Positions 1 through 64,000 of a stretch of DNA of 64,000 bases are shown here, piece after piece (position 1 is the first letter of the stretch; each line of letters opens with the position of its first letter). This stretch comes from Streptomyces sp. NBC_01351 (GTDB lineage: Bacteria; Actinomycetota; Actinomycetes; Streptomycetales; Streptomycetaceae): the NCBI RefSeq assembly GCF_036237315.1, contig NZ_CP108356.1, forward strand, positions 5,027,501 through 5,091,500, in the 5' to 3' direction. Position numbers and translations under genes: made by a program. The notes below the pieces were generated by a model. It saw nothing but the letters and a program-made list of their open reading frames with translations. It ran no database searches and was not told where the DNA came from.

Positions 1-162
1 CTTGTGAGCGGTCGCACCCGTACATGTGGGAGCCCCGAGAGCTGTCCTCTTGCGCAGAACCGAGTGATACCTGGGCGCCCACTGCGGGAGGGTGCCACGG
101 CCGCTTTGCGGTCGCGCCAGCTCTGCGTCAGGCAGAGTTGGTTCGATTTGTTGTGCCTTCAT
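1..162 (-). CDS. Possible 5' fragment of a leftward gene, unrecognised
   Basis: From an ATG at 162-160 the minus strand is open without a stop to the window edge (54 codons). The peptide begins MKAQQIEP and contains the segment GTLPQWAPRYHSVLRKR. I do not recognise it. A TGTATGAT sequence (extended -10 like) overlaps the start, so a leaderless transcript is conceivable, but no Shine-Dalgarno is present and the first codons lack the strong G/C third-position bias of the neighbours. The rest of the first 311 bases holds only a short inverted repeat at 121-137. It may be a partial gene or simply intergenic DNA. Confidence 0.2.
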   Translation of the reverse strand, partial: MKAQQIEPTLPDAELARPQSGRGTLPQWAPRYHSVLRKRTALGAPTCTGATAHK

Positions 163-298
163 CATACAGGGGGGAGCGCTACCACGCCCTGTGATTACGG
201 CGACAAGGCGCGTCTTCACCTGCGATTAACTGGAACTTCGCATTCAGGAAGCGAATAAACCGGCCCGAATCCGGACAGAATCCATCGAAAATGCTGAA

Positions 299-315
299 TT
301 AGAGCGCCGCTCTAA
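299..315 (-). terminator. Inverted repeat at the antiporter stop codon
   Basis: Two 8-base arms (TTAGAGCG / CGCTCTAA) flank one base and overlap the TAG stop of the leftward antiporter gene. On the minus strand a short T-run (CATTTTCG) follows. This is AT-rich for the region and is either a weak terminator or a protein-binding palindrome. Confidence 0.4.
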
Positions 316-1823
316 TGATGGTTCCCGCGCCCGTTCCCCGTCCCCAGCCATCCCGCCAGCTTGCCGCCCCGGGCCACCGCCCGCAGCCGCGCCTCGGCGG
401 CGTCCCGTACCGGATCCGTGGCCACGACCAGCAGCTCGTCCCCGCGCCGCAGCACGGTCGACGGCGCCGGTACGAAGCTCTTCGCGTCCCGGACCACGAG
501 GGTGACCGAGGCTCCGGCCGGCAGTCGCAGCTCGCTCACCTCCACGCCGTGCATCCGCGAGGCCGGCGGGATCGCGAAGGACAGCAGGTGTCCGCGCAGC
601 TTCTCCAGCGGGGCCGACTCGATGCCGAGGTCGGCCGCGCCCTCGTCGGTGTCCCCGAGCCGCAGCTTGCGCGCCAGCCAGGGCAGGGTCGGCCCCTGCA
701 CCAGGGTGTAGACGACGACCAGCACGAAGACGATGTTGAAGACGCGGTCGCTGCCCTCGATCCCGGACACCATCGGAATGGTCGCCAGGATGATGGGGAC
801 CGCTCCGCGCAGGCCGGCCCACGACATCAGGGCCTGCTCCCGCCACGGGATCCGGAAGGGCAGCAGGCTGACGAAGACCTCCAGCGGCCGCGCCACCATC
901 GTGAGCACCAGGCCGATGACCACGGCGGGCCAGAAGTCGTGGACCAGCTCGTGCGGGGTGACCAGCAGGCCGAGCAGCACGAACATGCCGATCTGGGCGA
1001 TCCAGCCGAGCCCGTCCGCGAACCCCCGCGTCGCCGGCCAGTGCGGCAGCTTCGCGTTGCCGAGCACCATCGCCGCCAGGTAGACGGCGAGGAAGCCGGA
1101 GCCGTGCGCCATCGCGCCGGCCGCGTACGCCGTGATCGCGATGGCCATCACGGCGATCGGGTAGAGGCCCGACGCGGGCAGGGCCACGTGCCGCAGGCCG
1201 TAGGCGCCGAGGAAGCCCACCGTCAGGCCGATCGCGACGCCGATCGCCAGCTCCAGGGCGATCTTGCCGATCAGGACGTACCACTGGTCCACCGGTCCGA
1301 CGGTCGCGAAGGCCACGACCAGGATCACGACGGGGGCGTCGTTGAAACCGGACTCCGCTTCCAGCACGCCCGTGATCCGGGAGGGGAGCGGGACCTTGCG
1401 CAGTACGGAGAAGACGGCCGCGGCGTCGGTCGAGGAGACGACCGCGCCGATCAGCAGGGCCTGGCGCCATTCCAGGCCGACGAGGTAGTGCGCGCCCGCG
1501 GCCGTGACGCCGACGCTGACCGCGACGCCGACCAGCGACAGCACGATCGCGGCCGGGAGGGCCGGTTTGATCTCTTTCCACTTGGTGCCCAGACCACCCT
1601 CGGCGAGGATCACGACGAGTGCGGCATATCCGATGACCTGGGTCAGCTCGGCGTTGTCGAATACGACGTTGCCGATGCCGTCCTGGCCTATCGCGATGCC
1701 TATGCCGAGGTAGATGAGCAGGCTGGGGAGGCCGCTGCGTGAAGAGATGCGTACCGCCGCGACGGCGACGAGCAGCACGAGCGAGCAGACCAGCATCAGC
1801 TCATTGAGCGTGTGGACAGTCAG
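312..1823 (-). CDS. Potassium (or sodium)/proton antiporter, CPA1-type with C-terminal RCK_C domain
   Basis: Integral membrane antiporter exchanging K+ or Na+ for protons, about 503 residues. The first ~390 residues carry about twelve hydrophobic segments, with the segment GFNDAPVVILVVAFATVG in the ion-binding region. The last ~100 residues form a soluble domain with the motif GVEVSELRLPAGASVTLVVR, typical of TrkA-C (RCK_C) gating domains in NhaP2/CvrA-like proteins. I chose the CTG start at 1823 (MTVHTLNELM) because GAGGAAGG lies 7 bases upstream; a TTG at 1841 would place this site inside the gene. Divergent from the acylase gene. Ion specificity cannot be read from the sequence. Confidence 0.85.
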   Translation of the reverse strand: MTVHTLNELMLVCSLVLLVAVAAVRISSRSGLPSLLIYLGIGIAIGQDGIGNVVFDNAELTQVIGYAALVVILAEGGLGTKWKEIKPALPAAIVLSLVGVAVSVGVTAAGAHYLVGLEWRQALLIGAVVSSTDAAAVFSVLRKVPLPSRITGVLEAESGFNDAPVVILVVAFATVGPVDQWYVLIGKIALELAIGVAIGLTVGFLGAYGLRHVALPASGLYPIAVMAIAITAYAAGAMAHGSGFLAVYLAAMVLGNAKLPHWPATRGFADGLGWIAQIGMFVLLGLLVTPHELVHDFWPAVVIGLVLTMVARPLEVFVSLLPFRIPWREQALMSWAGLRGAVPIILATIPMVSGIEGSDRVFNIVFVLVVVYTLVQGPTLPWLARKLRLGDTDEGAADLGIESAPLEKLRGHLLSFAIPPASRMHGVEVSELRLPAGASVTLVVRDAKSFVPAPSTVLRRGDELLVVATDPVRDAAEARLRAVARGGKLAGWLGTGNGRGNHH

Positions 1824-2066
1824 CGGTCGACCCTTCCTCAAAGCGCGCGGGGGAGCGGGTGGGGCGCTCCTCCAGGCGACAGGTTCGGCAAGTAGTTCGT
1901 TACCTTACCTAATCTTTGACGCTCCCTTTACGCGATAACCACATTGTGAAACGCGTGTTCGCCCCTGTCCTCAGCACCTGGACCCCTGGCGGATCATCGG
2001 AGCCGGTGCTGCGCCTATGGTTGCTCCCAGCACTCCCAGGACCACCCTGCCCCTCTAAGGACAGCG

Positions 2067-4925
2067 ATGCCCGCCAACGAAACCGCTCCTCCCGTCAAGA
2101 AGAAGGGACGACGAGCCCGTCTGATCGTGCTCGTCCTGGTCCTGGCGCTCTTCGCGGGCCTCGGCTACGGGGCGTACTGGGGTGTGGACAGCGTGCGCGC
2201 CTCGTTCCCCCAGACGACCGGCTCCCTCCGGGTTCCCGGCCTGACCGGGACCGTCGACGTCAAGCGCGATGCCCACGGCATCCCCCAGCTCTACGCCGAC
2301 AACGACGAGGACCTCTTCCGCGCGCAGGGCTTCGTCCACGCCCAGGACCGGTTCTGGGAGATGGACGTACGCCGCCACATGACCTCCGGGCGGCTCTCGG
2401 AGATGTTCGGATCCGGCCAGGTCGAGACCGACGCCTTCCTGCGCACGCTGGGCTGGCGCCAGGTCGCCGAGGTCGAGTACGAGAAGAAGCTCTCGGAAGA
2501 GACCAAGAAGAACCTCCGGTCCTACGCCGACGGGGTCAACGCGTACCTGAAGGGGAAGTCCGGCAAGGACCTCTCCGTCGAGCACGCCGCCCTCAAGCTC
2601 AGCGACGACTACCAGCCCGAGCAGTGGTCGCCGGTGGACTCGGTGGCCTGGCTCAAGGCGATGGCCTGGGACCTGCGCGGCAACATGCAGGACGAGATCG
2701 ACCGCGCGCTGATGTCGAGCACGCTCTCGCAGGCGCAGATCGACGAGCTGTACCCGCCGTACCCCTTCGACCGGAACCGGCCGGTCGTCGAGGGCGGCAA
2801 GGTGGAGGGCGGCAAGTACGCGCCGCAGGGCACCACCGGCGGCACCGGAACCGGCACCGGCTCGACGGGCTCCGGCACGGGTAGCGGCACCGGTACGGGC
2901 ACCGGCACCGGCTCCGGCGCGAACGGGAGCTCCGCTTCGCGCACCGGCCTCGCCGACAACGCCACCGCCCAGGGCGCGACCGTCGGCCTGCAGACCCAGA
3001 TGGCAGCCCTCGCCGAGACCCTGGACCAGATCCCCGCGATCCTCGGCCCCAACGGCAGCGGCATCGGCTCGAACTCCTGGGTCGTCTCGGGCAAGTACAC
3101 GACCACCGGCAAGCCGCTGCTCGCGAACGACCCGCACCTCTCCCCGCAGCTGCCCTCGGTCTGGTACCAGATGGGCCTGCACTGCCGCACCGTCTCGGCC
3201 CAGTGCCAGTACGACGTGGCCGGCTACACCTTCTCCGGCATGCCCGGCGTGGTCATCGGCCACAACACCGACATCGCCTGGGGCATGACCAACCTCGGCG
3301 CCGACGTGACCGACCTCTACCTGGAGCAGGTCAAGCCCGAGGGCTACGTCTACGACAACAGGGTGCTCCCCTTCGCCACCCGCGAAGAAGAGATCAAGAT
3401 CGCGGGCGCGAAGAGCAAGAAGATCACCGTCCGCACCACCAACAACGGCCCGCTGATCTCCGACCGCAGCGACGAGCTCGGCACGGTCGGAGCCCGCGCC
3501 CCCGTCGCGTCCTCGGCCCCCGACCGCGGCCCCGGCTACGCCGTGGCCCTGCGCTGGACCGCCCTGGACCCGGGCAAGTCCATGGACGCGGTCTTCAAGC
3601 TGGACAAGGCCAAGACCTTCGAGGACTTCCGCAAGGCGGCCGCCGACTTCGAGGTCCCCTCCCAGAACCTGATCTACGCCGACAACAAGGGCCTCAACGG
3701 CAACATCGGCTACCAGGCCCCGGGCCGCATCCCCGTGCGCGGCGCGGGCGACGGCCGGATGCCCGCCCCCGGCTGGGACTCCAAGTACGCCTGGAAGGGC
3801 GGCAAGGACGGCAACGCCGGCTACATCCCGCAGAACGAGCTGCCCTGGGACCACAACCCCTCGCGCGGCTTCATCGTCACCGCCAACCAGGCGGTCGTCG
3901 AGGGCGGCACAGGCGCCGGCAAGTACCCGGGCCTGCTGACCACCGACTGGGGCTACGGCGCCCGCAGCCAGCGGATCAACGACCTCATCGAGGCGAAGAT
4001 CAAGGACAGCGGCAAGATCTCGACCGACGACATGCGCGCCATGCAGATGGACAACAGCAGCGAGATCGCCGCGCTGCTGACCCCGATGCTCGCCAAGATC
4101 GACGTCAAGGACCCGGACGTGCGCTCCGCCCAGAAGCTGCTGGAGGGCTGGAACTACACCCAGGAGCCCGACTCGGCGGCGGCGGCCTACTTCAACGCGG
4201 TCTGGCGCAACATCCTCAAGCTGGCCTTCGGCGACAAGATGCCGAAGGAGCTGCGCATCGAGGGCAGCTGCATGAACGTCCACGACCAGACCAGCGGTCC
4301 CAACGACGACCTGGCCGAAGTGGTCCGCGAATGCGGCATGCGCGACAGCGACTCGGCGCAGCCGGACGGCGGCGACCGCTGGTTCGAGGTGGTCCGCCGC
4401 CTGGTCAAGGACGAGAAGTCGCCCTGGTGGGCCGCGCCCAAGAAGAACCTGACCGTCCCGGCGACCACCACCCGCGACGAGTTGTTCGCGCGGGCCATGG
4501 AGGACGCCCGCTGGGAGCTGACCGCCAAGCTCGGCAAGGACCAGTCCACCTGGAGCTGGGGCCGGCTGCACCAGCTGACCCTGAAGAACCAGACGATCGG
4601 CACCGAGGGCCCCGGCTTCATGCAGTGGCTCCTCAACCGCGGCCCCTGGAACGTGGGCGGCGGCGAGGCCACCGTCAACGCGACCGGCTGGAACGCCGCC
4701 GGCGGGTACGGGGTCACCTGGGTGCCGTCGATGCGGATGGTCGTGAACCTCAACGACCTCGACAAGTCCCGCTGGATCAACCTGACGGGCGCCTCGGGGC
4801 ACACGTACCACTCCAACTACACCGACCAGACGACGATGTGGGCCAAGGGCGAGCTGCTGGAGTGGCCCTTCGGCAAGGAGGCCGTGGACAAGGCGACGGT
4901 CGACACCCTGACCCTGAAGCCCTAG
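2067..4925 (+). CDS. Penicillin acylase family protein (secreted or anchored Ntn hydrolase)
   Basis: Amidohydrolase precursor of 952 residues, expected to self-cleave into alpha and beta chains and hydrolyse an acyl-amide such as a beta-lactam side chain or an acyl-homoserine lactone; the real substrate is unknown. Residues 1-16 are basic, and 17-36 form a signal or anchor helix. The beta chain should start at Ser335 in GSNSWVVSG, the N-terminal nucleophile, followed by LLANDPHLS. Residues ~255-290, just before the cleavage site, are an almost pure Gly/Thr/Ser tract encoded by near-repetitive GGCACCGG-type DNA, probably in the excised spacer. AAGGA lies upstream of the ATG. It converges with the cyclo-ligase gene with only 9 bases between stops, so there is no room for a separate terminator. 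Confidence 0.9.
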   Translation: MPANETAPPVKKKGRRARLIVLVLVLALFAGLGYGAYWGVDSVRASFPQTTGSLRVPGLTGTVDVKRDAHGIPQLYADNDEDLFRAQGFVHAQDRFWEMDVRRHMTSGRLSEMFGSGQVETDAFLRTLGWRQVAEVEYEKKLSEETKKNLRSYADGVNAYLKGKSGKDLSVEHAALKLSDDYQPEQWSPVDSVAWLKAMAWDLRGNMQDEIDRALMSSTLSQAQIDELYPPYPFDRNRPVVEGGKVEGGKYAPQGTTGGTGTGTGSTGSGTGSGTGTGTGTGSGANGSSASRTGLADNATAQGATVGLQTQMAALAETLDQIPAILGPNGSGIGSNSWVVSGKYTTTGKPLLANDPHLSPQLPSVWYQMGLHCRTVSAQCQYDVAGYTFSGMPGVVIGHNTDIAWGMTNLGADVTDLYLEQVKPEGYVYDNRVLPFATREEEIKIAGAKSKKITVRTTNNGPLISDRSDELGTVGARAPVASSAPDRGPGYAVALRWTALDPGKSMDAVFKLDKAKTFEDFRKAAADFEVPSQNLIYADNKGLNGNIGYQAPGRIPVRGAGDGRMPAPGWDSKYAWKGGKDGNAGYIPQNELPWDHNPSRGFIVTANQAVVEGGTGAGKYPGLLTTDWGYGARSQRINDLIEAKIKDSGKISTDDMRAMQMDNSSEIAALLTPMLAKIDVKDPDVRSAQKLLEGWNYTQEPDSAAAAYFNAVWRNILKLAFGDKMPKELRIEGSCMNVHDQTSGPNDDLAEVVRECGMRDSDSAQPDGGDRWFEVVRRLVKDEKSPWWAAPKKNLTVPATTTRDELFARAMEDARWELTAKLGKDQSTWSWGRLHQLTLKNQTIGTEGPGFMQWLLNRGPWNVGGGEATVNATGWNAAGGYGVTWVPSMRMVVNLNDLDKSRWINLTGASGHTYHSNYTDQTTMWAKGELLEWPFGKEAVDKATVDTLTLKP

Positions 4926-4934
4926 CGCCTCACA

Positions 4935-5546
4935 TCAGACGAAGCGGAGCACCCCGGAAGGGGTGGCCACCGCCTGCACGGGGTGGTCGTGCGGTTCCTC
5001 CGGGACCCGGGCGACCACCTCGTCGTCGTAGAGGAGCACCACCAGCGCGGGATGCGCCCCCGCGCGGTCCAGCCGCTCCAGCACCCGGTCGTACGAGCCT
5101 CCGCCGCGGCCGAGCCGCATCCCGCGCCCGTCCACCGCGAGCCCCGGCAGCAGTACGGCGTCGGCGCCGGTCACCGCGTCCGGCCCGAGCGCCGGGCCGG
5201 TCGGCTCCAGCAGCCGCATCTTCCCGGGGTGCGCGGCCTCGGCGAGGCTCGCCGGGCCCTCGTAGGACGCCCAGTCGAGATCGTTGTCCGGCAGCAGCAG
5301 GGGCAGCAGCACCCGCTTGCCGGCCGCGCGCAGCGCGTCGAGGAGCTCGCGGGTGCCCGGTTCCGCGCCGACGGAGACGTACGCGGCCACCGTGCGCGCG
5401 CCGGCCAGTTCGGGCAGTTCAAGGGCCCGGACGGCGAGTGCGCGGGCCGCCGTACGGGAGTCGTCGGGGGACAAGGCGCGGCGGGCGGCGAGGAGTTCTC
5501 GGCGCAGTTCTGCCTTGGTCGGGGAGGCGTGCGGGTTCTCATTCAC
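4935..5546 (-). CDS. 5-formyltetrahydrofolate cyclo-ligase
   Basis: ATP-dependent enzyme converting 5-formyl-THF to 5,10-methenyl-THF, returning the storage folate to one-carbon metabolism. About 203 residues, normal for the family. The ATP/phosphate-binding loop is LGRGGGSYDR, and the C-terminal EEPHDHPVQAVATPSGVLRF matches the conserved family tail. N-terminal KAELRRELLAARRAL is the usual opening helix. I chose GTG at 5546 (MNENPHAS), with AAGGAA about 12 bases upstream; an ATG at 5579 has no ribosome binding site. It is divergent from galU, sharing a ~95-bp upstream region. Confidence 0.9.
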   Translation of the reverse strand: MNENPHASPTKAELRRELLAARRALSPDDSRTAARALAVRALELPELAGARTVAAYVSVGAEPGTRELLDALRAAGKRVLLPLLLPDNDLDWASYEGPASLAEAAHPGKMRLLEPTGPALGPDAVTGADAVLLPGLAVDGRGMRLGRGGGSYDRVLERLDRAGAHPALVVLLYDDEVVARVPEEPHDHPVQAVATPSGVLRFV

Positions 5547-5640
5547 AGCGAAAGCGAATTTCCTTGGGAATGGGGACATAACCGGATCTTCTTACCGCGT
5601 ACTCGTCAAGCCTTCTGCGGGACCCACTATCGTTCTGGCC

Positions 5641-6543
5641 ATGACTATGTTGCACCCCGTGATCAAGAAGGCCGTGATCCCGGCCGCGGGCCTCGGTACT
5701 CGCTTCCTTCCGGCGACCAAGGCGACCCCGAAGGAAATGCTCCCGGTTGTGGACAAGCCGGCCATCCAGTACGTGGTCGAGGAGGCTGTCGGCGCCGGCC
5801 TCGACGACGTCCTGATGATCACTGGGCGTAACAAGCGTGCCCTGGAAGACCACTTCGACCGGAACTACGAGCTGGAGTCGGCCCTCATCGCCAAGGGCGA
5901 CGACGACCGGCTGAAGAAGGTCCAGGAGTCCAGCGACCTGGCCACCATGCACTACGTCCGCCAGGGCGACCCGCGGGGCCTCGGCCACGCCGTGCTGTGC
6001 GCCGAGCCGCACGTCGGCCGCGAGCCCTTCGCCGTCCTCCTCGGCGACGACCTCATCGACCCGCGCGACCCCCTCCTGCGTCAGATGGCCGACATCTACG
6101 CCCGCACGGGCGGCACCGTCATCGCGCTCATGGAGGTGGACCCGGCCAACGTGCACCTCTACGGCTGCGCCGCCATCGAGGCCACCGACGAGGAGGACGT
6201 GGTCCGGATCACCGGGCTCGTCGAGAAGCCGGACCCGGCCGACGCCCCCAGCAATTACGCGGTCATCGGACGCTACGTCCTCAACCCCGCGATCTTCGAC
6301 ATACTGCGGGAGACCGAGCCGGGCCGCGGTGGGGAGATCCAGCTCACCGACGCCCTGCAGAAGCTGGCCGCCGACGAGACCATCGGCGGTCCGGTGCACG
6401 GCGTGGTCTTCCGGGGTCGTCGCTACGACACCGGGGACCGCGGCGACTACCTGCGGGCCATCGTCCGCCTCGCGTGCGAGCGCGAGGACCTGGGCCCCGA
6501 GTTCCGCACCTGGCTTCACCGTTACGTCACGGAGGAGATGTAG
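5641..6543 (+). CDS. galU: UTP-glucose-1-phosphate uridylyltransferase
   Basis: Makes UDP-glucose from glucose-1-phosphate and UTP in the cytoplasm, feeding galactose metabolism and cell-envelope glycans. 300 residues. The nucleotide-binding signature AVIPAAGLGTRFLPATKATPKEML stands at residues ~10-33, followed by VVDKPAIQYVVEEAV; the acceptor-site regions LLGDDLID and VGLVEKP-like ITGLVEKPDP follow. The start at 5641 is set by homology because the reading frame is open for a further 357 bases upstream. It ends 4 bases before the glp start, so the two are surely cotranscribed. The galU-glp pairing is conserved in actinobacteria near divisome genes. Confidence 0.95.
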   Translation: MTMLHPVIKKAVIPAAGLGTRFLPATKATPKEMLPVVDKPAIQYVVEEAVGAGLDDVLMITGRNKRALEDHFDRNYELESALIAKGDDDRLKKVQESSDLATMHYVRQGDPRGLGHAVLCAEPHVGREPFAVLLGDDLIDPRDPLLRQMADIYARTGGTVIALMEVDPANVHLYGCAAIEATDEEDVVRITGLVEKPDPADAPSNYAVIGRYVLNPAIFDILRETEPGRGGEIQLTDALQKLAADETIGGPVHGVVFRGRRYDTGDRGDYLRAIVRLACEREDLGPEFRTWLHRYVTEEM

Positions 6544-6547
6544 CACC

Positions 6548-7906
6548 TTGAGCAGTTCCGCACCGCAGGACACCGGCCACCGTCTGTGGTCCGTGGACGA
6601 GCACCTCGCGGACGTCCTCGCCGCGATCCGCCCGCTGGAGCCCATCGAGCTCCAGCTGCTGGACGCCCAGGGCTGTGTCCTGGTCGAGGACGTCACCGTG
6701 CCCGTCGCCCTCCCGCCCTTCGACAACAGCTCCATGGACGGCTATGCCGTCAGGGTGGCCGACGTCCAGGGTGCGAGCGAGGAGTTCCCCGCGGTGCTGA
6801 CGGTCGTCGGGGACGTCGCGGCGGGCAGTGGTGGGCTACCCGATGGCGGTGCAGTCGGCCCCGGCGAGGCCGCCCGCATCATGACCGGCGCCCCGCTCCC
6901 GCCCGGCGCGGAAGCCGTCGTACCGGTCGAGTGGACCGACGGCGGTACGGGCGGGGGCGCGGCCGCCGGGATGACCCCGGCCAGTGCCGCCCCCGAGGGT
7001 GCGGCCGGCGAGGTACGGGTGCACCGCGCGGCCGAGGCGCGGGCGCACGTCCGCTCGCGCGGCAGTGACGTACAGGCCGGGGACCTCGCGCTGGCCGCGG
7101 GCACGGTGCTCGGCCCGCCGCAGATCGCCCTGCTCGCCGCCATCGGCCGCGGCACCGTCCGGGTGCGGCCCAGGCCGCGCGTGGTCGTCCTCTCCACCGG
7201 CAGCGAGCTGGTCCAGCCGGGCGAGGCGCTGGCCGCCGGAACGATCTACGACTCCAACAGCTTCGCGCTGGCCGCGGCCGCGCGGGACGCCGGGGCCATC
7301 GCCTACCGGGTCGGGGCCGTCGCGGACGACGCCGACACCCTGCGCTCCACCATCGAGGACCAGCTGATCCGTGCCGACCTGCTCGTCACCACGGGCGGGG
7401 TCAGCGTCGGCGCGTACGACGTGGTCAAGGAGGCGCTGTCCTCGGTCGCCCTGGGCGAGGGCGCCGACGGCGAGGCCGTGGACGGCGGCCGGATGGACTT
7501 CCGCAAGCTCGCCATGCAGCCCGGCAAGCCGCAGGGCTTCGGCACCATCGGCCCGGACCACACCCCGCTGCTGGCCCTGCCCGGCAACCCGGTGTCCTCG
7601 TACGTCTCCTTCGAGCTCTTCGTGCGCCCCGCCATCCGGGCCCTCATGGGCCTGCCGGATTCCGAGGTGCGCCGGCCCGTCGTGCGGGCGGTGCTGGAGG
7701 CCGACAAGGCGCTCGGCTCCCCGGCCGGCCGCCGCCAGTTCCTGCGCGGGAAGTACGACGCGGACAGCGGCACGGTCAGCCCGGTCGGCGGATCGGGCTC
7801 CCACCTGATCGCCGCGCTGGCCCACGCCGACTCGCTGATCGTCGTACCGGAGGACGTCACCTCGGTGGAGTCCGGGACCGAGCTGGAAGTGGTCCTGCTC
7901 GGCTGA
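6548..7906 (+). CDS. glp: Gephyrin-like molybdotransferase Glp / MoeA family
   Basis: MoeA-fold protein of 452 residues. MoeA inserts molybdate into molybdopterin; a paralogue called Glp is a divisome protein in Corynebacterium that binds FtsZ and the membrane receptor GlpR. Seen here: PPFDNSSMDGYAVR near residue 57, a MoCF-binding domain with STGSELVQPGEAL and TTGGVSVGAYDVVKEAL, and LPGNPVSSYVSFELF. Residues ~130-158 are a Gly/Ala-rich insertion. The TTG start at 6548 follows GGAGGAG by ~10 bases. The location in galU-glp-...-acetyltransferase-sepX/glpR argues for Glp, whereas moaC and moaB directly downstream argue for a cofactor role. It may serve both. Confidence 0.85.
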   Translation: MSSSAPQDTGHRLWSVDEHLADVLAAIRPLEPIELQLLDAQGCVLVEDVTVPVALPPFDNSSMDGYAVRVADVQGASEEFPAVLTVVGDVAAGSGGLPDGGAVGPGEAARIMTGAPLPPGAEAVVPVEWTDGGTGGGAAAGMTPASAAPEGAAGEVRVHRAAEARAHVRSRGSDVQAGDLALAAGTVLGPPQIALLAAIGRGTVRVRPRPRVVVLSTGSELVQPGEALAAGTIYDSNSFALAAAARDAGAIAYRVGAVADDADTLRSTIEDQLIRADLLVTTGGVSVGAYDVVKEALSSVALGEGADGEAVDGGRMDFRKLAMQPGKPQGFGTIGPDHTPLLALPGNPVSSYVSFELFVRPAIRALMGLPDSEVRRPVVRAVLEADKALGSPAGRRQFLRGKYDADSGTVSPVGGSGSHLIAALAHADSLIVVPEDVTSVESGTELEVVLLG

Positions 7907-7979
7907 AGTACGGCCGGTGCGGGTAGCGTGTGTCGCACCACACAGGCCCCGCGCGGGCCCAGAGCGGAGCGGCACAGCA

Positions 7980-8459
7980 ATGAGTACCCACAGCAGGCTG
8001 ACCCACATCGACGAGGCCGGCGCGGCCCGGATGGTCGACGTCTCCGAGAAGGACGTCACCACCCGGACGGCCCGCGCCAGCGGCCGGGTACTGGTCTCCC
8101 CCCGGGTGATCGAGCTGCTGCGCGGCGAGGGCGTCCCCAAGGGCGACGCCCTCGCGACGGCGCGGATCGCCGGGATCATGGGTGCGAAGAAGACCCCCGA
8201 CCTGATCCCGCTCTGCCACCCGCTGGCCGTCTCGGGAGTGAAGGTCGACCTGAAGGTCGCCGACGACGCCGTCGAGATCCTCGCCACCGTCAAGACGACC
8301 GACCGCACGGGCGTCGAGATGGAGGCGCTCACCGCCGTCGCGGTCGCCGGACTCACCGTGATCGACATGGTGAAGGCCGTCGACAAGGGCGCCGTCATCA
8401 CGGACGTCCGGGTGGAGGAGAAGACGGGCGGCAAGTCCGGCGACTGGGCGCGCTCGTGA
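7980..8459 (+). CDS. moaC: Cyclic pyranopterin monophosphate synthase MoaC
   Basis: Second enzyme of molybdenum cofactor synthesis, converting the MoaA product to cyclic pyranopterin monophosphate. 159 residues, the family length. Conserved segments are LIPLCHPLAVSGVKVD, DRTGVEMEALTAV and the catalytic IDMVKAVDKGA. The ATG at 7980 follows GGAG by about ten bases. It overlaps the next gene by GTGA, so moaC and moaB are translationally coupled. A 73-bp gap separates it from glp. The AT-containing stretch near 7920 might hold a second promoter, but I see no convincing hexamers. Confidence 0.95.
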   Translation: MSTHSRLTHIDEAGAARMVDVSEKDVTTRTARASGRVLVSPRVIELLRGEGVPKGDALATARIAGIMGAKKTPDLIPLCHPLAVSGVKVDLKVADDAVEILATVKTTDRTGVEMEALTAVAVAGLTVIDMVKAVDKGAVITDVRVEEKTGGKSGDWARS

Positions 8460-9040
8460 ACGCCCCGCGCGGCGGCGAGGTCCACAGCCACAGTCACGGT
8501 CCCGCCGACCCCGTTGAGCCGGCCGCACCCGCTTCCACGGGCAGGGCCCTGGTCGTCACCGCCTCCAACCGGGCCTCGCAGGGCGTGTACGCCGACAAGG
8601 GCGGTCCGCTGCTCGCCGAGGCGCTGGAGAAGCTCGGTTTCACCGTGGACGGCCCGCGGGTCGTCCCGGACGGCGATCCGGTCGAGCAGGCGCTGCGCGA
8701 GGGCGTGGCCGCGGGCTACGACGTCATCCTGACCACCGGCGGCACCGGCATCTCGCCCACCGACCGCACCCCCGACGCCACCGCGCGGGTCCTCGACTAC
8801 GAGGTACCGGGCATCCCGCAGGCCATCCGCGCCGAGGGCCTGGCGAAGGTGCCGACCGCGGCGCTGTCCCGCGGCCTGGCGGGCGTCGCCGGACACACCC
8901 TGATCGTCAACCTGCCGGGCTCCACGGGCGGGGTGCGCGACGGCCTCGCCGTCCTGGCCCGGATCCTGCCGCACGCCGTGGACCAGATCCGCGGCGGTGA
9001 CCACGCCAGCCCGGCACAACCCTCCGGGAGCACGAGCTGA
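8456..9040 (+). CDS. moaB: Molybdopterin adenylyltransferase, MoaB/Mog family
   Basis: Binds and adenylylates molybdopterin before metal insertion. 194 residues with one MoCF_biosynth domain: ALVVTASNRASQG, DVILTTGGTGISPTDRTPDAT (the TGGTG loop) and VNLPGSTGGVRDGL. The first ~35 residues are a family-untypical extension rich in His (HSHSHG), possibly a metal-binding tail. The GTG start overlaps the moaC stop (GTGA), and the end overlaps the CTG start of the acetyltransferase gene, giving a tightly coupled moaC-moaB-acetyltransferase set. Confidence 0.9.
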   Translation: MNAPRGGEVHSHSHGPADPVEPAAPASTGRALVVTASNRASQGVYADKGGPLLAEALEKLGFTVDGPRVVPDGDPVEQALREGVAAGYDVILTTGGTGISPTDRTPDATARVLDYEVPGIPQAIRAEGLAKVPTAALSRGLAGVAGHTLIVNLPGSTGGVRDGLAVLARILPHAVDQIRGGDHASPAQPSGSTS

Positions 9041-9666
9041 ACGGCCCCACCTGGCCGGTGGTCCTGAAGGACGGCGACGTCACGCTCCGGCCGATAAAAC
9101 TGCGGGACCAGAAGGCCTGGCGCGAGGTCAACCGCCGCAACCGGGACTGGCTGCGGCCGTGGGAGGCCACGATCCCGCCGCCCGCCCCGTGGGGGCCGGT
9201 GATCCAGCGGCCGACGTACCGTCAGATGGTCCGCCACCTGCGGGCGGAGGCGAACGCGGGCCGGATGCTGCCCTTCGTCATCGAGTACCAGGGCCGGCTG
9301 GTCGGCCAGCTCACGGTCGCCGGGATCACCTGGGGCTCGATGTGCGCGGCCCACGTCGGCTACTGGGTGGACCGCGACGTGGCGGGCCGCGGCGTGATGC
9401 CGACGGCGGTCGCGCTCGCCGTGGACCACTGCTTCGGGATGGTCGGACTGCACCGGATCGAGGTGTGCATCCGCCCCGAGAACGGGCCGAGCCGCCGGGT
9501 CGTGGAGAAGCTGGGCCTGCGCGAGGAGGGGCTGCGCCCGCGCTACCTGCACATCGACGGCGCCTGGCGCGACCACCTCGTCTACGCGGTCACGGCGGAG
9601 GAGGTGCCGGAGGGGCTGCTGCGCCGTTGGCACCGGGCCCGTCAGGCACAGTCCCCGCCGAAATAG
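9037..9666 (+). CDS. GNAT acetyltransferase, RimJ/RimL type
   Basis: Probable protein N-terminal or small-molecule acetyltransferase using acetyl-CoA, 209 residues. GNAT features are LRPIKLRDQKAWREV at the N-terminus, HVGYWVDRDVAGRGVMPTAVA (acetyl-CoA loop) and IRPENGPSRRVVEKLGLREEG. The CTG start at 9037 overlaps the moaB stop and has GGGAG six bases upstream; a GTG at 9058 is possible but would cut the conserved TWPVVL segment. In actinobacteria an acetyltransferase gene commonly sits between glp and glpR/sepX, as here. The target protein is unknown. Confidence 0.85.
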   Translation: MNGPTWPVVLKDGDVTLRPIKLRDQKAWREVNRRNRDWLRPWEATIPPPAPWGPVIQRPTYRQMVRHLRAEANAGRMLPFVIEYQGRLVGQLTVAGITWGSMCAAHVGYWVDRDVAGRGVMPTAVALAVDHCFGMVGLHRIEVCIRPENGPSRRVVEKLGLREEGLRPRYLHIDGAWRDHLVYAVTAEEVPEGLLRRWHRARQAQSPPK

Positions 9667-9679
9667 ATAATCGATTATC
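9666..9679. promoter_or_regulatory. Perfect 14-bp AT-rich palindrome upstream of sepX
   Basis: GATAATCGATTATC is a perfect palindrome directly after the acetyltransferase stop and 156 bases before the sepX start. Such an AT-rich perfect palindrome is rare in this GC-rich DNA and suits a dimeric repressor. No regulator can be named. Confidence 0.4.
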
Positions 9680-9834
9680 CGTTCGATTTAAGGGCCTCGC
9701 GCGCCCCCTCGAACCGATTCGCCCATAACCTGATCCGAAGAATCACAAAAAAAGTCCGTGATATCAGCGAGATCGCGCGACACACCGGCCCAATTGGCCG
9801 ATCCCCCCGCCCGCGCCCCTCTACGGTATGAGGT

Positions 9835-10884
9835 GTGAGCAGCAGCGGCCTCATCTACGCAGTCATTGTCGGGGCCTGGGCCGCCTACTTGGTGCCCATG
9901 TGGCTCCGGAGGCAGGACGAGCTGAACGAAGCCCGTCCGACGGAACGCTTCTCCACTGCCATTCGGCTGCTTTCCGGCCGGGCGGGAATGGAGCGCCGTT
10001 ACGCCAAGGGGCTGCGTGAGCGCGGTGACGAAGAGGCGGAGCCCCAGCCCCACGCGGACCCGGACGCGGTGACGGAAACGGTCGATTCCGTCGACGCCGA
10101 CGCCCGGGCCTTCGTCGTACCCCCGACCAGGGCGGAGCCGAGACCGGCCGCTGCCGCTGCCGAACGGGAACACCGCGCGGAGCGGGCCCGGCGCGAACAG
10201 CGCCTCCAGGTCCTCGCGCGCCGCCGGCGCACCACCGCGCTCCTCTTCCTCGTCTTCACCCTCGGTGCGGTCGTCGCAGCGGTGGGCGGCCTGCGCTACC
10301 TCTGGGCCCCGGCCGTGCCCGCCCTGCTCCTGAGCACGTACATCGTGCACCTGAGGGTCCAGGAGCGGCGCCGCTACGAGTTCACGATGGACCGGCGCCG
10401 CGCCGAGGCGGCCGCGCGCCACCTGAGGGAGAACCGCCCGCGCCGGGGCCCCTCCGAGGAGAGCGCGCCGGCGGGCACCGACCCGGACCCCGCGCCACCG
10501 GTCTCCCCGCAGGAAGCCGGGCGGCGCGCGCTGGTCGAGCAGACCGACCACGCCGAGTGGGTGGACCAGCAGCGCGAGCGCGAGCGCGGCCCCGCGCGCG
10601 GTGACAGCTGGGAGCCGGTCCCGGTCCCGCTGCCGACGTACGTGACGGCCCCCGTGGCCCCCCGCGCCACCGGCCCCGCGACCCCGGACGCCTGGAGCGC
10701 GACCCGCTCCAGCACGGCCGAACCGACGGAACCCCGCCTGCGCGCCCAGCCGCAGCCCCCGACCCCGAAGCCGGACGCGAAGCCCCAGTCGTCGACCCCG
10801 CGCCCCCGCGGCCAGGGCCGCGGCCGCACGCCGCTGTTCGACCAGTACGAGAGCGACGACCGCCCGCGCGCCGCGAACGAGTGA
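9835..10884 (+). CDS. sepX: SepX/GlpR divisome membrane protein
   Basis: Membrane protein of 349 residues. SepX is required for cell division and hyphal compartmentalisation in Streptomyces, and its corynebacterial relative GlpR is the membrane receptor for Glp. Seen here: an N-terminal transmembrane helix (residues ~5-22, LIYAVIVGAWAAYLVPMWL), the conserved RPTERFSTAIRLLSGR just inside, a charged linker, two adjacent helices at ~134-175, and a long cytoplasmic Pro/Arg-rich C-terminus. The GTG at 9835 lacks a good ribosome site; TACGGT 7 bases upstream could be a -10 for a leaderless mRNA. The glp gene upstream supports the assignment. Confidence 0.8.
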   Translation: MSSSGLIYAVIVGAWAAYLVPMWLRRQDELNEARPTERFSTAIRLLSGRAGMERRYAKGLRERGDEEAEPQPHADPDAVTETVDSVDADARAFVVPPTRAEPRPAAAAAEREHRAERARREQRLQVLARRRRTTALLFLVFTLGAVVAAVGGLRYLWAPAVPALLLSTYIVHLRVQERRRYEFTMDRRRAEAAARHLRENRPRRGPSEESAPAGTDPDPAPPVSPQEAGRRALVEQTDHAEWVDQQRERERGPARGDSWEPVPVPLPTYVTAPVAPRATGPATPDAWSATRSSTAEPTEPRLRAQPQPPTPKPDAKPQSSTPRPRGQGRGRTPLFDQYESDDRPRAANE

Positions 10885-10919
10885 TCGGTGACCTGCACGG
10901 ACGCTCCGGGATACGCGTT

Positions 10920-10948
10920 TTGGAGCACCCGCGCGGGGATGCTAATGT
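10920..10948 (+). promoter_or_regulatory. Promoter of tRNA-Ala
   Basis: TTGGAG (-35) and TAATGT (-10) are separated by 17 bases. Transcription should start near 10955, eight bases before the mature tRNA. This fits the housekeeping sigma factor. Confidence 0.7.
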
Positions 10949-10962
10949 TTCACACGTCGCAA

Positions 10963-11036
10963 GGGCCTGTGGCGCAGTCTGGTAGCGCACCTCGTTCGCA
11001 TCGAGGGGGTCTGGGGTTCAAATCCCCACAGGTCCA
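10963..11036 (+). tRNA. tRNA-Ala (anticodon CGC)
   Basis: A full cloverleaf of 74 bases: acceptor GGGCCTG/CAGGTCC with one G-T pair, D-stem GCGC/GCGC, anticodon stem CCTCG/CGAGG with loop TTCGCAT, and T-arm TGGGG-TTCAAAT-CCCCA. The loop reads anticodon CGC, decoding GCG alanine codons. The 3' CCA is not encoded. It has its own promoter and strong terminator, so it is a single-gene unit. Confidence 0.95.
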
Positions 11037-11072
11037 CAAACGACAGTTCGCGAGTAGCTCTCGTGAACGTCC

Positions 11073-11110
11073 CGAGATCCCGTCCGGTCGAAAGACCGGG
11101 CGGGATCTCG
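11073..11110 (+). terminator. Strong terminator after tRNA-Ala
   Basis: Seventeen-base arms (one G-T pair) close a GAAA tetraloop; GTTTGT follows. It lies 37 bases after the tRNA and is convincing as an intrinsic terminator. Confidence 0.8.
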
Positions 11111-11277
11111 GCGTTTGTGGGAACTCCTGTGCGGACGGGCGATCGGCGTTGTTATGCTCCGACACGATTCGGAGGGGGACCGAGTCGAGGAGCCAGGCCG
11201 ACCGGCCCGCGAGAGCGGCTGCACGGGGCCGGTACTGCGGCGTCCCCCTCTCCCTGTACTCGCCTGAGAGGGTGTTC

Positions 11278-14200
11278 GTGGACCCGACGCTACGACGATC
11301 GTTGCGCATGCGCCGAGGGCTGGGAGCCGCCACGCTGGCCCTGGTCACCGGCGCCGCGTCACTGACCGTGGCCCTGCCCGAAGCTGTCGCCGCCCCGGCT
11401 GCCGGCGCCCCCGCCGAGCTGGTGCTGCCCGCGGCCCCGCGGGGTCTCCCGGCCAGGGACCAGCTCTTCGTGGCGGGCGACACCGGCCTGCTGCACGCCC
11501 GTGAAGGCAGCGACCGGTTGCTGTGGACCCGGTACGACACCGGCGCCACCACCGACACCGGTCTGCGGCTGCCCGCCCCGGTCAGCGGGAACCTGGACGG
11601 CGGCGAGCCCGCAGGCGGTTACAGGGGAACCCCCGACCACCGCTACGGAACCTCCTCCGACACCGCGGCGATCCACACGGCGGCCACGGGGCAGGCTCCC
11701 GCCAAGGTCGACCTGTACGACCTGGCCACCGGCCGGCCGGTGGCACTCGGCACCGTCGCGATCCCGGCAGGGCAGACCTACTACGGGACGTACGGGCGCA
11801 CCGTGCTGACCTTCGAGGGCAGCGGCTCCACCGTCACCGGCTGGTACCTGAACCGGCTCGACGGTGGCTCCACGGTCCGCACCAAGGTGGCGCTGCCCGC
11901 CGACGCGGTCCTCGCGACCTCGGTGCACGACGGCGACCAGAACTCGCTGATCCTGCGTCACCGCCTGGACAACCTCAGCCACTCCGTCCTCGTGGACGTC
12001 GTGACGGGGCAGACCACCCCACTGCCGGACGAGGGGGAGTTCGAGTTCTCGCACACCTTCCGGCTGGCCAAGGGCGCGGTGCTGCGCACCGGCGACCAGA
12101 ACATGGTGGACGTGCTGGACCGGGCGCAGCCGCAGACCGTGCTGAGTTCCACGTACTTCAACCCGATGGGCGGCGAGCTGCGGCTGCTCGGCAACTGGCT
12201 GCTCAGCACCGAGCCCACTGCGGGAACCTCCGGTGACAACCGGGGTCGTCCGCTGAGCTTCGCGCCCCTCGGATCGACCTCCGGAATCATCGAGTACCTG
12301 CTGGAGTTCGCCGACAGCCAGCTGCTGCCCGCGCCGGACGGATCGCTCATCGCGGTCGGCAGCCCGAAGGCCCCCGCGTACGGAACCCAGCCGGAAACCG
12401 CCGTCCACCGGATCACCGCGGACGGTACCGCCAAGCCGCTGTCGGCCCGGCTGGCGGCCGTCCCCCCGGCACCCGCCACCGTCTTCGGCCTGTCGATCGG
12501 TGGTGGCGTGCTCACCGCCGCCTCCGACACCGTCCAGTTCCAGCCGGGCGACATCACCGGCGCGTACCGCAGCTACCGGGTCTCGAACGACGCGACCCCG
12601 GTGAAGACCTTCGAGACCCTCGACGGCACGCACTCCATCAGCAACTGCTACAGCTTCAACGCCGGCTGCGTCGGCCTCCGGTCCACCGGGGACGGCCGCT
12701 ACCTGGAGCACGAGCCGGTGACCAGGAATGCGGCCGTCATCCGCAAAACCGGCAGCCGGGAATGGGCCGGCACCGTACCCACCGGTGACGTCAACGGGCT
12801 GCAGACCGCGGACGCCTCGGGCCGCTACGTGGTGCTCGCCCAGACCGCGTACGGCAACTTCACGTCCAACCACCCGGTGATCGTCGGCGATCTCGACACC
12901 CGTGCCCAGGTGTTCCAGACGCGGGCGACGGGCGTCGCCGTACAGGGCGACACGCTGTGGACTTCGAAGGAGGGCGACACCACCGTCTACGCCACCGACG
13001 TGCGGGGCGTGCTGGACCGCGGCACCTTCACCACGCCGTGCCCGGCCACGCTGCTGGAGGCCGTCGGGCGCTTCGTCAGCTGGGGCTGCCAGGACAACCA
13101 GGGCACGGTGCGCACCAGCGGTGTGTACGACACGGTGACCCGCCAGACCCTCTCGGTGCCGGTGCAGACCGTCGGCTGGTCCGACGTGACCTGGGGCCGG
13201 GAGTCCCTCCTCGGCGACGGCTATCTGGTACGCCAGGACCGGGCCACCGGCCGGCTGTTGCTGCTCGACTTCCACGACGGCATCAAGACCTCCGGCGGCG
13301 AGAACACCGTGCAGGTCCGCACGCTCGCCGAGGGTCAGGAATGGAAGTCCTTCCGTCAGCCGAACCGGTCCTGGGCCGTCGACCGCACCGGCGCGAACAT
13401 CGTCTGGACCGACGCCGACGGGCAGCGCATCCACGTCGCCAACAACGGCATCCCGGCCCCCCAGGCCGGCGACCGCTTCACCGCGCTCTCCCCGGCACGA
13501 CTGCTGGACACCCGCGAGGCCCTCGGCCGTCCCGGGACCCATCCGGTGGCGGCCGGCGGCGAGGTGTCGCTGCAGGTCGCGGGCCGGGGAGGGGTGCCGC
13601 AGTCCGGGGTGAAGGCGGTCGTGCTGAACGTGACCGTGACCGACACGAAGTCCGACGGCTACGTGACCGCCTGGCCGTCGGGCACCACGCGGCCGGACTC
13701 CTCCAACCTCAACTGGACGACCGGGCGAACCGTACCGAACCAGGTCGTGGTGGCGGTGGGTGAGGACGGCAAGGTGAACCTGCGCAACGCGGGCTGGGGC
13801 ACGGCGCACCTGATCGCCGACGTCTTCGGCTACTACTCCGCGGATGCCGGCGGCAGCACCTTCACCCCGGCGGGCCCGGCACGGCTGCTGGACTCGCGGG
13901 AGGCGCTGGGCCGGCCGGGAACCACTCCGGTGCCGGCCAGTGGCGAGGTGTCGCTGCAGGTCGCGGGTCGTGGCGGTGTCCCGCAGAGCGGCGTCAAAGC
14001 CGTCGTGCTGAACCTGACCGTGACGGACGCGAAGGACCGCGGGTACCTGACGGCGTGGCCGTCGGGCAGCGAACGGCCGAACACGTCCAGCCTCAACTGG
14101 ACGGCGGGCCAGACCGTACCCAACCACGTGGTGGTCCCGGTCGGTGCGGACGGCAAGGTGAAGCTGTTCAACGGCAGCTGGAACAGTGCCCACTTGGTCG

Positions 14201-14586
14201 CCGACGTCTTCGGCTACTACTCCGACGACCCGGCCGGCGGCACCTTCCACACCGCCGGTCCCAAGCGCATGTTCGACACCCGGACCACCGGCGCGGTGCC
14301 CGCGGGCGCGAGCACCGTGCTGGACCTCTCAGGAAGCCGGGAACTCGGGCGTGCCAAGGCGGTCGTGCTGAACGTGACGGTGACCGAGCCGAAGTCCGAC
14401 GGCTACCTGACCGCGTGGCCCTCGGGCGCCACCCGTCCCGGCTCGTCCAACCTCAACTGGACGACCGGCAGCACCGTGGCCAACCTGGTGACGGTGCCGG
14501 TGGGCGCCGACGGCAAGGTGGAGTTCGCCAACAGCGGTTGGGGCTCCGCGCATGTGATCGTCGACCTCTTCGGCTACCTCGGCTGA
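11278..14586 (+). CDS. Large secreted protein: predicted beta-propeller plus three C-terminal repeats
   Basis: Exported protein of 1102 residues of unknown function. An N-terminal signal peptide (MDPTLRRSLRMRRG, then a hydrophobic stretch ending near EAVAAPAA) is followed by about 690 residues of repetitive beta-rich sequence that look like irregular propeller blades. Three tandem ~120-residue repeats (residues ~735-853, 862-983, 989-1102) then share PARLLDTREALGRPG, KAVVLNVTVTDTKSDGY, TAWPSG, SSNLNWTTG and HLIADVFGYYS. Such repeats occur at the C-termini of actinobacterial exported proteins and may bind the cell surface (inference). The GTG at 11278 has GAGAGG six bases upstream. It is flanked by terminators on both sides, so it is monocistronic. 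Confidence 0.75.
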   Translation: MDPTLRRSLRMRRGLGAATLALVTGAASLTVALPEAVAAPAAGAPAELVLPAAPRGLPARDQLFVAGDTGLLHAREGSDRLLWTRYDTGATTDTGLRLPAPVSGNLDGGEPAGGYRGTPDHRYGTSSDTAAIHTAATGQAPAKVDLYDLATGRPVALGTVAIPAGQTYYGTYGRTVLTFEGSGSTVTGWYLNRLDGGSTVRTKVALPADAVLATSVHDGDQNSLILRHRLDNLSHSVLVDVVTGQTTPLPDEGEFEFSHTFRLAKGAVLRTGDQNMVDVLDRAQPQTVLSSTYFNPMGGELRLLGNWLLSTEPTAGTSGDNRGRPLSFAPLGSTSGIIEYLLEFADSQLLPAPDGSLIAVGSPKAPAYGTQPETAVHRITADGTAKPLSARLAAVPPAPATVFGLSIGGGVLTAASDTVQFQPGDITGAYRSYRVSNDATPVKTFETLDGTHSISNCYSFNAGCVGLRSTGDGRYLEHEPVTRNAAVIRKTGSREWAGTVPTGDVNGLQTADASGRYVVLAQTAYGNFTSNHPVIVGDLDTRAQVFQTRATGVAVQGDTLWTSKEGDTTVYATDVRGVLDRGTFTTPCPATLLEAVGRFVSWGCQDNQGTVRTSGVYDTVTRQTLSVPVQTVGWSDVTWGRESLLGDGYLVRQDRATGRLLLLDFHDGIKTSGGENTVQVRTLAEGQEWKSFRQPNRSWAVDRTGANIVWTDADGQRIHVANNGIPAPQAGDRFTALSPARLLDTREALGRPGTHPVAAGGEVSLQVAGRGGVPQSGVKAVVLNVTVTDTKSDGYVTAWPSGTTRPDSSNLNWTTGRTVPNQVVVAVGEDGKVNLRNAGWGTAHLIADVFGYYSADAGGSTFTPAGPARLLDSREALGRPGTTPVPASGEVSLQVAGRGGVPQSGVKAVVLNLTVTDAKDRGYLTAWPSGSERPNTSSLNWTAGQTVPNHVVVPVGADGKVKLFNGSWNSAHLVADVFGYYSDDPAGGTFHTAGPKRMFDTRTTGAVPAGASTVLDLSGSRELGRAKAVVLNVTVTEPKSDGYLTAWPSGATRPGSSNLNWTTGSTVANLVTVPVGADGKVEFANSGWGSAHVIVDLFGYLG

Positions 14587-14613
14587 CCGGAAGATCCGTG
14601 GCTTGAGCCCGGA

Positions 14614-14655
14614 CGCTGCCTCCACGCCGAGTACGGACTCGGCACGGAGGCAGCG
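14614..14655 (+). terminator. Terminator of the secreted-protein gene
   Basis: A two-part hairpin: outer arms CGCTGCCTCC/GGAGGCAGCG and inner arms GCCGAGT/ACTCGGC around ACGG. It starts 28 bases after the stop codon. Confidence 0.7.
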
Positions 14656-14901
14656 ACGGGCCGGCTCAATTGCCCCTGCAGTAAAAGCGGTTGCCGCTCG
14701 TACCGCAGCCTGACCAAGGTGCGGAAGCAGAAGGCAGAGCAGCATGGAACACCGTGCGGAATCCCGTCCGATCGCTTCGATCGGACGGGATTCCGTCGTT
14801 TCCGGGCCGAGCCGCCCGGTGGTCAGTGCGCCGCATCGAGCTATTGCGCTGTTCCGGGGTCAGGCCGAGGTGCACCGCGGCCAGGTTCTCGTCCGGTCGT
14901 C
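14656..14901. other. Convergent intergenic region without a clear gene
   Basis: Between the secreted-protein gene and the leftward DUF6463 gene. Apart from the hairpin at 14757-14795 I see no gene. On the minus strand a short frame ends in CGTSGNRFYCRGN just before 14666; its cysteine-spaced end looks peptide-like and could be a degraded remnant, but I cannot identify it. Confidence 0.4.
14757..14795. terminator. Perfect 18-bp stem hairpin
   Basis: Arms CGGAATCCCGTCCGATCG and its exact complement surround a 3-base loop. It lies about 107 bases beyond the stop of the leftward DUF6463 gene and after the rightward terminator, so it probably ends transcription from the right. A fully base-paired stem of this length could also belong to a small RNA. 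Confidence 0.5.
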
Positions 14902-15354
14902 TTAGGCGCGTGCCGGACGTGCGCGGTGCGCGAGGAGGAGCAGGGTGGCCGGGACGAGTCCCAGGGGGAAGCCGGAGGGTACGAGGATCCAGCCGCCGAC
15001 GAGGACCCATGCCGCCAGGGTCCAGGGCACGTAGCGCGGGACCTCCTGGCCGGTGCGGGCCATCCGGACGAGCAGCAGGCCGAGCAGGATCAGCGGGACG
15101 GTGAAGCTGCCGGGCAGGGCCCAGAAGAGGAGGAGCGAGTCGGCGTTGGCGGGGTCCTCGATGGCGGCCGGGCCGTGCAGTCGGCCGGTGAGCCAGTCGC
15201 CCCAGCTCGACCAGGTCTGGGGGACGAAGACGGCGAGGTGGGCCATGCCGATGGCTACGGTGCTGCGTCCCGCCCAGATGGTCAGGGTCCGGGCCCGGGC
15301 CGAGGGCGTGGTGGTGGGCGGAGTACTTACGGTACTTGCAGTTCCGATACTCAT
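14902..15354 (-). CDS. DUF6463-type small membrane protein
   Basis: Predicted four-helix membrane protein of 150 residues, function unknown. The segments FWALPGSFTVPLILLGLLL and AAWVLVGGWILVPSGFPLGLVP match the DUF6463 pattern as I remember it. It is divergent from a TetR gene, with only 8 bases between the two start codons. The promoter of each must therefore overlap the coding start of the other or yield leaderless mRNA. The TetR protein is the obvious candidate regulator (inference from arrangement). Confidence 0.65.
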   Translation of the reverse strand: MSIGTASTVSTPPTTTPSARARTLTIWAGRSTVAIGMAHLAVFVPQTWSSWGDWLTGRLHGPAAIEDPANADSLLLFWALPGSFTVPLILLGLLLVRMARTGQEVPRYVPWTLAAWVLVGGWILVPSGFPLGLVPATLLLLAHRARPARA

Positions 15355-15362
15355 AGTTCCGT

Positions 15363-15980
15363 ATGATGGACCCTGTGGAGCCTTCGAAGCAACCCGCGAA
15401 ACAAACCACCGGCCGGCCGCGTGACAGCCGGGTGGACGACGCGATCCGTGACGCCGTACGCGAGTTGGTCCCGGAAGTGGGGTACGCCGCGCTGACCATG
15501 GACGCCGTGGCCGCCAAGGCGCGCGTGGGCAAGGCGGCCATCTACCGGCGCCACGCCTCGCGCGGCGAAATGGTCTTCTCCGTGCTCGTGCACGGGGGTG
15601 AGCCGGAGCCGCTGCCGGATACGGGGACGCTGCTCGGAGATCTCACCGCGCTCGCCACTCTGGTGCTCGGGACCTTCTCCGACCCTGTCGTTTCCGCCGT
15701 GACCCCCGGTCTGCTCGCCGACTTGAAGCAGCAGCCCGAGATCGCGGCGCGCTTCCAGGAGACCTTCATCGCCGGGGAGCGGACGGTGGTGGTGGGGCTG
15801 TTGGAACGGGCTCTTGAACGGGGTGAGTTGGCTGTGATGCCGGACCCCGCGATGGTTCATGCCGCCGTGCTGGGCACCGTCTTCGCCTGGGTGTTCCTGC
15901 TGGCCATGCCGCCTGACCCGGCCCTGGCGCCGGGTGTCGCCTCGATGGTCGTGGCCGGGATCGCAGAATGGGGTTCATGA
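15363..15980 (+). CDS. TetR family transcriptional regulator
   Basis: DNA-binding repressor of 205 residues. The helix-turn-helix lies at about residues 30-65 (YAALTMDAVAAKARVGKAAIYRRHASRGEMVF); the C-terminal ligand domain resembles the TetR_C group (GLLADLKQQPEIAARFQETF). No ribosome binding site precedes the ATG, so the mRNA may be leaderless. The stop overlaps the start of the CoA-transferase gene (ATGA), so both are cotranscribed. Direct repeats AGTTCCGATA/AGTTCCGTAT at 15340-15365 overlap both starts and are a candidate operator. Confidence 0.85.
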   Translation: MMDPVEPSKQPAKQTTGRPRDSRVDDAIRDAVRELVPEVGYAALTMDAVAAKARVGKAAIYRRHASRGEMVFSVLVHGGEPEPLPDTGTLLGDLTALATLVLGTFSDPVVSAVTPGLLADLKQQPEIAARFQETFIAGERTVVVGLLERALERGELAVMPDPAMVHAAVLGTVFAWVFLLAMPPDPALAPGVASMVVAGIAEWGS

Positions 15981-17383
15981 CGAACGTCGTTGATGGGGTT
16001 GGGCGGGTTGGCGGGACGGCCCAGGCGTGGGCGGCCCTCGGCGGGGCGCCGGAGCTGGCGGGGCGCGTGCGGTACAGGGGGGTCGGGGACCTGGGGGAAG
16101 GGCCGCTCCCGGTGGACGAGTTGGCGCGGTCCACGGTCGGGGTGTGCGCGCTGGCGGCGGCCGAGCTGGCCGCCGTACGGGCCGGTGGCGGGGCGGGTGA
16201 CGTGGCTCCGCTCGTGGTGGACGAGGGCGCGGTCGCGACGGCGTTCGTCAGCGAGCGGCACCTGCGGGTGCAGGGGCGGGCGCCGGTGAGCTTCGCGCCG
16301 TTGTCCGGCTTCTGGCAGGCGGCGGACGGCGGGTGGGTGCGTACGCATGCCAACTACCCGCATCACGAGGCGGCGCTGGTGCGCGGGCTGGGGCTGCCGG
16401 CCGCGACGCCGGAGGCGCTGCGGGCGGCGGTTTCGGGGCGGCCGGCCGTCGAGGTGCAGGAGGCGGTGTACGCGGAGGGCGGGCTGGCCGTCGCGGTGGC
16501 CGAGGCGTACGGGGAGCCGCAGCCGCTGGTGGAGCCCGTACGGGAATCAGGCGCTCGGGGTCGGCGGCTCGGGCCGGCCCCCGTCGGGCGGCCCGCGGCC
16601 GGGGTGCGGGTGCTGGACCTGACCCGGGTCATAGCCGGGCCGGTGGCCACGCGGACGCTCGGGCTGCTGGGCGCGGACGTGCTGCGGATCGACCCGCCGG
16701 GGTTGCCCGAAGCGGACGACGCGTACGCGGACACAGGCTTCGGGAAGCGGTCGGCGCTGCTGGACCTGGCGGAGCCGGGGGACCGGGCGGTGTTCGAGGG
16801 GCTGCTGGCCGAGGCCGACGTGGTGGTGTCGGGATACCGGCCGGGAGCGCTGGAGCGGTACGGGCTGGGCGCGGCGGAGCTGCTGGAGCGGCGGCCGGGG
16901 CTGGTGGTGGCCGAGCTGTGCGCGTGGGGGTGGCGGGGGTGGGGCCCGTGGGCGGGGCGGAGGGGGTTCGACTCGTTGGTGCAGGCGGGGTACGGGATCG
17001 CTGCGCGCTGTGCGGGGGCGGGGGGTGTGCCGCGGGGTGTGCCCGGGGCGCTGCCGGCGCAGGCGCTGGACCACGGGACGGGGTACCTCGTGGCGGCCGG
17101 TGTGCTGAGGGCGCTGGCGGAGGGGGGTGGGCGGGGGCTGCGGTTCTCCCTCGCCGGGACGGGGTCGTGGCTGGTGCGGGGGTTGGGGGCGGGTGAGGGT
17201 TCTGCCGGTGCCGGTGCCGGTGCCGGTGCCGATGCCGGTGGCGGGTACTCGGCCGGGGGGTGGCTGCGGGAGGTGGACTCGGGGTACGGGGGGCTGCGGT
17301 ACGCCGCGAGTCCCTTCGGGGATTGGGCGCGGGGGCCGTCGCGCTGGGGCGGGGACGCGGCCGTCTGGCTCCCGCGGGGGTAG
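15977..17383 (+). CDS. CaiB/BaiF (family III) CoA-transferase
   Basis: Probably moves coenzyme A between carboxylic acids. 468 residues. The characteristic region begins near residue 210: GVRVLDLTRVIAGPVATRTLGLLGADVLRIDPP, followed by DTGFGKRSALLDLAEPGDRAVFEGLLAEADVVVSGYRPGALE. The first 200 residues resemble a diverged copy of the same fold. The ATG at 15977 overlaps the TetR stop (ATGA) and is preferred over one at 15968. The substrate is unknown; I recognise no adjacent acyl-CoA pathway gene except the regulator. Confidence 0.8.
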   Translation: MTNVVDGVGRVGGTAQAWAALGGAPELAGRVRYRGVGDLGEGPLPVDELARSTVGVCALAAAELAAVRAGGGAGDVAPLVVDEGAVATAFVSERHLRVQGRAPVSFAPLSGFWQAADGGWVRTHANYPHHEAALVRGLGLPAATPEALRAAVSGRPAVEVQEAVYAEGGLAVAVAEAYGEPQPLVEPVRESGARGRRLGPAPVGRPAAGVRVLDLTRVIAGPVATRTLGLLGADVLRIDPPGLPEADDAYADTGFGKRSALLDLAEPGDRAVFEGLLAEADVVVSGYRPGALERYGLGAAELLERRPGLVVAELCAWGWRGWGPWAGRRGFDSLVQAGYGIAARCAGAGGVPRGVPGALPAQALDHGTGYLVAAGVLRALAEGGGRGLRFSLAGTGSWLVRGLGAGEGSAGAGAGAGADAGGGYSAGGWLREVDSGYGGLRYAASPFGDWARGPSRWGGDAAVWLPRG

Positions 17384-17714
17384 GTGGGGGTGCGGCGCCG
17401 TTGCCGGGGGCGCTGCCCCAGGACCCCGCGCCTCAAACGCCGGCGAGGCTGAAGATGCCGCTGCGCGGCGGCCTGGGGCTCCGCCCCGGACCCTCCCCCA
17501 GACTCCGTCCGGGGGGACCCCCACTCCTCAAGCGCCGGAGGGGCTGAATGTGGCCCAGGTGGGGTGGATGTGGCCCAGGTGAGGTGGGAGGGTGCGGCGC
17601 CGTTGCTGGGGCTCTGCCCCAGGCCCTCCCCCAGACTCCGTCCGGGGGGACCCCCACTCCTCAAGCGCCGGAGGGGCTGGATGTTGCCCGGTGGGGCTGG
17701 GTGGGGCCCGGGGC
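17384..17714. repeat. Intergenic block with two identical 56-bp hairpin repeats
   Basis: No gene. Bases 17491-17546 and 17624-17679 are identical 56-bp copies built from CTCCCCCAGACTCCGTCCGG, a G6/C5 segment and CTCAAGCGCCGGAGGGGCTG, each preceded by a GGGGCTcyGCCCC hairpin. A third, partial copy (CGCCTCAAACGCCGGCGAGG) lies near 17430. Related elements recur at 21501, 48404 and 59251. They can fold and may end transcription of the two convergent genes. Confidence 0.7.
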
Positions 17715-18206
17715 CTAGTTGAGCGGCTTTGCCATGCAGCGGCTCGAGTCGTGGAAGCGGTAGAAGCCGAACTTGGGGGACATCGTGTAGCCCGAGGAGA
17801 GGTACAGGGCGATCGCCTCCGGCTGCTGGTCGCCCGTTTCGAGGACCATGCGGGTGCGGCCCGCCGCGCGGGCGTCGTCCTCCAGGGTGGCCAGGATGCG
17901 GCGGGCCAGGCCCAGGCCGCGGGCCTCCGGGACGACGTACATGCGCTTCAGCTCGGCGTCGCCGTCCGAGTAGCCCTCGTCGTTCTCCTCCTGGCTCCGC
18001 CAGCCGCCGCTCGCTATCGGGCTGCCCGAGGCGTCGTACGCGAGCAGGTAGAGACCCCGCGGCGGCTCGAACATCGTCGGGTCGAGGAACGTTTCATCAC
18101 CCTCGCCGTCGTACCGCACCCGGTATTCGAGCTGTACCTGGTCGTTGAGCTTGACCGCGTCCGGGTGGTCGTACGGCGCGGTGCGGAGCTGGATCCCGTG
18201 AGACAT
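17715..18206 (-). CDS. GNAT family N-acetyltransferase
   Basis: Acetyl-CoA-dependent acetyltransferase of 163 residues, acceptor unknown. The acetyl-CoA loop is MYVVPEARGLGLARRILATLE, with the later strand MVLETGDQQPEAIALYLSSGY. The ATG at 18206 is preceded by TACGAT six bases away on the minus strand and has no Shine-Dalgarno, which suggests a leaderless mRNA. It is divergent from the exonuclease gene with 38 bases between starts. Confidence 0.85.
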   Translation of the reverse strand: MSHGIQLRTAPYDHPDAVKLNDQVQLEYRVRYDGEGDETFLDPTMFEPPRGLYLLAYDASGSPIASGGWRSQEENDEGYSDGDAELKRMYVVPEARGLGLARRILATLEDDARAAGRTRMVLETGDQQPEAIALYLSSGYTMSPKFGFYRFHDSSRCMAKPLN

Positions 18207-18212
18207 CCGGAC

Positions 18213-18238
18213 ATCGTACGGAACGCTCCGGCTATGGT
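18213..18238. promoter_or_regulatory. Back-to-back -10 elements of two leaderless genes
   Basis: TACGAT on the minus strand (18218-18213) stands six bases before the acetyltransferase ATG, and TATGGT on the plus strand (18233-18238) six bases before the exonuclease ATG at 18245. Neither gene has a Shine-Dalgarno. Placing transcription starts at the start codons explains both. Confidence 0.5.
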
Positions 18239-18244
18239 GCTGTG

Positions 18245-19048
18245 ATGCTCATCGTGACCTCCGTGAACGTAAATGGAATCCGCGCCGCCGCCAAGAAGGG
18301 CTTCGGGCCGTGGCTGGAAGGCTCCGACGCCGATGTCGTCTGCCTGCAGGAGGTGCGGGCCGAGGAAGGGCAGATTCCGGAGGAGGTCCGGAAGCCCGAG
18401 GGGTGGCACACCGTGTTCGCGCCGGCCGCCGCCAAGGGGCGGGCCGGGGTCGCGCTGTACACGCGTCGGGAGCCCGAGCGGGTGCAGGTCGGATTCGGGA
18501 GCGAAGAGTTCGACGGCAGCGGGCGGTACGTGGAGATCGATCTGCCCGGCGTGACCGTGGCCAGCCTCTACCTGCCCTCCGGAGAGGCCGGGACCGAGAA
18601 GCAGGACGAGAAGTACCGGTTCATGGGGGAGTTCCGCACGTACCTGGAGGAGCTGAAGGTACGGGCCGCCGCCGACGGGCGTGAGGTCGTGGTGTGCGGC
18701 GACTGGAACATCTGCCACGAGGAAGCCGACCTCAAGAACTGGAAGACGAACCGGAAGAACGCCGGCTTCCTGCCCGAGGAGCGCGAGTGGCTCGGGAAGG
18801 TGTACGGGGAGGCGGGGTACGTGGACGTCGTGCGCGCGCTGCACCCGGACACCGAGGGGCCCTACTCCTGGTGGTCCTACCGCGGGCGGGCCTTCGACAA
18901 CGACGCCGGCTGGCGCATCGACCTCCAGGTGGCGACCCCGGGGCTGGCCGCGAAGGCCGTGAAGGCCTTCGTGGAGCGGGCCGAGACGCACCCCGAGCGG
19001 TGGTCCGACCACGCGCCGGTGACGGTGGTCTACGAGCTCGGGGTCTGA
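18245..19048 (+). CDS. xthA: Exodeoxyribonuclease III / AP endonuclease
   Basis: DNA repair enzyme that cleaves at abasic sites and removes 3' blocks. 267 residues. Catalytic motifs are all present: SVNVNGIRAA, LQEVRAEEGQ (metal-binding Glu), CGDWNICHEEADLKNWK, WWSYRGRAFDNDAGWRIDLQ and WSDHAPVTVVYE. ATG at 18245; a GTG directly before it would add one residue. It converges with the MerR gene and overlaps it by 19 bases. Confidence 0.93.
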   Translation: MLIVTSVNVNGIRAAAKKGFGPWLEGSDADVVCLQEVRAEEGQIPEEVRKPEGWHTVFAPAAAKGRAGVALYTRREPERVQVGFGSEEFDGSGRYVEIDLPGVTVASLYLPSGEAGTEKQDEKYRFMGEFRTYLEELKVRAAADGREVVVCGDWNICHEEADLKNWKTNRKNAGFLPEEREWLGKVYGEAGYVDVVRALHPDTEGPYSWWSYRGRAFDNDAGWRIDLQVATPGLAAKAVKAFVERAETHPERWSDHAPVTVVYELGV

Positions 19049-19734
19049 GCCGCGGGCGGGGTCGGGGGCGAGGCCAGCAGGCGGTCCATCGCCATCGTGA
19101 GTTCGGCCTCGACCACGCTCTTCGCCAGCGGGCGCAGCCGGGTCGGGGCGTCCTCGCCCGGTATGTGGGCGGCGATGAGCTCCGTGAAGAGGGCCGCCAT
19201 CGCGTCCGCGTGCGCGCGGACCTGGCGGCCGGTCTCCAGGACGGCCGCCAGCGGGACGCCCTCGCGGACCAGGGCCGAGGAGACGTCGAGCAGGCGCCGG
19301 CTCACGTGCACGATGGCGTCCCCGTCGACGGCCAGGTAGCCGAGGTCGAGCGAGGCGGCCAGGTTCTCCGGGGTGACCTCGCCCTCGAAGTAGTCGGCCA
19401 GGGCCTCGGGGGAGAGGCGGACGGGCGTTTCCTCCGACCAGCCGATGCCGAGCAGCTCGCCGAGCTGGCCCACGTCGCGGCCGCTCTCGAAGGCGGCGGT
19501 GAGCTCGGCGATGCCGCCGAGGGTGTGGCCGCGCTCCAGCAGGGCGGCGATGGTGCGCAGCCGGGCGAGGTGGTGATCGTCGTACCAGGCGATCCGGCCC
19601 TCGCGGCGCGGCGGCGGGAGCAGTTTGCGCTCGCGGTAGAAGCGCAGGGTCCGGACGGGGATGCCGGCCGCCTCGGCCAGTTCCTCCGTACGGTACTCAC
19701 GCACTGTGTCTGCTTCCGTCTCGTCCTTCGCCAC
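19030..19734 (-). CDS. MerR family transcriptional regulator
   Basis: Regulator of 234 residues with an N-terminal MerR helix-turn-helix (YRTEELAEAAGIPVRTLRFYRERKLLPPPRR, residues ~14-45) and a long C-terminal region without the cysteines of metal sensors, so it more likely senses an organic ligand. It is divergent from the monooxygenase operon, which it probably controls. An inverted repeat TGCCAG-N6-CTGGCA stands at 19819-19836 between them. Confidence 0.85.
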   Translation of the reverse strand: MAKDETEADTVREYRTEELAEAAGIPVRTLRFYRERKLLPPPRREGRIAWYDDHHLARLRTIAALLERGHTLGGIAELTAAFESGRDVGQLGELLGIGWSEETPVRLSPEALADYFEGEVTPENLAASLDLGYLAVDGDAIVHVSRRLLDVSSALVREGVPLAAVLETGRQVRAHADAMAALFTELIAAHIPGEDAPTRLRPLAKSVVEAELTMAMDRLLASPPTPPAAQTPSS

Positions 19735-19818
19735 GGGCGCAGCCTATGGCGTACTGCCGGTAACTTTCCGCGCGCGACCCCTACCCATGAGTACGGGCCT
19801 GCTCTACTCTCCCGATTG

Positions 19819-19836
19819 TGCCAGTGATTGCTGGCA
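19819..19836. promoter_or_regulatory. Inverted repeat before the monooxygenase operon
   Basis: TGCCAG and CTGGCA are separated by six bases, 27 bases before the monooxygenase ATG. It is a candidate site for the divergent MerR protein. The spacing is not the classical 19-bp MerR promoter layout. Confidence 0.35.
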
Positions 19837-19862
19837 GTGTTGCAGATGCGGAAGGCGGCGGC

Positions 19863-21728
19863 ATGGGCGGCATGGCTGGTGGGGTGGGCAAGCGCGAGCA
19901 CGTGCGGGTGGCGGTGATCGGGTCCGGTTTCGGCGGACTCGGTGCGGCCGTGCGGTTGCGGCGCGAGGGGATCACCGACTTCGTCGTACTGGAGCGGGCC
20001 GACTCGGTGGGCGGGACCTGGCGCGACAACAGCTACCCGGGGTGCGCCTGCGACGTGCCCTCCCACCTGTACTCCTTCTCCTTCGCGCCCAACCCGGACT
20101 GGCCCCGCACCTTCTCCGGGCAGCCGGCCATCCGGGAGTACCTGGAGCACGTCGCCGACACCTTCGGGCTGCGCCGGCACATCCGGCTGAACCACGAGGT
20201 CCGGATGATGCGGTGGGACGCGGACGAGCTGCGCTGGGAGATCGAGACCTCGGCCGGCGAGCTGACCGCCGATGTCGTCGTCTCCGCGACGGGGCCGCTG
20301 TCCGACCCGAAGATGCCGGAGATCCCGGGGCTCGCCGAGTTCCCCGGCAAGGTCTTCCACTCCGCGCGCTGGGACCACGACTACGACCTCGCCGGCAAGC
20401 GCGTCGCCATGATCGGTACGGGTGCCTCCGCCATCCAGATCGTGCCCGCCATCGCCCCCGAGGTGGAGCGGCTGACGTTGTTCCAGCGGACCCCGCCGTG
20501 GGTCATGCCGCGCACCGACCGGGCCATCACCGCCGTGGAGCGCTGGCTGCACCGCCAGCTGCCCTTCACCCGGGCGGCGCGGCGCGGGCTGCTGTGGGGG
20601 ATCCGGGAGCTCCAGGTCAGCGCCTTCACCAAGCGGCCGAACCAGCTCGGGCTGATCGAGTCGCTCGCCAAGGCCAACATGGCCCGTTCGATCAAGGACC
20701 CTGCGCTGCGGGCCAAGCTGACGCCCTCGTACCGGATCGGCTGCAAGCGGATCCTGCTGTCGAGCGAGTACTACCCGGCCCTGGCGAGGCCGAATGTGGA
20801 CCTGGTCGCCTCCGGTTTGAAGGAGATCCGCGGCTCGGTGCTGGTCGCCGCCGACGGGACCGAGACCGAGGTCGACGCGATCGTCTTCGGTACGGGCTTC
20901 CACGTCACGGACATGCCGATCGCCGACCGGGTGGTGGGCGCGGAGGGCCAGACCCTCGCGGACGCCTGGAAGGACGGGATGCAGGCGCTGCGCGGGGCGA
21001 CCGCGGCCGGCTTCCCCAACTGGATGACGATCATCGGCCCGAACACCGGGCTGGGGAACAGCTCGATGATCCTGATGATCGAGTCGCAGCTGAACTACAT
21101 GGCGGATTACCTGCGGCAGCTCGGCGTGCTGGGGGGCAGGGTCGCGCTGGCGGCGCGGCCGTCGGCGGTGAACCAGTGGAACCGGCAGGTGCAGACGCGG
21201 ATGGAGCGGACGGTGTGGAACACCGGCGGCTGCACCAGCTGGTACCTGGACGCGCAGGGGCGCAACACCACGGTGTGGCCGGGGACGACGGGGGAGTTCC
21301 GGAAGGAGACCCGGCAGGTCGACCTTGCCGAGTACGAGGTCGTACGGGTGCGGGAGCGGGAGCCGGCCGGTGTGGCTGCCTCGGTGTCGGCTCCCGCGGT
21401 GTCGGCTGCCGCCGCGGCGAAGTCGGGGCGCCGTCGGGCGGGCTCCGAGGGGTCCGGTGCGGCGCCGCTGTCGGGGGCTCTGCCCCCGAGCCCCCGCGCC
21501 TCAAACGCCGGCGAGGCTGGATTTGCCCCCGGCGGGGCCTCGAACGCAGGCGGGGCTGGATTTGCCTCCGGCGGGGCCTCGAACGCCGGCGGGGCTGGAT
21601 TTGCCTCCGGCGGGGCCTCGAACGCAGGCGGGGCTGGATTTGCCTCCGGTGGGGGCTCGGATGTCGGCGGGGCTGGGTTGGGCTCCGGCCCGGCTGATGG
21701 GGTTCGTGCCGAGGAGGGGGCCGCGTGA
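19863..21728 (+). CDS. Flavin-dependent (Baeyer-Villiger type) monooxygenase with repeat tail
   Basis: FAD/NADPH monooxygenase inserting oxygen next to a ketone or into a related carbonyl. 621 residues. FAD motif VAVIGSGFGGLGAAV (~residue 18), the Baeyer-Villiger fingerprint FPGKVFHSARW (FxGxxxHxxxW) and the NADPH motif VAMIGTGASAIQIV are all intact. The catalytic part ends near residue 500. Residues ~547-611 are five 13-residue repeats of the type SNAGGAGFASGGA encoded by 39-bp DNA repeats. The ATG at 19863 follows GGAAGG; an upstream GTG at 19818 lies in the regulatory repeat. It heads a three-gene operon with GTGA overlap to the hydrolase. Confidence 0.85.
   Translation: MGGMAGGVGKREHVRVAVIGSGFGGLGAAVRLRREGITDFVVLERADSVGGTWRDNSYPGCACDVPSHLYSFSFAPNPDWPRTFSGQPAIREYLEHVADTFGLRRHIRLNHEVRMMRWDADELRWEIETSAGELTADVVVSATGPLSDPKMPEIPGLAEFPGKVFHSARWDHDYDLAGKRVAMIGTGASAIQIVPAIAPEVERLTLFQRTPPWVMPRTDRAITAVERWLHRQLPFTRAARRGLLWGIRELQVSAFTKRPNQLGLIESLAKANMARSIKDPALRAKLTPSYRIGCKRILLSSEYYPALARPNVDLVASGLKEIRGSVLVAADGTETEVDAIVFGTGFHVTDMPIADRVVGAEGQTLADAWKDGMQALRGATAAGFPNWMTIIGPNTGLGNSSMILMIESQLNYMADYLRQLGVLGGRVALAARPSAVNQWNRQVQTRMERTVWNTGGCTSWYLDAQGRNTTVWPGTTGEFRKETRQVDLAEYEVVRVREREPAGVAASVSAPAVSAAAAAKSGRRRAGSEGSGAAPLSGALPPSPRASNAGEAGFAPGGASNAGGAGFASGGASNAGGAGFASGGASNAGGAGFASGGGSDVGGAGLGSGPADGVRAEEGAA
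21501..21695 (+). repeat. Five in-frame 39-bp tandem repeats
   Basis: Units start at 21501, 21540, 21579, 21618 and 21657. The first begins TCAAACGCCGGCGAGGCTGG, matching the intergenic repeat near 17430, and later units are variants. They are in frame with the monooxygenase gene; the last unit is the most diverged. Confidence 0.85.
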
Positions 21729-22648
21729 GTCGGTTGATGCATGTCGGGTCCGGGCCCTTCGCGCCGCCCGTCGCGCGGCGGGAGCTTGTCGCGGTGTCCG
21801 CCGACGGGGCGCGGTTGCACGTCGAGGTGCACGGGGAGGACGGGGCGCCGGCCGTGGTGCTGGCTCACGGCTGGACCTGTTCCACCGCCTTCTGGGCCGC
21901 CCAGGTGCGGGAGCTGGCCAAGGGGCACCGGGTCATCGCCTACGACCAGCGCGGGCACGGCCGCAGCCCCGCCGGCGCCGCGCACGGTACGACCGCCCTC
22001 GCCGACGACCTCGTCGCGGTGCTCGGGGCCGCGCTGGCCCCCGGGGAGCGGGCGGTCGTCGCGGGGCACTCCATGGGCGGGATGACGATCATGGCGGCCG
22101 CCGGCCGGCCGGAGTTCGCCGAGCACGCCGCCGCCGCGCTGCTGTGCAGCACCGGCAGCTCCCGGCTGGTCGAGGAGGCGCGGGTGCTGCCGCTGCGCGC
22201 CGGGCGCGCGCGGACCCGCATCACCGGTGCGGTGCTCGGCTCCCGGGCCCCGCTCGGGCCGGTCACGCCCGTCGCCCGGAAAGTGCTCAAGTACGCCACC
22301 ATGGGCCCCGGATCCGCCCCCGACCGGGTCGAGGCGTGCGCCCGGATCGTGCACGCCTGCCCGACCAAGGTGCGCCACGCGTGGTCCGAGGTGCTGGCGG
22401 GGCTCGACCTCGACGCGAACCTGGCCGCGCTCACCGTGCCCACGGCGGTGATCGGCGGCACCGTCGACCGGCTCACCCCGATCGTGCACGCCCGCGGCCT
22501 GGCCGCCGCGCTGCCGAACTGCGTCGGGCTGACGGAGCTGACCGGCATGGGGCACATGACCCCGATCGAGGCCCCCGAGGCCGTCACCCACGCGATACGC
22601 GAGCTTGTGGACGTACACGTGAAGGACACGAAGGAGAAGACGGGATGA
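21725..22648 (+). CDS. Alpha/beta-hydrolase
   Basis: Probable esterase of 307 residues. Oxyanion region VVLAHGWTCSTAFW, nucleophile elbow VVAGHSMGGMT, acid in GGTVDRLTPI and His in ELTGMGHMTPIEAPE are visible. The GTG start overlaps the monooxygenase stop, with GAGGAGGGG just upstream. In this operon it would cleave the ester or lactone made by the monooxygenase. The trio resembles the mycobacterial mymA-lipR-sadH arrangement. Confidence 0.88.
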   Translation: MSRLMHVGSGPFAPPVARRELVAVSADGARLHVEVHGEDGAPAVVLAHGWTCSTAFWAAQVRELAKGHRVIAYDQRGHGRSPAGAAHGTTALADDLVAVLGAALAPGERAVVAGHSMGGMTIMAAAGRPEFAEHAAAALLCSTGSSRLVEEARVLPLRAGRARTRITGAVLGSRAPLGPVTPVARKVLKYATMGPGSAPDRVEACARIVHACPTKVRHAWSEVLAGLDLDANLAALTVPTAVIGGTVDRLTPIVHARGLAAALPNCVGLTELTGMGHMTPIEAPEAVTHAIRELVDVHVKDTKEKTG

Positions 22649-23523
22649 GCAGGAATCTGGAAGGCCAGGTCGCCGTCGTCACCGGCGCCGCACGCGGGGT
22701 CGGCGAGCTGCTCGCCCGCAAGCTGTCCGCGCGCGGCGCGAAGATCGCGCTCGTCGGCCTGGAACCGGACGCCCTCAAGGAGGTGTCCGAGCGGCTGCAC
22801 ACCGACAGTGACCACTGGTACGCCGACGTCACCGACCACGAGGCCATGGCGCGCGTCGCGCAGGAGGTCAAGCAGCGCTTCGGGAAGGTCGACATCGTCG
22901 TCGCCAACGCGGGCGTGGCCTCCGGCGGGCCGTTCGTCGACTCCGACCCCGACGCCTGGCGCCGGGTCATCGAGGTCAACCTCATCGGCGGGGCCGTCAC
23001 GGCGCGCGCGTTCCTGCCCGTACTGATGGAGAGCCGCGGCTACTTCCTGCAGATCGCCTCGCTCGCCGCGATCACCCCGGCCCCGATGATGACCGCGTAC
23101 TGCGCCTCCAAGTCGGGTGTCGAGGCCTTCGCGCACTGTCTGCGCGCCGAGGTCGGCTACAAGGGCGTCAAGGTCGGCGTCGGCTACCTCTCCTGGACCG
23201 ACACCGACATGGTGCGCGGCGCCGACCAGGACGAGGTCATGAAGGAGCTGCGGCAGCGGCTGCCGTGGCCGTCGAACCGCACCTACCCGCTGGGCCCGGC
23301 CGTCGACCGGATCGTGGCGGGCATCGAGCGCCGCTCGGCGCACGTGTACGCGCAGTGGTGGCTGCGCGGGATGCAGGGGGTGCGCGGATACCTGCCCGGG
23401 ATCATCTCGTCAGTCGGACAGCGCGAGATGAAGCGGTTCGAACCGCGACTGGCCGGTGTTTCCAAGGGACTTGTGGGGGCCGGCGGGGCTGCCGACGAGA
23501 AAGAGCGTGCTCAGGGCCATTGA
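22645..23523 (+). CDS. Short-chain dehydrogenase/reductase
   Basis: NAD(P)-dependent oxidoreductase of 292 residues: cofactor motif TGAARGVGE, NAG in VANAGVASGG, catalytic Ser in LQIASLAAI and YCASK. The extended C-terminus (WWLRGMQGVRGYLPGI) resembles SadH-like enzymes. The ATG overlaps the hydrolase stop (ATGA) with AAGGAG upstream. It probably oxidises an alcohol to the ketone used by the monooxygenase (inference). Confidence 0.9.
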   Translation: MSRNLEGQVAVVTGAARGVGELLARKLSARGAKIALVGLEPDALKEVSERLHTDSDHWYADVTDHEAMARVAQEVKQRFGKVDIVVANAGVASGGPFVDSDPDAWRRVIEVNLIGGAVTARAFLPVLMESRGYFLQIASLAAITPAPMMTAYCASKSGVEAFAHCLRAEVGYKGVKVGVGYLSWTDTDMVRGADQDEVMKELRQRLPWPSNRTYPLGPAVDRIVAGIERRSAHVYAQWWLRGMQGVRGYLPGIISSVGQREMKRFEPRLAGVSKGLVGAGGAADEKERAQGH

Positions 23524-23599
23524 TCAAAATGCGAGCTTTGTCCTCCCGTGCAAGTCTGGTCGAGGCCCAACCACCGACACCCCTCATGGAGTGAAAAGC

Positions 23600-23785
23600 A
23601 TGGGTATCAAGGACCAGTTCCAGGACAAGGCCGAGCGGCTCGCGGCGCAGGCGAAGGAGCAGCTCGGCGGGGCGAAGGACGAAACCTCCGAGCGTTCCTC
23701 GCAGGCCGCCGACCAGGCGAAGCAGCGGGGACAGGAGCAGGCCGACTCGGCCCGCGCCCGGTTCGACGACGACTTCGACGCCTGA
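23600..23785 (+). CDS. CsbD family stress protein
   Basis: Small hydrophilic protein of 61 residues, rich in Gln, Lys, Glu and Ala: MGIKDQFQDKAERLAAQAKEQ, then GGAKDETSERSSQAADQAKQ. CsbD proteins belong to the general stress response in Bacillus; the molecular role is unknown. GGAG lies eight bases before the ATG. It is monocistronic, with its own terminator. Confidence 0.8.
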   Translation: MGIKDQFQDKAERLAAQAKEQLGGAKDETSERSSQAADQAKQRGQEQADSARARFDDDFDA

Positions 23786-23847
23786 GGATCAGCGCAGCCG
23801 AGCTGACGGCCTGACTGCTGCCAGGCCCGCACCGCACACAGCGCCGA

Positions 23848-23908
23848 GGGGCGCGATCCGCACCTCCCCCAGCTACCGCTGGGAGGGGCCCCCAGCGGAT
23901 CGCGCCCC
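23848..23908 (+). terminator. Terminator carrying a repeat element in its loop
   Basis: Fourteen-base arms GGGGCGCGATCCGC / GCGGATCGCGCCCC are followed by TTT. The 33-base loop (23862-23894) is itself a hairpin element, CTCCCCCAGCTACCGCTGGG and a C5 end, that recurs inverted at 30338-30370. Confidence 0.75.
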
Positions 23909-23938
23909 TTTCGCATGCCCCGTGTTACGGCCCCTTGC

Positions 23939-26900
23939 CTACGGCCGCGGCGGCAGCTTCGGGCGGCGGCGGTCCGGGACGTCCGTGTAGCCGGGGGGCA
24001 CCGCGGCCGGGTCCTGTTCGAGCAGTTCCAGTGCCAGGTGCACGGCGTCGTCGAGCTGGGCGTGCCGGCCCTCGGCCCAGTCGAGCGGGGTGCGCAGGAT
24101 CGCCAGGTCCGGTTCCACGCCGTGGTTCTCCACCGACCAGCCGTACTCCGGGAACCACGCGGCGTTCATCGGCACCGTGATCACCGTGCCGTCGCCGAGT
24201 GTGTGCCGCCCGGTCATGCCGACCACCCCGCCCCAGGTGCGCTGGCCGACCACCGGGCCCAGCCCCAGCAGCTTGAAGGCCGCGGTGATCATGTCCCCGT
24301 CCGAGGAGGTCGCCTCGTCGGCGAGCGCCACGATCGGGCCGCGGGGCGCGTTGGAGGCGTACGACACCGGCTGCGCGTTGCGCGTCAGGTCCCAGCCGAG
24401 GATCGAGCGGGTCAGCTTCTCCACCACCAGCTCGCTGATGTGCCCGCCCGCGTTGCCGCGTACGTCGACGATCAGTGCGGGCCGGGACATCTCCATGCGC
24501 AGGTCGCGGTTGAACTGTGCCCAGCCCGAGCCGCCCATGTCGGGGATGTGCAGGTAGCCGCACCGGCCGCCGCTGATCTCGCGGACCACCGCGCGCCGCT
24601 TGGCCACCCAGTCCTGGTAGCGCAGCGGCCGTTCGTCGATCAGCGGCACGATCGCGACCCGGCGGGCCCGGCCCTCGCCCTCGGCTGGGGTGAAGGTCAG
24701 CTCGACGGTGGTGCCGCCCGCGGCCGACAGCAGCGGGTACGGCCCGGCGACCGGGTCCACGGGCCGGCCGTCGACGTGGGTGAGCACCGCGCCCTCCCGG
24801 ATTCCGGTGCCCGCCAGGGGGGAGCGGGCCTTGGAGTCGGAGGACTCGCCGGGCAGGATCCGGCTGACCACCCACGCCCCGTCCCGGTGGACGAGGTTGG
24901 CGCCGAGCAGCCCGATGGCCCGCTGGTAGTGCGGGGGGCCTTCGTTGCGGCGCGCGGGCGAGACGTACGCGTGCGAGGTGCCGAGTTCGCCCAGGACCTC
25001 GCGCAGCAGGTCGGCGAACTCGTCGGGGGAGGCGACCCGTTCGACCAGGGAGCGGTACTGGCGCAGCACCCCGTCCCAGTCGATGCCGCACATCTTCGGC
25101 TCCCAGAAGTACGCGCGGATGATCCGCCCGGCCTCCTCGAAGGCCTGGCGCCACTCGGCCGCCGGGTCCACCTCGTGCAGGATGCGCCGCAGGTCGAGGT
25201 AGACGGTCGAGTCGCTGTCGCCGGACTCGGTCGCGGGGACGGCGCGCAGGTCGCCGTCGTCGTTGACGACGAGCCGGGTGCCGTCGCCGCTGACCGCGAA
25301 CCAGTCCAGCCCGGAGGCCAGTTCCGTCTTGCGGGCCTTGGTGAGGTCGAAGTGCTCCAGCGTCGGCTTGCCGCTGATGTCGTTCGGGTTGGCGAAGGTC
25401 TCGCCGAGGGCGCCCGAGATCGGCCAGCGCAGCCAGACCAGCCCGCCGCCGCTCACCGGGTACAGGGCCGAGTACTTGGAGGCGGTCACCGGGAAGGGGG
25501 TGACCCGGCTCTCCAGCCCCTCCACCTCCACGGTCACCGTGCCGTCGCCGGTGTCGCCCTCCGCCGGGTCGAGTCCGCCCGCGGCGGGCCGGCCCTCGGC
25601 GGAGAGCGCGAAGGGGGAGGGGGTGGCCGAGGACAGCGGCACCAGGTAGGGGCGGCAGCCCAGCGGGAAGGAGAGGTCGCCGGTGTGCACGTCGTAGACC
25701 GGGTCGAAGCCGCGCCAGGACAGGAAGGCCAGGTAGCGGCCGTCCCGGGTGAAGACCGGGTTCTCGTCCTCGAAGCGGCCGTTGGTGACGTCCACGATGA
25801 CGCGCGGCCCGGGCCCGGCGATCCGGGCCATCTTGATCTGCCGCAGCGAGCGCCCGATGCCGGGGTGCGACCAGGTCAGCCAGGCCCCGTCGGGGGAGAA
25901 CGCCAGGTCGGTGACGGGCCCGTTGATGGACCGGATGAGCTCGGTGACCTCCCCTCCCCCAGACTCCTCGGACGCGTCGATGAGCAGCAGCCGCCCGTCG
26001 TTGGAGGCGATCGCGAGCCGCTCCCCGTCCGGGTCGGACAGCAGCTCCAGTACGCGGCCCAGCTCGCCGGAGGCCAGCCGGCGCGGCTCCCGGTCCCCGG
26101 AGGCCCGGGGGAGGTAGGCGATCTCGATCGCGTCCTCGCCCTCGGCGTCCGTCACGTAGGCCACCTGGCCGCCGGAGCCGAGCATCTCGGGCAGCCGTAC
26201 CCGTACGCCCGGGGTGTCGGCGATGGTCCGGGCCGGCCCGTCGCGGTGGGTCAGCCAGTACAGGCTGCCGCGCACCACGACGGCGCTGGCCCGCCCGGTG
26301 GCGTCGACGGAGAGGGAGTCGACGTGGCTGGCGGCCGGGACCTGGTAGGTGCGCCGCCCGGCGCGCGGGCCGCCGAGGCGGACGTCGAGCTTGCGGGGGA
26401 CGGCGTCCGGGTCGAGGGAGTCGACGAGCCAGATGTCCCCGGCGCACTGGTAGACGATCCGGCGGCCGTCGCTGGAGGCGTGCCGTGCGTAGAACTCCTC
26501 GTGGTCGGTGTGGCGGCGCAGGCCGGTGCCGTCGGGGAGGCAGGAGTAGAGGTTGCCGACGCCCTCGTGGTCGGAGAGGAAGGCGATGCGGCCGCCCACG
26601 AACATGGGGGCGTCGAGGTGCCCGTCGATGTCCTCCAGCAGCCGCTCGCCGTGCAGCCACAGCCGGCCGGTGGCGCCGCCCCGGTAGCGCTTCCAGGCGG
26701 CGGGCTCGTGCGGGGGCTTGCCGGTGAGGAGCAGGGTGCGGTGCTCGCCGTCGATGTCGGCGACCTGGATGTCGGAGACGGGCCCCCAGGGCAGGCGCCC
26801 GCCGGGGCTGCCGTCCGTGGGCACTTTGTAGGCCCAGGAGTAGTAGGAGAACGGCTGGCCGTGCGAGGAGACCGCGAGGACGTTGCCGTCCGGGTCCCAG

Positions 26901-27199
26901 CCACAGACGCGGGTGTCGGTGGCGCCCCAGTGGCTGAGTCGGCGGACCGGACCGCCGTGCACGGGGGCGAGGTGGATCTCTGGGTCGAGGCTGCGCCAGG
27001 TGGTGTAGGCGATGTGGCTGCCGTCGGGGGAGAAGCGGGGGTGGCTGACCCTGGTCCGGTCGACGGTCAGGCGCCAGGCCCGGCCGACCGGATCTCCAGG
27101 GGGAACCAAGGGGGCCACCCAAAGATCGTCTTCGGTGGCGAAGCACAGCAGGTCGTCGTGCAGGTGCGGGAACCGGAGGTACGCGACGTCGTGACTCAC
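23939..27199 (-). CDS. Tricorn-type protease (S41 family)
   Basis: Large cytoplasmic serine protease of 1086 residues that trims peptides, probably downstream of the proteasome or Clp. Order: six-bladed propeller (residues ~1-330; FSPDGSHIAYTTW), second propeller (~330-670; AFSPDGAWLTWSHPG), a helical region, PDZ (LAGTGIREGAVLTHVDGRPVD) and the C-terminal S41 catalytic domain. Catalytic candidates are His in GELGTSHAYV, Ser in DEATSSDGDMI and Glu in VENHGVEPD, as in Thermoplasma tricorn. The GTG start has AGGGG immediately before it. It is convergent with CsbD and divergent from TetR. Confidence 0.92.
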   Translation of the reverse strand: MSHDVAYLRFPHLHDDLLCFATEDDLWVAPLVPPGDPVGRAWRLTVDRTRVSHPRFSPDGSHIAYTTWRSLDPEIHLAPVHGGPVRRLSHWGATDTRVCGWDPDGNVLAVSSHGQPFSYYSWAYKVPTDGSPGGRLPWGPVSDIQVADIDGEHRTLLLTGKPPHEPAAWKRYRGGATGRLWLHGERLLEDIDGHLDAPMFVGGRIAFLSDHEGVGNLYSCLPDGTGLRRHTDHEEFYARHASSDGRRIVYQCAGDIWLVDSLDPDAVPRKLDVRLGGPRAGRRTYQVPAASHVDSLSVDATGRASAVVVRGSLYWLTHRDGPARTIADTPGVRVRLPEMLGSGGQVAYVTDAEGEDAIEIAYLPRASGDREPRRLASGELGRVLELLSDPDGERLAIASNDGRLLLIDASEESGGGEVTELIRSINGPVTDLAFSPDGAWLTWSHPGIGRSLRQIKMARIAGPGPRVIVDVTNGRFEDENPVFTRDGRYLAFLSWRGFDPVYDVHTGDLSFPLGCRPYLVPLSSATPSPFALSAEGRPAAGGLDPAEGDTGDGTVTVEVEGLESRVTPFPVTASKYSALYPVSGGGLVWLRWPISGALGETFANPNDISGKPTLEHFDLTKARKTELASGLDWFAVSGDGTRLVVNDDGDLRAVPATESGDSDSTVYLDLRRILHEVDPAAEWRQAFEEAGRIIRAYFWEPKMCGIDWDGVLRQYRSLVERVASPDEFADLLREVLGELGTSHAYVSPARRNEGPPHYQRAIGLLGANLVHRDGAWVVSRILPGESSDSKARSPLAGTGIREGAVLTHVDGRPVDPVAGPYPLLSAAGGTTVELTFTPAEGEGRARRVAIVPLIDERPLRYQDWVAKRRAVVREISGGRCGYLHIPDMGGSGWAQFNRDLRMEMSRPALIVDVRGNAGGHISELVVEKLTRSILGWDLTRNAQPVSYASNAPRGPIVALADEATSSDGDMITAAFKLLGLGPVVGQRTWGGVVGMTGRHTLGDGTVITVPMNAAWFPEYGWSVENHGVEPDLAILRTPLDWAEGRHAQLDDAVHLALELLEQDPAAVPPGYTDVPDRRRPKLPPRP

Positions 27200-27270
27200 C
27201 CCCTAATGCTTTCCGCGCCAGGGAGGCCTGGCAACTCGTACAGGTGATCCATGCCACTCCGACAAGCGAA

Positions 27271-27340
27271 ACGGAACGGTTTCGTTTCGCTGGAGCCGGG
27301 GGTATCGTCTTATGAGTACGGAATGGTTTCGTTTCGATGG
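27271..27340. promoter_or_regulatory. Promoter and two TetR operator copies
   Basis: Two 23-bp direct repeats (27271-27293 and 27318-27340) differ at two positions and share GGTTTCGTTTCG; the first is part of the inverted repeat CGAAACGGAACGGTTTCG. Between them lie -35 TTTCGT (27280-27285) and, 17 bases on, -10 TATCGT (27303-27308). The repressor would cover both promoter elements and the start of the transcript. Confidence 0.6.
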
Positions 27341-27367
27341 GCAGTGCGTTCGGATGGGAGGCCCGGG

Positions 27368-27958
27368 ATGACCGAGGCGAATGTGTCACGGCGCAGCCGG
27401 ATCACCCCCGAACGGCAGGCCGAGCTGCACGAGGCGGTCCTCGACCTCCTGCGTGACGTCGGCTACGAGGCGCTGACCATGGACGCGATCGCCGCCCGTA
27501 CGAAGTCCAGCAAGGCCACCCTCTACCGCCAGTGGGGGAGCAAGCCGGAACTGGTCGCCAAGGCCCTGCGATGTACGCAGCCCGTCTCGCTGCGGGAAAT
27601 CGACACGGGCAGCCTGCGCGGAGACTTCGCGCGCATGGTGGAGCACTCCGACGACGCGCAGATGGCCAAGGACACCGCACTGATGCGGGGTCTGGCCCAT
27701 GCCGTCCACGAGAGCCCGGAGCTCCACAAGGCGTTGCGCGACCTGCTCGTCGACCCGGAGATCAACGGTCTCCAGACGATGCTGCGGCGCGCGGTGGACC
27801 GGGGCGAGATCCGCCCGGACTGCCCCGCCCTCGACTTCGTACCGCACATGCTCATCGGGGCGTTCATCGCGCTCCCGCTGATCGAGGACCGTTCGGTGGA
27901 CCGGACCTTCCTCGGTGACTTCATCGACGCCGTGGTCTTCCCCGCCCTCGGCGTCTGA
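27368..27958 (+). CDS. TetR family regulator of the MMPL exporter
   Basis: Repressor of 196 residues. HTH at ~25-60 (YEALTMDAIAARTKSSKATLYRQWGSKPELVAKAL); TetR_C domain with REIDTGSLRGDFARMV and DFVPHMLIGAFIALPLIED. The ATG at 27368 has GGGAGG six bases upstream; the frame is open much further back but crosses the operators. It lies 125 bases upstream of the exporter gene in the same direction and probably represses itself and the exporter until a substrate binds. Confidence 0.85.
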   Translation: MTEANVSRRSRITPERQAELHEAVLDLLRDVGYEALTMDAIAARTKSSKATLYRQWGSKPELVAKALRCTQPVSLREIDTGSLRGDFARMVEHSDDAQMAKDTALMRGLAHAVHESPELHKALRDLLVDPEINGLQTMLRRAVDRGEIRPDCPALDFVPHMLIGAFIALPLIEDRSVDRTFLGDFIDAVVFPALGV

Positions 27959-28083
27959 TCCTCCCCGTCTCGACCCGTCCCCACCGCTCGACGCTTCTCG
28001 CTGCTCCTGACACGCCGCTCTCGTCGTCGGGCCGGCTTTTCCTGCCCTTTCCATCCCACGACCTGAACGGGAGAACCACCCTC

Positions 28084-30285
28084 GTGGCTACCTTCCTCTA
28101 CCGGCTCGGCCGCGGCGCCTTCCGGCAACGACGCTTCGTCGCCCTCGCATGGGTGGCGCTGCTGGTCCTCGCCGTCTTCGGCGCGGCCTCGGCCTCGGCG
28201 CCCACCTCCGGCTCGTTCTCGATACCCGGCACGGAGGCCCAGAAGGCCTTCGACCTGCTGGACCAGCGCTTCCCGGGCATGGCCGCCGACGGCGCCACCG
28301 CCCGCATCGTCATCAAGGCGCCGGAGGGCGCGAAGGTCACCGACGCCGGCCCCAAGGTCGAGGTCGAGAAGATCGTCGAAGACCTCAAGTCCGGTCCGGG
28401 CGAGGACCAGATCTCCTCGGTCACCGACCCGTACCAGGCGCAGGCCGTGAGCCAGGACGGTTCCACCGCCTACATCAGCGCCAAGTACAAGGTCAGCGGC
28501 ATGGAGCTGACCGATGCCACCCGCGAGGCGCTGAAGGACTCCGGCGCACTGGCCCAGGAGCAGGGGCTCACCGTCGAGATCGGCGGTGACGCGCTGATGG
28601 CGGCGCCCGAGACCGGCTCCGGCGAGATCATCGGCATCATGGTCGCCGCGATCGTCCTCGTCATCACCTTCGGCTCGCTGATCGCGGCCGGTCTGCCGCT
28701 GCTGACCGCGCTGATCGGCGTGGGCATCGGCGTCTCCTCCATCACCGCCCTCGCCAACGTGCTGGACCTGGGCAACACCACCTCCACCCTCGCGATGATG
28801 ATCGGCCTCGCGGTCGGCATCGACTACGCCCTCTTCATCGTCTCCCGCTACCGCGCGGAGCTCGCCGAGGGCCGTGAGCGCGACGAAGCCGCGGGCCGCG
28901 CCGCCGGAACCGCCGGCTCCGCCGTCGTCTTCGCCGGTCTGACCGTGGTCATCGCCCTCGTGGGCCTGGCCGTCGTCAACATCCCGATGCTGACCAAGAT
29001 GGGCGTCGCGGCCGCCGGCACGGTGGTCATCGCGGTGCTCGTCGCCCTGACGCTGGTCCCGGCCATCCTCGGCTTCGCGGGCAAGAAGGTCCTGCCGGCG
29101 GGCGAGAAGAGCAAGCTGTTCGGCAAGGGCAAGCCCGCCGACGCCAAGCCCAAGGCCAACGGCGGCACCCGCTGGGCCCGCTTCGTCCTGCGCCGCCCGG
29201 TCATGGTCCTGCTGGCCGGTGTGATCGGTCTCGGCGTCATCGCGATCCCCGCCGGCAAGCTGGAGATGGGCCTGCCCGACGACGGCGCCCAGCCGGTCTC
29301 CACCACCCAGCGCAAGGCGTACGACCTGCTGTCCGACGGCTTCGGCCCCGGCTTCAACGGCCCGCTGATGGTGGTCGTGGACGGCGGCAAGGAGCTCGCC
29401 GACCAGACCGTCGACCGGATCAAGGGCCTGGACGGGGTGGCCGCGGTCACCCCGCCGATGCTCAACGAGGCCGGCAACGCGGCGATCATCAACGTGATCC
29501 CCAAGGACCGCCCGTCCTCGGTCGAGACCGAGAACCTGGTCCACGAGATCCGCGAAGCCAACGGGGACGACGTCCTCGTCAGCGGCGCCACCGCGATGAA
29601 CATCGACTTCTCGCAGAAGATGAACGACGCGCTGCTGCCCTACCTGGCGCTCGTCGTCGGTCTCGCCTTCCTGCTGCTGATGCTGGTGTTCCGCTCGATC
29701 CTGGTCCCGCTCAAGGCGGCCCTCGGCTTCCTGCTCTCGGTCGTCGCCGCCCTCGGCGCGGTCGTCGCGGTCTTCCAGTGGGGCTGGCTCGGCTCGATCT
29801 TCGGGGTGGAGCAGACCGGTCCGATCATGTCGATGATGCCGATCTTCATGGTGGGCGTGGTCTTCGGACTGGCCATGGACTACGAGGTCTTCCTCGTCAC
29901 CCGGATGCGGGAGGCGTACGTCCACGGCGAGCGCCCGGGCCAGGCCGTGGTGACCGGCTTCCAGTACAGCGCCCGGGTGGTCGTGGCCGCGGCCGTCATC
30001 ATGATCGCGGTGTTCGCGGGCTTCATGGGGGCCAGTGACCAGATGGTCAAGATGATCGGCTTCGGCCTGGCCGTCGCGGTCTTCTTCGACGCCTTCGTGG
30101 TCCGCATGGCCATCGTCCCGGCGGTGCTGGCCCTGCTCGGCCACAAGGCCTGGTGGCTGCCCGCGTGGCTCGACAAGCTGCTGCCGAACGTCGACGTCGA
30201 GGGCGAGAGCCTGCGCAAGCACCTCGCCGACTCCGAGGACGGGCCCGAGGGCCCGGACAAGAACCGCGAGCTGGTCAACGCCTGA
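28084..30285 (+). CDS. MMPL/RND family transporter
   Basis: Proton-driven exporter of 733 residues for a lipid or drug. Two MMPL halves, each a helix, a ~150-residue extracytoplasmic domain and five helices. The proton-relay motifs are GLAVGIDYALFIVSRYRAEL in the first half and VFGLAMDYEVFLVTRMREAY in the second. The C-terminus is charged and cytoplasmic. GTG start; GGGAG ten bases upstream. Expression is probably controlled by the upstream TetR gene. The substrate is unknown; the TetR pairing favours a xenobiotic. Confidence 0.92.
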   Translation: MATFLYRLGRGAFRQRRFVALAWVALLVLAVFGAASASAPTSGSFSIPGTEAQKAFDLLDQRFPGMAADGATARIVIKAPEGAKVTDAGPKVEVEKIVEDLKSGPGEDQISSVTDPYQAQAVSQDGSTAYISAKYKVSGMELTDATREALKDSGALAQEQGLTVEIGGDALMAAPETGSGEIIGIMVAAIVLVITFGSLIAAGLPLLTALIGVGIGVSSITALANVLDLGNTTSTLAMMIGLAVGIDYALFIVSRYRAELAEGRERDEAAGRAAGTAGSAVVFAGLTVVIALVGLAVVNIPMLTKMGVAAAGTVVIAVLVALTLVPAILGFAGKKVLPAGEKSKLFGKGKPADAKPKANGGTRWARFVLRRPVMVLLAGVIGLGVIAIPAGKLEMGLPDDGAQPVSTTQRKAYDLLSDGFGPGFNGPLMVVVDGGKELADQTVDRIKGLDGVAAVTPPMLNEAGNAAIINVIPKDRPSSVETENLVHEIREANGDDVLVSGATAMNIDFSQKMNDALLPYLALVVGLAFLLLMLVFRSILVPLKAALGFLLSVVAALGAVVAVFQWGWLGSIFGVEQTGPIMSMMPIFMVGVVFGLAMDYEVFLVTRMREAYVHGERPGQAVVTGFQYSARVVVAAAVIMIAVFAGFMGASDQMVKMIGFGLAVAVFFDAFVVRMAIVPAVLALLGHKAWWLPAWLDKLLPNVDVEGESLRKHLADSEDGPEGPDKNRELVNA

Positions 30286-30304
30286 CCCCGCATGCGAACG
30301 GCCC

Positions 30305-30337
30305 GGCCCCGTACCCCCGATCGGGGGGTACGGGGCC
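30305..30337 (+). terminator. Terminator of the MMPL gene
   Basis: GGCCCCGTACCCCC and its complement enclose GATCG, 20 bases after the stop. It is directly followed at 30338-30370 by an inverted copy of the hairpin repeat seen at 23862-23894. Confidence 0.75.
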
Positions 30338-30370
30338 TGGGGGTACCTCCCAGCGGTAGCTGGGGGAGCC
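30338..30370 (-). repeat. Inverted copy of the 33-bp hairpin repeat
   Basis: On the minus strand it reads CTCCCCCAGCTACCGCTGGG followed by AGGTACCCCCA, nearly identical to 23862-23894. The CCCAGC/GCTGGG arms form a hairpin. Confidence 0.75.
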
Positions 30371-30397
30371 TGTTCCGTGCGCGAAACGCCGGCGCCC

Positions 30398-30787
30398 TTA
30401 CACGCCGGCCGGGGCGTACGTACGGCGCAGGAAGCGGCGCAGGGCCGCGATGTCGAACTGCACCACCGCTACGCCATCGGGGGAGTGGAACTCGACGACC
30501 GCCTGGACGCGGCCGCAGGGCCAGACGCGTACGTCTCCGGTCCCCGTCGGCGCCTGGAGGCCGGCCTCCAGCAGGGCGCGGGGGAAAACCCACTCGTTGT
30601 CCGTGCCCTCGGGGGACACGTCGGCTGGGAAGACGATGCGTACGGCCAGCGGCTCGGAGGCGGCGAAGCGCAGGGCCACCGGAATCTTCCGGTAGAGCGG
30701 ATCGTCGCTGATCACGCGCGCGATGACGCGCTCCTCGACGGCGGTGGGGGTGGCGGTCGCGGCGGGATTCTCGGCGGTGGCTGACAT
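30398..30787 (-). CDS. ssgE: SsgA-like sporulation/cell-division protein
   Basis: SsgA-like proteins occur in sporulating actinomycetes and steer septum placement, peptidoglycan and spore separation. 129 residues with the family core EWVFPRALLEAGLQAPTGTGDVRVWP and a C-terminal ALRRFLRRTYAPAG. The position beside cbiM and the pmt region matches S. coelicolor ssgE (spore separation), hence the symbol; the N-terminal Ala/Thr extension is unlike SsgB. The ATG at 30787 has AGGAG nine bases upstream; longer frames lack a ribosome site. It is divergent from cbiM. Confidence 0.8.
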   Translation of the reverse strand: MSATAENPAATATPTAVEERVIARVISDDPLYRKIPVALRFAASEPLAVRIVFPADVSPEGTDNEWVFPRALLEAGLQAPTGTGDVRVWPCGRVQAVVEFHSPDGVAVVQFDIAALRRFLRRTYAPAGV

Positions 30788-30887
30788 CGACAGCACTCCT
30801 CGAATCGGAGCAAATGAGTCCGTTTGTTCCGTCCAGCCTCGCACATTCCGACCGAACCGCACGGATTCAATTGTGACGAAGGTGCTA

Positions 30888-30904
30888 TTGCCAACGGTTT
30901 GCAG
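30888..30904 (+). promoter_or_regulatory. Candidate Nur (nickel) box in the cbiM promoter
   Basis: TTGCCA-ACGGT-TTGCAG fits the published Nur consensus tTGCaa-N5-ttGCAA with two mismatches in its lower-conservation positions. It overlaps a plausible promoter: TTGCCA (30888-30893) as -35 and ACTATT 17 bases later. No B12-box is present, so this is not a cobalamin riboswitch. Confidence 0.5.
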
Positions 30905-30954
30905 GTGGGCACTATTCTTGGACGGTTGCAGACTGCGAGAAAGCGGAGCCCTCC

Positions 30955-31995
30955 ATGCACGTGCCCGACGGATTCATCAACGCACCCGTGTCGGTGGCCG
31001 CCGGAGTGGCAGCCGCCGCAGCCGTCGCCGTGAGCCTGCGCGGCGCGCGCCGGGAGCTCGACGAGCGCACCGCGCCGCTCGCCGGCCTCGTCGCCGCCTT
31101 CATCTTCGCCGTGCAGATGCTGAACTTCCCCGTCGCCGCCGGCACCAGCGGCCACCTGCTGGGCGGGGCGCTCGCCGCGATACTCGTCGGCCCCTATACC
31201 GGCGTGCTGTGCGTGTCCGTGGTCCTCCTCATGCAGGGCATCCTCTTCGCCGACGGCGGCCTGACCGCCCTCGGCGTGAACATCACCGTGATGGGCGTCG
31301 TCACCGTCGTCGTCGCCTACGCCGTCTTCCGCGGACTGCTCAAGGTGCTGCCGGCCGGTCGCCGCTCCGTGACCGTCGCCGCCTTCACCGGAGCCCTGCT
31401 CTCGGTGCCCGCCTCGGCCGCCGCCTTCACCGCCCTGTACGCCGTCGGCGGCACCGCCGACGTCGCCATCGGCAAGGTGCTCACCGCCATGGTCGGCGTG
31501 CACGTCCTCATCGGCCTCGGCGAGGCCGCCATCACCGTGGCGACCGTGGGCGCCGTCATCGCCGTACGCCCCGACCTGGTGCACGGGGCGCGCGAGCTGA
31601 CCGCCCCGCTGAAGCTGCGCGTCGGCGGCGAACTGGTCGACGCGCCGGCCGCCGCGCCCGCGGCCGCGCCCGCCGCCGCCCGCTCCACCGCGAAGGTGTG
31701 GATCACCGGCCTGGTCACCGCCCTCGTCCTCGCCGGCTTCGTCTCCTTCTACGCCTCCGCGAGCCCCGACGGCCTGGAGAAGGTCGCCGCCGACCAGGGC
31801 ATCGACGCCACGGTGGAGGAGCACGCCGCGAAGGACTCCCCGCTCGCCGACTACGCCGTCAAGGACGTCACCGACGCCCGCCTCTCCGGCGGCCTCGCGG
31901 GCGCCCTCGGCGTCGGCGCGACCGTCGCCGTCGGCACCGGGATCTTCTGGGTCGTGCGCCGCCGCCGGACGGCCGAGCCCTCGGTCGCGGTCTGA
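30955..31995 (+). CDS. cbiM: ECF metal transporter S-component CbiM with fused PDGLE domain
   Basis: Membrane component that captures Co2+ or Ni2+. 346 residues. It starts MHVPDGFINAPVSV; the N-terminal MHVPDG loop supplies the metal ligands in CbiM/NikM. About six helices follow to residue ~215. After an Ala-rich linker, a CbiN-like part contains SPDGLEKVAADQGID (PDGLE domain), so the small subunit is fused. GGAG six bases before the ATG. The stop overlaps a minicistron (TGATG). The Nur-like box suggests nickel rather than cobalt. Confidence 0.9.
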   Translation: MHVPDGFINAPVSVAAGVAAAAAVAVSLRGARRELDERTAPLAGLVAAFIFAVQMLNFPVAAGTSGHLLGGALAAILVGPYTGVLCVSVVLLMQGILFADGGLTALGVNITVMGVVTVVVAYAVFRGLLKVLPAGRRSVTVAAFTGALLSVPASAAAFTALYAVGGTADVAIGKVLTAMVGVHVLIGLGEAAITVATVGAVIAVRPDLVHGARELTAPLKLRVGGELVDAPAAAPAAAPAAARSTAKVWITGLVTALVLAGFVSFYASASPDGLEKVAADQGIDATVEEHAAKDSPLADYAVKDVTDARLSGGLAGALGVGATVAVGTGIFWVVRRRRTAEPSVAV

Positions 31996-32039
31996 TGGGC
32001 GCCGTTCGTTCGGGCGCCATCCGTTCGGGCGCCGTCTGA
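31995..32039 (+). CDS. 14-codon minicistron between cbiM and cbiQ
   Basis: The cbiM stop forms TGATG with an ATG that opens MGAVRSGAIRSGAV and stops in another TGATG. There is no ribosome site, so it would be translated only by ribosomes finishing cbiM. The peptide is encoded by repeated GGGCGCCGT-like units and probably has no function; its likely effect is to hand ribosomes on towards cbiQ. Confidence 0.4.
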   Translation: MGAVRSGAIRSGAV

Positions 32040-32053
32040 TGGGCGCCGTCTGA
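32039..32053 (+). CDS. 4-codon minicistron MGAV before cbiQ
   Basis: ATGGGCGCCGTCTGA starts in one TGATG and ends in the next, whose ATG is the cbiQ start. It is the second link in a chain of three stop/start overlaps and looks like a tandem copy of the original gene junction. Confidence 0.35.
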   Translation: MGAV

Positions 32054-32814
32054 TGGGCGCGGGCCACGCGCACAAGCTCTACCGGCACGCGCACACGCCC
32101 GTCCACGCCCTGCCGCCGCACTGCAAGCTCGCCGCGACCTTCGCCTTCGTCCTGGTCGTCGTCTCCACACCGCGCGAGGCGGTGTGGGCCTTCGGGGCGT
32201 ACGCCGTCCTCATCGCGGCGGCCGCGGCCGTGGCCCGCATCCCGGCCGGCTTCCTGCTGCGCAGGATGCTGATCGAGATCCCCTTCGTCGCCTTCGCCGT
32301 CCTCATGCCCTTCGTCGCGCAGGGCGAGCGGGTGGAGGTCCTCGGCATGTCCCTGAGCGTCTCGGGGCTGTGGGGCGCATGGAACGTCCTGGCCAAGGGC
32401 ACGCTCGGCGTCGCCGCCTCCGTCCTGCTCGCCTCGACGACGGAACTGCGGGCGCTGCTGCTCGGCCTGCAGAGGCTGAAGCTGCCCCCGCTCCTCGTCC
32501 AGATCGCCTCCTTCATGATCCGCTACGGCGACGTGATCGGCGACGAGCTGCGCCGGATGTCCATCGCCCGCCGCTCGCGCGGTTTCGAGGCCCGCGGCAT
32601 CCGGCACTGGGGAGTGCTGGCGAAGACCGCCGGCGCCCTGTTCATCCGCTCCTACGAGCGCGGCGAGCGGGTCTACCTCGCGATGGTCAGCCGCGGCTAC
32701 GCCGGCTCGATGCCGGTGATCGACGAAGTCGCGGCAACGCCCACAGAGTGGGCGCGCGCCTCCGCGCTCCCTGTGACAGCACTGGCCGTACTGGCCGTCT
32801 GTCTGTTGGGGTGA
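32053..32814 (+). CDS. cbiQ: ECF transporter transmembrane T-component CbiQ
   Basis: Couples ATP hydrolysis by CbiO to metal uptake through CbiM. 253 residues with five or six helices; the two coupling motifs appear as ARRSRGFEARG (A-R-G type) and the more C-terminal MVSRGYAG. No Shine-Dalgarno is present at the ATG, so translation probably depends on the stop/start chain from cbiM. A small CCGCC-TGA-GGCGG hairpin (32820-32832) follows, between cbiQ and cbiO. Confidence 0.9.
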   Translation: MGAGHAHKLYRHAHTPVHALPPHCKLAATFAFVLVVVSTPREAVWAFGAYAVLIAAAAAVARIPAGFLLRRMLIEIPFVAFAVLMPFVAQGERVEVLGMSLSVSGLWGAWNVLAKGTLGVAASVLLASTTELRALLLGLQRLKLPPLLVQIASFMIRYGDVIGDELRRMSIARRSRGFEARGIRHWGVLAKTAGALFIRSYERGERVYLAMVSRGYAGSMPVIDEVAATPTEWARASALPVTALAVLAVCLLG

Positions 32815-32932
32815 CTCCTCCGCCTGAGGCGGCTTCTCACTCGCCTCCGAAAAGGCTCACGACGGCCAAGCCCTGACCGCTGCTGTCGCAGGTAACCCAT
32901 CGTAGTGGAATCAGCACCGTTAGGAGATGCAG

Positions 32933-33703
<771 letters not shown>

Positions 33704-33809
33704 GCGGGCGGGCCGCTGTTCCGGGGCCCGGGAAGCAGGGCCGTCCGGTGGGCGTTGCATCCTGTCGTAGGCGCCGACGGGGCGTCGTGGCAGGTGCTGG
33801 GAGTAAGAC

Positions 33810-34976
33810 GTGGATGTCCACGGGACGGTGGCGGAGGGCTTCGAGCCCGTCCGCGACGCCTTCGTACGCAACTTCGAGGTGCTCGGTGATCGGGGCGCGG
33901 CGGTGGCCGTCTACCGGGACGGCCGCAAGGTCGTCGACCTGTGGGGCGGCACGAAGGACGCCGACGGTACGGACCCCTGGACCGCGGACACCGCGCAGAT
34001 CGTGCGCTCCGCCACCAAGGGCGTGGCCGCCGCCGTGCCGCTGCTGCTGCACCAGCGCGGGCTGCTGGACCTGGCCGCGCCCGTGGCCTCGTACTGGCCG
34101 GAGTTCAAGACGGGCGGCAAGGAGAAGATCCTGGTCCGCGACGTGCTCGCGCACCGCGCGGGCGTCCCGGCGCTGGACCGGGGGCTGACCGCCGCCGAGG
34201 CCGCCGACGGGGTGACCGGGGCGCGCGCGGTCGCCGCGCAGCGGCCCTTCTGGGAGCCCGGCACCGAGCACGGCTACCACGCGCAGACCTACAGCTGGCT
34301 GCTGTCCGAGCTGGTGCTGCGGGTCACCGGGCGCACGTTGGGCTCGCTCCTGGCCGAGGAGATGGCCGAGCCGCTGGGCGTGGACTTCTGGATAGGCCTT
34401 CCGGAGGCCGAGGCCCACCGGGTGGGCCGGGTGGCCCCGGTCGACCCGCCCGAGAGCGCGGGCATGCTGAAGACCCGGCCGAGGCGAAACGTTTCCGAGG
34501 CCTACGCCGACCCCGCCTCGCTCACCCGCCGCGCCTTCGCGGCCATCGACCCGCTGCCCGACGAGAACGACCCCGCCTACCGGGCCGCCGAGCTCCCCGC
34601 CTCCGCGGGCATCGGCACGGCCCGCGGCCTGGCCCGCTTCTACGGGGCCACCATCGGGGTGGTCGAGGACGGCGCCCGCGTCTTCACCCCGGAGACCACC
34701 GCGCTCGCCGGCCGGGAACTCTCGGCGGGCCCCGACCGGGTGCTCGTCGTCAACACCCGCTTCGGCCCCGGCTACATGCTGCACGGCCCGGCCTCCCCGC
34801 TGCTCTCGCCGGCCTCCTTCGGGCACCCGGGCCGCGGCGGCTCACTGGCGTTCGCGGACCCGGAGGCGGGGATCGGCTTCGGCTACGTGACGAACGCGCT
34901 GGCCAAGTCGGTGACGGCCGACCCGCGAGCGCAGGCGCTGGTACGCGCCCTGAAGACGGCTCTGTCGGCGGGCTAG
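33810..34976 (+). CDS. Serine hydrolase, beta-lactamase/EstB type
   Basis: Class C beta-lactamase-fold esterase or peptidase of 388 residues without a signal peptide, so it acts in the cytoplasm. SxxK is SATK at Ser67-Lys70, the Tyr region is HAQTYSWLLSEL, and the third motif is HPGRGGS in place of KTG. These are typical of EstB-like carboxylesterases rather than true beta-lactamases. GTG start with GGGAG six bases upstream. No operon partner. Confidence 0.85.
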   Translation: MDVHGTVAEGFEPVRDAFVRNFEVLGDRGAAVAVYRDGRKVVDLWGGTKDADGTDPWTADTAQIVRSATKGVAAAVPLLLHQRGLLDLAAPVASYWPEFKTGGKEKILVRDVLAHRAGVPALDRGLTAAEAADGVTGARAVAAQRPFWEPGTEHGYHAQTYSWLLSELVLRVTGRTLGSLLAEEMAEPLGVDFWIGLPEAEAHRVGRVAPVDPPESAGMLKTRPRRNVSEAYADPASLTRRAFAAIDPLPDENDPAYRAAELPASAGIGTARGLARFYGATIGVVEDGARVFTPETTALAGRELSAGPDRVLVVNTRFGPGYMLHGPASPLLSPASFGHPGRGGSLAFADPEAGIGFGYVTNALAKSVTADPRAQALVRALKTALSAG

Positions 34977-35177
34977 GGGCGGTGGTTTCGGCTCGGGGCG
35001 GTGTGGGTGCGGGCCCGGCCGGGTCCGGGCGCGCGCCGGGGCGTCTCCTCGGGCGTCGAACGTGGCGAGGGGTCGGTGGGCCGGGCGGCGGTTGCGTTCG
35101 ACGCCCTGCGGGGACGCCCCGACGCACACCCGGCCCCGTCCGGTCCGGCGGGCACCGGGCCGAGGCGGCGGACGCGG
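34977..35177. other. GC-rich intergenic DNA, no gene seen
   Basis: Long G and C runs, no credible start site and no strong terminator hairpin that I can define. It precedes the duplicated ybaK fragment. Confidence 0.4.
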
Positions 35178-35377
35178 CTCAGCCTTGCTCGCGTACGTCG
35201 GCGAGGGTGGCGCACGCGTGGGCGATGAGCTCGGCGGGGGCCATCGGGAAGACGGTGTTCGGGGTGCCGGCCGCTGCCCATACCTCCGTGTGGGCGAGGA
35301 GGGACCGGTCGGCCAGTACCCGGGTGCGGGTGCGGTGGCCGAAGGGCGGGACCCCGCCGATGGCGTAGCCGGTGGTT
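35178..35377 (-). pseudogene. Truncated tandem duplicate of the ybaK 3' end
   Basis: These 200 bases repeat 35481-35680 with a constant offset of 303 and only a few differences at the left edge. On the minus strand they encode the last ~64 residues of YbaK, ending DVRE-Q-G instead of DVRE-T-G, with no start. The 103 bases between the copies hold no gene that I can see. A recent local duplication. Confidence 0.8.
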
Positions 35378-35481
35378 GCCGCTCTTGACGCGCCGCTCGC
35401 GCGGTTCGGCCCTGGCGGGCCTTACCGGCTTCGCGCCGCTGCGCCGGACTCCGTCCGTCGGTGGTGGGTGGGGCGGTGCGC

Positions 35482-35958
35482 TCAGCCGGTTTCGCGTACG
35501 TCGGCGAGGGTGGCGCACGCGTGGGCGATGAGCTCGGCGGGGGCCATCGGGAAGACGGTGTTCGGGGTGCCGGCCGCTGCCCATACCTCCGTGTGGGCGA
35601 GGAGGGACCGGTCGGCCAGTACCCGGGTGCGGGTGCGGTGGCCGAAGGGCGGGACCCCGCCGATGGCGTAGCCGGTGGTTTCCCGGACGACGGTGGCGTC
35701 CGCCCGGGTCACCTTCCCGGCGCCGAGCTCGCGGCGTACGGCGTCCACGTCGACCCGGGAAGCGCCGTCCATGAGGACCAGCACCGGGACCCCGTCCGCG
35801 GCGAAGATCAGCGACTTGACGATCTGGCTGAGCTCGCAGCCGATCGCGGCGGCCGCGTCGGCGGCCGTACGGGTCCCCTCGGGGAAGCTCCGGACGGTGA
35901 GGTCGATACCCAGGCCGGCGAGGGCCTCGGCGAACAGGGGATGCGCGGTGGTCGTCAT
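35482..35958 (-). CDS. ybaK: YbaK/EbsC (prolyl-tRNA editing) family protein
   Basis: YbaK-type proteins hydrolyse mischarged aminoacyl-tRNAs such as Cys-tRNA(Pro). 158 residues: AAAIGCELSQIVKSLIFAADG, with the conserved Lys of the active site, then GYAIGGVPPFGH and DRSLLAHTEVWAAAGTPNTVF. The ATG at 35958 lacks a clear Shine-Dalgarno; TAGCGT a few bases upstream could be a -10 for a leaderless mRNA. The 3' part is duplicated downstream. Which amino acid it edits cannot be told. Confidence 0.88.
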   Translation of the reverse strand: MTTTAHPLFAEALAGLGIDLTVRSFPEGTRTAADAAAAIGCELSQIVKSLIFAADGVPVLVLMDGASRVDVDAVRRELGAGKVTRADATVVRETTGYAIGGVPPFGHRTRTRVLADRSLLAHTEVWAAAGTPNTVFPMAPAELIAHACATLADVRETG

Positions 35959-36067
35959 ACCGGGACGCTAACGCCGCGCGTCGCGGCGGGTCGAGGAGGT
36001 TTCCCCCACGCCACGCCCGCGTCGTCCCCGCCCGCCACGATCCCGCCCTGCCCGGAGGGCCACCGCG

Positions 36068-37693
36068 TCAGGAGGAGAGGACTTCCGCCACGATCGGGCC
36101 CGCCGTCTCGCCGCCGTGGCCGCCGGCCTCGACCATCGCCGCCGCGGCCACGTCCCCGTTGAAGCCGGTGAACCAGCTGTCCGGGCTGCCCGCACCGTCG
36201 ACCTCGGCCGAGCCGGTCTTCGCGCCCTTGTCCGCGCCGCCGACCGAGGCCATCGCCGCGCTGCCGGTGCCGCTGGTCGCCGTCAGCTTCATCATCTTCA
36301 CCAGCTGCGCCGACACCCCCGGCTTCAAGGGGCGCGAGGCGGTGGCGAGGGTGCGTCCGTCCAGCGAGGCCTTCACGATCACCGGCTGCCGGAACACCCC
36401 GGTCCGGGCGGTGGCCGTGATCGAGGCGACGTTCAGCGGGTTCATGGTGATCGTGCCCTGGCCGATGTACGCGGCGGCCGCGCCCGCCCCCGAGACCTCC
36501 GGAACGGACCCGTCCACCGAGACGATCCCGGTCTTCCAGTCCAGCCCGATGCCAAAGACCTCCTTGGCCTCCCGGGGGAGCGCGCTGTTGTCCTTCACGT
36601 CGTCGATCAGGCTGATGAAGGCGGTGTTGCAGGACTTGGCGAAGCTCGACGCGAAGGTCTCGCCCTCCGTCTTGAAGTTCTTCAGGTTGTGGAAGGGCTT
36701 CCCCTCCCACGTGGCGGTCGCCGGGCACGCCGCCGGCTTGTCCGCCGACACCAGGCCCTTCTCGATCAGCATGGCGGCCGTCACGATCTTCATCGTCGAG
36801 CCCGGGGCGCGGGCCCCCTTCATCGCCGCGTTGAAACCGTCCTTGCGGTGGTTGGCCACGGCCAGGATCTCGCCCGTGCTCGGCTTGATCGCCACCACCG
36901 AGGACTCGGCGTGCCTGGCCACCGCCTTCTCCGCCGCCGCCTGCACATCGGCGTCCAGTACGGTCTGGATCTCCCCCGGCTTGCCCTCGGCCAGCGTCAG
37001 CAGGGTCCGCTTGGGCGCGTCCTGGGCGGCCGGCTCGATCCAGACCTCCGAGCCCTTCGTGCCGCCCGCCTTCTCCCCGTACGTCTTGCGCAGGTCGTCC
37101 AGGATGGCGCGCAGCGAGGGGTACTGCTCGGCCGTCAGCTCCTTGCCGTTGCGGTCGAGCGCCTTGACCGGCGGGGTCGCGGGGGAGCCCGCGCGCAGCT
37201 TCTCGTCCTTCTGGAGCTGCGGGTGGATCACCGAGGGCTTCCAGTCGACCAGCGGCTTTCCGCTGGTCAGCCCGCGCACCACGGTGAGCGTCGACTCGTA
37301 GGCGAGGGGTTTGGTGACGCCCTCGTACGTGATCTCCGCCTCGACCTTGAAGGGCATGCTCGTGCCGTTGTAGGTGCCGGGGGTGATCACGGCCTTCGAC
37401 ACGTACGACTTGGTCTTGAAATCGCCGACGGCGGCCTGCGCGGCCTGCGCGTTGTTCGTCAGGTCGGCGGCCGCACGCTCGTCCCCTGCGGCCCACGCGG
37501 CGAGGAAGGCCTTTGCGGTGGCCACGGTCTCCTTCTCGGTGACCGGCCCGCTGCCCTTCCCCGACTGGGTGGAGGTTGCGCCGCCCCCGTCCTCTCCGGC
37601 GTCTCCGACCAGCGCGTACACCCCGTACCCGGCGCCGCCGACGAGTGCGAGGAACACCCCGCCGACTATGGCGCCCTTGGCTGCCCCGTTCAC
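36068..37693 (-). CDS. Class B-like penicillin-binding protein (MecA_N plus transpeptidase)
   Basis: Membrane-anchored peptidoglycan transpeptidase of 541 residues. N-terminal anchor at ~5-28 (GAIVGGVFLALVGGAGYGVYAL), an NTF2-like MecA_N domain (~55-160), then the transpeptidase domain: SxxK as Ser299-Thr-Met-Lys302 (GSTMK), SCN in AKSCNTAFI and KTG in GAKTGSAE. All catalytic residues are intact. The GTG start has GGGGAGGGG about six bases upstream. A near-perfect 22-bp palindrome stands just upstream at 37720-37741. Confidence 0.92.
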   Translation of the reverse strand: MNGAAKGAIVGGVFLALVGGAGYGVYALVGDAGEDGGGATSTQSGKGSGPVTEKETVATAKAFLAAWAAGDERAAADLTNNAQAAQAAVGDFKTKSYVSKAVITPGTYNGTSMPFKVEAEITYEGVTKPLAYESTLTVVRGLTSGKPLVDWKPSVIHPQLQKDEKLRAGSPATPPVKALDRNGKELTAEQYPSLRAILDDLRKTYGEKAGGTKGSEVWIEPAAQDAPKRTLLTLAEGKPGEIQTVLDADVQAAAEKAVARHAESSVVAIKPSTGEILAVANHRKDGFNAAMKGARAPGSTMKIVTAAMLIEKGLVSADKPAACPATATWEGKPFHNLKNFKTEGETFASSFAKSCNTAFISLIDDVKDNSALPREAKEVFGIGLDWKTGIVSVDGSVPEVSGAGAAAAYIGQGTITMNPLNVASITATARTGVFRQPVIVKASLDGRTLATASRPLKPGVSAQLVKMMKLTATSGTGSAAMASVGGADKGAKTGSAEVDGAGSPDSWFTGFNGDVAAAAMVEAGGHGGETAGPIVAEVLSS

Positions 37694-37719
37694 TTGAGTC
37701 CCCTCCCCAGGAGCCACAG

Positions 37720-37741
37720 TTCCCTGAACGTGTTCAAGGAA
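37720..37741. promoter_or_regulatory. Near-perfect palindrome upstream of the PBP gene
   Basis: TTCC-C-TGAAC, a GT centre, then GTTCA-A-GGAA: 22 bases with a single mismatched pair. It sits 27 bases before the GTG start, where a repressor or an mRNA hairpin would act on the PBP gene. Confidence 0.45.
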
Positions 37742-37850
37742 CCCTTGGTGTGGACCTTACGTCGCGTCGCGGTTCGCGTTCGCTCTTGTTACCGGAACGG
37801 AACCTCGATGGCCGAAAACCGCGGGCATGTGGCAGGAGGGCTCAGGTCGG

Positions 37851-38432
37851 TCAACGGCGCACCCGATAGCGCACGTGAAGCACCCGGTTGCCCTGAATCA
37901 CCACGTCAGGATCCTCCAACAGGTGCTGCGCGTGGACCGACCCGAAGTAGCGCTTGCCGGACCCGAACACGACGGGTACGACGTCCATGCGCACCTCGTC
38001 GATCAGGCCCGCGGCAAGCACCTGGCCACCGACGTCGCCGGCGGCGACCTCGACCATGCGGTCACCCGCAAGTTCCCGCGCCTTGGCCACGGCTGCCTCG
38101 ACGCCGTCGACGAAGTGAAACGGCGCCTCGGGGTCCCAGCCCCCGGGCTCCGGCCGGTGCGTCACGACGACCACGTGGCCGATCCCGCCCGGCGGCTTCC
38201 CGTCCCAGCCGTCCGTCAGGTCGAAGACGTGGCGGCCGACGATCGTGACTCCGATCCGGTCCCAGTACGGCCGGGTGTAGTCGTAGGACGTCTGCGACAC
38301 CTTCAGCTCGCCGCTCTCGTCCAACGGGACGTCACCGTTGGACAACCAGTCGAACAACGGTCCGGGCTGGTCATCCTCGTCCGCGACGAACCCGTCCACC
38401 GACACCGAGCTGTACATGACCACCTTGCCCAC
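37851..38432 (-). CDS. Dihydrofolate reductase-like (RibD C-terminal) protein
   Basis: NADPH-binding reductase fold of 193 residues: VVMYSSVSVDGFVADEDDQPG at the N-terminus, TIVGRHVFDLTDGWDG, and GDVGGQVLAAGLIDEVRMDVVPVVFGSGKRYF. Such proteins are close to YyaP/YwjB and have no proven substrate. The GTG at 38432 has GAGGAG six bases upstream. A TTTGGGG-TG-CCCCAAA inverted repeat at 38448-38463 directly precedes the ribosome site. Confidence 0.85.
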   Translation of the reverse strand: MGKVVMYSSVSVDGFVADEDDQPGPLFDWLSNGDVPLDESGELKVSQTSYDYTRPYWDRIGVTIVGRHVFDLTDGWDGKPPGGIGHVVVVTHRPEPGGWDPEAPFHFVDGVEAAVAKARELAGDRMVEVAAGDVGGQVLAAGLIDEVRMDVVPVVFGSGKRYFGSVHAQHLLEDPDVVIQGNRVLHVRYRVRR

Positions 38433-38447
38433 GGGGCTCTCCTCTGC

Positions 38448-38463
38448 TTTGGGGTGCCCCAAA
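38448..38463. promoter_or_regulatory. Inverted repeat before the DHFR-like gene
   Basis: TTTGGGG and CCCCAAA surround TG, next to the GAGGAG ribosome site. It is a candidate operator, or a hairpin that hides the ribosome site. Confidence 0.4.
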
Positions 38464-38528
38464 TCATCCCGAACCGCATCGGAACGAAAGTCACGCCACC
38501 GTCGAACCGAGCCACGCAACAACCACAG

Positions 38529-38558
38529 CGGGCCCGGCACCATCAGGTGCCGGGCCCG
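38529..38558 (-). terminator. Terminator of pmt
   Basis: GGGCCCGGCACC and its complement surround ATCA, 13 bases beyond the pmt stop. A perfect 12-bp GC stem, extended by one C-G pair. Confidence 0.75.
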
Positions 38559-38570
38559 TCGTTTGCGCTG

Positions 38571-40340
38571 CTAGACCCAGGTGTCCAGCCACATGCGGTT
38601 GCGCCAGGAGTCCATCGGGAGGGTCTGGCCGGTGTAGATGGGCCAGAAGTAGATGAAGTTCCACACGATCAGCAGGACCAGGACCCCCGCCCCGATCGCC
38701 CCCAGCGCCCGTCTGCGCTCGTTCGAACCGGCCGGGCCCAGCAGGGCGCCGATCATCATCGCCACCGCCAGGCACAGGTACGGGACGAAGACCACCGCGT
38801 AGAAGTAGAAGATCGTCCGCTCCTGGTAGTTGAACCAGGGCAGCAGACCCGCGCCCAGCGCGCACGCGATCGCGCCCGCCCGCCAGTCGCGGCGGAAGAA
38901 CCACCGCCAGAGCACGTACAGCAGCGCGAAGCAGCCCGCCCACCACAGCAGCGGGGTGCCCAGGGCCAGGACCTCGCGGGCGCACTTGCCCGCCTCGGTC
39001 GCCGGGCAGCCGTCGGTGCCGGGCGCGGGGGACTCGTAGAAGTACGAGACGGGCCGGCCCAGGACCAGCCAGCTCCACGGGTTGGAGTCGTAGGTGTGCC
39101 CGTCGTGCAGGTTGACGTGGAACTTGTAGACCTCGGTCTCGTAGTGCCACAGGCTCCGCAGCCACTCCGGGAGGAACGACAGCGAGCTGTTCTGGTCGTA
39201 CTTGGCCGCCCAGTCGCGCAGGTACCCGCCCTTGCCGTTGTCCGGGCTGAAGATCCACCCCGACCAGGAGGCGACGTACGTGACGATCGCGACCGGGACG
39301 GTGGACACGAAGGCCGGCAGGGCGTCACGGCGCAGCATCGACGCGTACGGGCGCCCCGCGCCCGCCGTGCGGCGCGCGGCCGCGTCCCACAGCACGGTGA
39401 GGACGCCGAAGAAGGCCAGGGCGATGAAGCCGTTCCACTTCGTGCCGGCGGCCAGGCCCAGGCAGACGCCCGCCAGGATCCGGTACGGGCGCCAGCCCAG
39501 CCGCAGCGTCTCGGCGATCTTCATGTCGGGCCGGGTACGGCCCTCCTCGTCCACCGGGAGCGCGGCCGCGAGCCGGGCCCGCGCCCCGTCCCGGTCGATC
39601 AGCAGCGCCCCGAAGGCGGCCAGCACGAAGAACATCAGCACCAGGTCGAGCAGCGCGGTGCGGCTCATCACCAGGTGCAGGCCGTCCACCGCCAGCAGCG
39701 CGCCCGCCAGGCAGCCCAGGAAGGTGGAGCGGAACAGGCGGCGCCCGATCCGGCACAGCATCAGCACCGACAGGGTGCCGAGCAGGGCCGTCATGAACCG
39801 CCAGCCGAAGGGGGTGAAGCCGTGCATCAGCTCGCCGAGCCCGATGACCCACTTGCCGACGGGCGGGTGCACCACGTAGCCGGGGTCCAGCGGGAGGGCG
39901 ATCCCGTCGGGGTTGGCGAGGATCGACTTGTCGATGTCCTTGGGCCAGCTCGCCTCGTAGCCCTGCTTGACCGTGGCCCAGGCGTCCTTGGCGTAGTACG
40001 TCTCGTCGAATATCACCGCCTTCGGACTGCCCAGGTTCACGAACCGCAGCACCCCCGCGACCAGCGCCACCAGCAGCGGCCCCGCCCACGCCAGGATCCG
40101 GTTCCACGTCCCCCACACCTCGGGCGGCAGCCCGAAGGTCATCCACAGCTGTGGGGACGGCTGTGCGTACGGGGGCACCAGGCGGCCCCGGACGTCCGTG
40201 CGCGCGGACGCTCCGGCCGGCGGCGCGTAGCCGAAGCCGCGCAGGCGGCGCAGCCAGGTGGGCTGCTCTTCGGCCCACCCCGACGGCGGGGTGGGAGGGG
40301 CCCCCGCGGGGCTGGGCGGCGGCGTCGCGGTACTGGTCAC
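38571..40340 (-). CDS. pmt: Protein O-mannosyltransferase
   Basis: Membrane GT39 enzyme moving mannose from polyprenyl-phosphate-mannose to Ser/Thr of exported proteins. 589 residues, about eleven helices. The first loop carries the catalytic acidic pair (VIFDETYYAKDAW) and later PLDPGYVVHPPVGKW; a large extracytoplasmic region contains HDGHTYDSNPWSWLVLGRPV. In S. coelicolor pmt mutants resist phage phiC31 and are antibiotic-hypersensitive. The GTG at 40340 has TACGAT six bases upstream and no ribosome site: leaderless. The open frame continues upstream without support. Divergent from rsmI. Confidence 0.93.
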   Translation of the reverse strand: MTSTATPPPSPAGAPPTPPSGWAEEQPTWLRRLRGFGYAPPAGASARTDVRGRLVPPYAQPSPQLWMTFGLPPEVWGTWNRILAWAGPLLVALVAGVLRFVNLGSPKAVIFDETYYAKDAWATVKQGYEASWPKDIDKSILANPDGIALPLDPGYVVHPPVGKWVIGLGELMHGFTPFGWRFMTALLGTLSVLMLCRIGRRLFRSTFLGCLAGALLAVDGLHLVMSRTALLDLVLMFFVLAAFGALLIDRDGARARLAAALPVDEEGRTRPDMKIAETLRLGWRPYRILAGVCLGLAAGTKWNGFIALAFFGVLTVLWDAAARRTAGAGRPYASMLRRDALPAFVSTVPVAIVTYVASWSGWIFSPDNGKGGYLRDWAAKYDQNSSLSFLPEWLRSLWHYETEVYKFHVNLHDGHTYDSNPWSWLVLGRPVSYFYESPAPGTDGCPATEAGKCAREVLALGTPLLWWAGCFALLYVLWRWFFRRDWRAGAIACALGAGLLPWFNYQERTIFYFYAVVFVPYLCLAVAMMIGALLGPAGSNERRRALGAIGAGVLVLLIVWNFIYFWPIYTGQTLPMDSWRNRMWLDTWV

Positions 40341-40428
40341 CGGCACATCGTAGGGAAGAGAGGGGAAGAGATCCGTGTGCACCCCGGGACCGGGGGGCGG
40401 CGGGCCACGGGACTGAGAGGATGGGCGG

Positions 40429-41346
40429 GTGACGACTGACCAGCCTCTCCGCTCCGAACCCTCCTCCACGACGGCCTCCGCGGCGGGCCTGCCGGGCACG
40501 CTCGTGCTAGCCGGGACGCCCATCGGCGACCTCGCGGACGCCCCGCCGCGGCTCGCGGCCGAGCTGGAGCGGGCCGACGTCGTCGCCGCCGAGGACACCC
40601 GGCGGCTGCGCCGGCTGACCCAGGGGCTCGGCGTGCACACCACCGGGCGCGTCGTCTCGTACTTCGAGGGGAACGAGACCGCGCGCACCCCGGAGCTGGT
40701 CCAGGCCCTGGAGGACGGCAAGCGCGTGCTGCTGGTGACCGACGCCGGCATGCCCTCCGTCTCCGACCCCGGCTACCGGCTCGTCGCCGCCGCCGTGGAG
40801 AAGGACATCAAGGTCACCGCCGTCCCCGGGCCCTCCGCCGTCCTCACCGCGCTCGCCCTGTCCGGGCTGCCCGTGGACCGGTTCTGCTTCGAGGGCTTCC
40901 TGCCGCGCAAGGCGGGCGAGCGCCTGGGCCGGCTGCGCGAGGTCGAGGGCGAGCGCCGCACGCTCGTCTACTTCGAGGCCCCGCACCGGCTCGACGACAC
41001 CCTGGCCGCGATGGCCGAGGTCTTCGGCGCCGACCGGCGGGCCGCCGTGTGCCGCGAGCTGACGAAGACCTACGAGGAGGTCAAGCGCGGCGGCCTCGGC
41101 GAGCTGGCGGCCTGGGCGGCCGAGGGAGTGCGCGGGGAGATCACCGTCGTGGTCGAAGGGGCCCCGGCGGCCGGGCCCGGAGACGTGGACGCCGAGGAGC
41201 TCGTGCGCCGGGTCCGGGTGCGCGAGGAGGCGGGGGAGCGCCGCAAGGAGGCCATCGCGGCGGTCGCGGCCGAGGCCGGAGTACCCAAGCGCGAGGTGTT
41301 CGACGCGGTCGTCGCGGCAAAGAATGCGGCACAAAAGGTGCCGTAA
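40429..41346 (+). CDS. rsmI: 16S rRNA 2'-O-methyltransferase RsmI
   Basis: Methylates the ribose of C1402 in 16S rRNA with SAM. 305 residues. Family motifs: GTLVLAGTPIGDLADAPPR, AAEDTRRLRRL, VTDAGMPSVSDPGYRLV, AVPGPSAVLTALALSGLP and YFEAPHRLDDTLAAM, then the C-terminal helical domain. GTG start with little leader. It is 88 bases from the divergent pmt start. Confidence 0.93.
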   Translation: MTTDQPLRSEPSSTTASAAGLPGTLVLAGTPIGDLADAPPRLAAELERADVVAAEDTRRLRRLTQGLGVHTTGRVVSYFEGNETARTPELVQALEDGKRVLLVTDAGMPSVSDPGYRLVAAAVEKDIKVTAVPGPSAVLTALALSGLPVDRFCFEGFLPRKAGERLGRLREVEGERRTLVYFEAPHRLDDTLAAMAEVFGADRRAAVCRELTKTYEEVKRGGLGELAAWAAEGVRGEITVVVEGAPAAGPGDVDAEELVRRVRVREEAGERRKEAIAAVAAEAGVPKREVFDAVVAAKNAAQKVP

Positions 41347-41466
41347 GTCGGTAAAGGGCTAACCTGAAAGGCAAAGCTCAGACCGCGCACCGGGCGCTTT
41401 GGGCATGAGTCGCCCAAGGACCGTCCAACACTAGACAGGGCCTGATGCGCTCCCGCCCGAAGAGGC

Positions 41467-41492
41467 GTCCACTGGCAATGGCACCAGTGGAC
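41467..41492 (+). promoter_or_regulatory. 5' leader hairpin upstream of the zinc-ribbon gene
   Basis: GTCCACTGG and CCAGTGGAC pair perfectly around an 8-base loop, ending a few bases before AGGAG and 13 bases before the ATG at 41506. It may control access to the ribosome site. A second repeat, TTGGGC-N7-GCCCAA, lies at 41399-41417. Confidence 0.45.
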
Positions 41493-41505
41493 AAGAGGAG
41501 CTCGC

Positions 41506-41991
41506 ATGAGTGAGATCGCTGATACCCCGGTACCCGTGGCGGGACCCGCCACCGCACCCGCCGCACCCCACGACGTTCCCACCCCGCCGGTGCAGATCGT
41601 GCACGAGGCGTACTCCTTCGCATGCATGAAGTGCGGTTACGGCTGGGAGCAGGGGTACGAGATAGAACACCACGTGGATGGCAAGGGCGAGCCGTTCATC
41701 ATGTACACGGTCAAGGGAGAGCGGGTGCCCTCCCCCCTGTCGAACCCGACCTGCCTGAACTGCGGCGGTCACGTCGTACGGATCATGCGGGCCGGCCAGG
41801 TCTCCTCGGTGCTCGGCACGATCGACCGGCTCTACCACCACCGCATCGCCCCGGGGATCGCCGGGCCCGTGCCAGCGGGGGCGAACGTACCCCGGACCCA
41901 CAAGGCGCACGAAGGCCCGGGACCCGTGGCCGTGGACGACGCGGACCGGGGCCCGCTCTCCCGGCTGATGGGGATCTTCCGCCGGTCATAA
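41506..41991 (+). CDS. Conserved actinobacterial zinc-ribbon protein, function unknown
   Basis: Soluble protein of 161 residues. Two Cys pairs, FACMKCGYGWEQ and PTCLNCGGHVV, about 48 residues apart, form a probable zinc ribbon; between them stands EIEHHVDGKGEPFIMYTVKGE. The N-terminus is Pro/Ala-rich and the C-terminus ends LSRLMGIFRRS. AGGAG stands before the ATG. The gene lies between rsmI and tatD; neighbourhood suggests a nucleic-acid role, but nothing in the sequence proves it. Confidence 0.7.
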   Translation: MSEIADTPVPVAGPATAPAAPHDVPTPPVQIVHEAYSFACMKCGYGWEQGYEIEHHVDGKGEPFIMYTVKGERVPSPLSNPTCLNCGGHVVRIMRAGQVSSVLGTIDRLYHHRIAPGIAGPVPAGANVPRTHKAHEGPGPVAVDDADRGPLSRLMGIFRRS

Positions 41992-42001
41992 GATCGGCCG
42001 T

Positions 42002-42874
42002 ATGAGCTCTTCCAAGGACGCACCGCCGCCGCTGCCCGAACCCCTCCGGGTGGCGGTGGCGGACTCGCACACCCACCTGGACATGCAGTCCGGCACCGTC
42101 GAGGAGGGCCTCGCGAAGGCCGCCTCCGTGGGCGTGACCACCGTCGTCCAGGTCGGCTGCGACGTGAAGGGCTCCCGGTGGGCCGCCGAGACCGCGGCCG
42201 CGTACGAGAACGTCCACGCGGCCGTGGCCCTGCACCCGAACGAAGCCCCCCGCATCGTCCACGGGGACCCCGACGGATGGTCCCGGCAGGGCGCGCGGGC
42301 GGGCGGCGGCGACGCCGCCCTCGACGAGGCGCTCGCGGAGATCGAGGCGCTGGCCCGCCTCGACCACGTCAAGGCGGTCGGCGAGACCGGCCTCGACTAC
42401 TTCCGCACCGGCGCGGAGGGGATGGCCGCGCAGGAGCGCTCCTTCCGCGCCCACATCGAGATCGCCAAGCGCACCGGCAAGGCCCTCGTCATCCACGACC
42501 GCGAGGCCCACGCCGACGTCCTGCGCGTCCTGCGCGAGGAGGGCGCCCCGGAGCGCACGGTCTTCCACTGCTACTCCGGGGACGCCGACATGGCCCGCGA
42601 GTGCGCCGCCGCCGGGTACTACATGTCCTTCGCCGGGACCGTCACCTTCAAGAACGCGGCCCCGCTGCGCGAGGCCCTCGCCGTGGCCCCGCTGGAGCTG
42701 GTCCTCGTCGAGACCGACGCCCCCTACCTGACCCCGGCGCCCTACCGCGGACGGCCCAACGCGCCGTACCTCATTCCGCTGACGGTCCGCGCCATGGCCG
42801 CCGTACGCGGCATCGACGAGGACGCGATGGCCACGGCCCTGGCGGCCAACACGGCCCGCGCCTTCGCCTACTGA
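42002..42874 (+). CDS. TatD family metal-dependent DNase
   Basis: Metal-dependent nuclease of the TatD family, 290 residues. Metal ligands: ADSHTHLDM (HxH), AVGETGLDYF (Glu), LVIHDREAH and VFHCYSGDADMA (His residues) and LVETDAPYLTPAPYRGRPN (Asp). TAAGAT stands seven bases before the ATG and there is no Shine-Dalgarno, so it is probably leaderless with its own promoter inside the end of the preceding gene. Confidence 0.92.
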   Translation: MSSSKDAPPPLPEPLRVAVADSHTHLDMQSGTVEEGLAKAASVGVTTVVQVGCDVKGSRWAAETAAAYENVHAAVALHPNEAPRIVHGDPDGWSRQGARAGGGDAALDEALAEIEALARLDHVKAVGETGLDYFRTGAEGMAAQERSFRAHIEIAKRTGKALVIHDREAHADVLRVLREEGAPERTVFHCYSGDADMARECAAAGYYMSFAGTVTFKNAAPLREALAVAPLELVLVETDAPYLTPAPYRGRPNAPYLIPLTVRAMAAVRGIDEDAMATALAANTARAFAY

Positions 42875-42955
42875 GCGCTGCCGACGCCCTGCCGGCGCCC
42901 TGCCGAACGCCCGGCCTCCCCGGGCCCGCCCCCCGAACACCTGGACACCCTGAGT

Positions 42956-42996
42956 AGTCGTACGACTTTGGAGTGTGACGACTCCTCCGCTAAGGT
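42956..42996 (+). promoter_or_regulatory. rpfB promoter with adjacent palindrome
   Basis: TTGGAG (-35, 42968-42973) and TAAGGT (-10, 42991-42996) are 17 bases apart. A perfect 12-bp palindrome AGTCGTACGACT (42956-42967) abuts the -35 element, a position suited to an activator or repressor. The start would be near 43003, giving a leader of about 40 bases. Confidence 0.6.
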
Positions 42997-43042
42997 GCCG
43001 TGCCCGAACCAGCGGGTGCCGACCACCAGTGGAGCGAGCGTC

Positions 43043-44680
43043 GTGAGCGATACCCAGGGCAGTCACCGCCGTGGCCGTTCCCTGCCGGGGGCGTACGAAC
43101 CCACCCTCCCGGCCTGGCCTGCCGGTGCGGGCGACGCCCCCGGCGAGCCCGGGCCCGGCGTCCCCGCCCCGCGCGGCATGGAGGAGCGCCCCTCACGGCG
43201 CCGCGCCCGCGGCCCCGGTGCCGAGGAAACCCTGCCCGACCCCGACCCGGCGGGCCCGGGACGCCGCCGCGGCGCGACCGCCGATACGACGACCCCCGCG
43301 TCCCCGCCCACCGGAACGGGCACCGGCCGCCGCCGGGGCCCCGCGGGCAGCGCCGTGGCCACCGCCCCCGCCCCGCCCGGACCCGGCCGCCGGCGCGGCA
43401 CTCCGGCCGAGACGCCGGGCCCCGCCGCCCCGCCGGGCCCCGGCCGACGGCGCGGCGCGGTGGCCGAGGCGGCTCCGGCCGCCCCGCCGGGACCCGGGCG
43501 CCGCCGCGGCGGGGGGCCCGCCATTCTCCCGGCCCCGGCCGGCCCCGGCAGCGGCCGCCGCCGGGCCCCGGCCGTCCCCTCACCCGCCCCGGGAGGGAAC
43601 TGGCGGCGGATCGTGCCGCAGGCCCTCGTCGTCGCCTTCCTCGCCGGCGGCACCACCGCGTTCGTCGCCGCCGACAAGACCGTCCGGCTCACCGTGGACG
43701 GCGTCCCCAGGGACCTCCACACCTTCGCCGACGACGTCACCGAACTGCTGGCAGCCGAAGGCCTCGGCGTCGGCCCCCACGACCTCGTCGCCCCCGCCCC
43801 CGGCGAACCCCTCGACGACGGGGAACAGGTCGTCGTCCGCTACGGCCGCCCCCTGCGCCTGACCCTCGACGGACAGCAGCGCCAGGTGTGGACCACCGCC
43901 CGCACCGTCGAAGGCGCCCTGCGCCAGCTCGGCATCCGCGCCGAGGGCGCCTACCTCTCGGCCCCCCGCACCGCCCCCGTCCCCCGCGCGGGCCTCGCCC
44001 TCAGCGTCCGCACCGAACGCAGCGTCACCTTCCTCGCCGACGGCGGCGAACGCACCATCCGCACCAACGCCGCCACCGTCCGGGAAGCCCTCGACCAGGC
44101 CGGCATCACCCTGCACGGCCAGGACAACACCTCCGTACCCGCGGACTCCTACCCGCGAGACGGCCAGACCGTCACCGTCCTCCGCATCACCGGCACCCGC
44201 GAGGTCCGCGAGGAGCGCATCGCGTACGCCGTCGAGAAGACCGAGGACCCCTCCCTCTTCACCGGCACCGAAGTCGTCGAACGCGCCGGCCGGCCCGGCG
44301 CGCGCAGGGTCACGTACAGCCTGCGCACCGTCAACGGGGTCCGGCAGAAGCCCCGCCGCGTCACCGAGGAGATCGTCCGCGAGCCCGTCACCCAGCTCGT
44401 CAAGGTCGGCACGAAGCCGCTGCCCACCTCCGTCTCCGGCGCCGACGGCCTCGACTGGTCCGCCCTCGCCCAGTGCGAGTCCGGCGGCCGCCCCACCGCC
44501 ACCGACCCCTCGGGCACGTACGGCGGCCTCTACCAGTTCGACGTCCGCACCTGGCAGGGCCTCGGCGGCAGCGGCCGCCCCCAGGACGCACCCGCCGCGG
44601 AACAGACGTACCGGGCGAAGAAGCTCTACGTGCAGCGGGGGGCGAGTCCCTGGCCGCACTGCGGCCGCAGGCTCACATAG
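43043..44680 (+). CDS. rpfB: Resuscitation-promoting factor RpfB
   Basis: Cell-surface muralytic enzyme that promotes spore germination and exit from dormancy. 545 residues: a cytoplasmic Pro/Arg-rich N-terminus (residues ~72-173 with five GRRRG and one GRRRA motifs), a transmembrane helix at ~189-210, three DUF348 repeats, a G5 domain (EVREERIAYAVEKTEDPSLF) and the C-terminal transglycosylase-like domain LDWSALAQCESGGRPTATDP with catalytic Glu in QCESGG. The GTG at 43043 follows GGAG by eight bases. The cytoplasmic part is long for RpfB. Confidence 0.93.
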   Translation: MSDTQGSHRRGRSLPGAYEPTLPAWPAGAGDAPGEPGPGVPAPRGMEERPSRRRARGPGAEETLPDPDPAGPGRRRGATADTTTPASPPTGTGTGRRRGPAGSAVATAPAPPGPGRRRGTPAETPGPAAPPGPGRRRGAVAEAAPAAPPGPGRRRGGGPAILPAPAGPGSGRRRAPAVPSPAPGGNWRRIVPQALVVAFLAGGTTAFVAADKTVRLTVDGVPRDLHTFADDVTELLAAEGLGVGPHDLVAPAPGEPLDDGEQVVVRYGRPLRLTLDGQQRQVWTTARTVEGALRQLGIRAEGAYLSAPRTAPVPRAGLALSVRTERSVTFLADGGERTIRTNAATVREALDQAGITLHGQDNTSVPADSYPRDGQTVTVLRITGTREVREERIAYAVEKTEDPSLFTGTEVVERAGRPGARRVTYSLRTVNGVRQKPRRVTEEIVREPVTQLVKVGTKPLPTSVSGADGLDWSALAQCESGGRPTATDPSGTYGGLYQFDVRTWQGLGGSGRPQDAPAAEQTYRAKKLYVQRGASPWPHCGRRLT

Positions 44681-44686
44681 AAATGG

Positions 44687-44701
44687 GTTCGTGGATCGAA
44701 C
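44687..44701. terminator. Small hairpin after rpfB
   Basis: GTTCG-TGGAT-CGAAC follows the rpfB stop. It may be a weak terminator or the left-end hairpin of the inserted TnpB-like element. Confidence 0.3.
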
Positions 44702-44734
44702 GCGTGACCTTTCCTGCCGGGTGTCGTTGATCGG

Positions 44735-46535
44735 ATGACAGCATCGGCGTCGAGGGGTGTGAGTCGGAAGGTGCCGCTCGTGGAGGGCCAGGCGAGCTGG
44801 ACCGCTTGCGCCCGTGGCCTGCTGCGAAGGGGCGTGGACGAGGAGAGCGGTGAACGACTGACGGTCTCCATGCTGGCGGAGCGTGTTGGCTGGGCAGCCG
44901 ATCTCGTTTCCGGCATGGTCGCTGAGCTGTTGGCTGCGCACTGGAACGTCCTTGACGTGGCTGCCCTCGCCTCCGGGGAGGATGCAGGTGGGCGGAAGCT
45001 GCCGGCCGGACGGACGGCATCTGCCTTCGAGCGTCATCAAGGCCCGTACCCGCCAGATCGCCGTGTTCGCCGGCCGGCACGACCGGATGCCTGTCGATGT
45101 GTTTGAGGTGGAGAGCGCGCCCAGGGCAGCTCGGATGCTGCTGTTGTCGGCGTGTGATAGGCAACAGGCCACCATCGAGCGGGCGCATGAGCCGCGCCGC
45201 GCGCTGCTACGCCTGCAGCTCCCCACCCGGCCGGATCCGCGCTCGTACACGGACTGGACATGGGTGGCCTGCTCGGTCTCCCTGCCGCCGACGATCCCTG
45301 CGGGTGCGGTGCTGCACTTGCCCACGATCCGCCCACGCGGAGGTGGGGTCCGCGTCGATCTCGCCTACACCCAGGCTGTGCCGAAAGCCGTTCGTAGCGG
45401 GCACGTGGTCGCGCTCGGCGTGGACTGGGGCCTGAACACCCTGCTTTGCGCCGGAGCAGCGCGGCTGAACGAGGACGGGAGGATCACCGCCCTCGGGGCC
45501 GGTGGCATGTTCCGGGCCGCCGGTGTCCTTGCGAAGCAGCACCGGCTGCGCCGACTGTCCGAGTACTTGAACGCCAAGGTCGACCACTACCAGAGGCTGA
45601 GTGCAGGGGACGAGCAGCACGCGCTGGCCGGCAAACGAACTGTCTTGAGCGACGAGATCAGCCGAGTCTGCGCACGCCGCTCGAACCTCAATGACACTCT
45701 GGCCTGTGCCGCCGCCCGATGGGCCGTCGATCAGGCAATCGCCGCCGGGGCAAGCGTCATCTATGTTGAGGACCTGCGCTCTCTGGAGGCCCGTGGGATG
45801 GGCCGCACCATGAACACGCGCCTCTCTCAGCAGGTACGCGGGCAGATCGTCGATCGCATGCGGCACATGGCCGCCGAGACGGGCACAGCCGTCGTCAGTG
45901 TCCCGGCCCACAACACATCCAAGCACTGCCCGCGGTGCCTCACCCCGCTATCGCACCGCAAGGCCCCAGACCGGCCAACCGCACCGGGCTGGAAATGGGC
46001 CGTCTGCCCGTCCTGCCACTGGCAGGGCGACCGCGATCACGGTGCATGGCAGCGGATCGCGGCCCGCGGACTTGCCCACCAGGCCAAGACCGTCACCGAC
46101 CGCACCACCGGGGCCATGGCCATCCGCAGCGTCGTGGACCCACTCGAAGCGGGCGCGGTCATCACACCCCACGCACACCAGACCAGCCGGCGGGACAGGT
46201 CCAAGATCGGACCCACCCGGCACAAGACCAGACGTCCGACGCCCAGGCGACGCCGGACACCCTCCCCTGCCAGGCCCCCGGGCCCGGCAGGCAAGCGTCC
46301 GGAGGGACACGCCCACACGGACCGGCCCCGACTGCCGCGCGCAGCCGACCGGCACCAGGACGTGACGACGATCAGCACATCCACCGTCAGCCGGCACCGG
46401 CCACGAGGGTCAGCGCTGGGCGCGGGATTTCACTTCCACGCCCACGCCAGCCCTCCACTGTGGAATCCGATCCTCGGACCAGACACCATGCCTGGCACAG
46501 GATCACTCTGCCGATCTGAGACGCTTGCGCGGTGA
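44735..46535 (+). pseudogene. TnpB-like RuvC nuclease gene, frameshifted
   Basis: Orphan homologue of IS605-type TnpB, the RNA-guided nuclease ancestral to Cas12. The N-terminal ~93 codons (MTASASRGVSRKVPLVEGQ...) are in one frame and the rest in another. The break coincides with a duplicated GGAC at 45008-45015; removing four bases joins KLPAGR to HLPSSVIKARTRQI, giving ~598 residues. RuvC-I GVDWGLNTLL (Asp at 45423), RuvC-II IYVEDLRSL (Glu at 45778), zinc ribbon HCPRC...CPSCHW and RuvC-III GDRDHGAWQRIA are intact. The last ~150 residues are Arg/Pro-rich and end in GTGA overlap with ksgA. No TnpA is present. Confidence 0.75.
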
Positions 46536-47443
46536 GCACCGCAGAGCAGCAGCCCAACGAAAACCCCGCCACCCCTTCCGACGCCCTCCTCGGACCGGCC
46601 GAGATCCGGGAGCTGGCCGCCGTACTCGGCGTGAAGCCGACGAAGCAGAAGGGGCAGAACTTCGTCATCGACGCCAACACGGTGCGCCGGATCGTGCGCA
46701 CCGCCGAGGTGCGCCCCGACGACGTGGTCGTCGAGGTCGGGCCGGGGCTGGGCTCGCTGACGCTCGCCCTGCTGGAGGCCGCCGACCGGGTCACCGCCGT
46801 CGAGATCGACGACATCCTCGCGGCCGCGCTGCCCGCCACCATCGAAGCCCGGATGCCCGGGCGCAAGGACCGCTTCGCGCTGGTCCACTCCGACGCCATG
46901 CTCGTGACGGAGCTGCCCGGCCCGGCGCCCACCGCGCTCGTCGCGAACCTGCCGTACAACGTGGCCGTGCCGGTGCTGCTGACCATGCTCGACCGCTTCC
47001 CGAGCATCGAGCGGACCCTGGTCATGGTGCAGGCGGAGGTCGCCGACCGGCTCGCCGCCGAGCCGGGCAACAAGGTGTACGGGGTCCCCTCCGTCAAGGC
47101 CAACTGGTACGCGCACGTCAAGCGCGCCGGCTCCATCGGCCGCAAGGTCTTCTGGCCCGCGCCGAACGTCGACTCCGGCCTGGTATCGCTGGTCCGCCGG
47201 ACCGAGCCGATCAAGACCACCGCCACCAAGGCCGAGGTGTTCGCGGTCGTCGACGCCGCCTTCGCCCAGCGCCGCAAGACGCTGCGCGCCGCGCTGGCCG
47301 GCTGGGCCGGTTCGGCGGCGGGCGCCGAAGCCGCGCTGGTCGCCGCCGGGATCTCCCCGCAGGCGCGCGGGGAATCGCTGACGGTGGAGCAGTTCGCCGC
47401 GATCGCCGAGCACAAGCCCGCGGCGGAGAGGCCCGCGCTGTGA
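46532..47443 (+). CDS. ksgA: 16S rRNA dimethyladenosine transferase
   Basis: Dimethylates A1518 and A1519 of 16S rRNA with SAM during 30S assembly. 303 residues: [18 protein letters not shown], the SAM loop [24 protein letters not shown], catalytic [14 protein letters not shown] and [15 protein letters not shown]. The GTG at 46532 has no clear Shine-Dalgarno. It directly abuts the TnpB-like insertion, so its native upstream promoter region may have been changed. Overlaps ispE by GTGA. Confidence 0.93.
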
Positions 47444-48351
47444 GCACCCGTACGAGCGTGACCGTGCGCGTCCCCGCGAAGGTCAACGTCCAGCTGGCGG
47501 TGGGCGCGGCCCGCCCCGACGGCTTCCACGACCTGGCCAACGTCTTCCTCGCCGTCTCCCTCTTCGACGAGGTCACGGCCACACCGGCCGACTCCCTGAC
47601 CGTCAGCTGCGAGGGCCCGGACGCCGACCACGTGCCGCTGGACCGTACGAACCTCGCCGCGCGGGCCGCCGAGCTCCTCGCGGCGCGCCACGGCATCGCC
47701 CCCTCGGTCCACCTCCACATCGCGAAGAACATCCCGGTGGCGGGCGGCATGGCCGGCGGCAGCGCGGACGGGGCCGCGGCCCTGCTGGCGTGCGACGCCC
47801 TGTGGGGGCTGGACACCCCGCGCGCCGAACTGCTCGACATCTGCGCGGCGCTCGGCAGCGACGTCCCGTTCAGCCTGGTCGGCGGCGCCGCGCTGGGCAC
47901 CGGCCGCGGGGAACTGCTGACGCCGGTGGCGTCGGGAACCTTCCACTGGGTGTTCGCGGTGGCCGACGGAGGGCTGTCCACCCCGGCCGTCTTCCGCGAG
48001 TTCGACCGCCTGGCCGCCGCCGAGGGCACGCCGATCCCGGAGCCCGAGGCCTCACCGGCCCTCCTCTCCGCCCTCGCCTCGGGGGACCCGGACACGCTGG
48101 CCGCCACCCTGGCGAACGACCTCCAGCCGGCCGCGCTGTCGCTGCGCCCGCAGCTGGCGGACACGCTGGCGGCGGGCCTGGACTCCGGAGCGCTGGCCGC
48201 GCTGGTCTCGGGCTCGGGGCCGACGACGGCCTTCCTGGTCCGCGACCCGGAATCCGCGCTGAAGGTGGCCGCCGTGCTCGACGCCTCGGGCACCTGCCGC
48301 ACCACCCGCGTGGCCGCCGCCCCGGCTCCTGGCGCCACTGTCCTGCCGTAG
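47440..48351 (+). CDS. ispE: 4-(cytidine 5'-diphospho)-2-C-methyl-D-erythritol kinase
   Basis: GHMP kinase of the MEP isoprenoid pathway, phosphorylating CDP-methylerythritol. 303 residues: [24 protein letters not shown], the ATP loop [42 protein letters not shown] and the C-terminal [12 protein letters not shown]. The GTG overlaps the ksgA stop; ksgA-ispE coupling is usual in actinobacteria. Confidence 0.93.
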
Positions 48352-48403
48352 CCCTGCGGGGGCCGCGGGCTGAAGATGCCGCTGCGCGGCACCCTGGGCT
48401 CTG

Positions 48404-48445
48404 CCCAGACCCTCCCCCCGGACGGAGTCTGGGGGAGGGTCTGGG
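48404..48445 (+). terminator. Repeat-derived terminator after ispE
   Basis: Fifteen-base arms CCCAGACCCTCCCCC and complement enclose CGGACGGAGTCT; another GGGGC/GCCCC hairpin follows. The loop and right arm are an inverted copy of the CTCCCCCAGACTCCGTCCG repeat, so a mobile-like repeat appears to serve as terminator here. Confidence 0.6.
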
Positions 48446-48540
48446 GCGGAGCCCCAGCAAGGGGGCCGCGCCCGTACTCAGGCGGGAGTTGAGTACCCGG
48501 GCCCTGTCGGGGGAGGGGCGCCGCGGGCCACCGTAGGCGC

Positions 48541-49881
48541 ATGACAGCGAGCGCACGCGACATGGCCGAGGCGACCCCCGCCACCCGCGACCGGTACGTC
48601 GACCTCCTGCGGGTCGCCTCCCTCGGCACCGTCATCGCCGGCCACTGGCTGATGGCGGCCGTCAGCACCGGCGGCATAGGGAATCTCCTCGCCCTCGTGC
48701 CCGCCCTCCAGGTGCTCACCTGGGGGCTGCAGATCATGCCGGTGTTCTTCTTCGTCGGCGGCTTCGCGCACGCGCTCTCGTACCGCAGCCTCGCCCGCCG
48801 CGGCGACGGGCAGCCCGTCTACGCCGCCTTCCTGCGGGCCCGGCTCCAGCGGCTGCTGCGGCCCACGCTCGTCTTCGTCCTCGTGTGGGCCGTCCTCGCG
48901 CTCGGCGTGCAGCTCGCCGGGCGCGGCGACGGGGTGCTGAGCGGGGCCGCGCTGCGGATGGTGACGCAGCCGCTGTGGTTCATCGGGATCTACCTCGCGA
49001 TGGTCGCCCTCACCCCGCCGCTGCTCAAGCTCCACGGGCGCCACGGATGGGCCGCCTTCGCCGGGCTGTTCGGCGCGGCCGCCGCCGTGGACGTACTGCG
49101 CTTCGCGCTCGGCGTGCCGTACGTGGAGTTCCTGAACTTCGCCTTCGTCTGGCTCGCCGTCCACCAGCTCGGCTTCCTCCGCGCCGACGGCCGGCTCGGC
49201 GGGGTCCGCCTGCCCGCCGCCCTCGCCGCCGCGGGCCTCGCCGGGGCCGCGCTGCTGGTGGCGTACGGGCCGTACCCGCTGTCCATGGTCGGGATGCCCG
49301 GCGAGAAGGTCTCCAACATGGCCCCGCCCACTCTGGCCCTGCTCTGCCACGGCCTGTGGCTCGTCGGCGCCGTCCAGCTCCTGGCCCGGCCCGCCACCGC
49401 CTGGCTGCGCCGCCCCCGCGTCTGGCGCGGGGTCGTCGCCGCCAACGGGATCGCCATGACCGCCTTCCTCTGGCACCTCACCGCGATGCTCGCCGTGTAC
49501 GGAGCCCAGCTCGCCCTCGGGATCGCCCTGCCCGAGCCCGCCACCGCCGCCTGGTGGGCGCAGGTGCCCGTACGGATCCTCCTGGCGGCCGCCCTGACCG
49601 CACTGCTCGTCGCCTGCTTCCGCCGCTTCGAGGCCCCGTCCGCCCCGTCCGCATCCCCGACGGCCGCGGGAAGCGGCCCGCGCGCCGCCGCCGGCATCAC
49701 CCTGTGCATCCTCGGCATCCTCGGGCTCTCCATGACCGGCCTCGGGGGCCTGCTCGAAGGGCACAGCGCCACCCTGATCGCCGTCCCCGTCACCGCGCCG
49801 GCCGCCATCGCGATGGCGCTCGGCGGCCGGCTGCTGGTGGAACGGTCCGGCCCCGCCCGGCGCGTTAGGCTGAGGGGCTGA
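48541..49881 (+). CDS. Acyltransferase 3 family membrane protein
   Basis: Integral membrane O-acyltransferase of 446 residues with about ten helices. The family signature DRYVDLLRVASLGTVIAGHW (Arg, Asp and His) opens the protein; FFFVGGFAHALSYRSL and RLQRLLRPTLVFVLVWAV follow. It may acetylate a surface glycan, lipid or antibiotic; no partner gene reveals the substrate. The ATG has no ribosome site and a minimal leader. Confidence 0.85.
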   Translation: MTASARDMAEATPATRDRYVDLLRVASLGTVIAGHWLMAAVSTGGIGNLLALVPALQVLTWGLQIMPVFFFVGGFAHALSYRSLARRGDGQPVYAAFLRARLQRLLRPTLVFVLVWAVLALGVQLAGRGDGVLSGAALRMVTQPLWFIGIYLAMVALTPPLLKLHGRHGWAAFAGLFGAAAAVDVLRFALGVPYVEFLNFAFVWLAVHQLGFLRADGRLGGVRLPAALAAAGLAGAALLVAYGPYPLSMVGMPGEKVSNMAPPTLALLCHGLWLVGAVQLLARPATAWLRRPRVWRGVVAANGIAMTAFLWHLTAMLAVYGAQLALGIALPEPATAAWWAQVPVRILLAAALTALLVACFRRFEAPSAPSASPTAAGSGPRAAAGITLCILGILGLSMTGLGGLLEGHSATLIAVPVTAPAAIAMALGGRLLVERSGPARRVRLRG

Positions 49882-49909
49882 TCCACACCCCTTCCCTGGA
49901 GCGCGTCTG

Positions 49910-51718
<1,809 letters not shown>

Positions 51719-51755
51719 CCGCGGCGCGGCAACTGGCCGGATAACGACGGCGTCA

Positions 51756-51796
51756 CGGGCCGGTCCTCCCTTGGGAACAGGGCGAGGACCGGCCCG
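51756..51796 (+). terminator. Terminator of the ABC-F gene
   Basis: CGGGCCGGTCCTC and GAGGACCGGCCCG form a perfect 13-bp stem with a 15-base loop, 38 bases after the stop. Confidence 0.75.
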
Positions 51797-51864
51797 ATGT
51801 ATGTGCTACGTCAGTGATAGAAAGGTCATTCCCCACGACCGCCCGAAGCCGAAGGTGTGCGCTG

Positions 51865-53499
51865 ATGACCGAGCCGCCCCAGCCGCCGAACCAGCCACCG
51901 ACACCTTCGGGTTACGGGCACCTGCCCGGCCCGCCGCAGCCCGGTACGTACGGATATCCGCCGCAGGGTGCCAATCCGTACGCCCAGCAGCCCCATCCGC
52001 CCCAGCAGCCCCCGACGCAGCCCGGGTACGGCTACCCGCCGCCCCCCGGAATCCCCGGAACGCCGCCGCCCGCGCCCGGGATGCCGCCGAAGAAGAAGCT
52101 GACCCTGCTGATCGCCGCCTCGGTGGCCTCGCTGCTCCTCCTCGGAGGCGTCGGCTACGTCGTCTTCTCCGGGGGCGACGAGGACCCGAAGCCGCCCGTC
52201 GCGCAGGAGTCCACGCCCGCCGACGGCAAGCCCTCCGCGTCGGCTTCCGTGGACAAGGGCGACGGCAGCGGCAACGGCAGCCAGGAAGGCGACCTCAACT
52301 CCGGCCGCAAGCAGGGCGAGGACAAGGTCCTCTGGTACAAGGGCATCAAGATCGACGGGCCCGGCAGGGGCGTCGACTCCGTGGGCCAGTGGGTGGTCGG
52401 CGACACCGTCGTCAAGAGCGTCTGGAAGTCCCTCACCGGGTACGCGGTCACCGACGGCAAGGAGAAGTGGACCCTTCCCTTCCCCACCGCGATCTGCGCC
52501 TCCACCCCACAGACCACCGCCGACGGCAAGACGGTCGTCATGTACCGCGACGGCGAGTCGGACAGCGCCTCCTGCACCCAGATGCGCGTCGTCGACCTGA
52601 AGACGGGCAAGGAGGTCTGGTCGAAGGAGGTGCCAAAGGAGGGGCTCTTCGACATCTTCACCAGCCCCTCGGTGGACATCACCGGCGACACCGTCGCCAT
52701 CAGCCGCGGCGGCAACGCCAGCGCCTTCAAGGTCAGCACCGGCGACAAGCTCTTCGGCAGCAACCAGGGCGAGGGCTGCAAGCCCGACTCCTACACGGCC
52801 GGCAACGGCAAGATGATCGCCCTCGCCACCTGCCAGGACGAGAACCGCACCGTCGAGGTCCACGGCACCGACCCGGTCACCGGGGCGAAGAACTGGACCT
52901 TCCGGCTCCCCGCGAAGTTCAAGGTCACCAGCATCTACTCGGTGGACCCGCTCGTCCTCGACGTCGGCAACGAGGAGAGCAAGGAGCGCTCCATCATCGT
53001 CGTCGGCCCCGACGGGAAGCAGACCGCCACCCTCTCCGGCGAGGGCACCTTCCCCGTCGGCTGCGGCGACACCGGCATCTTCCGGTCCCTGTCGACCTGC
53101 AGCGCCTCGGTCGTCGACGGCAACATCCTCTACCTGCCCACCAAGCCCGCCGTCGGCAAGGCGAACGAGATCGTCGCCTTCGACCTGACCACCGGCAAGG
53201 CCAAGTGGCGCACCCCGGCCGGAGACCAGCGCACCATCGTGCCGGTCAAGGCCGAGAACGGGCAGCTGATCGCCTACCGCAAGGCCGAGGAGGACAGGGG
53301 CGGCGAGGTCCTCTCCATCCCGGCCGCCGGCGGCACCCCCACCGCGCTCCTGCGCCACCCCTCGGGCCCCGCCGCTCCGGTCGAGAGCTCCTTCCGCGCC
53401 ACGAAGGTCGACTACGTGGACGGACGGTTCTTCATCTCCAGCAGCCAGTTGGCGGCCGCGGGCAAGGAAGAGAAGCTCCTGATGGTCTTCGGCAAGTGA
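51865..53499 (+). CDS. PQQ-type beta-propeller membrane protein (copy 1)
   Basis: Type II membrane protein of 544 residues, function unknown. A cytoplasmic Pro/Gln/Tyr-rich tail (~75 residues), one helix (~78-100, LTLLIAASVASLLLLGGVG), a Ser/Gly linker, then an extracytoplasmic propeller with PQQ-like blade endings such as DLKTGKEVWSKEV, DPVTGAKNWTFRL and DLTTGKAKWRTPA. The last resemble BamB-like blades, so protein scaffolding is more likely than PQQ catalysis. ATG at 51865 after GAAGG. Followed 42 bases later by a paralogue. Confidence 0.8.
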   Translation: MTEPPQPPNQPPTPSGYGHLPGPPQPGTYGYPPQGANPYAQQPHPPQQPPTQPGYGYPPPPGIPGTPPPAPGMPPKKKLTLLIAASVASLLLLGGVGYVVFSGGDEDPKPPVAQESTPADGKPSASASVDKGDGSGNGSQEGDLNSGRKQGEDKVLWYKGIKIDGPGRGVDSVGQWVVGDTVVKSVWKSLTGYAVTDGKEKWTLPFPTAICASTPQTTADGKTVVMYRDGESDSASCTQMRVVDLKTGKEVWSKEVPKEGLFDIFTSPSVDITGDTVAISRGGNASAFKVSTGDKLFGSNQGEGCKPDSYTAGNGKMIALATCQDENRTVEVHGTDPVTGAKNWTFRLPAKFKVTSIYSVDPLVLDVGNEESKERSIIVVGPDGKQTATLSGEGTFPVGCGDTGIFRSLSTCSASVVDGNILYLPTKPAVGKANEIVAFDLTTGKAKWRTPAGDQRTIVPVKAENGQLIAYRKAEEDRGGEVLSIPAAGGTPTALLRHPSGPAAPVESSFRATKVDYVDGRFFISSSQLAAAGKEEKLLMVFGK

Positions 53500-53540
53500 A
53501 CGTGTCCGACGAGCCGCCCACCGAGAGGCAGTAGCAACGC

Positions 53541-55286
53541 ATGAGTACCCCGCCGCCCCCCAGCCAGCCGCCGTCCGGCGGTTTCGGAGCGCCGCAGGAT
53601 CCCCCCAAGGGCGGGTTCGCCCCGCCGCCGCCCGTACCGCCGGCGCCTCCGCAGCAGCCCCCGACGCAGCCCGTGACCCAGCCGGCGCAGCCGCCGGCCG
53701 GGCAGCCTCCCGCCGGGCAGGCCGCGTACGGGTACCCGCAGCCGGGGCCCGGTTACGGCTACCCGCAGCAGCCCGGGCCGGCCACCACGCCGATGTACGC
53801 GCCCCAGCCCCCGGCGGGCGGCCCGGCCGGCGGCAACGACAAGCGCACCCAGCTGATGATCGTCGGCTCGGCCCTGCTGGCCATCGTCCTCATCGTCGGC
53901 GGCGGCCTCTGGTATACCTCCGGCGACGGCGGCACCGGCGGCGGCACGCAGAACACCGCGACCGGCGACCCCAGCGCCTCCACGGGCAACGACAAGCCCC
54001 AGGAGGCCGGGCCCGCCGTCGAGAAGGCGCCCGGGAACCCCAAGTCGAAGCCGCTGTTCCACCTGCCGAGCCCGCAGCCGGCCGAGCAGGTCGAAACCGA
54101 GGGCTCGTGGATCACCGACACGACCTACGTGAAGTCCGACGTGTCCAAGGTCGTCGGCTACAACCTGGTCGACGGCGCCAAGAAGTGGGAGATCCCGCTC
54201 GCGGGCGAGATCTGCGGAGCGACCAAACACGTCAGCCAGAACAAGTCGGCGATCCTCTTCAAGGCCGGCCAGCCGACGGCCGAGAACAAGTACCTGCCGT
54301 GCACCGAGGTCGGCGTCATCGACCTGGAGGCCGGCAAGCTCGTCTGGTCCGGCAACGCCAAGAGCACCAGCGGCGGTGACCGGCCGGCGAGCCTGCGCGA
54401 GGTCACCATCAGCGGCAACACCGTGGCCGCCGCCGACATCTCCATCGGCGGCGCCGCCTGGAACCTCGCAGACGGCAAGTCCCTGTGGCTCCCCAAGGTC
54501 GACGCCGAGCAGTGCCGCGACACCGGCTACGCGGGCGGCGAGGCCCTCGCCGTCATCCGCAAGTGCGGCCAGAGCCCCAACTACACCCTGTACGCGCAGA
54601 TCCTCGACCCGACGACCGGCGCGCCCAAGGCCTCGTACAAGCTCTCCCCGGGCATCGACTACGCCGGCATCGTCTCCACCAAGCCGCTGGTCGTCGCCGC
54701 CGACGTCGGCGACACCGCGAAGAACGCCACCGGCGTCAGCGACCTCTTCGTCGTCGACGACAAGGGCGAGCTGAAGGCGCGCATCTCCGTCGCCTCCGGC
54801 AACTTCGACGGCAAGTGCGCGGCCACCGAGGTCGAGAAGTGCACGGCCATGGTCGTCGGCAACGGCAAGCTCTACCTGCCCTCCACCGAGCACCAGGGCC
54901 AGGAGAGCAGCATCGGCCGCACCAACGAGCTGCTCTCCTTCGACCTGACGACGGGCAAGCAGACCAGCGACCGCGCCGACGCCGGTGAGGGCTACCAGCT
55001 CACCCCGCTGCGCATGGACGGGCCGAACATCATCGCCTACAAGGAGCCCCCGTACGACAAGGGCGCCCAGGTCGTCAGCATCGACGGCAAGACGATGAAG
55101 GAAACCCTCCTCATGGAGAACCCGGCGGAGAAGACGGGCCAGCGCATCGAGTCCCCCTTCTCGCCGGACTACTCCGAATACCGCTACCACAACGGGAAGC
55201 TCTTCATCTCCCGCACGTCGGTCCGCAAGCCGTACTCGGACAAGTCCGACCCGGAGCACCTCTTCGTCTCCTTCACCGCGAGCTGA
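53541..55286 (+). CDS. PQQ-type beta-propeller membrane protein (copy 2)
   Basis: Paralogue of the preceding gene, 581 residues with the same plan: a Pro/Gln-rich cytoplasmic tail (~100 residues), a helix at ~103-127 (MIVGSALLAIVLIVGGGLWY), then blades with DLEAGKLVWSGNA and SFDLTTGKQTSD. Four cysteines in similar places suggest disulphides outside the cell. The two are almost certainly cotranscribed and may form a heteromer. Function unknown. Confidence 0.8.
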   Translation: MSTPPPPSQPPSGGFGAPQDPPKGGFAPPPPVPPAPPQQPPTQPVTQPAQPPAGQPPAGQAAYGYPQPGPGYGYPQQPGPATTPMYAPQPPAGGPAGGNDKRTQLMIVGSALLAIVLIVGGGLWYTSGDGGTGGGTQNTATGDPSASTGNDKPQEAGPAVEKAPGNPKSKPLFHLPSPQPAEQVETEGSWITDTTYVKSDVSKVVGYNLVDGAKKWEIPLAGEICGATKHVSQNKSAILFKAGQPTAENKYLPCTEVGVIDLEAGKLVWSGNAKSTSGGDRPASLREVTISGNTVAAADISIGGAAWNLADGKSLWLPKVDAEQCRDTGYAGGEALAVIRKCGQSPNYTLYAQILDPTTGAPKASYKLSPGIDYAGIVSTKPLVVAADVGDTAKNATGVSDLFVVDDKGELKARISVASGNFDGKCAATEVEKCTAMVVGNGKLYLPSTEHQGQESSIGRTNELLSFDLTTGKQTSDRADAGEGYQLTPLRMDGPNIIAYKEPPYDKGAQVVSIDGKTMKETLLMENPAEKTGQRIESPFSPDYSEYRYHNGKLFISRTSVRKPYSDKSDPEHLFVSFTAS

Positions 55287-55306
55287 CCCCTCTCGCACAC
55301 CGCACC

Positions 55307-55339
55307 AAGCCCCCGGAAGGTCCGTCCTTCCGGGGGCTT
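55307..55339 (+). terminator. Terminator of the propeller gene pair
   Basis: AAGCCCCCGGAAGG and its complement enclose TCCGT, with TCTG after the stem; 20 bases after the stop. Confidence 0.8.
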
Positions 55340-55415
55340 CTGCGCTGTTACCGGCGCGCACCGTCGAACAAGCGTGTAGCTTGCCGGGTCAGATGAGTCG
55401 GGGGTGGGTGCCTCA

Positions 55416-56138
55416 ATGGGCGTACGGGTCGTGGTGGTCGACGAGCACCGGCTGCTGGCCGAGGCGCTCGCCTCTGCCCTGAAACTGCGCGGTCACCGGG
55501 TGCTGGCGGCCGCCGCCCCGGCCGCGGGCGCAGCCGACGTCGTCATCAACCGGGCCCCCGAGGTCTGCCTGCTGGGCACGGCGTCACCCGCCGAGCCCGG
55601 GGTCTTCGAACCCATCGTGCGGATCAAGCGGGAGCGCCCGCAGATCGCCGTCGTCGTCCTGGGCCCGGTGCCCAGCCCGCGCGGCATCGCCGCGGCCTTC
55701 GCCGCGGGCGCCTCGGGGTACGTACGGCAGGACGAGCGCATCGAGGGCGTGGAGCGCGCCCTGGCCAAGGCGCGGGCGGGGGAGGTGGCGATCGCCCCCC
55801 AGCTGCTCCAGGGGGCCTTCGCGGAGCTCCTGAACCCCGCGGCCCAGCCCGACGACGAGGGCAGCAGGCTGCTGCGGCTGCTGACCCCGCGGGAGGTGGA
55901 GGTGCTGGTCCGGGTCGCCGAGGGCGAGGACACCCGGCTGATCGCGGCCGGCATGGAGATCGCCCCGAGCACCGCCCGCACGCACGTGCAGCGGGTCCTG
56001 ATGAAGCTGGGCGTGGGCTCACGGCTGGAGGCGGCCGCGCTGGCCGCCCGTACCGGCCTGCTGGACCGCGCGGTCCCGGTACGGCAGGCGGGATCGGCGG
56101 GGCAGACGGGGCCTGCGGGACAGGCGGGGCAGGGCTGA
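55416..56138 (+). CDS. Atypical LuxR-type response regulator without phospho-acceptor Asp
   Basis: Transcription factor of 240 residues with a NarL/LuxR helix-turn-helix (LTPREVEVLVRVAEGEDTRLIAAGMEIAPSTARTHVQRVLMKLGV). The receiver-like N-terminus keeps VVVDEHRLLAEAL, but where phosphorylation Asp should be (VCLLD) it reads VCLLG, so ordinary phosphorylation is not possible. No kinase gene is adjacent. The C-terminus is a short QAG/GQ tail. I prefer ATG 55416 over GTG 55404 because a G-rich site precedes it. Confidence 0.8.
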   Translation: MGVRVVVVDEHRLLAEALASALKLRGHRVLAAAAPAAGAADVVINRAPEVCLLGTASPAEPGVFEPIVRIKRERPQIAVVVLGPVPSPRGIAAAFAAGASGYVRQDERIEGVERALAKARAGEVAIAPQLLQGAFAELLNPAAQPDDEGSRLLRLLTPREVEVLVRVAEGEDTRLIAAGMEIAPSTARTHVQRVLMKLGVGSRLEAAALAARTGLLDRAVPVRQAGSAGQTGPAGQAGQG

Positions 56139-56238
56139 CACCGGGCCCGGATTTCCCCCGAGCCGCCGAATCGGGTAAGCCAGTCTCTTAGTACGCGCGT
56201 GCACGGGCGCGTGTTCCCCGGCGAGAGGCAATAGGCGA

Positions 56239-57213
56239 GTGAGCAAGACGGCGATGCACAAATACCTGGTGACCGGCGGCGCGGGATACGTCGGCAGCGT
56301 GGTCGCGGCCCACCTGCTGGAAGCCGGCCACGAGGTGACCGTCCTCGACGACCTCAGCACCGGCTTCCGCGAGGGGATCCCGGCGGGCGCCACCTTCATC
56401 GAGGGCCGGATCCAGGACGCGGCACGGTACGTGGACTCCTCCTTCGACGCGGTGCTGCACTTCGCGGCCTCCTCGCAGGTCGGCGAGTCCGTGGTGAACC
56501 CGGGCAAGTACTGGGAGAACAACGTCGGCGGCACCCTCGCCCTGCTGGCCGCGATGCGCGAGGCCGGTGTGGGCAAGCTGGTGTTCTCCTCCACCGCGGC
56601 GACCTACGGCGAGCCGACGGAGGGCCTGCTGACGGAGGCCTCGGTGACCGCGCCGACCAACCCGTACGGCGCCTCGAAGCTGGCCGTGGACCACATGATC
56701 GCGGGGGAGTGCGTGGCGCACGGCCTGGCAGCGGTGTCCCTGCGCTACTTCAACGTGGCCGGTGCCTACGGGGAGTTCGGTGAGCGGCACACCCCCGAGA
56801 CCCACCTGATCCCGCTGGTGCTCCAGGTCGCGCTGGGCGAGCGGGAGTCGATCTCGGTGTACGGCGAGGACTACCCGACCCCGGACGGCACCTGCGTGCG
56901 CGACTACATCCACGTCGCCGACCTCGCGGAAGCCCACCTGGCGGCGCTGGAGCACGCCACCGCGGGCGAGCACCTGATCTGCAACCTGGGCAACGGCAGC
57001 GGGTTCTCGGTGCGCGAGGTCGTCGAGACGGTCCGCAAGGTGACCGGCCACGAGATCCCCGAGGTCGTCGCCCCGCGCCGGGCCGGCGACCCGGCGAAGC
57101 TGGTGGCCTCCGCGCGGACCGCGCACGAGCGCCTGGGCTGGACCCCGAGCCGCTCGGACCTCACCGGCATCATCACCGACGCGTGGAACTTCGCGCGCAG
57201 GGACGCCTCCTGA
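56239..57213 (+). CDS. galE: UDP-glucose 4-epimerase
   Basis: Interconverts UDP-glucose and UDP-galactose, complementing galU in this window. 324 residues: NAD motif [20 protein letters not shown] with catalytic Ser/Thr, [10 protein letters not shown] (YxxxK), LRYFNVAGA and [15 protein letters not shown] at 56239 with GAGAGG ten bases upstream; an ATG five codons later is a possible alternative. Flanked by two LuxR-type regulators but separated from them by a gap on the left and a terminator on the right. Confidence 0.93.
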
Positions 57214-57236
57214 ACCACCCCGCCCACTGTTTTCCC

Positions 57237-57272
57237 GCGCGCCCCCCGCACCTCTCGGTGCGGGGGGCGCGC
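57237..57272 (+). terminator. Terminator of galE
   Basis: GCGCGCCCCCCGCACC and its complement enclose TCTC: a 16-bp perfect stem, 23 bases after the stop. Confidence 0.8.
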
Positions 57273-57681
57273 GCATGTCCGCCGCACGCGGGGGTCCGGC
57301 GCTGTGCGCGGGCGCCAGGCGTGCACACGCCGGGTGAAATGCACCCCGTGCAACTGCCCGTGGCACACGCCGGTACGGATACCGCCATCCGGACCTTCGG
57401 TGCAGTCGAATTCAAGCCACGACAAAGGCCGTTCAGCGGCTCCCCACTGGAAAATCGCAAGGAAAACTTCTGCTATTCGGCCAACCGCGAGCCACCGCCG
57501 GGCCTACCCTGATGCGTGACACCGGTGGGGGCCGGTGTTGATTCAGGGGTCGAGACAAGTCGGGTACGACGTCCGGTCCGGGGTAGTGCAGAGATGTCGC
57601 GGCGGCGGCCGCGGCAGCTGTGGATCACCCGGTCCGGGCGCCGTACCCGCCGTTGTCCGTTCCCCTACCCTTGGGGGTTTT
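57273..57681. other. Long regulatory/intergenic region before a LuxR-type regulator gene
   Basis: About 400 bases without a credible gene. The part at 57430-57490 is unusually A-rich (GGAAAATCGCAAGGAAAAC) for this DNA. CTACCCT motifs at ~57505 and ~57664 could be -10 elements. The length suggests a complex promoter for the downstream regulator. Confidence 0.4.
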
Positions 57682-58488
57682 GTGGCTCGTATCCGGGTTC
57701 TCGTCGTCGACGATCACCGCATCTTCGCCGAATCGCTCGCAGCCGCGCTCGCGGCCGAGCCGGACGTGGACGTGTCCGCGGCCGGCAGCGGTCCCGCCGC
57801 CCTGCGCTGCCTCGAACGTGCGGTGGCCGAGGGCCGCCGCTTCGACGTCCTGCTGGTCGACGCCGATCTGGCCGCCGCGGCCGGACCCGGGGCCGCGGCG
57901 GGCGCCGGCGCCCCGGGCGGCGTGCCCGTCCAGCGGGAGTCGGGCTCCGGGTCCGCGCCGCCGGGCCCGGACGGCATCGCCCTGGTCGCCACGGTGCGAG
58001 TCGCGCACCCCGGGGTGCGCACGGTCGTCCTCGCCGAGCGCGACGACCCCCGCCGGGCCGCGCACGCGCTGCAGGCCGGGGCCTCGGGCTGGGTGGCCAA
58101 GGACTGCTCGCTCTCGCGGCTGCTGGCCGTGGTCCGGGGGGTGCTGCGCGAGGAGACCCACCTGCCGCCCGCACTGCTCACCGGGGTGCTGCGCGAGCTG
58201 ACGGCCGCGCGCAAGCACCGGACGGACAGCGAGCGGCTGGTCGAGTCGCTGACCCCGCGCGAGCACGAGGTGCTGCGCTGCATGGTGGCCGGGCTGGGCC
58301 GCAAGGACGTTGCGGCGCGGCTGTTCCTGTCCCCGCACACCGTCCGCACGCACATGCAGAACGTGCTGGGGAAGCTGGGCGTGCACTCCACCCTGGCCGC
58401 GGTGGCCTTGGCCCGGCGGGCGGGCGTACGGCCGGCGGACCTGGGGCTAGCCGGGGATGTTGTCGAACGGAGCGGTCAACTGGCGTAG
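57682..58488 (+). CDS. LuxR/NarL-type response regulator with inserted loop
   Basis: Two-component response regulator of 268 residues: receiver VVDDHRIFAES (acidic pair), phosphorylation Asp in VLLVDADLA, and conserved Lys in GWVAKDCS. Directly after the phospho-Asp strand stands a ~35-residue Gly/Ala/Pro-rich insertion (residues ~72-108) that is not usual in receivers. DNA-binding helix-turn-helix LTPREHEVLRCMVAGLGRKDVAARLFLSPHTVRTHMQNVL. GTG at 57682; GGGGG five bases upstream. No adjacent kinase. It converges with the MarR gene, overlapping its end by 42 bases. Confidence 0.85.
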   Translation: MARIRVLVVDDHRIFAESLAAALAAEPDVDVSAAGSGPAALRCLERAVAEGRRFDVLLVDADLAAAAGPGAAAGAGAPGGVPVQRESGSGSAPPGPDGIALVATVRVAHPGVRTVVLAERDDPRRAAHALQAGASGWVAKDCSLSRLLAVVRGVLREETHLPPALLTGVLRELTAARKHRTDSERLVESLTPREHEVLRCMVAGLGRKDVAARLFLSPHTVRTHMQNVLGKLGVHSTLAAVALARRAGVRPADLGLAGDVVERSGQLA

Positions 58489-58944
58489 CAGCCCGGCGAG
58501 ATCGACCCGCTCGTTCTGCGAGAGCTGGGCGAGGATCGCCCGCTCCTGGGCCAGCAGGCCGGCCAGGGCCTGGTCGGCGCGGTCGCGGCCCTCGGGGGTG
58601 AGCCGCACGAGGACCCCCCGGCGGTCGCTGGGGTCCGGGAGCCGTTCGACGAGGCCCTTCTTGGCGAGCCGGTCGATGCGGTTGGTCATGGTGCCGGAGG
58701 TGACCAGGGTCTGCGTCAGGAGCTGGCCGGGGGAAAGCTGGTAGGGCGCTCCGGCGCGGCGCAGGGAGGTGAGGACGTCGAACTCCCAAGGCTCCAGGCC
58801 GTGCTCGGAGAAGGCCAGCCTGCGGGCCCGGTCGAGGTGGCGCGCGAGCCTGCTGACGCGGCTCAGTACCTCAAGCGGTTCCACGTCGAGGTCAGGGCGC
58901 TCCCGGCGCCATGCCGCTACCAGTCGGTCGACCTCGTCCTCCAT
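58447..58944 (-). CDS. MarR family transcriptional regulator
   Basis: Winged-helix dimeric repressor of 165 residues: LEPWEFDVLTSLRRAG, TQTLVTSGTMTNRIDRLAKKGLVERL (recognition helix) and PSDRRGVLVRLTPEGRD (wing). The ATG at 58944 has TACACT seven bases upstream on the minus strand and no Shine-Dalgarno, so it is probably leaderless. It is divergent from the methyltransferase/VOC genes and very likely binds the palindromes between them. Confidence 0.9.
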   Translation of the reverse strand: MEDEVDRLVAAWRRERPDLDVEPLEVLSRVSRLARHLDRARRLAFSEHGLEPWEFDVLTSLRRAGAPYQLSPGQLLTQTLVTSGTMTNRIDRLAKKGLVERLPDPSDRRGVLVRLTPEGRDRADQALAGLLAQERAILAQLSQNERVDLAGLLRQLTAPFDNIPG

Positions 58945-58972
58945 GCCGATCAGTGTAAGGGGTCTGTCGACA

Positions 58973-59029
58973 TGAAGTCTCTTCACGTCGAGTATCTCGA
59001 CCACGACTATCTTGATGTCGAGATATAAT
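58973..59029. promoter_or_regulatory. Triple MarR-type palindromes and consensus -10
   Basis: TGAAG-TCT-CTTCA (58973-58985), the perfect 15-mer GTCGAGTATCTCGAC (58987-59001) and TATCTTGATGTCGAGATA (59008-59025). The last overlaps a perfect TATAAT -10 (59024-59029) for the methyltransferase gene. The arrangement fits repression of both directions by MarR. Confidence 0.6.
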
Positions 59030-59105
59030 TGGGGCGACCGTGGGGCATGGAGGGTCCCGGAACTGATTCCGCTTCCGACCGCCCCGCCAGCAGGGAGGCT
59101 CGAAC

Positions 59106-59990
59106 ATGTATTCCGATACCGCACGCGCCGGGACCCCCACGTCCACAGCGCCGACCGCACCCACCTGGGATCCCCAGCAGTACCTCCGGCACGCCGGACA
59201 CCGCACCCGGCCCTTTCTCGACCTGCTGAACCGCATACCGGAACTCCCCACCCTCCCCCAGACTTCGTCCGGGGGGACCCCCGGCGCCCGCATCGCCGAC
59301 CTCGGCTGCGGCCCCGGCAACGTCACCGCCCTCCTCGCCGACCGCTGGCCCAACGCCCGCATCACCGGCTTCGACCTGTCCCCGGAGATGCTCCACCGCG
59401 CGGACCAGGAATACGCGGGCCCCACCGCCGGCGGCGGCCGGCTCGACTTCCACCACGCGGACCTCGCCTCCTGGCTCCCCGACGAGCCCTACGACCTGAT
59501 CGTGTCCAACGCCGCCCTCCAATGGGTCCCCAGCCACCCCGGCTCCTTCGGCGCCTGGATCAACGGCCTGCGCCCCGGCGGCACCTTCGCCTTCCAGATC
59601 CCCGGCAACTACCGGGCCCCCAGCCACGCCCTCCTCGCCGAACAGTGCGACACCCCGCGCTGGCGCGCCCGGCTCGCCGGCCACGGCGCCCGCTACAAGC
59701 ACTTCCTCGAACCCGCCGAGTACCTCGCCCGGTTCACCGAACTGGGCTGCGCCGCCGACGTCTGGGAAACCACCTACCACCAACTGCTCCAAGGCCCCGA
59801 CCCGGTGCTCGACTGGGTCAAGGGCACCGCCCTGCGGCCCGTCCTCACCGCCCTGGGCGACGACGAGGAGGCCGTCGCCGCTTTCCTCGCCGAGTACCGC
59901 GACCGGCTGCGCGAGGCCTACCCCACCGGGCCGCGCGGCACCGTCTTCCCCTTCCGCCGCATCTTCGCCGTCGCCCGCAAGGAGGCCTGA
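59106..59990 (+). CDS. SAM-dependent methyltransferase, trans-aconitate methyltransferase type
   Basis: Class I methyltransferase of 294 residues: WDPQQYLRHAGHRTRPFLDLLNRI, SAM loop ARIADLGCGPGNVTALL, GFDLSPEML, LIVSNAALQWVPSHPG and LRPGGTFAFQIPGN, all as in Tam, which methylates trans-aconitate. Residues ~49-59 (TLPQTSSGGTP) are encoded by an in-frame copy of the genome's hairpin repeat, inserted just before motif I. GGGAGG seven bases before the ATG. Likely regulated by the divergent MarR. Confidence 0.88.
   Translation: MYSDTARAGTPTSTAPTAPTWDPQQYLRHAGHRTRPFLDLLNRIPELPTLPQTSSGGTPGARIADLGCGPGNVTALLADRWPNARITGFDLSPEMLHRADQEYAGPTAGGGRLDFHHADLASWLPDEPYDLIVSNAALQWVPSHPGSFGAWINGLRPGGTFAFQIPGNYRAPSHALLAEQCDTPRWRARLAGHGARYKHFLEPAEYLARFTELGCAADVWETTYHQLLQGPDPVLDWVKGTALRPVLTALGDDEEAVAAFLAEYRDRLREAYPTGPRGTVFPFRRIFAVARKEA
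59251..59283 (+). repeat. Hairpin repeat inserted in frame in the methyltransferase gene
   Basis: CCCTCCCCCAGACTTCGTCC followed by G6 and ACCCCC, one base different from the intergenic copies at 17491 and 17624. It adds about eleven residues in a loop before the SAM-binding motif without breaking the frame. Confidence 0.8.
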
Positions 59991-59992
59991 CC

Positions 59993-60400
59993 GTGCTCAC
60001 CGCCGTGGACCACGTCCAACTCGCCGCGCCGCCCGGGTCGGAGGACCGGCTCCGCGCCTACTACACGCACGTCCTCGGCATGACCGAGATCCCCAAACCG
60101 CCCGCCCTCGCCGCACGCGGCGGCTGCTGGTTCGCCGCCGGACCCGTACACCTGCACCTCGGCGTGGAGGAGGACTTCAGGCCCGCCCGCAAGGCCCATC
60201 CGGGGCTGCGGGTCACCGGCATCGTCGAGTACGCGAGCAGACTTGAGGAGCGGGGCGCCACGGTCGTCTGGGACGACAACCTGCCGGGCCACCGCCGCTT
60301 CTACTCCGAGGACCCCGTCGGCAACCGGCTCGAGTTCCTCGAACGACACGGCCCCGAACGACAAGGCCTGGAAGCGGACACCCTGGAACCCTGCGCCTAG
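59993..60400 (+). CDS. VOC (glyoxalase) superfamily protein
   Basis: Small metalloenzyme or binding protein of 135 residues: LTAVDHVQLAAPPGSEDRLRAYY at the N-terminus, HLHLGVEEDF, and DPVGNRLEFLERH with the C-terminal metal-ligand Glu. GTG start with GGAGG seven bases upstream, 2 bases after the methyltransferase stop, hence one operon. The substrate is unknown. Confidence 0.85.
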   Translation: MLTAVDHVQLAAPPGSEDRLRAYYTHVLGMTEIPKPPALAARGGCWFAAGPVHLHLGVEEDFRPARKAHPGLRVTGIVEYASRLEERGATVVWDDNLPGHRRFYSEDPVGNRLEFLERHGPERQGLEADTLEPCA

Positions 60401-60415
60401 AGCGGCAGACGGCAC

Positions 60416-60467
60416 CACGCGACGGCGCCCCGCCACCGGACCTCCGGTGACGGGGCGCCGTCGCGTG
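60416..60467. terminator. Bidirectional terminator between convergent genes
   Basis: A long compound hairpin: outer arms CACGCGACGGCGCCCCG with complement and inner CACCGG-ACCT-CCGGTG. It lies between the VOC gene and the leftward TetR gene, so it can serve both. Confidence 0.8.
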
Positions 60468-60483
60468 CACGGGCGGTCCGCAC

Positions 60484-61158
60484 TCAGTTCTTGCGGCGCC
60501 CCACCAGGTGCGGCTTCGACTCCAGCCCGTCCAGGCCGTGCCAGGCCAGGTTCACCAGATGAGCCGCCACCTCCGCCTTCTTCGGCTTGCGCACGTCCAG
60601 CCACCACTGCCCGGTCAGCGCCACCATCCCCACCAGCGCCTGCGCGTACAGCGGGGCCAGCTTCGGGTCGAAGCCCCGGGCCTTGAACTCCAGACCCAGA
60701 ATGTCCTCGACCTGCGTGGCGATGTCACTGATCAGCGAGGCGAAGGTGCCGGTCGACTGCGCGACCGGGGAATCGCGCACCAGGATCCGGAAGCCGTCCG
60801 TATAGGACTCGATGTAGTCCAGCAGGGCGAACGCCGCCTGCTCCAGCAGCTCCCGCGGGTGCCCGGCCGTCAGAGCGCCCGTCACCCCGTCCAGCAGCTG
60901 GCGCATCTCCCGGTCCACGACGACCGCGTACAGGCCCTCCTTGCCGCCGAAGTGCTCGTACACCACCGGCTTGGACACCCCGGCCTTCGCCGCGATCTCC
61001 TCCACCGAAGTGCCCTCGAAGCCCTTCTCGGCGAACAGCGTCCGGCCGATGTCCAGCAGTTGCTGACGCCGCTCCGCGCCCGTCATCCGGACCCGGCGGC
61101 CGCGCCTGGGCTTGTCGCTGCTGGAATTGCTGCCGTCGATCGCCACGTCCCCCATCAT
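60484..61158 (-). CDS. TetR family regulator, probably of fatty-acid desaturation
   Basis: Repressor of 224 residues: RMTGAERRQQLLDIGRTLFAEKG, HTH TSVEEIAAKAGVSKPVVYEHFGGKEGLYAV, then a ligand domain with GLEFKARGFDPKLAPLYAQALVGMV. The ATG overlaps the stop of the desaturase gene (ATGA), so it is the second gene of that operon and probably controls it through the palindromes at 62174-62204. A direct repeat of ATG makes 61155 an equal start. Confidence 0.88.
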   Translation of the reverse strand: MMGDVAIDGSNSSSDKPRRGRRVRMTGAERRQQLLDIGRTLFAEKGFEGTSVEEIAAKAGVSKPVVYEHFGGKEGLYAVVVDREMRQLLDGVTGALTAGHPRELLEQAAFALLDYIESYTDGFRILVRDSPVAQSTGTFASLISDIATQVEDILGLEFKARGFDPKLAPLYAQALVGMVALTGQWWLDVRKPKKAEVAAHLVNLAWHGLDGLESKPHLVGRRKN

Positions 61159-62135
61159 GCCGGGTTCGGCTCGTTTTCCTTGCGGCGGGCGTCGATGCGG
61201 GCAGCCGACGGCCAGCGGACGTCCGTGGCCCAGCCCAGCTGCTCGAACCAGCGGATCAGCCGGGCACTGGAGTCGACCTGGCCCCGCAGCACGCCGTGGC
61301 GCGCCGACGTCGGATCCGCGTGGTGCAGGTTGTGCCAGGACTCACCACAGGACAGCACGGCCAGCCACCACACGTTGCCCGAACGGTCGCGCGACTTGAA
61401 CGGACGCTTGCCCACCGCGTGACAGATCGAGTTGATCGACCACGTCACGTGGTGCAACAGCGCGACCCGCACCAGCGAACCCCAGAAGAACGCCGTGAAC
61501 GCGCCCCACCAGGACATCGTCACCAGACCGCCCACCAGCGGCGGGATGGCGAGGGAGAACATCGTCCAGAAGATGAAGTCGCGCGAGATGCGCCGGATCG
61601 CCGGGTCCTTGATCAGGTCGGGCGCGTACTTCTGCTGGTCGGTCTGCTCCTCGTCGAAGAGCCAGCCGATGTGCGCCCACCACAGGCCCTTCATCAGCGC
61701 GGGAAGGGTCTCCCCGAACCGCCACGGCGAATGAGGGTCGCCCTCATGGTCCGAGTACTTGTGGTGCTTGCGGTGATCGGCCACCCACCGCACCAGGGGC
61801 CCCTCCACCGCCATCGAGCCCATGACCGCGAGCGCGATGCGCAGCGGCCGCTTCGCCTTGAAGGAACCGTGCGTGAAGTACCGGTGGAACCCGATGGTGA
61901 TCCCGTGGCAGGCCAGGAAGTACATGAAGACCATGAGGCCGAGGTCCAGCCAGCTCACCCCCCAGCCCCAGACCAGCGGAACCGCCGCCAGCAGGGCCAG
62001 GAAGGGAACGGTGATGAACAGCAGGAGGGCGATCTGCTCGATGGACCGCTTGTTCTCGCCGCCGAGAGTCGCGGACGGCGCGGACCCGTCGGAGGGCGCG
62101 GAGGCGCCCTCCATCAGATCGAGGCTGGTGGTCAT
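61155..62135 (-). CDS. Acyl-CoA (delta-9 type) fatty acid desaturase
   Basis: Membrane di-iron desaturase of 326 residues putting a double bond in acyl chains, altering membrane fluidity. Three His boxes: HRYFTH, HRKHHKYSD and HNLHHAD, with four helices in two pairs (IALLLFITVPFLALLAAVPLVW; GGLVTMSWWGAFTAFFWGSLV). AGGGG six bases before the ATG. First gene of an operon with the TetR regulator. Paired palindromes lie 40-70 bases upstream. Confidence 0.93.
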   Translation of the reverse strand: MTTSLDLMEGASAPSDGSAPSATLGGENKRSIEQIALLLFITVPFLALLAAVPLVWGWGVSWLDLGLMVFMYFLACHGITIGFHRYFTHGSFKAKRPLRIALAVMGSMAVEGPLVRWVADHRKHHKYSDHEGDPHSPWRFGETLPALMKGLWWAHIGWLFDEEQTDQQKYAPDLIKDPAIRRISRDFIFWTMFSLAIPPLVGGLVTMSWWGAFTAFFWGSLVRVALLHHVTWSINSICHAVGKRPFKSRDRSGNVWWLAVLSCGESWHNLHHADPTSARHGVLRGQVDSSARLIRWFEQLGWATDVRWPSAARIDARRKENEPNPA

Positions 62136-62173
62136 GGGTGTCCCCTGAGGGTGAGAAGTCGGCAGGTGCTGGG

Positions 62174-62204
62174 GTTACGGACGCGTAACCTACGGCATCG
62201 TAAG
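62174..62204. promoter_or_regulatory. Two adjacent TTACG/CGTAA operators of the desaturase operon
   Basis: GTTACGGACGCGTAAC (62174-62189) is directly followed by CTACGGCATCGTAAG (62190-62204). On the minus strand the second overlaps a CATACT or TACGAT -10. Two adjoining sites suggest binding of two repressor dimers, likely the TetR of this operon. Confidence 0.55.
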
Positions 62205-62290
62205 TATGGCAAAGCAGGGGCCCGGGGCGATAGGAGCGCGGCCGGGGCGTACGAGGGCGCGCGACGGCCCGCTCGCGAGCCGCCCACTTG

Positions 62291-62306
62291 ACGTCTGATG
62301 AGACGT
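62291..62306. promoter_or_regulatory. Perfect inverted repeat upstream of ppc
   Basis: ACGTCT-GATG-AGACGT stands about 155 bases before the ppc start and about 27 bases before a TATCCT that could be the ppc -10. It is a candidate operator, regulator unknown. Confidence 0.4.
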
Positions 62307-62460
62307 TTGCCCAGGCACAGGCGCGGGACACCTATCCTGTTCCCGTCGGACAGCGCGGTCCGTACGGGCAGCCCGAGCTGCGCATCAGGAGCAGCAGCGC
62401 TGCGCGCGGTCGGGGAGCCCACCGCCCAGTAGCGCTCGAACACTGCAAGGAGCCGCACCT

Positions 62461-64000
<1,540 letters not shown>

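Follow-up and report, generated by a model that had tools for sequence, protein, structure and literature searches.

The window, a stretch of 64,000 nucleotides from Streptomyces sp. NBC_01351, contains three same-strand genes of an ECF-type cobalt transporter, which encode the subunits CbiM and CbiQ and a CbiO-like ATPase. CbiQ was identified by a TIGR02454 profile score above the cut-off. The genome of NBC_01351 comprises 8.9 Mb in 3 contigs with a completeness of 100. The features of the junction between cbiM and cbiQ are listed in Table 1. The start of cbiO is called at its first ATG, 32927, which directly follows AGGAG; the distance from this motif is more favourable for the ATG at 32933, possibly the true start (32920-32935).

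Table 1. Genes, predicted minicistrons and repeat features around the cbiM-cbiQ junction of NBC_01351 (positions in the window)
Feature	Position	Strand	Basis and remarks
cbiM with CbiN-like PDGLE domain	30955..31995	+	ORF list, profile match; stop TGA 31993-31995
Tandem array of 14/15-nt units across the junction	31986..32060	+	Repeat detection
TGATG overlap 1, cbiM stop/minicistron 1 start	31993..31997	+	Sequence
Minicistron 1, 14 codons, MGAVRSGAIRSGAV and stop	31995..32039	+	Sequence and relay test; predicted ORF
TGATG overlap 2, minicistron 1 stop/minicistron 2 start	32037..32041	+	Sequence
Minicistron 2, 4 codons, MGAV and stop	32039..32053	+	Sequence and relay test; predicted ORF
TGATG overlap 3, minicistron 2 stop/cbiQ start	32051..32055	+	Sequence
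cbiQ, ATG at 32053, without Shine-Dalgarno sequence	32053..32814	+	ORF list, profile match, SD energy
cbiO-like ATPase gene, 112 nt past the cbiQ stop codon	32927..33703	+	ORF list, profile match

The distance between cbiM and cbiQ is 57 nt, and each of the three hops that span it via two minicistrons is -1 nt. This chain of three TGATG overlaps, first described in a sequence-only reading of the same DNA, was confirmed in the sequence. In addition, the cbiM TGA is in frame with the cbiQ ATG 60 nt further on, and the 19 codons in between are open.

The junction is covered by a tandem array with periods of 14 nt (5.2 copies, 31986-32060) and 15 nt (3.7 copies, 31997-32050), and a 25-nt sequence occurs in it three times, at distances of 44 and 14 nt. 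The 57-nt spacer can be divided into tandem units of 15, 15, 14 and 14 nt. As the unit consists of the last cbiM bases joined to the first cbiQ codons, the array looks like the duplicated junction itself. The earlier proposal that the minicistrons are tandem copies of the cbiM/cbiQ junction thereby gains support from both the 14/15-nt array and the 25-nt copies. A unit of 14 nt keeps the chain intact because each stop/start overlap consumes one base of frame. Within the first set of the survey described below, the closest cbiQ genes (L002 at 95%, L119 and L036 at 94%) all have a 1-nt gap, so the expansion is specific to the NBC_01351 lineage in this sample. The spacer of NBC_01351 looks like a local tandem expansion of a normal 1-nt cbiM-cbiQ junction. 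A second copy or a mobile element as the source of the array was rejected, since a search of the NBC_01351 genome with the 78-nt junction stretch gave no second full match, and the 25 other matches were short and partial. The bare motif TGATG-N9-TGATG is not rare, with 5 matches in this genome against 1 for the reversed control, and its counts in 41 genomes were too frequent to be informative. Five overlapping matches of this motif were observed at G039:C370:2290-2364 in a genome of the same order, where a 14-nt tandem array of TGATGGCCGGAGCC is located.

Two sets of loci were used to establish the usual arrangement of the two genes. The first set comprised 405 loci, of which 395 were usable and 370 distinct. 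Five of these loci are from other genera (L261-L265), and L082 is labelled only as 'Actinobacteria bacterium'. Seven rows (L112-L118) were dropped as DNA-search matches that are not cbiQ, three (L138, L363 and L364) because they lack a recognisable cbiM end, and a further 25 loci as duplicates of a counted junction or as too short. For the second set, 163 more Streptomyces genomes were searched, yielding 142 loci, 133 of them distinct and new and 9 repeating the first set; four matching places gave no locus. The sampling covers the best 80 of 562 and, from a search of 392 genomes, part of the 354 in which cbiQ is present. The cbiQ start codons, like the cbiO starts in the control, were assigned by homology.

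In 408 of the 503 distinct junctions, the gap between cbiM and cbiQ is exactly 1 nt, that is, a stop codon, one base, and ATG or GTG. The gap lies between -4 and +8 nt in 479 junctions. Overlaps of 1-4 nt account for 15 junctions, a gap of 0 for two, and gaps of 2-8 nt for 54, while ten junctions have gaps of 13-18 nt and 14 have gaps of at least 19 nt. Thus, cbiQ is normally positioned where termination-reinitiation coupling would work, and with a 1-nt stop-start gap as the genus norm, cbiQ is likely to be translated by coupling. A small feature was observed at the cbiQ start of six of the 503 junctions (L256, L332, L347, L358, L392 and L486), in which GGGGGTACCTCCC occurs in frame in the first codons and looks like a small recurrent insertion.

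The 24 gaps of at least 13 nt were inspected for short ORFs that connect the two genes. In the relay test, each hop could be at most 12 nt, ATG, GTG or TTG were accepted as starts, and an ORF was regarded as closing if its end overlapped the cbiQ start or lay no more than 8 nt from it. A closing ORF is found in 13 of the 24 gaps, and an unbroken relay from cbiM to cbiQ in 10, compared with 0.71 expected from mononucleotide shuffles. The first set contains a closing mini-ORF in 10 of 11 gaps of at least 17 nt and in 10 of 16 gaps of at least 9 nt, with 1.15 of the latter expected from dinucleotide shuffles. The second set alone gave a relay in two of eight gaps of at least 9 nt (0.26 expected, P 0.02). 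A strict pattern was also used to look for more relays in 394 genomes of the family and gave 0 matches; among the relays then known this pattern would fit L306, whose genome, G294, is not among the genomes listed.

Besides NBC_01351, unbroken relays are present in L212, L236, L392, L306, L193, L010, L248, L461 and L543. Only NBC_01351 has two minicistrons in series by the ATG/GTG/TTG test; if CTG starts are allowed, L252 would have three. Look-alikes of its bridge are L212, L236, L306, L392, L461 and L543. Specifically, the minicistron of L212, MGESDMSESDMSEV, has 14 codons, is built of 15-nt repeats, and carries TGACATG at both ends. The minicistron of L392 reads VGAV and is almost identical to the MGAV of NBC_01351, and those of L461 and L543 read MTVPETRGA and MEG, respectively. 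In L065, L252 and L419, an ORF closes at cbiQ and is unreached from cbiM by hops of at most 12 nt with the three accepted start codons; the ORF of L419, MGTGH, resembles its cbiQ start MGAGH. The 182-nt spacer of L252 consists of 20-nt tandem units ATGAGCACGAGGACCGGACG, in which the stop of each copy overlaps the next start by ATGA until the series ends on cbiQ. L252 is thus another species with a serial chain, here of the -4 type.

A tree of the first set, based on about 120 residues, places the bridged cases in about seven places, namely NBC_01351, L212, L236 with L392, L306, L193, L010 with L248 and L065, and L252, although the tree has weak spots (support 0.29 around NBC_01351). From this distribution, separate origins of the bridges appear probable. 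L236 and L392 are neighbours in the tree with spacers of 50 and 17 nt, and the difference of 33 nt, derived from the spacer lengths, is in frame. Their sequence is common up to the minicistron start, and both minicistrons close at cbiQ. The bridge peptides differ between species. Such tiny bridges at the same spot in other Streptomyces suggest that ribosomes may be handed from gene to gene.

The junction between cbiQ and cbiO served as a control in the first set. Among spacers of 17-60 nt, a closing ORF is present in 8 of 9 cbiM-cbiQ junctions versus 2 of 33 cbiQ-cbiO junctions (Fisher 3e-6); with the second set added, the former count becomes 10 of 12. For spacers of 9-16 nt the respective counts are 0 of 5 and 3 of 17, and for spacers of 61-400 nt 2 of 2 and 2 of 10. 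Before the second set was assembled, it was predicted that all new gaps of at least 19 nt would contain an ORF closing at cbiQ, which proved correct in two of five cases (L461 and L419). Of the remaining three, L523 offers the minicistron MSAV for the first hop, and a stop adjoins its cbiQ, but the second hop needs a CTG start. In L463, a stop likewise adjoins cbiQ, here without an ORF, and AGAGAAGAGG lies upstream. In L440, cbiQ probably starts further downstream, at an ATG preceded by AGGAAGGGGG, so the gap of this junction is understated. The bridge rule for long gaps is therefore not absolute.

Ribosome binding was assessed by the energy of the duplex with what we take to be the anti-SD core, so that the SD test rests on this assumption. 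In NBC_01351, the energies are -2.4 kcal/mol for the first minicistron, -2.5 for the second and -2.4 for cbiQ, compared with a background median of -3.2 (1108 positions). None of the three restarts of this junction has an SD match better than background, in agreement with the earlier statement that cbiQ lacks an SD sequence. First-set junctions with gaps of at most 8 nt are also near background (median -3.5 versus -3.2 kcal/mol), and an energy of -6 is reached in 61 of the 408 one-nt junctions. In the first set, SD matches are stronger at bridged than at short-gap cbiQ starts (p = 0.007), with 7 of 10 bridged starts at -4.5 kcal/mol or lower, and these may thus initiate afresh. The cbiQ of NBC_01351 is the weakest of these ten. 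Among the first-set gaps of 13-18 nt, the six that lack an ORF likewise have stronger SD matches than short-gap junctions (p = 0.0025), and an SD-like sequence without a bridge accompanies the long gap in L324, L389, L463 and L440, for example. A long gap thus seems to be tolerated in either of two ways, by a bridge or by an SD sequence, and both are often present together in the bridged first-set junctions. Judged by these energies, the cbiQ of NBC_01351 apparently leans on the bridge alone.

The best explanation of the junction, to which we assign a probability of roughly 60%, is that the relay acts as a compensating bridge that keeps cbiQ coupled to cbiM. It is proposed that in Streptomyces most translation of cbiQ results from termination-reinitiation by ribosomes coming from cbiM. 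In the lineage of NBC_01351, a piece of approximately 14 nt, which runs from the cbiM tail across the stop/start into the cbiQ head, would have been duplicated in tandem, which pushed cbiQ 57 nt from the cbiM stop. The copies would have retained their stop/start overlaps in a compatible frame. A ribosome ending cbiM could then proceed to the 14-codon ORF, the 4-codon ORF and finally cbiQ, with a 1-nt overlap at every hop. The minicistrons would thus be bridges compensating for the expansion, encoding peptides without evident function, and every hop would presumably cost some CbiQ output. We infer that the minicistrons are translated and that cbiQ would be reached by reinitiation rather than fresh initiation. 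In native E. coli gene pairs, reinitiation requires no more of the upstream gene than its last 15 nt; it decreases by 40-80% at +14 nt and is almost abolished at +38 nt (PMC10666635). On this basis, an unbridged 57-nt gap without an SD sequence should uncouple cbiQ, whereas three hops of -1 nt need not. The earlier interpretation is partly supported: coupling is likely in view of the 1-nt norm and the bridges elsewhere, but the claim that cbiQ would be reached only through three restarts is put in question by those long gaps that show SD-like sequences and no bridge. The relay might, as further suggested, tune the CbiM:CbiQ ratio, but the bridges look compensating and not regulatory.

The chain may instead be a mutational by-product, in which the junction tends to slip, any duplication of it places a stop next to cbiQ, and the chain is without function, with cbiQ translated by weak independent initiation or at a reduced level. 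A duplicated junction automatically copies its stop beside cbiQ, and simulated tandem duplications of 1-nt junctions resulted in a closed minicistron in 32.5% of cases, about one third without any selection, in an in-frame cbiQ extension in 32.8%, in out-of-frame reading in 32.4%, and in another stop in 2.3%. Duplication alone thus yields bridges fairly often, and the observed excess of bridges reflects a mixture of mutation and selection. The three new long gaps without a closing ORF, the relatives that carry an SD-like sequence instead, and the variation of the peptides between species also fit this view. It is nevertheless considered unlikely, since cbiQ of NBC_01351 lacks an SD sequence, relays exceed both the shuffles and the cbiQ-cbiO control at 17-60 nt, and the spacer difference of L236 and L392 preserves the frame. 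An unbroken relay arises in approximately 4% of shuffles of the NBC_01351 spacer. Coupling by RNA unfolding, in which translating ribosomes open the message, a fresh 30S subunit starts cbiQ, and the minicistrons only keep ribosomes moving up to the cbiQ start, is a rival because reinitiation itself is disputed for E. coli (PMC7538156). The fair SD matches at most bridged first-set starts are in line with it. This rival is regarded as distinctly unlikely for NBC_01351, where a fresh 30S subunit would find no SD sequence and the junction folds no better than its shuffles (z -0.39).

Two further explanations are considered extremely unlikely. Readthrough of the cbiM TGA would create a CbiM-CbiQ fusion via the 19 open codons, and indeed the two genes are in frame in NBC_01351 and in 7 of the 16 first-set gaps of at least 9 nt. 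However, the +1 nt gap typical of the genus puts the two genes out of frame, and among the seven other unbroken relays of the first set, five (L392, L306, L193, L212 and L236) are out of frame as well. Readthrough was thus rejected for want of a conserved frame across junctions, with little comparative support. Short GC-rich tandem repeats are prone to sequencing error, and a sequencing or assembly error might have produced the repeat; this is countered by the quality of the assembly, the array length of only about 75 nt, and the similar arrays in other species (L212 and L252). A leader-peptide or uORF attenuator was also rejected, as the peptides differ between species, the folding is unremarkable at the above z value, and an Rfam search of 30000-34000 gave no family at the gathering score.

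Coupling by termination-reinitiation at TGATG or ATGA is well known (PMC6728339, PMC10666635). In such pairs, stop and start overlap or nearly touch, as in NBC_01351, the coupled genes often encode subunits of one complex, as here, and the role of the SD sequence varies by gene. The NBC_01351 junction differs in that two minicistrons intervene and the step is needed three times in series; a stop and start within a few nt are found only hop by hop, as cbiM and cbiQ themselves are 57 nt apart. The closest precedent is MIRU of mycobacteria, short repetitive DNA with an ORF at a start codon, whose small ORFs are coupled to the downstream gene at the insertion site, likely with little effect on it (PMC12548453). 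Both minicistrons of NBC_01351 are, via TGATG, likewise placed for coupling to the next gene. MIRU is apparently mobile with -4 nt coupling, whereas the NBC_01351 array is a local tandem duplication with one full match in its genome and -1 nt overlaps at three places. By analogy, the array may be said to resemble MIRU in action, not in kind. The statement in the sequence-only reading that no such case had been described therefore needs qualifying. In the open-licence literature, no minicistron chain from local duplication and no repeated occurrence at one operon junction across a genus was found, nor any paper joining cbiM, cbiQ and translational coupling, or joining MIRU, senX3-regX3 and translational coupling.

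Two other systems are comparable in part. RTGA-coupled small ORFs of mycobacteria are unannotated short ORFs that end exactly on the next start more often than expected; these begin leaderless transcripts, whereas the minicistrons of NBC_01351 are intra-operonic and would be reached by reinitiation (PMC4633059). The two-codon minigene mg2 of axe-txe is a natural mini-ORF that boosts downstream translation in cis depending on distance and frame, and it is proposed to act via mRNA stability, unlike the relay proposed here (PMC8708949).

If the compensating relay works, ribosomes would be able to terminate and restart three times in a stretch of 60 nt without an SD sequence, with ORFs of 14 and 4 codons serving for two of the restarts. 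The disputed reuse of the same ribosome in prokaryotic coupling would then be directly testable at a natural site, with a series of species at hand that have zero, one or two bridges or else an SD sequence. The NBC_01351 junction, with the weakest SD match of the bridged set, would be the cleanest natural test, and it illustrates a way in which two genes may withstand an expansion at the point where they are coupled. It is conceivable, though very unlikely, that the junction is a translational contingency locus, in which slippage alters the number of 14-nt units and each unit adds or removes one terminate-restart step. Lineages could thereby set, or strains switch, the dose of CbiQ versus CbiM, and other unit lengths would lead to an N-terminal extension or loss of CbiQ.

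Further repeats are present in the window. A 204-nt direct repeat occurs at 35177-35380 and 35480-35683, with 98% identity and given as 303 nt apart; the minus-strand ORF 35482-35958 is overlapped in its 3' part by the second copy, so a piece of this gene appears to be duplicated downstream of it. A 39-nt tandem array at 21498-21689 has 4.9 copies with 89% matches, and at 13491-14262 a 384-nt unit is present in two head-to-tail copies with 80% matches.
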